NCBI GenBank assembly: GCA_011390615.1
Contig: JAABSB010000017.1
Coordinates: 1-34,740 of the forward strand
DNA length: 34,740 bases
Source: Desulfotignum sp.
Lineage (GTDB): Bacteria > Desulfobacterota > Desulfobacteria > Desulfobacterales > Desulfobacteraceae
Direction of reading: 5' to 3'
The position numbers were made by a program, and so were the translations under genes. Below, piece by piece: positions 1 through 34,740 of the stretch. Under the pieces are notes generated by a model. It ran no database searches. It worked only from the letters and a program-made list of their open reading frames with translations, and was not told where the DNA came from. Within the stretch, counting starts at the first letter, position 1, and the number at the start of each line of letters is the position of its first letter.

Positions 1-1
1 C

Positions 2-145
2 ATCGCACACCGCCTGTCCACCATCCGGCACTGCGGCCATATCCTGCTGCTCAGGGACGGCCGGATCCGGGAACAGGGCAGCCACCAGGAACTGGTGAAG
101 GCCAAAGGGGAATATTTTCATCTGCTGGAGAAAGAAACCCTGTGA
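2..145 (+). CDS. ABC transporter ATP-binding protein, C-terminal fragment (5' truncated by window edge)
   Basis: Manual translation [47 protein letters not shown]; contains the H-loop (IAHRLSTI) and the D-G-x-I-x-E-x-G-x-H-x-E-L tail typical of exporter-type ABC ATPases. Confidence 0.85.
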
Positions 146-157
146 AAAGGTGACGCT

Positions 158-1333
158 TCAGGACGGGCCGGCGGTTTGAAGGGTAATGGTAAAACAGGTG
201 CCCTGGCCTTCGGTTGAATCCACATACATTTTTCCGCCGTGTTCCTCTATGATGCCGTAGACCACGGACAGCCCCAGACCCACGCCTTTGCCTTTCTTCT
301 TGGTGGTAAAAAACGGCTCAAATATTTTGGAAATATATGCATTGGGTATGCCGGCACCGGTATCCATGATCTGCATTTTCACGGCATTCTTGTCCGGAAT
401 ACTGCATGTTTTCAGGGTCAGCCTTTTTCTGGGAGCCTGGGCCATACTTTCCACGGCATTGGAGATCAGGTTCATTACCACCTGCTGGATCTGGTCTTCT
501 GATCCCCTGATCAGGGGCAGGTTTCTTTCCAGATCTTCGATGATCCGGATCTTGTTGAGGCGCAGCAGGTTGGCGTTGAGCATCAACGTCTGTTCAATGA
601 GTTCGTTGACGTCAAACCGGGTGACCTCTATTTTGGACTGCCGGGCAAAGGCCAGCAAATTGCCAATGATGCGGGTCACCCGGCGGGTTTCGGTTTCCAT
701 GAGATCCAGGTATTGCTGAAAAACACCCAGTTCCGATTCCGTGATACTGTCTTCTTTTAATATCCGCTTGCTGAGCAGCACCAGGTTGAGTATGCCTGCC
801 ACAGGGTTGTTGATCTCATGGACCACGGAAGAGGACAATTTGCCCAGAGATGCCATCTTGTCCTGGTGCAGAAGCTGTTCATGGGATTCTTTCAACTGCC
901 GGGTGCGCTCCTCCACCATTTTCTGCAAATGCTCTCTGGTCTTTTTTTCATCGGACTTGCGTTTGGTGATGTCCCGGCTGATTTCAATAAATTTTAAGAT
1001 TTTACCTTTTTTTTCCCAGATAGGAAAAATGGTCAATTCCGTGTACCAGGTTTTGCCTTTCTGGTCCACCCGGGAAAGCTCCACCTGGCAGTGGCGCCTT
1101 TTTCTGATCACCTGATCCAGGGGGCATTTTTCATGGCAGTTGGAACTTTTTTGGGTGATGCGCTGAAACACCTCATAGCATTTTTTACCGATCACATCTT
1201 TCCGGTGATACTGCATGTGCTTTAAAAACGCTTCATTGACCTCCAGGATTTCCTGATCCGGAGAAATAATGAGAATAAAATCCCTGATTCCGTTGAGGAT
1301 GGTCTCAAATTCATTCTGGGGAACACCGGCCAT
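158..1333 (-). CDS. PAS-domain sensor histidine kinase (apparently cytosolic)
   Basis: 391 aa; N-terminal PAS, H-box HEINNPVAGILNLV, N-box NLISNAVES, G-boxes DTGAGIP and GKGVGLGLSVVYGIIEEHGG; no obvious TM segment. Confidence 0.93.
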   Translation of the reverse strand: MAGVPQNEFETILNGIRDFILIISPDQEILEVNEAFLKHMQYHRKDVIGKKCYEVFQRITQKSSNCHEKCPLDQVIRKRRHCQVELSRVDQKGKTWYTELTIFPIWEKKGKILKFIEISRDITKRKSDEKKTREHLQKMVEERTRQLKESHEQLLHQDKMASLGKLSSSVVHEINNPVAGILNLVLLSKRILKEDSITESELGVFQQYLDLMETETRRVTRIIGNLLAFARQSKIEVTRFDVNELIEQTLMLNANLLRLNKIRIIEDLERNLPLIRGSEDQIQQVVMNLISNAVESMAQAPRKRLTLKTCSIPDKNAVKMQIMDTGAGIPNAYISKIFEPFFTTKKKGKGVGLGLSVVYGIIEEHGGKMYVDSTEGQGTCFTITLQTAGPS

Positions 1334-1548
1334 GGAAAACCCCTTGCAAATATTTCAACAAATGGGAAATATACCTTTTTTACCACAGGCCCTGCAAAAA
1401 ACACAAGCGCGAGTTCTGCAACGCTTAAGGGCAGCACATGTAGTAACATCATGTTCAGCTGCTTGATACCCACAGGGGTGGTCTTCAGGAAACAGTTGCA
1501 CAAACCCGGATGTATTCCAGGACAAATTGCTGCAAATTCCCACAACGG

Positions 1549-1565
1549 TGTCGTAAAATTCGACA
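1549..1565. promoter_or_regulatory. Candidate activator binding site (inverted repeat TGTCG-N7-CGACA)
   Basis: tgtcgtaaaattcgaca; perfect 5-bp arms, about 180 bp upstream of the candidate sigma54 promoter. Confidence 0.4.
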
Positions 1566-1746
1566 ATACACCAAACATCCTGATGTCAAGTGGATGACCC
1601 ACTTTTTTATCCAGTTCCGGACAAACCACTGTTGAAAAATCCGCCATTCCCCGCCTCCCCGAATTTTTGCCGGGATCTGAAAATGATATTGGAAAACCTG
1701 CCTGAAATCACGGGTGTTCAGGTTTTTATGTCCCCGGTTCAGGCCC

Positions 1747-1762
1747 TGGTATTGTTTTTGCT
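1747..1762 (+). promoter_or_regulatory. Candidate sigma54 (-24/-12) promoter for the GcvH-like gene pair
   Basis: TGGTATTGTTTTTGCT: GG and GC dinucleotides with exact 10-nt spacing and TTGC -12 element, 60 nt upstream of the 1822 ATG; an NtrC-family regulator gene lies at 4236-5579. Confidence 0.55.
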
Positions 1763-1821
1763 CTTATATCCGGTAACGGTTCGCAAAGAAAAAAGATTCA
1801 CCAACACAAAGGAGGCAAACC

Positions 1822-2742
1822 ATGACGACCACAACAACAATCTCTGTTTTGAAAAAAAATGTTTCAAAAACCAGCCCTGTCTGGGAAATCGGCAAACAAA
1901 ATACCCCGCGTCCCTGCATCTGGATGCAGGCCGGGGTGACGGCCCAAAAAAACTGTACCCATTATTATGACTGCACCGGGTGTAAATACGATGCTGCCAT
2001 GGAAAAGGCTGCAGCCGCCGGCAAACACCCCACCTGGCAGGAGGCCATGCGGCGGCAGCCGGGCAGCCGCCGCATCTGCCGCCATGCCATGACCGGCCGG
2101 AGTGACATGCGCACCTGCCCCATGAATTACAACTGCGACCGGTGCGAATTTGACCAGGTGTTTGAGGACACTTTGATTCCTGCCCGGGGCCATAAACCTG
2201 TCAGAATTACCCGGGTCAAGGGGTTTGACCTGGCCGGCGGGTATTATTTCCATTCAGGCCATACCTGGGCTGCCATTGACAGTGGCGGTGTCATCCGGGT
2301 GGGAATGGATGATTTTTCCTTCAAGGTGCTGGGGGGGCCTGACGGCTTCGACCTGCCTTTGGTGGGCCAGGAGCTGAACCAGGCCAGGGCCAGCTGGGGT
2401 ATTCGCCGCAAAGATAACCAGGCAGATGTCCGCTCCCCGGTGAACGGGGTGATCACCCGGGTCAATGAAACCGTAAGATCCCGGCCTGATCTCTCCCAGG
2501 ATCACCCTTACGGTGAAGGCTGGCTGTTCACGGTGCACAATGCAGATATCAAAGGCGCGGTAAAGCATCTGATGGATGATGAAACCAGCATCGCCTGGCT
2601 GGACGATGACGTCACCGCCCTTGAAAAGATGATTGAAGAGATCACAGGCCCCCTGGCCGCTGACGGCGGTGTGCTGCAAAGAGATGTCTTCGGCGGCCTG
2701 CCGGCCCTGGGATGGGACCGGCTGACCCGGACTTTTCTGTAA
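1822..2742 (+). CDS. Cys-rich N-terminal region fused to a GcvH-like (lipoyl-fold) domain, lipoyl lysine not conserved
   Basis: 306 aa; SD aaaggagg upstream. N-terminus has two C-x3-M...C-x5-C-x2-C-x-[YF]-D units; C-terminus resembles GcvH (SGHTWAAIDSGGVIRVGMDDF...RSPVNGVITRVNE...PYGEGW). Confidence 0.85.
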   Translation: MTTTTTISVLKKNVSKTSPVWEIGKQNTPRPCIWMQAGVTAQKNCTHYYDCTGCKYDAAMEKAAAAGKHPTWQEAMRRQPGSRRICRHAMTGRSDMRTCPMNYNCDRCEFDQVFEDTLIPARGHKPVRITRVKGFDLAGGYYFHSGHTWAAIDSGGVIRVGMDDFSFKVLGGPDGFDLPLVGQELNQARASWGIRRKDNQADVRSPVNGVITRVNETVRSRPDLSQDHPYGEGWLFTVHNADIKGAVKHLMDDETSIAWLDDDVTALEKMIEEITGPLAADGGVLQRDVFGGLPALGWDRLTRTFL

Positions 2743-2768
2743 TTTTTTTACCTGCAAGGAGAAATCCC

Positions 2769-3692
2769 ATGGAACAGTTTCAAACCACAAAGCAAACAGA
2801 CCCCCAGTGCCTGTGGATGCAGGCGGGGGTGGTCCCAAAAAAATATTGCCCCATGGATTTTTCCTGTACCGGCTGCCGGTTTGACCGGGCCTTGAACCGG
2901 GTGTGCAGACTAAACCAGCACCTTCTGAACCAGGGAAAGATGCCTTCCGGGAAAAAAGGCTCTCTTATGTTCTGGCAGGACCGGCTCAAAAAAATGCCGC
3001 TGGCCAAACGCCCCTGCATCCACCACATGAAGGGAAAAATTTCCTTTAAGTCCTGCCCTAAAGCGTATCACTGCATTGACTGTGAATTTGACCAGTACTT
3101 TTATGACCAGTTCAAGGTGCATGCCATGATGCAGCCCATGGACTTTGAAACCGTCAGCGGGGTGGTTATGCCGGCAGGGTATTATCTGTCTGCCGGACAC
3201 ACCTGGGTGAAGATCGAAGACCAGGGGATTGTGCGCATGGGGATAGATGATTTTGCCTCCCGGCTTGTGGGAAAAATTGACCACATGGCAATCCCCCTGA
3301 TGGGTAAGGAAATCTCACAGGGACAGGCCGGGTTCACCCTGTTTCGCAACAGATATCCCATAACATTTACCTCTGCAGTTTCCGGCATCATCACCCAGGT
3401 CAACCCGGAGATAAAAAAGAATCCTGACCTGGTGACAAACGCCCCGTATACTGACGGGTGGATATGCCTGGTATACTGCCCGGATATCAAGCAGAATCTC
3501 AAAAACCTTTTGTTCATGGCAGACAGCCGGCGGTTCATGGCCGGCCAAGTTGAAAATCTGCATGCATTTTTGGAAGATGCCACGCAATTGAAAGCAGCTG
3601 ACGGCGGCTCTATGGTCAGAGATATTCTGGGCAATGTCCCGGAGGCACAAAGGGACCGGCTGATAAAAACCTTTATTTCTCCAGGGCCTTGA
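2769..3692 (+). CDS. Second Cys-rich GcvH-like protein (paralogue of the upstream gene)
   Basis: 307 aa from ATG 2769 (SD aaggag); same layout: CLWMQAGVVPKKYCPMDFSCTGCRFD ... CIHHMKGKISFKSCPKAYHCIDCEFDQ ... SAGHTWVKIEDQGIVRMGIDDF ... SAVSGIITQVNPE...PYTDGW. Confidence 0.85.
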   Translation: MEQFQTTKQTDPQCLWMQAGVVPKKYCPMDFSCTGCRFDRALNRVCRLNQHLLNQGKMPSGKKGSLMFWQDRLKKMPLAKRPCIHHMKGKISFKSCPKAYHCIDCEFDQYFYDQFKVHAMMQPMDFETVSGVVMPAGYYLSAGHTWVKIEDQGIVRMGIDDFASRLVGKIDHMAIPLMGKEISQGQAGFTLFRNRYPITFTSAVSGIITQVNPEIKKNPDLVTNAPYTDGWICLVYCPDIKQNLKNLLFMADSRRFMAGQVENLHAFLEDATQLKAADGGSMVRDILGNVPEAQRDRLIKTFISPGP

Positions 3693-4221
3693 TGCTGTCG
3701 GACAAATAAATGCTGCAGTACCGGCAGAACCGGTTCAGCTTTTGGTCCACATCTGCAATTTTGCGGCAGTAATGCATGATGCACAACGGGTCTTCACAAT
3801 GGCGTAGATCAAAGGTATGGCCCAGCTCATGGATTGCTTCTTTGACAATCCGATCCATGAACCCGGCCGTACCCGCGGCATCCAGGCCGGTGTTCAGCCG
3901 AAAGATGGAAACAACGGCTGCCCTGCCTCCCAGCTGGGCCTCGCCATACACATGGGTTAAAATGGGAATGAACAGATCTTTTTTGGTGATGGCCACAACC
4001 TTGAGGCAGTGCTCAGTGGCATTTTTTTCCAGCTCTTCCAGCACCCGGGTGGACCAATACTGATTCCGGTCCACATCATAGGCAAAATCAATGTCCGGCA
4101 AAAGCGGGGTGATCCGGACATCGGTTTTAAAAACCTTCACAACTTTGTCTGCCACCGCCCCACTGATATCATCGCCAATATCGCCCACAGGGGATACCAG
4201 AATCAGACCGGGCGGTTTCAT
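3673..4221 (-). CDS. Archaemetzincin-like zinc metalloprotease
   Basis: 182 aa with HELGHTFDLRHCEDPLCIM...CRYC, matching the archaemetzincin zinc/Cys signature apart from the metzincin Gly; convergent with and overlapping the 3' end of the 2769-3692 gene by 20 bp. Confidence 0.88.
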   Translation of the reverse strand: MKPPGLILVSPVGDIGDDISGAVADKVVKVFKTDVRITPLLPDIDFAYDVDRNQYWSTRVLEELEKNATEHCLKVVAITKKDLFIPILTHVYGEAQLGGRAAVVSIFRLNTGLDAAGTAGFMDRIVKEAIHELGHTFDLRHCEDPLCIMHYCRKIADVDQKLNRFCRYCSIYLSDSIKALEK

Positions 4222-4235
4222 TGGTAAAAAGCCTT

Positions 4236-5579
4236 TTAATCCGGCTTCAGATCATACCGCTTGATCTTGTTGTAGAGAGTGGAACGGTCTATGCCCAGAA
4301 TCCCGGCAGCCTTTGATATATGCCAGCTGGTCCGGGTCAGGATGGTGTGGATATGCTCTTTTTCCACATCATGCAGCGACACACCGGCAGGGTGGGCAGG
4401 ATGGTCTGGGGTTCCGCATATGGGCAGATCCTGAGGGGTGATGGTGGTGGTTTTGCACACCACCACGGCCCGTTCAATGGCATTGGACAGTTCCCTGACA
4501 TTGCCGGGCCAGTGATAGAGCATGAGCTCATCCATGGCATCTCTGCTGAACCGTTCCACGCCCCGGTTCACCTCCCGGGTGAATTTTTCCAAAAAATGCC
4601 CGGCCAGCAGCGGGATATCCTCCTTGCGCTCCCGCAGGGGCGGCATGGTCAAAGAGATAACATTGAGCCGGTAAAACAGATCTTCTCTGAAACTGCGGTG
4701 GACAATGGCTTTTTGCAAATCTGAATTTGTTGCGGCAATGACCCTGAAATCCACGGTAATGGGCTGGGTGCCCCCCACCCTGTAAAACACCTTGTCCTCG
4801 AGCACCTGGAGCAGATCGATCTGCATGCGCATGGAAATCTCACCGATCTCATCCAGAAACAGGGTCCCGCCTCCGGCCATCTCCAGGCGGCCTTTTTTCG
4901 TTTCTTTTGCATCAGTAAACGCCCCTTTCTGGTGGCCGAACAGCTCACTTTCCATGATATGCTTAGGGATGGCACCGCAGTTGACTGCCACAAAAGGTCC
5001 TTCAGACAACTGGCTGGAGGAATGAATGGCTTTGGCTGCCAGGCCCTTGCCTGATCCGGTTTCTCCTGTGATGAGCACGGTGCTTTGTGTTTCTGCGATA
5101 TCCTGAATAAGCCTGAAAATTTTTTGCATGGCAGGGGATTGGCCGATCATGCTTTCAAACCGTGTCTGTTCTGCAAACGCATCCTTTAAAAACGCATGTT
5201 CTTTCACCTTTTTGCGATGTTCCAGCAGCTTCTGGATCATCACACCGAGTTCATCCGGATCAAAAGGTTTGAGCAGGTAATCATGGGCATGGGATTTCAT
5301 GGCCTTTACCGCAGAAGGGATAGAGCCGTAGGCAGTGATCATGATCACATCGATATCTGGATAATGCTCCTTAACATGGGACAGCACCTCCATGCCGCTG
5401 ATGCCGTCCAGCTGGATATCCAGCAGCATGATATCAAATCCCTGTTTTTTGAGCAGTGCAAGGGCATCTTCGCCGCTGGGCACGGTGTCCACGAGAAATC
5501 CGTCCCGTTTGAGCCAGCCGGCAAGGGATTCCCGGATCACCAGTTCATCATCCACCACCAGGATTCTGGCCTGTGACAT
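4236..5579 (-). CDS. Sigma54-dependent response regulator, NtrC family (REC-AAA+-Fis HTH)
   Basis: 447 aa; receiver ILVVDDE...MLLDIQLDG, Walker A GETGSGKG, GAFTDA sigma54-interaction loop, C-terminal HTH KAAGILGIDRSTLYNKIKRY. Confidence 0.96.
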   Translation of the reverse strand: MSQARILVVDDELVIRESLAGWLKRDGFLVDTVPSGEDALALLKKQGFDIMLLDIQLDGISGMEVLSHVKEHYPDIDVIMITAYGSIPSAVKAMKSHAHDYLLKPFDPDELGVMIQKLLEHRKKVKEHAFLKDAFAEQTRFESMIGQSPAMQKIFRLIQDIAETQSTVLITGETGSGKGLAAKAIHSSSQLSEGPFVAVNCGAIPKHIMESELFGHQKGAFTDAKETKKGRLEMAGGGTLFLDEIGEISMRMQIDLLQVLEDKVFYRVGGTQPITVDFRVIAATNSDLQKAIVHRSFREDLFYRLNVISLTMPPLRERKEDIPLLAGHFLEKFTREVNRGVERFSRDAMDELMLYHWPGNVRELSNAIERAVVVCKTTTITPQDLPICGTPDHPAHPAGVSLHDVEKEHIHTILTRTSWHISKAAGILGIDRSTLYNKIKRYDLKPD

Positions 5580-5643
5580 GTCTGTCTCCTTTCCGCCCGG
5601 CCGGCCCGGTTCCGGCTGCTGCAGCCTGCCCGGTTCGGGCCTG

Positions 5644-6267
5644 TCAACGGATTTCTACGAGCATCTCTTTTGGATGGCGACGTCGGGGAGGCTGGTCTGT
5701 GGCCCTATACCCTAAGGCCACCAGCACCGCCACCTCAAATTCTTTGGTATCTATACCCAGAACAGCCTCTACCCGGTCTTTTTCAAATCCTTCCATGGGG
5801 CAGGAATCAATCCCCAGAGACGCTGCCGTGGTCATGATATTGGCCAGGGCAATGTAGCACTGTTTGCAGCACCAGGCATACAGGTTCATCCGGGGAAAAA
5901 CCTCGGTTTCCATATACCACTTATATTTTTCAATATAGGCTTTGGTTGCATCTTCCGGCAGTCCCCGTTTGGCAAAACTTGTGTCTACATAAGGGTTGCC
6001 AGGGGTGACCAGATCAGGTCTGGCAAGGATCACGACTAGATGGCTGCTTTCGGTCACCTGGGGCTGGTCCCAGCAGGCCGGCCGCAATTTTTTCCGGATA
6101 TCCACAGACTGGAGTACTAAAAATTTCCAGGCCTCCATACCGAATGAAAATGGAGACAGTCTTGCTGCCTCTAAAATCGTATCCAGGTCTTTGGGGATAA
6201 TTTTTTTATCCGGATCAAATTTTTTACAGGCATGCCGGAAATGCAGGGCATCGATAATGGCATTCAT
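5644..6267 (-). CDS. Nitroreductase family protein
   Basis: 207 aa; AIIDALHFRHACKKFDPDK...LEAARLSPFSFGMEAWKFLVL and GIDSCPMEGFEKDRVEAVLGI are nitroreductase (NfnB-like) motifs. Confidence 0.9.
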   Translation of the reverse strand: MNAIIDALHFRHACKKFDPDKKIIPKDLDTILEAARLSPFSFGMEAWKFLVLQSVDIRKKLRPACWDQPQVTESSHLVVILARPDLVTPGNPYVDTSFAKRGLPEDATKAYIEKYKWYMETEVFPRMNLYAWCCKQCYIALANIMTTAASLGIDSCPMEGFEKDRVEAVLGIDTKEFEVAVLVALGYRATDQPPRRRHPKEMLVEIR

Positions 6268-6391
6268 GACAGGATTTCCTTTTGGATCAGATTAATATGC
6301 ACGGGTTCCTCAGTCACACATTATACCCAGTATAAAAAATTTACCGCATGAATAAAAGCAAAAATTCATCCCAAAAAATGACACAGCCCCA

Positions 6392-6540
6392 TCACACCTT
6401 AAATGTTCCGACAATATGATGCAGCTCAGATGCCATTTTTTTCAAGGCAGTGGCGCTGGTGGATACCTGGTTGCTGGAATCTCGGACAATTCCTTTTCCT
6501 GGATAAAGGCAGCCACGATCCAGTCGGTGTTTGCGGATTT
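6392..6540 (-). pseudogene. Remnant of a methyl-accepting chemotaxis protein gene
   Basis: Minus strand reads GIVRDSSNQVSTSATALKKMASELHHIVGTFKV* (typical MCP C-terminus), preceded in another frame by SANTDWIVAAFIQEKEL (Cache-like segment); no intact ORF. Confidence 0.55.
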
Positions 6541-6556
6541 TTATTTTTTTTGTTTT

Positions 6557-7399
6557 CTATACAGATATGTCAGCGGTAATGCGAATAATTTCTCCCGGCC
6601 GGTCCGGTCCGGCCACGGTCAATACAGCCGAAGAACCGTTCAGGCATCTGCCCGCTTCAGCCAGGGCATGTTCAGGACGGTTGTTCTCTTCACTTAAATG
6701 TGCCAGGATCACATGTTTCAAATTCTGGTGGGCCAGCTGGGACAAAAGCATCCCTGCATCTGCATTTGACAGATGTCCGGTACGGGATTTGATGCGCTGT
6801 TTCAGGTGCCAGGGATAGGACCCGTTGATGAGCATATCCGGGTCATGGTTGGATTCAAGGTAGAGCACACTGCAGTCGCGCAGATGCTCTTTCACAAGGT
6901 TGGTGGCAATACCCAGATCCGTGGCAATACCGATTTTGCAGCCCTGCCAGGTAAGGGTGAGACCGGCCGGGTCTGAGGCATCATGGGAAGTTGAAAAAGG
7001 ATGCACCGTCAATAGTGATGCATCGCAAATCTTGTCATCCATGACGTTGTTACAATTTTTGACCGCAAAACTTTCACCACAGCCAAAGAACCTTATATCG
7101 GGAATTTTGCCGACAACCTTTGCACAGGCCTGATAAGTAGCCTTTGTCATGTAAACCGGGATATTGAACCGACGGCCCAATACCCCGGCTCCCTGAATAT
7201 GGTCTCTGTGTTCATGGGTGATGATGATGGCGGACAGGTGATCCGGGGTTTTCCCCACAGCAGCCATCCGCCGCTGGATTTCCTTTCCGGAAAGTCCGGC
7301 ATCCACAAGAATAGCCGTTTTTGGCGTAGAAACCAGCACGGCATTCCCCCTGCTGCCGGAAGCAAGGGGACAGATACAAAAAGAATTATTCTTTTTCAT
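6557..7399 (-). CDS. MBL-fold metallo-hydrolase (YycJ/WalJ-like)
   Basis: 280 aa; [10 protein letters not shown] metal-binding motif, [13 protein letters not shown]-terminus; start overlaps the pnp 3' end by 14 bp. Confidence 0.88.
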
Positions 7400-9476
7400 C
7401 CGCTTTTGCAGCTTTGTAACTCAGCTTGATTTTTCCGTCCCGGGTAATATCCAGCACTTTTACGGAAATCACATCACCCTCTTTCACCACATCGGTGACT
7501 TTTTTCACCCGGTAATCAGCCAGTTCAGAAATATGCACCAGGCCGTCAGTACCGGACTTGATGTTCACAAATGCGCCGAAATCGGTTATTTTCACCACCT
7601 TGCCTTCATAAATTGCCCCGATCTCCGGATCAAGAGCAATATCAGAGACCATGTCCAGTGCCCGTTGTGCATCTTCCTGGTTTTCTCCGGCAATTTTCAC
7701 AAGACCGGAGTCATCCACTTCAATGACCGTGTTAGTATCCGCCTGGAGTGCCCGGATGATCTTGCCGCCAGGACCGATGATATCCCTGATTTTGTCCGGA
7801 TTGATCATGATACTCAAAATTTTGGGGGCATGGGGTGAAATTTCATCACGTGATTTGCCGATCGTTTCCAGCATTTTTTCCAGGATATGCAGCCGGCCTT
7901 TCCTGGCCTGGACAAGGGCCTTTTCCATGATATCTTTGGACAATTCCTTGATTTTTATATCCATCTGCAGGGCGGTGATGCCCTCTTTGGGTCCGGCCAC
8001 CTTGAAATCCATGTCCCCGAAATGGTCCTCATCTCCCAGGATGTCCGAAAGAATGACGGTCTTGTCCCCATCTTTTATCAGACCCATGGCAATACCGGAA
8101 ACCGGGGCCTTGATGGGAACCCCGCCGTCCATCATCGCCAGACAGCCGGCACACACTGTGCCCATGGAGGAAGATCCGTTGGATTCCATGACCTCGCCCA
8201 CCAGGCGAATGGTGTATTCAAAATCTGCAGGATCAGGCAGTATCCGTTCAATAGCTCGGGTTGCCAGATTGCCGTGGCCGATATCCCTGCGGCTGGGGCC
8301 GCCGGCCCGTTTAACTTCTCCAACGGAATAGGGAGGAAAATTGTAATGGAGCATGAAGCTTCTGGTTTCATTGCCGGCCAAAGTTTCCACCCGCTGTTCA
8401 TCCGGGCCTGATCCCAGGGTCATCACGCCGAGCACCTGGGTTTCTCCCCTGGTAAACAGGGCACTGCCATGGGGACGGCGCAGCATACCCACCTCACAGG
8501 AAATATCCCGGATTTCATCAAATGCCCTGCCATCAATGCGGTGATTTTGGGTAAGCGTTATATCCCGGCTGACTTCCTTAACAGCCTTGCTGAAACCTTC
8601 CTTGATCTCCTTGATCTGATCTGGATAATCATTGCAAAAATGGGCCACCACCTCTTCTTTAAAACTGCTCAGGGCGACCTGGCGCTCAATTTTGGTCTTG
8701 ATCTGTACCTGCTCTTTGATACCTTCTCTTGCAAAGGATGCTATTTTTTCTGCCAGTTCAGGATCACGGGCCGGGGGGACAAATGCATGTTTTTCTTTTC
8801 CCACACTTTTTTTGAGTTCCATCTGCATGTCAATGATGGGCTGCATGGCAGCATGACCAAAAAAGATGGCATCCAGCATATCCTGTTCCGATATGATATT
8901 GGCGCCGCCTTCCACCATGACAACCCCGGTTCTGGAACCTGCCACGGTCAGCTCAATGTCACTTTCTTCCATCTGTTCCAGGCTGGGATTGGCAACAAAT
9001 TCCCCGTTTATGCGGCCGACCTTGATACCGGCGATGGGGCCGTCAAAGGGAATATCAGATATCTCCAGGGCTGCAGATGCCCCCACAATGGCCAGAATGC
9101 CAGGATCACACATTTTGTCGGTGGACAGTACCGTGGCCATGACCTGGGTTTCGTGATTGTAGTCATCTTTGAACAAAGGCCTGATGGGCCGGTCAATCAG
9201 CCTGGCCCGCAGTGTTTCATCTTCAGACGGCCGGCCGATCTCCCGCCGGAAATAGTTGCCCGGAATTCGTCCGGCTGCATAAATGCGCTCCTGGTATTCC
9301 ACGGTAAGGGGCAGAAAACTGATCTCTTCTTTGGGGGTTTTGGATGCCACCGCAGTGACCAGGACAACGGTTTCACCGAGCTGGACCACAACAGCGCCGG
9401 AGGCCTGTTTGGCGATTTTGCCGGTACTGATGGAAAATTCTCTTCCACCGATCTGGGCTGTTACAATTTTTTCCAT
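7386..9476 (-). CDS. pnp: Polyribonucleotide nucleotidyltransferase (PNPase)
   Basis: 696 aa; two RNase PH domains, KH ([13 protein letters not shown]), S1 ([17 protein letters not shown]). Confidence 0.98.
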
Positions 9477-9536
9477 AATTTCTCCTTAGAGTAAAAAGGC
9501 GGAGAATCCTTTCAGAATACACAAAATAATAAACCC

Positions 9537-9577
9537 GCATCTGTATCATCCAACACTAAACTGGATGATACAGATGC
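9537..9577 (-). promoter_or_regulatory. Perfect 16-bp stem-loop in the pnp leader
   Basis: gcatctgtatcatcca-acactaaac-tggatgatacagatgc, between rpsO and pnp; no adjacent T-run on the transcribed strand. Confidence 0.75.
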
Positions 9578-9623
9578 GAACTTATTTAAAAGCATTCCCA
9601 AGAATCGCCGCCCGGTTGTTTGT

Positions 9624-9664
9624 AAAAAGCCGGTTTTTGACATAGATACGGTCAAAAACCGGCT
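9624..9664 (-). terminator. Intrinsic terminator downstream of rpsO
   Basis: Minus strand agccggtttttgac-cgtatctat-gtcaaaaaccggct followed by T-run. Confidence 0.85.
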
Positions 9665-9675
9665 GTAATTCATTT

Positions 9676-9945
9676 TTATCTTCTGAGTCCCAGTCTTTCA
9701 ATCAAAGACCGGTATCTGTTGATATCTTTTTTCTTGACATAATCCAGAAGGCTTCTGCGCCGGCCCACCAGAATCAGCAGTCCCCTGCGTGAATGGTGGT
9801 CTTTTTTGTGAAGCTTCAGGTGTTCTGTCAGGTAGCTGATGCGATGGGTCAAGATAGCCACCTGAACTTCAGGCGAGCCGGTATCTGACTCATGAAGCTT
9901 GAATTGTTCGATCATCTCTTCTTTGTTTTCTGCTAATAAAACCAC
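9676..9945 (-). CDS. rpsO: 30S ribosomal protein S15
   Basis: 89 aa; [57 protein letters not shown]. Confidence 0.99.
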
Positions 9946-9971
9946 TGTCTCAACTCCTTTGTCTGGAATAC

Positions 9972-9977
9972 ATTATA
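9972..9977 (-). promoter_or_regulatory. Candidate -10 box (TATAAT) upstream of rpsO
   Basis: TATAAT on the minus strand 27 bp upstream of the rpsO start; no good -35 found. Confidence 0.35.
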
Positions 9978-10099
9978 CGGCGTTTCATTTGACACGCAGA
10001 TGCTGCAACAGGCCATCCAATATTCCATTCAGACACCCTGTTTCTTTTTTGCCAAATCACCGTCACAAAAACGAAAAATTAACCACAACTAAATACCAG

Positions 10100-11011
10100 T
10101 TACCCGCTGAAAACGCAACAATAATTATAGTCTGCTCCGTTATTATCTGCCCGTACCACCGCAATTAGCCGGCCGTCCGATCCTGTTATCCGGATGAATC
10201 CGTCTGCCGCCACCCTGTCGGTACCGATTCCAATATCCTGGTGCTGCAGTTTACGTCCGTAGCGGATTTTTTCTTCAAGGGCAGTGTCTGCCTGTACCAG
10301 GGGCATGAAAGGCAGGCATTCCGCCATGGGAAGGATATGGGTTCTTGCTGTTTGTAAATCACAGGTGTGCAGTGTGTTCAGGTCAACAGCCTGGTCCAGG
10401 GTAAACTGGCTGACACCGGTTCTGCACAGACCGGACAAATGGGCGCCGCACCCGAGCAGCCTGCCCATGTCATGGGCCAGGCTCCTGATATAGGTGCCTC
10501 CGGAACATTGCACCGCTATTTCAAATTCAGGCAGATCCATGCGCGTCACGCTGATACTGTAGATCTCAATGGTGCGGGGGGGTTTTTTGATCATCTTCCC
10601 TTGCCGGGCAAGCTTGTAAAGCGGCTGGCCCTGGTGCTTGAGGGCGGAAAAACTGGGTGCCACCTGCTGCTGCACCCCGGCAAATTCCGCCGTCACCTGT
10701 CTGACCTGTTCCGGCTGGATGGATGATACCAGGTCCGGATCTGCCTGGGAAGTGACCCTGCCGGTCTTATCAAGGGTATCGGTTTCAATCCCTAAAGTAA
10801 CAACAGCCCTGTAGTGTTTTGCACTGCCCAGAAAGAACCGGGATATCCGGGTGGCCCGGCCCAGGGCCACCGGCAGAAGACCTGTGGCAAACGGGTCAAG
10901 GGTGCCTGTATGACCGGCTTTTTTCACCTGGAAAATTTTTTTGACCTGGTCCACCACCCGGGCGGATGACACCCCTTCCGGCTTATTGACCAGCAGCATA
11001 CCATTTGTCAT
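10100..11011 (-). CDS. truB: tRNA pseudouridine(55) synthase
   Basis: Start chosen at MTNGMLLVNKPEGVSS inside ORF 10100-11095; KKAGHTGTLDPFATGLLPVALGRATR catalytic motif. Confidence 0.96.
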   Translation of the reverse strand: MTNGMLLVNKPEGVSSARVVDQVKKIFQVKKAGHTGTLDPFATGLLPVALGRATRISRFFLGSAKHYRAVVTLGIETDTLDKTGRVTSQADPDLVSSIQPEQVRQVTAEFAGVQQQVAPSFSALKHQGQPLYKLARQGKMIKKPPRTIEIYSISVTRMDLPEFEIAVQCSGGTYIRSLAHDMGRLLGCGAHLSGLCRTGVSQFTLDQAVDLNTLHTCDLQTARTHILPMAECLPFMPLVQADTALEEKIRYGRKLQHQDIGIGTDRVAADGFIRITGSDGRLIAVVRADNNGADYNYCCVFSG

Positions 11012-11048
11012 GAAAAAAGTCCTGGGAAAACAGATGTTGGTTGGGATG

Positions 11049-11420
11049 TTATTCTTCTTCCTGATCCCGTGGCAGATCTTTGACTGCGGATGCAATCAAG
11101 GCATCCATCTTAGCGGCTTTATCAAAGGAATCATCATGAAAGAACCGCAGTTCCGGCATGTATTTGAGTCCCAGCTGGGGGGCAATCTGTTTTTTAATAA
11201 ACCCCCTGGAGTGTTTAAATCCCGCCAGGGTCGCAGCAATTTTATCTGCATCACCGAATACAGTCACATAGACACTGGCCAGCCGCAGATCCGCGGTCAT
11301 TTTCACCTGGGATATGGTGGCCATTTCAATTCTGGGGTCACTGATTTTCTTGGTCAGCAGCTCGGTTATGGCCTGCTGAATCTTGATACTGATACGTTCA
11401 GCTCTGGTATATGGTCTCAT
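11049..11420 (-). CDS. rbfA: Ribosome-binding factor A
   Basis: 123 aa; RAERISIKIQQAITELLTKKISDPRI...; located directly after infB. Confidence 0.95.
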   Translation of the reverse strand: MRPYTRAERISIKIQQAITELLTKKISDPRIEMATISQVKMTADLRLASVYVTVFGDADKIAATLAGFKHSRGFIKKQIAPQLGLKYMPELRFFHDDSFDKAAKMDALIASAVKDLPRDQEEE

Positions 11421-14359
11421 TATTTCTCTTGCTGGGGGGCATATTTTCTTTCTTCCACTTCATAGCATTCAATGATATCGCCCGTCTTGATATCATTATA
11501 TTTTGCCAGGCCGATACCGCACTCATATCCCTGTTCCACTTCTTTGACATCATCTTTGAATCGGCGCAGAGAGGACAGCTGGGTATCACACTTGATCACA
11601 CCTTCCCTGAGCAGCCGTATCTTCTTGCCCCGGATCACCTTTCCTTCGGTGATGTGGCAGCCTGCTATGGTGCCGATTTTGGGTACCACAAAGGTATCCC
11701 TCACCTCGGCACGGCCTATGATAATCTCATGGAAAGTGGATGGCATCATGCCGTCCAGAGCTGCCTTGATATCATTTATGACGTCATAGATGATATCATA
11801 AAAGCGCATGTCCACATTTTCATCCTTGGCCATTTTGCGAATCTGGGGTGTGGGTCTGACATTGAATCCGATGATGATGGCATCCGACACATTGGCCAGG
11901 GCCACATCTGATTCATTGATGGTCCCGGCACCGGAATGGATAATTTTGATATCCACCTCTTCTTTGGCCAGATCCTTGAGGGAATCATTCAACGCCTCAA
12001 TGGAGCCGTGGACATCTGCCTTGACAATGAGCTTTAATTCCTTGACCTCTGCTGTTCCCAGGTTTTCAAACATTTTTTCCAGGTTGGCACGGCTCTTTTT
12101 GGCCAGTTCCTTGGCCCGCTGCTTCTGCATCCTGTGACCGGCAATCTGCTTGGCATCCTTGTCTGACGTCACGGCAATAAATTCATCCCCGGCATCAGGC
12201 ACGCCGGTAAGACCCACGATCTCTGCAGGGGTGCTGGGCCCTGCTTCTTCAATGCGGTTGCCAAGGTCGTCTATCATGGCCCGGATACGGCCGGAATGCA
12301 GGCCGCAGACAATGGGGTCCCCATCCCGCAGGGTCCCCTGTTTCACCAAGACCGTTGCCACAGCACCACGGCCGGTATCCAGCCGGGATTCCACCACATA
12401 TCCGCTGGCATTTATATCCGGATTGGCTTTAAGTTCCAGAACCTCCGACTGCAGCAGGACCATTTCCAGCAGATCATCAATGCCTTCACCGGTTTTTGCA
12501 GATACCTTGACAAATATCACGTCTCCGCCCCAGTCTTCGGCCAGCAGGTCATGTTCCGCCAGTTCCCGCATGATCCGGTCCGGATCAGCCCCGACCTTAT
12601 CCATTTTGTTCACAGCCACCACCACCGGTACACCGGCTGCCTTTGAATGGTTGATGGCCTCGATGGTCTGGGGCATGACCCCGTCATCTGCCGCCACCAC
12701 CAGAATAACGATATCTGTCACCCTGGCACCCCTGGACCGCATGGCAGTAAATGCAGCATGTCCCGGGGTATCCAGAAAGGTAATCCTGCCGCCATTGGGA
12801 GTTTCCACATTATAGGCGCCGATGTGCTGGGTAATACCGCCAGCCTCCCCACTGGTTATCTTGGATTTTCTGATAACATCCAGAAGCGAGGTCTTGCCGT
12901 GGTCCACATGGCCCATGATGGTGACAACCGGCGGGCTCTTTATCATGCTGCCCTTGTCCAGATTTTCCGTTTCAATCTGCAGCAGGGTGTCTTCCTCAAA
13001 ACTGGCCTTCTCCACTTCAAAGTCAAATTCTCCTGCCACCAGTGCTGCAGTTTCAAAGTCAATTGTCTGGTTGACTGTCGCCATAACCCCCATGGTCATG
13101 AGCTTGGCAATCATCTCATTGGCCTTGATTCCCATACGCTTTGCCAATTCAGCCAGTTCAATGGCCTCATCAATCTTGATCCGCCGTTTGATGGCTTTGG
13201 GTGTTGTGATCTGGGTCTTCTGAAATCCCCCCTTTTTGCCCCGGGTATCTTTTTTGCCCCTTTTTTTCTTGCCGCGGCCCCGGTACAACGCCTCTCCTTC
13301 AACCACGGATTTTTTCTTGCGTTTTTTGCGTTTGCTGTCAAATGGATCTGCAATTCCTGCATCCTTGCGCCGGTCTTTTTTCCGGGCACCGGTATCCAGA
13401 TCCCCGGGCATGGGGGGCAGTCCCTGGTCAGGGCCGTCAACTGCAATTTTTGGTCGAACCGGCTGACCCGGTCTTGTGACCTTTTCCAGAGGTGTCTCTT
13501 TTTTATCCTCCAGCGGTTTTGTTTTCCTGATATTCTCCAGAACTGCAGGATCTGCTTTTTTGACAATCTTGGCAGGGGTGGTTTTGCGTTTTTTCTTTTT
13601 CTTTCTGGCTGCGGCTGTTTCCTCTTCCGTCTCTGCCTGTTCAGATGCCGTTTCCGGTTCCTTTTCAGGCTGGGCATCTGTCACAGATATCTGCTCTTGT
13701 TCTTTGGAAGCCGCTTCTTCTGTGGCTTTTTTCCCAATGGTTTCCATATCCGGTTCAGGGGCTGATGTTTTTTCAGAAGCTGGTGTTTTTTCCGGCTTTT
13801 GTACTGTGTCTGCTATTTTTTCTGTTTTCGGCTGTTGCGGTTCCGGAGCAGATACCTTTTTTTCAACCGGAGACTCTGGCTGTTCCAATATTGCAGGCTT
13901 TATGATTTTGGCAGGCGCAGTTTTCTTCTTTTTGTGGACAGGTGCTTCTTTTCCGGCAGTAGGTGTTTCTTTTTCAGGAGCTGTATCAGCTTTCCGGGCC
14001 TGGATTTCCTGGTCTGTCTCCGGCACGGCCTCTGGCATATCCTCCGGTGCCTGTACAGGAGTATCCTGCTCTGCCGCAGTCTCCATTTTCTGATCATCGA
14101 CCTGCTGTTTTTCAGTCTGCTCTTCTGGTTGACGGACAACCCTTTTTTTACGCCGGCGTATAACAGATGGCTTGACCTTGAGGTCATTTTTCTGTCTTGC
14201 CTTGCCGAACAGGTTATTTTTGATTTCCTTGACAGCACTGTCTTCCAAAGAACTCATATGGCTTTTAACGTCAATATCCAGATCCCTGATCTTGTTTAAA
14301 AGCGCCCTGTTGGTCATATTCAGATCTTTAGCTAATTCATATACTCTGACTTTCGCCAT
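11420..14359 (-). CDS. infB: Translation initiation factor IF-2
   Basis: 979 aa; GTPase [25 protein letters not shown]; long charged Lys/Glu/Pro-rich N-terminal extension. Confidence 0.99.
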
Positions 14360-14428
14360 ACCTTGCCCCCAAGTAATCCTCTTTTAATATTCTTTGTTCC
14401 AGCCTGCTGCCTGCCTTATGCATAGGAC

Positions 14429-15877
14429 TTATGATGTGGCGTCTTCATCATCCATGACATCTGCATCATCTTGTTCCGGTAACCCGTCACCGCTTTCATG
14501 TTTTTCAGCTTCCTGTACAGGCGCTTCCGGCAACACCTCTTCCGGTGCCGCTTCTTCCTGTAATGCCTCTTGAGCTGCCGCCTCATTCCGGGCAAGGGCT
14601 TCCTGTTCTGACGCTGCCCCGGATGCTGCCTCTTCCTCCTCTTCCATCAGACGTTGGCCGGCCTGTGCAATGGTACCTTGTGCCGCTTCTTCGGATATTC
14701 CCATAACAGATGCCAGTTCCTCTGCAGATGTTTCCGAAATATCAAGCAGCGAGGCATAGCCTGCCTTGAACAGAATTTCCGCCATGGGCAGCCCCACATT
14801 ATCCAGCCGCATCAGGCTGTCATATCCCTGCTTGACTTCCCGGCTGTAATCTTCTTCTGATGTCACTTCCAGATGCCATCCGGTAATCTCACATGCCAGA
14901 GACACATTCTGCCCCCCTTTGCCGATGGCAATGGAAAGGTACTCGTCATTGACAATCACTTCCATGGACTGGTTGTCTTCATCAATGATCACCCGGGATA
15001 TCTCAGCAGGCGACAGGGCATTACAGACAAACCGCGCCACATCCGGGCTCCACTGCACAATATCAATTTTTTCTCCCCGCAGTTCCTGGACAATGTTCTG
15101 CACCCGATTTCCCTTCATACCCACGCAGGCCCCCACCGGGTCCACATCAGAATCGGTTGAGGAAACGGCAATTTTAGCCCGCAGCCCGGGCACCCGGGCA
15201 GCCCCCTGCAGGATCACGATCCCTTCTGCCACCTCAGGTACTTCTGTTTTAAACAATTCCATTAAAAACTCAGGATGGGTTCGGGACAAAATGATCTGAG
15301 CACCTTTGGATTCTTCCAGCACATCCAGAACATAGGCCCTGATCCGGTCACCCCGCTTGTAATTTTCCTTGGGCATCTGTTCTCTGGGCCGGAGCACGGC
15401 TTCTGCCTGCCCCAGATTAACGATAATACTGCCCCGGTCAAAGCGCTGGACAATGCCGTTTATGATTTTGCCTTTTTTATGGATAAAATTTTCATACACA
15501 GCATTGCGTTCAGCTTCCCGCATTTTCTGGATAATCACCTGTTTTGCCGACTGGGCGGCAATGCGGCCGAACTCTTCTGTATCAATGCGGATCCCCAGGC
15601 TGTCTCCAATTTCACATTCCGGATCATACTCATATCCCTGCTCCAGGGTCAGTTCACTGTCAGGGAACTCCACCTCCGCCACCACCTCTTTAAAATGGAA
15701 CACTTCAACATCACCGCTCTTGCCGTCATAATGCACTTCAATATCCGCCCGGGGGCCGATTTTTTTTCTGGCTGCAGAAACAATAGCCTCTTTGAGTGTA
15801 TTTATCAGAATTTCCGAATCAATTCCTTTTTCACGGCTTACCTGGTCTATTACTCTTTTAATATCTGTGATAAACAT
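14429..15877 (-). CDS. nusA: Transcription termination/antitermination factor NusA
   Basis: 482 aa; S1 and KH domains (GACVGMKGNRVQNIVQELRGEKIDIVQWS); acidic Glu/Ala-rich C-terminal tail. Confidence 0.98.
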   Translation of the reverse strand: MFITDIKRVIDQVSREKGIDSEILINTLKEAIVSAARKKIGPRADIEVHYDGKSGDVEVFHFKEVVAEVEFPDSELTLEQGYEYDPECEIGDSLGIRIDTEEFGRIAAQSAKQVIIQKMREAERNAVYENFIHKKGKIINGIVQRFDRGSIIVNLGQAEAVLRPREQMPKENYKRGDRIRAYVLDVLEESKGAQIILSRTHPEFLMELFKTEVPEVAEGIVILQGAARVPGLRAKIAVSSTDSDVDPVGACVGMKGNRVQNIVQELRGEKIDIVQWSPDVARFVCNALSPAEISRVIIDEDNQSMEVIVNDEYLSIAIGKGGQNVSLACEITGWHLEVTSEEDYSREVKQGYDSLMRLDNVGLPMAEILFKAGYASLLDISETSAEELASVMGISEEAAQGTIAQAGQRLMEEEEEAASGAASEQEALARNEAAAQEALQEEAAPEEVLPEAPVQEAEKHESGDGLPEQDDADVMDDEDATS

Positions 15878-15895
15878 CTTTACGTGTTCTCCATT

Positions 15896-16366
15896 TTACT
15901 GACCTGCAAGGCTTGCCTTGATGATCTGCAGGTCCGGGATTTCTACCCGTTCTCCATCCACCGCAATCACAACAAAAGCATCATCAATTTGTTCAAGAAC
16001 GCCGGTAAACTTTTTTTTCCCCTGGATGGGTGCCCTGGTTTCAATTTTAATAGTACTGCCCTTAAACCGGTGAAAATCCTGTTTTTTTTTCAAAGGCCGA
16101 TGGGGTCCCGGAGATGAAACCTCCAGCCGGTAACTGCCTAAGCCGGGAATATGGATATCCAGCAGATCCCCCAACTGCCGGCTGATATCTGCGCAATCAC
16201 CCAGTGTGATACCGCCGGGTTTGTCTGCAAAGACCCGGACAATGGTCTCCCGGTTCCAGGCAGTAATTTCCACGTGAACCAGTTCAAAATTTTCCGCCCG
16301 GCACAGGGGTTCTGCCACTTGCGCAACCTGATCCGCAAAACCTGTTTTATGCTGTCTTTTGTCCAT
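15896..16366 (-). CDS. rimP: Ribosome maturation factor RimP
   Basis: 156 aa; YRLEVSSPGPHRPLKKKQDFHRFKG; immediately upstream of nusA. Confidence 0.95.
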   Translation of the reverse strand: MDKRQHKTGFADQVAQVAEPLCRAENFELVHVEITAWNRETIVRVFADKPGGITLGDCADISRQLGDLLDIHIPGLGSYRLEVSSPGPHRPLKKKQDFHRFKGSTIKIETRAPIQGKKKFTGVLEQIDDAFVVIAVDGERVEIPDLQIIKASLAGQ

Positions 16367-16404
16367 ACCCTCTTTTTTTCAACCAAACACTTGGTGTAAA
16401 ATAC

Positions 16405-16425
16405 AAAAACGGGCAGACGCCCGTT
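16405..16425 (-). terminator. Short intrinsic terminator downstream of tRNA-Gly
   Basis: Minus strand aacgggc-gtct-gcccgtt followed by TTTTTG. Confidence 0.65.
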
Positions 16426-16536
16426 CCTTGTACAACTCCCAACCCAATCCGCGCTTTGTGCAATCAGCTCAGATGGTATCCATGTCTTTCCCGTAACTGG
16501 AACATGTCTGCCGTCCCACATCCACATAAAAAAAGA

Positions 16537-16612
16537 TGGAGCGGGCAACGAGACTCGAACTCGCGACATCAAGCTTGGGAAGCTTGCACTCTACCAGCTG
16601 AGTTATACCCGC
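16537..16612 (-). tRNA. tRNA-Gly, anticodon CCC, 3' CCA encoded
   Basis: GCGGGTATAACTCAGCTGGTAGAGTGCAAGCTTCCCAAGCTTGATGTCGCGAGTTCGAGTCTCGTTGCCCGCTCCA folds as a cloverleaf; anticodon loop TTCCCAA. Confidence 0.95.
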
Positions 16613-16623
16613 ATCAACAGCAC

Positions 16624-16652
16624 TGTATACCAATACCGGATTCATTTGTCAA
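16624..16652 (-). promoter_or_regulatory. Sigma70 promoter of tRNA-Gly
   Basis: Minus strand TTGACA-17 nt-TATACA directly upstream of the tRNA. Confidence 0.8.
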
Positions 16653-16664
16653 TACCTCTGATTT

Positions 16665-19103
16665 TTATTCCGGCAGATCCGCGTTAAAGCTTTCCACCAG
16701 GTGGCTGGATATGCCGGCGTGGAGCTTGCGGATATTTTTTTCCGTCAGGGTTTTGGCATCAGACCGGTAAATTATTCTAAAGGACAAAGATTTTTTTTCT
16801 TCAGCCAGGGGGCTGCCTTCAAACAGGTCAAACAGGAACACATCCTCCACAAGAGCCTGTTTTTCCGCAATGGCCTTCATTTGTCCCCAAACATCCCCCA
16901 CCAGAACCTGCCGGTCCACAATCAGGGTAATGTCCTGTGATATGGACGGGAACCTTGGCAGAGGACGGGCATTTATCTTCTCCGGCATCTGGTCCATGAG
17001 CGCTTTCATGTCCAGTTCAAACATATAAACAGCCTGTTTCAGTCCGAAATATTTTAACACCGGATCGGCAATCTTTCCCAAAACCCCCAGGGCGGTTTTG
17101 TCTTTGCTGACATGGGCGGCATGTCCGGGTACAAAATACGGACAGATATGAGATGCCGCCGGAGTAAATCGGGCATCTGCAATGCCAAGGGCTTCAAGCA
17201 GGTCTTCCACCGCCCCTTTCAGATCAAAAAAATCCAGAGACTGTTTTTTGGAATACCATGTCTGGTGGGTCCGGTTGCCGGTGACAAAACCTGCCACCAT
17301 CTCTTTTTCAACGGGCAAAGTGTCTTTGCCTGTACTGAAAAATATTTTTCCGATTTCAAACAGATGCATGGTGTCTGTCTGCTGGGCAGTATTTCTGCGC
17401 ATATTATCCAGCAGTCCCGGAAGCAGGGAGGTTCTTAATACCGACATCTGCTCGGACAACGGATTTAAGATTTTTACCACATCCCTGCGGGGATCTGATG
17501 CCGTCAAAAGCAAATTGTCGCAGAAATCTGTAGAAACAAAATTGTAATTAACGGCTTCATAAAATGACAGCCCATTGAGAATGCTGCGGATGGCGGAACG
17601 GGCTGAAACGACCGGATCCAGAGGACGGCCTTTTGCCGGCACTGCAGGATAGGTGGTCTGGATCCGGTTATATCCCCACAGACGTGCAACCTCTTCCGAC
17701 AGGTCTTCCGGCCGGGTCACATCCACCCGGAAGGAGGGAACACTGACTGCCATGGGTCCGTCACCGGAAGAATGGACACCAAATTCCACAGATGCCAGTA
17801 TGCTGCCAATCTCCTCTATTGAAAAATCAGTTCCCAGGCGGACATTCAAAGCCGCAGGGTCCAGGTGAATCCGGACAGGGGCTGCAGGAAGCGGATAGGC
17901 ATCAATGATATCACCGGCAATGGCGGCATCACAGATATCAGCAATCAGGGTCATTGCCCGCTTCATGGCATAGACAGTCCCTTCAGGGTCAACACCCCGC
18001 TCAAACCGGTGGGAAGCATCTGTTGCTATCCCGGTGCGCTTGGCAGTGCGCCTGATGGAAACAGGATTAAAACAGGCACTTTCGATCAACACCCGGGTGG
18101 TGGTGTGTGAAATTTCAGAATTTTCACCGCCCATGACCCCGGCCAGGGCAACCGGCCGGCTCCCGTCACAGATCATGAGCATTTCAGGTTCCAGTGTATG
18201 CACCTTGCTGTCCAGGGTGGTAAACGCTTGTGTATTTCCTGCTTTCTGCACCACGATCCTGCCCCGGGCCAGGTTGTCATAATCAAATGCATGCAGGGGC
18301 TGGCCGGTTTCCATCATCACAAAGTTGGTGACATCCACCACATTGTTAATGGGGGTCAGCCCCACGGATTCCAGCCGTTGCCGCAGCCAGAAAGGCGACG
18401 GCCCGATGGTCACATCAAAAAGCAGGCCAGCGGAATACCTGGAACAAAGGTCCGGATCTTTGATCTCCACACGGGCATGGTCATGGATGGATTCAGCGCT
18501 GATGCGCTGATCAGGGAAAGTGACATCCGGCTTGGCCACTTTTCCGGCAGGCCTGGTAAAGGCCCCCATCTCCCTGGCGACACCCAAGACACTCAAGCAG
18601 TCAGGCCGGTTGGGTGTCAAATCAATTTCAAACACCGTGTCAGCCAGATCCAAAGCCTTTTCCAGCGGCGTACCAGGCACATGATCCCCGGCAATATCCA
18701 AAATCCCTGAAGCATCGGTATCCAGGAGCAGTTCGGCAGCCGAACAGAGCATGCCTTCAGAAACCTCTCCCCTTAGTTTGCTTTTTTTGATCTTCAGCTC
18801 CCCGGGCAGCACAGCGCCGGGCAAAGCACAGGCTGACAGCATGCCCTGGCGCACATTGGGTGCACCGCAGACAATCTGGACCGGTTCACCTGCACCCGTA
18901 TCCACAGTGCAGCAGGTCAGTTTATCTGCTTTGGGATGTTTTTTTACATCCAGGACCTGTGCCACCACAACGCCGTTAAGATAGTCATACAGGTTTTCAA
19001 CGGCATCCACTTCAAGACCTGCCATGGTAAGCTTTGCGGCAATCTCATCCGGTGCAAGGTCCACCGGGATATATTCTTTGATCCAGCTCAGACTGACTTT
19101 CAT
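16665..19103 (-). CDS. pheT: Phenylalanyl-tRNA synthetase beta subunit
   Basis: 812 aa; tRNA-binding domain, B3/B4 and anticodon-binding-like C-terminus; directly after pheS. Confidence 0.98.
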   Translation of the reverse strand: MKVSLSWIKEYIPVDLAPDEIAAKLTMAGLEVDAVENLYDYLNGVVVAQVLDVKKHPKADKLTCCTVDTGAGEPVQIVCGAPNVRQGMLSACALPGAVLPGELKIKKSKLRGEVSEGMLCSAAELLLDTDASGILDIAGDHVPGTPLEKALDLADTVFEIDLTPNRPDCLSVLGVAREMGAFTRPAGKVAKPDVTFPDQRISAESIHDHARVEIKDPDLCSRYSAGLLFDVTIGPSPFWLRQRLESVGLTPINNVVDVTNFVMMETGQPLHAFDYDNLARGRIVVQKAGNTQAFTTLDSKVHTLEPEMLMICDGSRPVALAGVMGGENSEISHTTTRVLIESACFNPVSIRRTAKRTGIATDASHRFERGVDPEGTVYAMKRAMTLIADICDAAIAGDIIDAYPLPAAPVRIHLDPAALNVRLGTDFSIEEIGSILASVEFGVHSSGDGPMAVSVPSFRVDVTRPEDLSEEVARLWGYNRIQTTYPAVPAKGRPLDPVVSARSAIRSILNGLSFYEAVNYNFVSTDFCDNLLLTASDPRRDVVKILNPLSEQMSVLRTSLLPGLLDNMRRNTAQQTDTMHLFEIGKIFFSTGKDTLPVEKEMVAGFVTGNRTHQTWYSKKQSLDFFDLKGAVEDLLEALGIADARFTPAASHICPYFVPGHAAHVSKDKTALGVLGKIADPVLKYFGLKQAVYMFELDMKALMDQMPEKINARPLPRFPSISQDITLIVDRQVLVGDVWGQMKAIAEKQALVEDVFLFDLFEGSPLAEEKKSLSFRIIYRSDAKTLTEKNIRKLHAGISSHLVESFNADLPE

Positions 19104-19104
19104 A

Positions 19105-20112
19105 TTAAAACTGCCCTAAAAAACGCATATCATTTTCAAAATATTTTCTGATATCATCAATGCCGTATTTGAGCATGGCCATCCGCTCAATTCCCACACC
19201 AAAAGCAAAACCGGTATATCTGGTTGTGTCATATCCCACATTTTCAAACACAGCCGGGTGCACCATGCCGGATCCAAGCACCTCCAGCCATCCGGTTTTT
19301 GAACATACCCGGCATCCCTCTCCTCTGCACATCACACACTGAATATCCACCTCAGCGCTGGGCTCTGTGAATGGAAAGTAACTGGGCCTGAAACGCAATG
19401 CGGTCTGCTGGTCAAAAAACTGGTGCACAAAGGTGGTCAGAACACCCTTTAGGTCGCCAAAGGAAATGTTCTCATCCACCATTAGGCCTTCTATCTGATG
19501 GAACATGGGGGTATGGGTCAAATCGGAATCACAGCGGAACACCTTGCCGGCTGAAATGATCCGAACCGGCGGATCGGTTTTTTCCATGGTCCTGGGCTGG
19601 GAAGGAGAGGTATGGGTCCTTAAAACAATATTGTCAGACACATAAAAGGTGTCCTGCATGTCCCTTGCCGGATGGTACTTTGGTATGTTCAATGCTTCAA
19701 AATTGTAATAATCGGTTTCCACCTCCGGGCCTTCCACAATGTCAAATCCCAGGCGCATAAAAATGCCGCAAATTTCATCAAGCACCTGGGTGACAGGATG
19801 GGCAGACCCATGTCCGCGCCTGCGGCCCGGAAGGGTCACATCAATCCCTGCGGGCTGTTTTGCACTGTCGGCAGCCATGTTGGACCGTGACTGGGCAATG
19901 GCTTTTTCCAGCTTTATTTTAAGCAGGTTTGCATTCTTTCCGGCAGCAGGGCGCTGGTCTTCGGGCAGAGATGAGATACTTCGCAAAAAAGCGGTCAGCA
20001 GCCCTTTTCTCCCCAGATAACGAATGGACACCACCTCCAGGTCTTCGGAAGTTTTTGCCTGTTGGATTTCCTGCAGGGCCTGATTTTCAATATCATTGAT
20101 AGGATTTTGCAA
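19105..20112 (-). CDS. pheS: Phenylalanyl-tRNA synthetase alpha subunit
   Basis: 335 aa; class II motifs FYVSDNIVLRTHTSPSQPRTME, FAFGVGIERMAMLKYGIDDIRKYFENDMRFLGQF. Confidence 0.99.
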   Translation of the reverse strand: MQNPINDIENQALQEIQQAKTSEDLEVVSIRYLGRKGLLTAFLRSISSLPEDQRPAAGKNANLLKIKLEKAIAQSRSNMAADSAKQPAGIDVTLPGRRRGHGSAHPVTQVLDEICGIFMRLGFDIVEGPEVETDYYNFEALNIPKYHPARDMQDTFYVSDNIVLRTHTSPSQPRTMEKTDPPVRIISAGKVFRCDSDLTHTPMFHQIEGLMVDENISFGDLKGVLTTFVHQFFDQQTALRFRPSYFPFTEPSAEVDIQCVMCRGEGCRVCSKTGWLEVLGSGMVHPAVFENVGYDTTRYTGFAFGVGIERMAMLKYGIDDIRKYFENDMRFLGQF

Positions 20113-20132
20113 AATACCCCCAATGGTGTTGT

Positions 20133-20486
20133 CTAATTCAACCGGGCAGCTGCCTGGGAGGCCAGCTGTGAAAAACAGTTCGGATCTGAAATGGCAAGAT
20201 CTGCAAGGACCTTGCGGTCCAGTTCACAACCTGCCAGTTTCAGGCCGTGGATAAATTTGGAATAGCTCAGGTCATTCATTCTGGCACCGGCATTGATTCT
20301 GACAACCCACAGCCTTCTGAAATCACGCTTCCGGGCACGTCTGTCCCGGTAGGCATACATCAATGCCTTGTCCACTGAATCAGCAGCAGTCCGGAATAAC
20401 TTGCTTCTACCGCCACGAAACCCTTTTGCCAGTTTCAGCACTTTGTTTCTGCGCCGTCTTGCCTTGAATCCTCTTTTTACTCTCAT
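20133..20486 (-). CDS. rplT: 50S ribosomal protein L20
   Basis: 117 aa; [34 protein letters not shown]. Confidence 0.99.
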
Positions 20487-20554
20487 GGTGTTAACTCCTT
20501 AAAATATTTTCACGCGCCACATTCTGTTTGATGAACAGATGCTGGTTTTGTTTT

Positions 20555-20755
20555 TCAGCCGTTGGGCAGCATGCGCCTGACCTGTTTCATATCAGATTCT
20601 GCAACCATCTGATCCAGACGAAGCGACCGTTTTCTTTTTGTGGTTTTTTTGGTCAAAATGTGGCTGGCATGGGATTTCCTGAATTTGTATTTCCCTGATC
20701 CGGTTTTCTTAAACCGTTTTGCAGCGGCTCTGTTTGTTCTGATTTTAGGCATCAT
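20555..20755 (-). CDS. rpmI: 50S ribosomal protein L35
   Basis: 66 aa; [32 protein letters not shown]. Confidence 0.98.
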
Positions 20756-20780
20756 ACTCTCCTTGGTATTACAAGATTAC

Positions 20781-20827
20781 AAAAAAAAGAGAAGGTGGAA
20801 TATACCGCAACAGCGGTATACACCACC
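20781..20827 (-). terminator. Intrinsic terminator/attenuator between infC and rpmI
   Basis: Minus strand ggtgg-tg-tataccgc-tgtt-gcggtata-tt-ccacc-TTCTCTTTTTTTT. Confidence 0.75.
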
Positions 20828-20885
20828 ATAATTTACATTATGAATTCCATCTTGACTGCAGGCGTTGATCAGGAAAACATCTGCT

Positions 20886-21413
20886 TCATTTGGGCGCAAG
20901 CAGCATGGTAATGACCCGTCCTTCAAAACGGGGAAGCTGCTCCACAACGGCAAAATCCGCTGTTAGATCGACCACTTTTTCCAAAACCGCATTGGCCTGT
21001 TCCCGGAGCACTACCTCCCGCCCCCGGAACACAAGGGTAATTTTCACCTTGTCATTGTTGCTGATAAATTTTTCAATATGACGGGCTTTGGTTGCCAGAT
21101 CGTGGTCATCTGTTTTCGGCCTGACTTTTATTTCCTTGATCTGGGTGGTCTTTTGTTTTCTTTTGGCTTCCTGTTTCTTTTTGGTCTGCTCGTATTTGAA
21201 TTTCCCATGGTCCATTATTTTGCAGACAGGCGGTTTTGCGTCCGGAGACACCTCCACCAAATCCAGATTCTGGTCCCCAGCAATTCTCAATGCCTCCGAA
21301 ACAGGCATAATCCCTATCTGCTCACCATCAGCGCCGATCACGCGCACCTCACTGGCCCTGATTCCCTTGTTCACATTCGCCTGATCCTGTCTTCCTTGCT
21401 TAGATATTTTCAC
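20886..21413 (-). CDS. infC: Translation initiation factor IF-3
   Basis: 175 aa; NKGIRASEVRVIGADGEQIGIM...AKPPVCKIMDHGKFKYEQ. Confidence 0.98.
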   Translation of the reverse strand: MKISKQGRQDQANVNKGIRASEVRVIGADGEQIGIMPVSEALRIAGDQNLDLVEVSPDAKPPVCKIMDHGKFKYEQTKKKQEAKRKQKTTQIKEIKVRPKTDDHDLATKARHIEKFISNNDKVKITLVFRGREVVLREQANAVLEKVVDLTADFAVVEQLPRFEGRVITMLLAPK

Positions 21414-21471
21414 ACCTCCTGCTTATGGTAAAATCCACAATAAATTTTCATCAAACAAGCATAACCTTGCT

Positions 21472-21500
21472 ATTATAATAGCTGGGCACCGGAAATGCAA
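21472..21500 (-). promoter_or_regulatory. Sigma70 promoter of the infC operon
   Basis: Minus strand TTGCAT-17 nt-TATAAT; -10 lies inside the perfect 14-bp palindrome GCTATTATAATAGC (21469-21482). Confidence 0.75.
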
Positions 21501-21512
21501 GCTTTATTTGTT

Positions 21513-22034
21513 TTATCCCGACATCTGGTGCTGTTCTCTGACATAGGCTTCCAGAAAACTGTTTTTCCAATATCTGTTTGCCTCTTTATTAAAAAAATCA
21601 TAGAAAAGATCAAGGCTTTTCTGGCGGCAGATGCCCCTTATCACCTGCACCCGGCTGTCCCGGTACAAAGGGGGCAAAGATCTCAGGTCACAACAGGTGC
21701 CGCCGCCCATGGGATCTTCAAAAGCATACACAATGGTGCCCAGACCTGCAAGAAGAATGGCACCAAAACACATGAGGCAGGGCTCCATGGTACAAAACAG
21801 TGTACAGTTCTGCGGCACCACCGCCTGCTGACAGATTTCAAGGTTTCTCAGGGCCCGTATTTCCGCATGGTCCACCTCGCTGACCATTGAACGGTCCGGG
21901 GAAGTGCCGAATCTGGCTCCCCGGGCAACCACCTGCCCATCCTGAACGATCACACATCCCACTGGAAATTCCCCCCGGGCAGCAACAGCCGCTGCCTGGT
22001 CCAGGGCCAGTCCCATAAATGCTTCATGGTTCAT
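21513..22034 (-). CDS. Nucleoside deaminase, tRNA-adenosine deaminase-like
   Basis: Start MNHEAFMGLALDQA (ORF extends to 22061); HAEIRAL and CTMEPCLMC zinc motifs of the cytidine/adenosine deaminase fold. Confidence 0.85.
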   Translation of the reverse strand: MNHEAFMGLALDQAAAVAARGEFPVGCVIVQDGQVVARGARFGTSPDRSMVSEVDHAEIRALRNLEICQQAVVPQNCTLFCTMEPCLMCFGAILLAGLGTIVYAFEDPMGGGTCCDLRSLPPLYRDSRVQVIRGICRQKSLDLFYDFFNKEANRYWKNSFLEAYVREQHQMSG

Positions 22035-22190
22035 CCAGTTTGCATCCCTTTGCATCTGCATCTTTCTTTGGGTGCCTGTTTGATATTACACCCACTGTCT
22101 GGGTTTGCTTGCTTTTTTTGTCGAATACTGTATCTTATAGCATCTTTAATATAACTGCAATCCAGCAAGATACGCATCCTGGATGGATTT

Positions 22191-23288
22191 ATGAAAGCGT
22201 TAAAGCAAAAAACCGTGTGCCCTGAAACTGATGTAAGCATCAGGGCTGTCTTTCAGAACCGGGAACGTGCATTTTTATCCCATTACGGCACCCCAAGTCA
22301 ACAGGCAACCAGAAGACGTCCGGAAAAAACCATCTGCAATATCCGTACCCCATTTCAACTGGACAGGGACCGCATTGTTTACTCCAATTCCTTCCGGCGG
22401 CTCAAGTACAAGACCCAAGTGTTTCTCTCTCCTTTGGGAGACCATTACCGGACACGGCTGACACACACCCTTGAAGTATCTGAAATTGCAAGAAATATTG
22501 CCCGTGCCATGCGGCTCAATGAAGATCTGGCAGAAGCTGTGGCCCTGGGCCACGACCTGGGGCATACCCCATTTGGACATGCCGGGGAAACAGCGCTGAC
22601 TGAAGTTCATTCCCGCTATTTCTCCCATTCCTATCAAAGCCTGCGGGTGGTTGACTCCCTGGAAAACAAAGGGGCCGGCCTGAACCTGACCTGGGAGGTG
22701 CGGGATGGCATACTCAAACATTCCAAAGGATTTGGCAACATAATTCCATCTGTCCCCGGAGAAACAGCCATCACTGTTGAAGGACGGATTGTCCGGGTGG
22801 CAGACATCATGGCCTACCTGAACCACGACCTGGATGATGCCCTCAGGGGAAAGGTCATCACCATGGATGAAGTGCCTGATGTGTGCATCAAAAAACTGGG
22901 AAAAACCCATTCCATCCGGGCAAGCACCATGATTGAAAATCTGGTGGCCAACAGCGGCCCTAAAAACGGCAGGTTTGTCCTTGAGATGGGCCAGGACATT
23001 TTCGGTGCCATGATTATTTTAAGAAAATTTCTCTATGAAAAAGTATACCGGTCACCAGGTGTGCACAACGAATTTGTCAAGGCCAAAAATATCATTGCAG
23101 GATTGTATGGACATTTCACCAGCTACCCGGACCACCTGCAGCAGGAACTGGAAAAAATGGAAATGGCCCCCTGGGATTCAGGCAAAAATGCCATAGAACG
23201 TTCCGCATGCGATGTCATTGCCAGCATGACAGACAGGTATGCCCTGGAGATCTATTCCAGGCTCTTTCTCCCCAACCCCCTGGTATGA
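22191..23288 (+). CDS. dGTPase-like HD-domain deoxynucleotide triphosphohydrolase
   Basis: 365 aa; RDRIVYSNSFRRLKYKTQVF, RTRLTHTLEVSEIARNIAR, ALGHDLGHTPFGHAGE. Confidence 0.95.
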   Translation: MKALKQKTVCPETDVSIRAVFQNRERAFLSHYGTPSQQATRRRPEKTICNIRTPFQLDRDRIVYSNSFRRLKYKTQVFLSPLGDHYRTRLTHTLEVSEIARNIARAMRLNEDLAEAVALGHDLGHTPFGHAGETALTEVHSRYFSHSYQSLRVVDSLENKGAGLNLTWEVRDGILKHSKGFGNIIPSVPGETAITVEGRIVRVADIMAYLNHDLDDALRGKVITMDEVPDVCIKKLGKTHSIRASTMIENLVANSGPKNGRFVLEMGQDIFGAMIILRKFLYEKVYRSPGVHNEFVKAKNIIAGLYGHFTSYPDHLQQELEKMEMAPWDSGKNAIERSACDVIASMTDRYALEIYSRLFLPNPLV

Positions 23289-23301
23289 GAAGATTTTTTC
23301 C

Positions 23302-23892
23302 ATGATACCAGGTGATTTTTCCCCCCTTGTTGCTCTTTTCAGTCAAATGGATGCCGCCTATAACCGGATAGCAGCCCAATACGGATTCCAGTGCAATGGG
23401 TGCAAAGACAATTGCTGCCGCTCTGTTTTTTTTCACCACACTTTTGTGGAAAAAGCGTTTCTACTGTATGGATTTTCCCAAATGGACCTGAAACGGCAAA
23501 AAGAGATGCGGCAAAAGGGAGGTACATATATCAGCCGGACATTTCTTGGCAGCCCGACGCAGACAATACCGGCCCGAAAATCTTTGAAATTGATGTGCCC
23601 CCTCAACCAGGATGGCCGCTGCACCCTGTATTTTTTCCGCCCCATGATCTGCCGCCTGCACGGACTGCCCCACCAATTGACACGGCCGGCAGATAAAACT
23701 GTTGTCCGGGGGCCTGGCTGTACCGCAGGAAAATTTGATGACAAGCCCTATATCCCCTTTGACCGGACACCTTTTTATGTCCAGATGGCCGGCATTGAAC
23801 AATCGTTTCGAAAAAAAACTGGCCACACCAGGAAAATCCGGGAAACCATCGCCCACATGCTTTCCGACACATTTGCCGTATACCCTGAATGA
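23302..23892 (+). CDS. YkgJ-family zinc/iron-chelating Cys-cluster protein
   Basis: Start MIPGDFSP; CNGCKDNCCRSVFF ... CPLNQDGRCTLYFFRPMICRLHGLP. Confidence 0.85.
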   Translation: MIPGDFSPLVALFSQMDAAYNRIAAQYGFQCNGCKDNCCRSVFFHHTFVEKAFLLYGFSQMDLKRQKEMRQKGGTYISRTFLGSPTQTIPARKSLKLMCPLNQDGRCTLYFFRPMICRLHGLPHQLTRPADKTVVRGPGCTAGKFDDKPYIPFDRTPFYVQMAGIEQSFRKKTGHTRKIRETIAHMLSDTFAVYPE

Positions 23893-23941
23893 CGTCCAAA
23901 AAAAATGCCTTTGAAATCAAACTTTGTTCAATTTTCCTGAT

Positions 23942-25288
23942 TCAGGTCTTTTGCCGTTTTCCCCTTCTGAATACCACCATGGTGAGATCGTCACTCTGCC
24001 CTGCCCCTTGTGAAAATATGTCTACAGCCCGGGCAGTCTGGCGTACAAGGGTATCCGGCGCATCCAGATACCTGCGGACAATGCGTTTGAGGCGGTTGCA
24101 ACCGAACAGTTCAGATGCAGGATTTCTGGCTTCAATAATGCCATCTGTATAAAGGACCACCCCGTCACCCGGTTGCAGCCCAAAGGTTTCCATTTCCCAG
24201 GCAGCATCCGGCAGAATACCCAGGGGCGGGCCTTTTTTTTCGTCCTTCCCCAGCAGCCGAATCCCGGTTTTGGCCATATGCATTGGCATCATATGGCCGG
24301 CATTGACCCAAGATATGCCGCCTGTGTCCATTTCCAGGATCACATAGACCAAAGTCACAAACATGCCCTGCTGGGCCCTTTTACACAAAATGGCATTGAG
24401 CTCCTTAAAAAGATCAGCCGGATTGTCATGCAGGGCTGCAAAATACTGCAGATCACTGGTGAGTCTTGCCATGAAAAGGGCTGCTGCAATACCCTTGCCT
24501 GAAACATCGCCAATGGCCAGTCCTAGACGGTTTTGGGGAAGATTAAAAAAAAGGTAAAAATCGCCTCCCACTTCATGGGCAGGCCGATTCAGAGCGGCAA
24601 ATGCAAACCCTTCTGCCATGGGCACCTGTGTGGGCAGAAAACTTTCCTGCACCTGCCGGGCCAGCTGCATATCCCGTTCCATGGCACGGATACGAACCCT
24701 GTTCAGTTTTTCAAGTTTGATATAAAGCCGGGCCATTTCAATGGCCAAAGCCATCTGGCTGGCTGCTGTCTGGATAATCTCCACAGAGGCATCATCAAAA
24801 TGCGCAGGTTCAGGGTGCATGAGGGTGATGATTCCGAACAGGGTGTTGTGACGGATAATGGGAACAGCCAGCGCAGATCGGACCGTATAGGGTTCTGACG
24901 GTAGAGACAGCCACCTTGAATCTGTCCGGGTATCATGAATCAGTCCCACATTCAGATGAGTTTTGACCCATCCGGCAAGGCCCTGGTCAAGAACAGATCC
25001 GATTAACCTGGATTTCATCTCTGTATCCACCTCCCCCCTGGTCAACAGGCTGTCTGTGACCCGCCCCTGGTCATCGAGCAGAAACAGACTGCCCATATCC
25101 GTTCCCGACAACTGGGCGGTTACCCCAAGGGCACGCTGCATGGATGTCTTGAGCAGCTCCTGGTCAGGTGCCGATCCAGCCATCTCAATGAGCTGTTCAA
25201 ACAGCCGACCTTGGGCCCGGCCGGCCCGGTTTTTCATTGTCAGACGATGAACCTTCTGTTTCAAATATTTTATGGATTCCACCACCAA
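23942..25288 (-). CDS. GAF-domain SpoIIE/PP2C-type serine phosphatase
   Basis: 448 aa; GAF-like N-terminus, ARQVQESFLP, GGDFYLFF, IGDVSGKGIAAALFMA, DGVVLYTDGIIEARN. Confidence 0.93.
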   Translation of the reverse strand: MVVESIKYLKQKVHRLTMKNRAGRAQGRLFEQLIEMAGSAPDQELLKTSMQRALGVTAQLSGTDMGSLFLLDDQGRVTDSLLTRGEVDTEMKSRLIGSVLDQGLAGWVKTHLNVGLIHDTRTDSRWLSLPSEPYTVRSALAVPIIRHNTLFGIITLMHPEPAHFDDASVEIIQTAASQMALAIEMARLYIKLEKLNRVRIRAMERDMQLARQVQESFLPTQVPMAEGFAFAALNRPAHEVGGDFYLFFNLPQNRLGLAIGDVSGKGIAAALFMARLTSDLQYFAALHDNPADLFKELNAILCKRAQQGMFVTLVYVILEMDTGGISWVNAGHMMPMHMAKTGIRLLGKDEKKGPPLGILPDAAWEMETFGLQPGDGVVLYTDGIIEARNPASELFGCNRLKRIVRRYLDAPDTLVRQTARAVDIFSQGAGQSDDLTMVVFRRGKRQKT

Positions 25289-25380
25289 AATTGTATCCTT
25301 GCATTCTGGTTGTATGAAACGGATTGCACCACTATCATTTCCAGATCATGCATATCTTAGTGTCCTGCGCCTTGATACCA

Positions 25381-26199
25381 TCATAAAATACCGTCCGGCA
25401 TGGGCGGCACTTTTTCCCCGGCCAGCACAAACCCGCCGTCCAGACGCAGGACACTGCCGGTCATGTACGGGGCATCCTTGATCATGAACAGACAGGCTTT
25501 GACCACATCTGCAATGGTACCGGTACGGCCGGTCAGGGTATGGTCCACAAGTGCCTGTTTTTCAGCAGAAGAAAGGACCTGGTTCCACCCTCTGGTGCCT
25601 TGGGCATGGCGGGTTTCAAACACCCCCAGCATCAGCTCGTTGACCCGGACATTGGGAGCGCCCATGCGGGCCCATGTTTCCGTCAGGGTCTGCACCCCTC
25701 TGTTGGCGGCTGCATACGCATCATTGAACACCAGTGCGGCCGGACCACTCCGCCCGGTAATGGCGGCCACGGAAGACACATTGATCACCACCGCATCATC
25801 AGATGCCTGAAGCAAAGGGAAAACCGCATCAAACACCCAGCGTTTGGCCCTGAGTGTGGTTTCCATTTCCAGGTCCCATTGTTCTTGCACATACCTGCCG
25901 TGCACCACAGGCCATCCCCCCCGCTCGATGTTGTTGATCAGAATATCCAGGCGGCCGTAACGGTCCCGGATAAACTGCGCCACCTGTTCCACCTGGTCAA
26001 TTTGCCTCAGATCTGCTGTAATAATGTGGTGTTCTGCCGCAGCAGCTGAAAAATCAGCCGCCATGCTTTCAAAGGCATCTTCCCAGTCATGGCGGGTCAG
26101 TATAAGTCTGGCGCCTTTTTTGGCCAGTGCAATACCGATGCCTTTACCAATACCCTTTACAGCCCCCAGCACCAGGGCGACCCTGTTTTCCAGTTCCAT
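25381..26199 (-). CDS. Short-chain dehydrogenase/reductase family protein (active-site YxxxN instead of YxxxK)
   Basis: 272 aa; ALVLGAVKGIGKGIGIALAKKGARLIL Rossmann motif, NVSSVAAITGRSGPAALVFNDAYAAANRGV, C-terminal GSVLRLDGGF. Confidence 0.88.
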   Translation of the reverse strand: MELENRVALVLGAVKGIGKGIGIALAKKGARLILTRHDWEDAFESMAADFSAAAAEHHIITADLRQIDQVEQVAQFIRDRYGRLDILINNIERGGWPVVHGRYVQEQWDLEMETTLRAKRWVFDAVFPLLQASDDAVVINVSSVAAITGRSGPAALVFNDAYAAANRGVQTLTETWARMGAPNVRVNELMLGVFETRHAQGTRGWNQVLSSAEKQALVDHTLTGRTGTIADVVKACLFMIKDAPYMTGSVLRLDGGFVLAGEKVPPMPDGIL

Positions 26200-26223
26200 G
26201 GAATCAGCCCTCCGGATTTTGTT

Positions 26224-26964
26224 TTAAGACCATGTCATTTCAATACCAAATATCTGATATTTTACCCACTGGATGCCCAGTTCAAAAAGGGCCTCGTCTC
26301 TGTCCCGGATTTTCTCCACTACCAGCCCCGGCAGGACATTGGGTGCGAGCAGGTCCTGTTCAAAAATCTGGGTTTTGAATGTATCCAGATCATACAAAGC
26401 CTTATAGAAAAGGTCTGCGTGACCTCCCGCCAGTTTTCCGGGCATCATGCGATTTTTTAGACTGATCAATGCTATGAGTTGGTCATTGTAATGGTTGTGC
26501 AGGTCCACAGCCTGACTGTCCAGCCATTGCCGGACAGTCAGGCCCGTGTTTTTGCCAAATCCCATGCAATGTTCCTCTTCTATGAGGGCAAAATATTCCC
26601 TGATTTTTCCGCTCTCCCGGGAGCGGGAAATGGCGCGGGCCAAAGGATACATGCGGCAGGAACCAGGGCGGTCATGATACACGGAACAACCAGTTTCGGT
26701 GACAAAGGGGCAGGCATGGCCGAAGGCTGGATCTGGTTTGAAAGACACCACAGGCAGGCCGGAATCCGGTCCGAAATGGCGGGAGGTGTACCGGCGCAAA
26801 AATGTCCCGGAGTCAATACCCAGGCTGTTTTTCATCCGTAAAATATCATAGGGGGTCAGGGCCTGATTCAGATCCCGGCAGCACGCAGTGAAACATGCAT
26901 TGGCGGAACCGCAAAAAAACGGCATGGGATCGTTTTCAAAAACCGGTTTCATCTCTTCTGGCAT
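26224..26964 (-). CDS. YkgJ-family zinc/iron-chelating Cys-cluster protein
   Basis: 246 aa; CGSANACFTACCRDLNQALTPYDILRMKNSLG ... CPFVTETGCSVYHDRPGSCRMYPLARA. Confidence 0.87.
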   Translation of the reverse strand: MPEEMKPVFENDPMPFFCGSANACFTACCRDLNQALTPYDILRMKNSLGIDSGTFLRRYTSRHFGPDSGLPVVSFKPDPAFGHACPFVTETGCSVYHDRPGSCRMYPLARAISRSRESGKIREYFALIEEEHCMGFGKNTGLTVRQWLDSQAVDLHNHYNDQLIALISLKNRMMPGKLAGGHADLFYKALYDLDTFKTQIFEQDLLAPNVLPGLVVEKIRDRDEALFELGIQWVKYQIFGIEMTWS

Positions 26965-27069
26965 CTGGATTTTTCCTGTAATAAAAGGTGTCAGTTCATC
27001 TGTTCATAACGCCTGGTCACGGTATCAGGATTTAAGAAATTTTTCCAGCGCCTTTTTACCTGGATGTTT

Positions 27070-27083
27070 CACTATATATAGTG
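27070..27083. promoter_or_regulatory. Perfect 14-bp AT-rich palindrome CACTATATATAGTG, candidate operator
   Basis: In the 26965-27374 divergent intergenic region, 106 bp from the YkgJ-like start. Confidence 0.3.
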
Positions 27084-27173
27084 TCAAAAGGCGGATAAAC
27101 TTAATATATATTGTAATGCCGGCCTGAAAGCTAAGCATTTGAAAAATCAGATGAATCTTTTTTTTGAAAAATC

Positions 27174-27203
27174 TTGACAAAAACCACATGTCAGTGCTAT
27201 TGC
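27174..27203 (+). promoter_or_regulatory. Candidate aprB promoter (-35 TTGACA, weak -10 TATTGC)
   Basis: Perfect -35 hexamer; -10 poorly matched at 16-18 nt spacing. Confidence 0.35.
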
Positions 27204-27244
27204 CTTAGCATTTATGTGAAGACTGCGACTGATTGCACCTGCAT

Positions 27245-27345
27245 GCCAGTGCAGACACTGGCCTAAGAAATGACAGACCGGATGGCTGAAGCATGGTCTG
27301 AATTTGTTATAAAATATTGTTGCACAACGGTATTGTGCTTTTTTT
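27245..27345 (+). promoter_or_regulatory. Structured aprB leader: three successive stem-loops, last one followed by T7
   Basis: H1 gccagtg-caga-cactggc (27245-27262); H2 cagacc-gg-atg-gctgaag-cat-ggtctg (27274-27300); H3 gcacaa-cggta-ttgtgc (27322-27338) then TTTTTTT. Confidence 0.5.
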
Positions 27346-27374
27346 GATTAACTTAATTTATGGAGGTATTTTAA

Positions 27375-27812
27375 ATGCCGACTTTTGTAATCACAGAAAA
27401 ATGTGACGGCTGTAAAGGCGGGGATAAAACAGCATGTATGTACATCTGCCCGAATGATCTGATGGTTCTGGATCCCAATGAAATGAAAGCGTATAACCAG
27501 GAACCGGATCAGTGCTGGGAATGTTATTCCTGTGTGAAAATCTGTCCGTCCCAGGCCATTGAAGTCAGAGGCTACAATGACTTTGTCCCCATGGGCGCAT
27601 CTGTCGTTCCCATGCTGGGTACCGAAGATGTCATGTGGACCTGCAAGTTCAGAAATGGTGTTGTTAAACGGTTCAAGTTCCCCATCAGGACTACCCCTGA
27701 AGGCGAAGCCAATTCCTATGATGATCTCAAGGGCAAAGATTTGAATTCCGGCCTGCTTTCCACCCAGGAAGCAGACGGGTATGAATTTCCTACACCCCAG
27801 GAACTGGCATAA
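27375..27812 (+). CDS. aprB: Adenylylsulfate reductase beta subunit
   Basis: 145 aa; MPTFVITEKCDGCKGGDKTACMYICPNDLMVLD...CWECYSCVKICPSQAIEVRGY; SD ggaggt. Confidence 0.99.
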   Translation: MPTFVITEKCDGCKGGDKTACMYICPNDLMVLDPNEMKAYNQEPDQCWECYSCVKICPSQAIEVRGYNDFVPMGASVVPMLGTEDVMWTCKFRNGVVKRFKFPIRTTPEGEANSYDDLKGKDLNSGLLSTQEADGYEFPTPQELA

Positions 27813-27864
27813 TTTTAACCGTTACCAAAACAAAAATTCTGACACTTAATTTTGGAGGTATATA

Positions 27865-29826
27865 ATGGCATTACCGAACAAACCTGTTGGAGAGCTTAAA
27901 GCAGTTAGAGACCCAGAGGTTGATAAAAGAGACGTTGATATTCTGATCATCGGCGGCGGTATGGCTGCCTGTGGAACTGCGTTTGAAATCAAAAAATGGG
28001 CGGATGAAGGCACCAAGATTCTGCTGTGTGACAAAGCTGCCCTTGAGAGATCAGGTGCTGTTGCCCAGGGTCTGTCCGCCATCAACACCTATGTTGGTGA
28101 AAACAAAATCGAAGACTATGTCCGCATGGTCAGAAACGACCTGATGGGTATTGTCCGCGAAGACCTGATCTATGATCTGGGCCGTCACGTGGATGACTCG
28201 GTTCACCTGTTCGAAGAATGGGGTCTGCCTGTCTGGAAGAAAACTGATGACGGCAAGAACATGGACGGTAAGAAAGGGTTGAAACTCGGAACCCTTAAAG
28301 CCGGTGCCACCCCGGTTCGTACCGGTAAATGGCAGATCATGATCAATGGTGAATCCTACAAGAGAATTGTTGCTGAAGCCGGCAAAAAAGCCCTTGGCGA
28401 AGACAACATCATTGAAAGATGCTTTATTGTTGAACTGCTCAATGACAAGGAAGATCCCAACCGCGTTGCCGGTGCTGTGGGTTTTTCTGTGCGGGAAAAC
28501 AAAGTCTACATCATTAATGCAAAAACCATTATGGTTGCCTGTGGCGGCGCGGTGAACGTTTACCAGCCCCGCTCTGTTGGAGAGGGAAAAGGCCGTGCAT
28601 GGTACCCTGTATGGAATGCCGGCTCTACCTATACAATGGCCCTGCGGGCTGGTGCTGAGCTGTCCATGATGGAAAACCGTTTCACCCCGGCCCGTTTTAA
28701 AGATGGTTACGGCCCTGTTGGTGCCTGGTTCCTGCTGTTCAAGGCCCAGACCGTGAACGGACTTGGTGAAAACTATGCTGCCTCTGATGAGGCCAAGGCT
28801 GAGCTGGAAAAATATGCGCCTTACGGCACAGCAGCTGTAACCCCCACCTGTCTGAGAAACCATCTCATGATGAAAGAATACAAAGAAGGCCGCGGGCCCA
28901 TCATCATGAAAACATCTGATGCCCTGGCAAAACTGGGTGAGACCATGAGCAAAAAAGAGCTCAAGCACCTGGAATCAGAAGCATGGGAAGATTTCCTTGA
29001 CATGTCTGTTGGTCAGGCTGGTCTGTGGTGTGCAACCAACACCGAACCTGAGAAAAAAGACTCAGAAGTCATGCCCACCGAACCGTACCTGCTGGGATCC
29101 CATTCCGGCTGCTGCGGCATCTGGTGCTCCGGTCCGGATGAAGACTGGGTCCCGGCTGACTACAAATGGGGCTACAACAGAATGACCACTGTTCGCGGTC
29201 TGTTCACTGCCGGCGACGGTGTCGGCTGTTCCGGACACAAGTTCTCTTCCGGTTCCCATGCTGAAGGCCGTATTGTTGCCAAATCCATGGTGCAGTACCT
29301 GAAAGCCGAAGGCGACAAGGTCACCGGTTTCAAAGAAACCGATCAGGAACTGGTTGACTATGTTTACAAACCGGTGAGAAACTACCTTGACCATTGTGAA
29401 TTCACAACTGCCCAGGATATCAACCCCAACTACTGCAAACCTGCCGGCATGGCACTGCGCCTCATGAAAATGACAAATGAGTACGGCGGTGGTACCGGTA
29501 CCTACTACATGACCTCAGGCAAGAATCTTGAAGTACTCATGGACCTGTTTGAAATGTTCCGTGAAGACCTTGAGAAAATTGCCGCAGGCGACCTGCATGA
29601 ACTGATGAGAGCATGGGAGATCAACCACCGTCTCTACACGGTTCAGGCCCATACACGTCATATCCAGTTCCGTGAAGAATCCCGGTATCCTGGTTTCTAC
29701 TACAGAGGTGACTTCATGGGCCAGAATGATGATGAATGGTTCTGCTTTACAAATTCATCATACAACAAAGAAACCAATGAGTGGACCCTCAAGAAAGTTC
29801 CCTACGTTAAGATTATTGCAGACTAG
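27865..29826 (+). CDS. aprA: Adenylylsulfate reductase alpha subunit
   Basis: 653 aa; ILIIGGGMAACGTAFE FAD motif, VAQGLSAINTY, SHSGCCGIWCSGPDEDWVP; SD ggaggt. Confidence 0.99.
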   Translation: MALPNKPVGELKAVRDPEVDKRDVDILIIGGGMAACGTAFEIKKWADEGTKILLCDKAALERSGAVAQGLSAINTYVGENKIEDYVRMVRNDLMGIVREDLIYDLGRHVDDSVHLFEEWGLPVWKKTDDGKNMDGKKGLKLGTLKAGATPVRTGKWQIMINGESYKRIVAEAGKKALGEDNIIERCFIVELLNDKEDPNRVAGAVGFSVRENKVYIINAKTIMVACGGAVNVYQPRSVGEGKGRAWYPVWNAGSTYTMALRAGAELSMMENRFTPARFKDGYGPVGAWFLLFKAQTVNGLGENYAASDEAKAELEKYAPYGTAAVTPTCLRNHLMMKEYKEGRGPIIMKTSDALAKLGETMSKKELKHLESEAWEDFLDMSVGQAGLWCATNTEPEKKDSEVMPTEPYLLGSHSGCCGIWCSGPDEDWVPADYKWGYNRMTTVRGLFTAGDGVGCSGHKFSSGSHAEGRIVAKSMVQYLKAEGDKVTGFKETDQELVDYVYKPVRNYLDHCEFTTAQDINPNYCKPAGMALRLMKMTNEYGGGTGTYYMTSGKNLEVLMDLFEMFREDLEKIAAGDLHELMRAWEINHRLYTVQAHTRHIQFREESRYPGFYYRGDFMGQNDDEWFCFTNSSYNKETNEWTLKKVPYVKIIAD

Positions 29827-29866
29827 TGTACATATGATCTGACACGTACGTGACTTTGAACATTAA

Positions 29867-29904
29867 CCTCCAGGTGCCGGCAGTTCGGTGCCTGGGGGTT
29901 TTTT
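29867..29904 (+). terminator. Intrinsic terminator downstream of aprA
   Basis: cctccaggtgccg-gcagtt-cggtgcctggggg-TTTTTT; 13-bp stem with three G-T pairs. Confidence 0.85.
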
Positions 29905-29943
29905 CAAATTCCAGGTCCTGTTTTTTTACAAAAACTGTTCCTG

Positions 29944-30012
29944 TCTCCTTTTTTGACCGCCTGCAAAACGAAAAAACAGCCCAGCCGCTTTGCCGGTGGT
30001 CAAAACAGGAGA
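29944..30012 (+). repeat. Long imperfect hairpin (27-nt arms, 15-nt loop) upstream of qmoA
   Basis: tctccttttttgaccgcctgcaaaacg / cgctttgccggtggtcaaaacaggaga pair with three mismatches and one G-T. Confidence 0.7.
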
Positions 30013-30107
30013 GAGGATGACAAATTCCGAATCCTGACGGGATGTTACAACCTGGTATTAACCAAATAAAAACAATTGAATACAACTCAAATGCACGGAG
30101 GGACAGC

Positions 30108-31382
30108 ATGACAACAGATAATTCAGCCCCGGTCAGTGGAAGCATTATGGTGGTTGGTGGGGGAATCAGCGGCCTGACAACCGCCCTGGAAGCTGCCGAA
30201 GTGGGGTATGAGGTCTTCCTGATTGAAAAGGAAGCATCCCTTGGTGGAAGAGTGTCCCAGCTGAAACACTACTTCCCTAAACTCTGCCCGCCCACATGCG
30301 GACTTGAAATCAACTACAGGCGCATAAAAGACAATAAAAATATCAAGGTGCTCACCATGTCAGAAGTCCAGAGCGTGGCAGGCACCCCCGGAGACTATAC
30401 TGTCACCGTAAAAACAGCTCCCAGGTATGTCAATGAAAACTGCACTGCCTGCGGCGAATGTGCCAAGGTATGTGAAACAGAAATCTCCAATGAATTCAAC
30501 TTTGGCATGGACCGGAGAAAAGCCGCCTACCTGCCCCACAACATGGCCTTCCCCATGCGGTATATCATGGATCCGTCCATGGGTACCGATGACAGAGACA
30601 AGGTGAAAGAAGCCTGTAAGTATGACGCCATTGACTTTGACATGGAAGAAAAAACCATTGATCTCAAAGTGGGCGCTGTTGTATGGAATACCGGCTGGCA
30701 GCCCTATGACGCTACCCGGATAGACAACCTGGGATTCGGCCGGTACCAGAACATCATCACCAACATGATGCTCGAAAGAATGGCCTCCCTGAACGGCCCG
30801 ACCCAGGGAAAGATTGTAAGACCTTCTGACGACAAGGCCCCTGCGACCATAGCATTTGCCCAGTGTGCCGGCTCCAGGGACGAAAACCATCTCCCCTACT
30901 GCTCTTACATCTGCTGCATGGCATCTTTGAAACATGCCACTTACCTGCGGGAACAATACCCGGATGCAAAAATTTACATCTATTATATTGACCTGAGAAC
31001 TCCGGGGCTGAAATATGAAAAATTCTATGCAAAGCTCAAGGAAGATGAAAATATCTTTTTCATTAAAGGGAAAGTGGCTGAGGTCAGTGAAGAGGACAGC
31101 ACCGGCAATATCAAACTGGTGGCGGAAGATACCATCACCGGTGATAAAATCAGACAGACTGTGGACCTGCTGGTACTGGCTACCGGCATGCAGCCCACTG
31201 CGGCCATTGACAAACCAGCCGCAGACCTGAACTTTGATACGGATGGGTTTATTATCAATGACTTTTCAAAAGGCGGTATGTTTGCGGCAGGATGCGCCAA
31301 CAAGCCGGCCGATGTTGTCACTTCTAACCAGAATGCCACCGGCATGGCACTCAAAGCCATTCAGACCCTTGTAAGGAGGTAA
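30108..31382 (+). CDS. qmoA: Quinone-interacting membrane-bound oxidoreductase subunit A (HdrA-like flavoprotein)
   Basis: Start ATG 30108 (MTTDNSAPVSGSIMVVGGGISGLTTALEAAEVGYEVFLIEKEASLGGRVSQL); CTACGECAKVC; context after aprBA. Confidence 0.96.
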   Translation: MTTDNSAPVSGSIMVVGGGISGLTTALEAAEVGYEVFLIEKEASLGGRVSQLKHYFPKLCPPTCGLEINYRRIKDNKNIKVLTMSEVQSVAGTPGDYTVTVKTAPRYVNENCTACGECAKVCETEISNEFNFGMDRRKAAYLPHNMAFPMRYIMDPSMGTDDRDKVKEACKYDAIDFDMEEKTIDLKVGAVVWNTGWQPYDATRIDNLGFGRYQNIITNMMLERMASLNGPTQGKIVRPSDDKAPATIAFAQCAGSRDENHLPYCSYICCMASLKHATYLREQYPDAKIYIYYIDLRTPGLKYEKFYAKLKEDENIFFIKGKVAEVSEEDSTGNIKLVAEDTITGDKIRQTVDLLVLATGMQPTAAIDKPAADLNFDTDGFIINDFSKGGMFAAGCANKPADVVTSNQNATGMALKAIQTLVRR

Positions 31383-31390
31383 TATAAACC

Positions 31391-33727
31391 ATGGATAAGA
31401 AATACGGCGTATATATCTGCACAGGCTGCGGAATCGGAGATACCCTTGACATGGAAGATCTGGTGGATATTCCTGAAGAAGAGGGCGTAAACTGTACCAC
31501 CCATCCTTTCCTGTGCTCCAAAGAAGGGGTGGCTCTCATCCAGAAGGATGTGGACGAGGACAAGGTCAATGCCATGGTGATCGGCGCATGTTCCCGCCGG
31601 GTCAACTTTGATGTTTTCCGTTTTGACAACTGCCTTGTTGAACGGGTGAATCTACGGGAAGGCGTGGTATGGCCGCATTCCCGGGAGACCTATCCCGCTT
31701 TAACCCAGGAAGAAAAAGATGATGAGGAACATTTTGACCGGATCCAGATGAAAGCGGAAGACTATATCAAAATGGGCATGATCCGCCTGGAAAAAGTCAA
31801 GCTGCCCGCACCCTATAAACCGGAATCATTTTCCAAAAAAATTTTGGTGCTGGGTGGTGGTGTTACCGGCATGGCAGCGGCTTTGGATGCTGCCAAGACA
31901 GGTTATGATGTAACCATTGTCGAAAAAACCGATGCCCTGGGCGGATATGCAGCAAAACTGCGCAGCCAGATGCCGGTATCTGCACCCTTTGAAACCCTGC
32001 AGTCTCCGGTGGTGGATAAAATGATCCAGGAAATTGAAGGATATCCCAGTATTGATGTTAGAACCGGTTGTGAGGTGGCACGGATTGCTGGTCAACCCGG
32101 CGAGTTCACCGTAACATTTAAAAAACCCGGAGAAAGAATCCCCTTTGATGTACCATTTCCCCTGCCCGAAGAGATGATGGTGGATGAAAACGGCAAAGAG
32201 CTGGACCCGGAAGCGGCCCATGCCAAGTTTCTGGAATACAATGAGGGCCGGCTGGATATCCTCAAGCTGGATCCGGACGGAGAACTTTACGGTGCTGTTA
32301 TCCTGGCGGCTGGATGGCGGCCGGCAGACCTGTCAAAACTGGGGATTGACCACTTGGGACTTGACCTGCCAGACGTGGTGAGCAACCATGAGTTTGAACA
32401 GATTGCCGCCAATGGAAAAATTGTGCGCCCCTCTGATGGAAAGCCTGCCAAAAACGTGGTTTTTATCCAGTCCCCGGGCAAAGATGGTGATGATGCCGAC
32501 TTTGACTACTGCGGTTCCGTCACCTCCCAGGTGGCGTTGAAACAGGCCCGGTATGTCACTGAAGACTATGATGACGGAAAAGCCTATGTGATTTACCAGC
32601 ACATGAGAACCCCCGGGCTGCAGGAATATTTTTACAAGAGCATGCAGCAGGAAGACGGGGTGTTTATGACAAAAGGCGCTGTCACCAGCGTGGAAACCCA
32701 GGGAGAGGGCCTGGCGGTGACTGCCGTCAATACCCTCTTGGGAGAAAATCTGGCTCTCAAGGCGGATATGGTGGTGGTAGCCGGCGGCATGGTGCCTGTC
32801 ACCAAAGATGACCCGGTGGTCAATCTGGCCTATCGCCAGGGTCCGGGATTCCGTGATAATGATATTTTCGGCCAGTATGCCGACTCCAACTACATCTGTT
32901 TTCCCTATGAAACCCAGAGAACTGGAATCTACGCTGCGGGTGCCATCCGGCGGGCCATGACCATTGAAGAATCCATTGAAGATGCGGCAGGAGCGGCCCT
33001 CAAAGCCATCCAGTGTGTTGAAAGTGCCAACCGGGGCATGTCAGTCCATCCCAGATCCGGAGACATGACCTTTCCGGAATTTTTCTTCCAAAGATGTACC
33101 CAGTGTAAACGGTGCACCGTTGAATGCCCGTTTGGCGCCCTGGATGATGATGCAAAGGGCACCCCAAAGGCGAATCCCACCCGCTGCAGACGGTGCGGTA
33201 CCTGTATGGGGGCTTGCCCGGAACGTATCATCTCATTTGCCGACTATACCATCGACTCCATCGGTTCCCAGGTAAAGGCGGTTGGTGTACCATCGGAAGA
33301 CGATTTTGATGAGCCGCCCCTGCGGTTTCTGGCGCTGATCTGTGAAAACGATGCATTCCCGGCCCTGGACATGGTAGGGCTGAACCGCATCGACTATTCT
33401 CCTGACGTACGGTTTATACCGGTGCGGTGCCTGGGTTCGGTAAACACCATCTGGATCAAGGATGCTCTGGCCCAGGGTATGGACGGTGTTATCCTCATCG
33501 GCTGCAAACATGGAGATGACTACCAGTGCCATTTTGTCAAAGGATCTGAACTGGCTGAGATCCGGGTGAAAAAAATCGGGGATGCCTTGGCCAGCCTGGC
33601 TTTGGAAGAAGAGCGCGTCGCCTTTGTGGAAGTGGCCATTGATGAATATGACAAACTGCCCAAAATCATCAATGATTTTGTTGAAGAGGTTGATGCGCTG
33701 GGTCCCAACCCGTTCAAGGGATTCTAA
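31391..33727 (+). CDS. qmoB: Quinone-interacting membrane-bound oxidoreductase subunit B (HdrA/MvhD-like fusion)
   Basis: 778 aa; VLGGGVTGMAAALDAAKTGYDVTIVEK, CTQCKRCTVECPFGAL and CRRCGTCMGACPE clusters, C-terminal MvhD-like domain. Confidence 0.96.
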   Translation: MDKKYGVYICTGCGIGDTLDMEDLVDIPEEEGVNCTTHPFLCSKEGVALIQKDVDEDKVNAMVIGACSRRVNFDVFRFDNCLVERVNLREGVVWPHSRETYPALTQEEKDDEEHFDRIQMKAEDYIKMGMIRLEKVKLPAPYKPESFSKKILVLGGGVTGMAAALDAAKTGYDVTIVEKTDALGGYAAKLRSQMPVSAPFETLQSPVVDKMIQEIEGYPSIDVRTGCEVARIAGQPGEFTVTFKKPGERIPFDVPFPLPEEMMVDENGKELDPEAAHAKFLEYNEGRLDILKLDPDGELYGAVILAAGWRPADLSKLGIDHLGLDLPDVVSNHEFEQIAANGKIVRPSDGKPAKNVVFIQSPGKDGDDADFDYCGSVTSQVALKQARYVTEDYDDGKAYVIYQHMRTPGLQEYFYKSMQQEDGVFMTKGAVTSVETQGEGLAVTAVNTLLGENLALKADMVVVAGGMVPVTKDDPVVNLAYRQGPGFRDNDIFGQYADSNYICFPYETQRTGIYAAGAIRRAMTIEESIEDAAGAALKAIQCVESANRGMSVHPRSGDMTFPEFFFQRCTQCKRCTVECPFGALDDDAKGTPKANPTRCRRCGTCMGACPERIISFADYTIDSIGSQVKAVGVPSEDDFDEPPLRFLALICENDAFPALDMVGLNRIDYSPDVRFIPVRCLGSVNTIWIKDALAQGMDGVILIGCKHGDDYQCHFVKGSELAEIRVKKIGDALASLALEEERVAFVEVAIDEYDKLPKIINDFVEEVDALGPNPFKGF

Positions 33728-33763
33728 TGTCAGCATACAAAATTTATACGGAGGTATCATAAT

Positions 33764-34740
33764 ATGACTGAAACATATCTTGCCCAACCAGACCTGGGTT
33801 TCATAGCCCAGATGCGCGGTCTTGGCGGAGACACCCTGAAAAAATGTTACCAGTGCGCCACCTGTTCCGTGGCCTGCCCCATTGCACCGGAAAACAGCCC
33901 TTTTCCCAGAAAGGAGATGATTGCCGCTTCCTGGGGGCTGAAAGACCGGCTTCTTGGCAGCGCTGACATCTGGCTGTGCCACAACTGCGGAGACTGCACC
34001 GATATGTGTCCCAGGGGCGCTGCTCCCGGAGATGTCATGGCAGCTGTCCGGGCCGCAGCCATCACGGAATATGCCCAGCCCAAGGCCCTTGCCAAAGCTG
34101 TGAATGACCCCAAAAAACTGCCCTGGCTGCTGGGAATTCCAGCCATCTGGTTTGCCATTTTCGCCTACATCACCATGGCCCATGAAGATGTGATGACCAA
34201 ACTGTTCAATGTGTTCGGCATTGCCTGGTCCCATGCCCATGAAGGGGCGGAACATGTCATTGCCCAAGCGGATTTCTTTTCCACCTGGTTTGTGGATCTG
34301 ACCTTTGTGCCCCTGGCCGGGGCTGTGGTCGTGATCTTTTTTCTCAGCCTGAGTCGGTTTGTGGGTGACATTCATGAAAATGCGGTGAAAGAAGGAAAAA
34401 CCGACAAGAAAAGCATTGACGTAAAGGCCTTTCTCCAGGCCCTGGGCCGGGTGATCCCCCTGATTCTCAAACACAATAAATTCAATGAATGCGGAACAAA
34501 TCAGGAGCGGGCCACCCCACATATGATGGTGTTGTTTTCATTTATCGGCCTGGCCATCGTCACCGGTATTTTCTTTATCGTACTCTATGTATTTCAGACA
34601 CCAGGCCCCTATTCCCAGCTCAACCCGGTCAAATGGCTTGCCAATATTGCCGGGGTGGCCCTTGTTATCGGCTCCGGGATCATGATCAAAAGCCGTCTGG
34701 ATAACAAAGACCAGGTTACCACCTACAAAGACTGGTATAT
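33764..34740 (+). CDS. qmoC: Quinone-interacting membrane-bound oxidoreductase subunit C, 3' truncated by window edge
   Basis: MTETYLAQPDLGFIAQMRGLGGDTLKKCYQCATCSVACPI...CHNCGDCTDMCPRGA then transmembrane segments; SD ggaggt. Confidence 0.94.
   Translation, partial: MTETYLAQPDLGFIAQMRGLGGDTLKKCYQCATCSVACPIAPENSPFPRKEMIAASWGLKDRLLGSADIWLCHNCGDCTDMCPRGAAPGDVMAAVRAAAITEYAQPKALAKAVNDPKKLPWLLGIPAIWFAIFAYITMAHEDVMTKLFNVFGIAWSHAHEGAEHVIAQADFFSTWFVDLTFVPLAGAVVVIFFLSLSRFVGDIHENAVKEGKTDKKSIDVKAFLQALGRVIPLILKHNKFNECGTNQERATPHMMVLFSFIGLAIVTGIFFIVLYVFQTPGPYSQLNPVKWLANIAGVALVIGSGIMIKSRLDNKDQVTTYKDWY

Follow-up and report, generated by a model that had tools for sequence, protein, structure and literature searches.

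Two adjacent genes in a 34,740-nt stretch of Desulfotignum sp. DNA (the window) encode Cys-rich proteins with a predicted GcvH fold in which the lipoyl-Lys has been lost. We tentatively favor, as plausible though short of probable, a reading in which the pair are sigma-54-switched, lipoyl-free adaptors or electron-transfer proteins for redox complexes of the Hdr/NrfD type, with metal or Fe-S centers, as we infer, replacing lipoate. More doubtful is the broader proposal that they stand for a large undescribed family which gave up the lipoyl arm, and whose eight-Cys branch gained Cys-ligated metal centers to become a regulated Hdr/FlpD/NrfD redox adaptor of sulfate reducers, accompanied by a dedicated archaemetzincin and Cys-PAS two-component switch. 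The analysis singles out a protein family that is common in sulfate reducers and probably carries the wrong name.

A tandem pair joining a Cys domain to a GcvH fold

The original prediction, that two adjacent paralogues each combine an eight-Cys region with a GcvH-like domain, is confirmed by the ORFs, Pfam matches and Cys positions (Table 1). The paralogues share 35% identity, and each additionally carries a C-terminal extension foreign to GcvH. The conserved Cys set (residues 32, 45, 51, 54, 86, 99, 105, and 108 in P0001; 14, 27, 33, 36, 83, 96, 102, and 105 in P0002, which has C46, C233, and C237 outside this set) forms an internal repeat, with two copies of C-x12-C-x5-C-x2-C-x-[YF]D. Orthologues of P0001 are present in Desulfotignum, Desulfobacula, Desulfospira, and others, the closest loci being those of Desulfotignum MAGs. 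For P0002, an in-frame ATG at 2712 was rejected as the start in favor of position 2769, which AAGGAG precedes.

Table 1. Features of the gene pair and its surroundings, in window coordinates
Feature	Position	Strand	Basis
PAS histidine kinase; PAS Cys 52/66/70	158..1333	-	Pfam
Candidate activator site UAS 3, degenerate, TGCTGCAAATTCCCACA; about -218, weakest of the three	1528..1544	+	Position
Candidate activator site UAS 2, palindrome, TGTCGTAAAATTCGACA	1549..1565	+	Conserved position about -197
Candidate activator site UAS 1, TGTTGAAAAATCCGCCA	1630..1646	+	Conserved position about -116 from -24 element
Predicted sigma-54 (-24/-12) promoter, TGGTATTGTTTTTGCT	1747..1762	+	1 mismatch
P0001, first Cys-rich GcvH-like protein, 306 aa	1822..2742	+	ORF; Pfam GCV_H 142-256
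Eight-Cys N-terminal domain of P0001, two C-x12-C-x5-C-x2-C repeats	1915..2145	+	Cys positions, conservation
GcvH-fold domain of P0001	2245..2589	+	Pfam; AF2; Foldseek
D198 codon, lipoyl-Lys column of P0001 (K197 codon, 2410-2412)	2413..2415	+	
C-terminal extension of P0001, not in GcvH; conserved DGG...D.[YF]G..P...W	2590..2739	+	Alignment
P0002, second Cys-rich GcvH-like protein, 307 aa	2769..3692	+	ORF, RBS AAGGAG; Pfam GCV_H 141-250
Eight-Cys N-terminal domain of P0002	2808..3083	+	Cys positions
R195 codon, lipoyl-Lys column of P0002	3351..3353	+	Alignment
Archaemetzincin (M54), motif HELGHTFDLRHC	3673..4221	-	NF033823, 148 bits (cut-off 145)
NtrC/AtoC-type sigma-54 response regulator, GAFTDA loop	4236..5579	-	Pfam; loop survey

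Profile searches and structure prediction both assign a GcvH fold to the two proteins. GCV_H is their sole Pfam match, at 56.5 bits for P0001 and 66.5 bits for P0002 (cut-off, 22.2), and the NCBIfam GcvH models score them at 58.3 and 56.2 bits, half of the equivalog cut-off of 115.85 and thus below threshold. Given these scores, the earlier suggestion that the GcvH name masks a distinct family is reasonable. In the AF2 model of P0001 (pLDDT 83.7, pTM 0.79), most of the GcvH domain has a pLDDT near or above 90; the model of P0002 resembles it, with a lower pTM of 0.59. A Foldseek search with the P0001 model returned Thermus thermophilus GcvH as the top PDB match (1onl; target TM 0.91, E 6.7e-11) and no match that would identify the Cys domain. 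A third GCV_H match in genome G000 (C158, a 63-aa frame at a contig end) was left out.

Loss of the lipoyl-Lys across a separate clade

The lipoyl-Lys of GcvH sits on a hairpin. Alignment to GcvH-type proteins of related genomes (n = 14, genuine or Lys-bearing) places D198 of P0001 and R195 of P0002 in this column, the same Asp and Arg that the original prediction had named. This does not reflect chance: only 13 of 212 distinct homologues have Lys here, the others mainly Asp, Glu, Gly, or Arg, as against Lys in 14/14 genuine GcvH proteins. The surroundings are well kept: an Arg two residues ahead of the column occurs in 197/212 homologues and an Ala three residues past it in most, and each of the eight Cys is present in 99.5 to 100%. 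Relatives from the wider phylum mostly have Gly, Ser, or Ala in the column, whether or not they carry the Cys domain. In a quick tree, one branch (SH-aLRT 98) split the lipoyl-free proteins from the Lys-bearing GcvH. Judged by these comparisons, loss of the lipoyl-Lys is an old, stable trait and not decay.

True GcvH is encoded elsewhere. In Desulfotignum genomes, a genuine short gcvH lies directly upstream of gcvP (e.g., G006:C44, 112571-112909 and 112965-114287), so that gcvP adjoins this gene instead of homologues of the pair. In the source organism's own genome, which is incomplete (83%), gcvP was not found, and the listed window ORFs include none noted as gcvT, gcvP, or lipoate ligase, as had been remarked before. 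Because the Lys column is lost throughout the clade and true GcvH sits beside gcvP in sister genomes, we concur with the original view that the pair are not glycine-cleavage carriers.

A conserved module around the GcvH-like genes

Three further features are new relative to the original prediction, namely, a conserved gene module, a promoter with activator sites, and linkage as well as fusion to Hdr/FlpD/NrfD components. The module, which recurs in Desulfobacterota, consists of the GcvH-like gene(s), a histidine kinase with a Cys-bearing PAS domain, a sigma-54 response regulator, and an archaemetzincin. Homologues of the latter three were all present at 86 of 103 loci with enough flank to be testable, that is, at 31/37, 34/39, and 21/27 in three partly overlapping sets, the first two of which share some genomes. 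A family gene lies within 3.6 kb of 41 of the 43 full archaemetzincin matches from 59 related genomes, and HExxH...HC is kept in 129/130 linked archaemetzincins. The linked regulators (n = 141) carry GAFTDA in the majority of cases (83) and GAFTGA in 46. PAS Cys 52, 66, and 70 are present in 92, 94, and 85% of the linked kinases (n = 130). This C-x13-C-x3-C pattern might constitute a redox or metal sensor. Next to the regulator, the window has a nitroreductase-family gene (5644-6267, minus strand), as do several of its close relatives.

Upstream of the pair, a -24/-12 promoter with upstream activator sites is predicted, the arrangement of a sigma-54 operon. Allowing at most one mismatch, such promoters precede 77/88 first genes, 15/31 single genes, and no second gene, compared to 0.5 in shuffles and 0 to 1 with altered spacing; the 16-mer pattern gave a signal and the 15-mer spacing none. 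Palindromes of the form [CG]TGTnGrAAAwTyCnACA[CG] recur upstream of family genes at about -116, -197, and -218, and the best palindrome word occurs in 22/90 upstream regions versus at most 6 in shuffles. The shuffles for promoters and sites preserved base composition and not dinucleotide composition. Note that these promoter and site counts are not independent because the loci are related. The linked regulator would be the protein that binds these sites. A strict pattern of activator site plus sigma-54 promoter had a single match in 146 genomes, at a family gene, which suggests autoregulation. Since genome-wide searches for the activator site gave at most a modest excess over a reversed-pattern control, and the strict match stands alone, we claim no wider regulon.

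Linkage and fusion to Hdr, FlpD, and NrfD components

In other Desulfobacterota, the family gene leads HdrC-HdrB-HdrA/HdrL-like operons (L261, L263, L275, and L277), accompanies MetF and HdrA (L258 and L271), lies near FlpD, or is found with NrfD/DsrO-like/cytochrome c3 genes (L290, L291, and L296). In two cases, a predicted lipoyl-free GcvH domain is part of a larger polypeptide, fused to HdrA-FlpD-molybdopterin-binding domains at L281:8607-11522 (972 aa) and to HdrA2 at L282:7708-11157 (1150 aa). HdrA was present at 41/120 Desulfobacterales loci versus 0/20 true-GcvH control loci, a small control with shorter loci. The Hdr link stems from relatives, many of them of the solitary type or of a short type that lacks the Cys domain; within the window's genus, the pair has no Hdr or NrfD gene as a neighbor.

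The short lipoyl-free GcvH-like proteins (about 230 to 270 aa; L278, L280, and L283 to L290) occur in other Desulfobacterota as tandem arrays with as many as four members, some beside NrfD-type complexes. Neighbor gene clusters 6, 7, and 21 were judged from their sequences to be antisense ORF artefacts. About 24 kb from the pair, ORF reading places aprB, aprA, qmoA, and qmoB (27375-33727), a dissimilatory sulfate reduction operon.

A proposed redox-switched adaptor and its alternatives

As we picture it, a dedicated redox switch would have the pair as its output. The soluble kinase with its Cys-containing PAS domain would phosphorylate the sigma-54 activator, which would then bind the upstream palindromic sites and switch on both genes from the -24/-12 promoter. 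The products would be GcvH-fold proteins no longer carrying lipoate, the hairpin having become a plain Arg-containing turn, with two four-Cys sites added ahead of the fold. We infer a metal or Fe-S cluster as the Cys ligand, complexes of the Hdr/FlpD/NrfD type as the redox partner, for which the proteins would most likely serve in electron transfer or docking, akin to LbpA for sHdr, and one component of the system as the protease substrate, to be trimmed or removed by the archaemetzincin. What the sequences themselves show is the loss of the lipoyl-Lys, the conserved Cys, the linkage of the module, the promoter with its sites, and the fusions to HdrA2 and FlpD. Against the adaptor reading stand the missing Hdr or NrfD neighbors in the window's genus and the small HdrA control. 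If the reading is right, the system offers a test of how sigma-54 may switch Hdr-type electron transfer.

Close behind this adaptor reading, and itself a realistic though doubtful possibility, is that the GcvH-like proteins belong to the signaling device: they would bind a signal (metal, redox, or sulfur) or relay it to the kinase or regulator, the archaemetzincin would reset this signal by cutting them, and the redox operons would be mere regulated cargo. Consistent with this, the four-part module of GcvH-like gene, protease, regulator, and kinase stays constant while the cargo may be Hdr, MetF, or NrfD or, as in the window, absent, and the lone strict site-plus-promoter match lies at the family gene itself. 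However, the HdrA2 and HdrA-FlpD fusions put the same fold within an electron-transfer polypeptide, and one would hardly expect a sensor subunit to be the main, tandem-copy gene behind the switched promoter. Both the two Cys4 repeats and the inducible type of promoter would also fit a metal- or sulfide-stress protein in which the GcvH fold serves as a mere scaffold for Cys that buffer zinc, iron, or persulfide. We regard this as unlikely, as the strict spacing and invariance of the eight Cys and the GcvH core exceed the needs of a buffer, and short relatives without the Cys domain are found in redox operons.

It is very improbable that P0001 is a lipoylated carrier by way of a shifted Lys197. 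The original prediction had flagged the Lys one position ahead of the Asp as a caveat, and part of it stands: in the AF2 model, K197 and D198 jointly make the hairpin turn, so that sequence alone does not settle modification of K197, and Lys occupies this position in 55/90 first-gene homologues. Yet Lys here is rare among second-gene homologues (5/90) and missing from P0002, the E-S-V context is lost, and no lipoate ligase was seen nearby among the window ORFs. Lipoylation of K197 thus appears unlikely.

Relation to known systems

For the adaptor that we favor, LbpA of the sHdr sulfur-oxidation system is, by analogy, the nearest functional parallel, being a GcvH-like protein genetically tied to an Hdr-like complex; for the present family, that tie is seen in relatives. 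LbpA strictly keeps the lipoyl-Lys and has dedicated lipoate ligases (eLife 2018, PMC6067878). The pair, in contrast, has neither a conserved lipoyl-Lys nor, among the listed window ORFs, a linked lipoate ligase, and is set apart by its eight Cys and by its linkage to an archaemetzincin and a two-component system. We therefore refuse membership in LbpA and retain the analogy. With GcvH itself (PF01597, TIGR00527), the pair shares the fold over about 115 residues and retains H147, W149, G161, G209, N215, and W234, but it differs in its missing lipoyl-Lys and gcvT/gcvP neighbors, in its low equivalog score, and in its added domain and extension. The GcvH-like side families NF045810 (GcvH_rel_desulf) and TIGR03077 (not_gcvH) give weak matches of 21 to 42 bits, far under their cut-offs of 150 and 144 bits, and short GcvH-related proteins in the Desulfobacterota genomes examined retain the Lys (VESGKW), unlike the pair. 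The literature searched, mostly papers available without subscription, yielded no account of this protein family or module. The linked protease, finally, passes the curated cut-off for archaemetzincin M54 and keeps the HExxH...HC motif, but differs in that, in this analysis, it was nearly always a neighbor of the GcvH-like gene, which gives a bacterial archaemetzincin a tight genomic partner.
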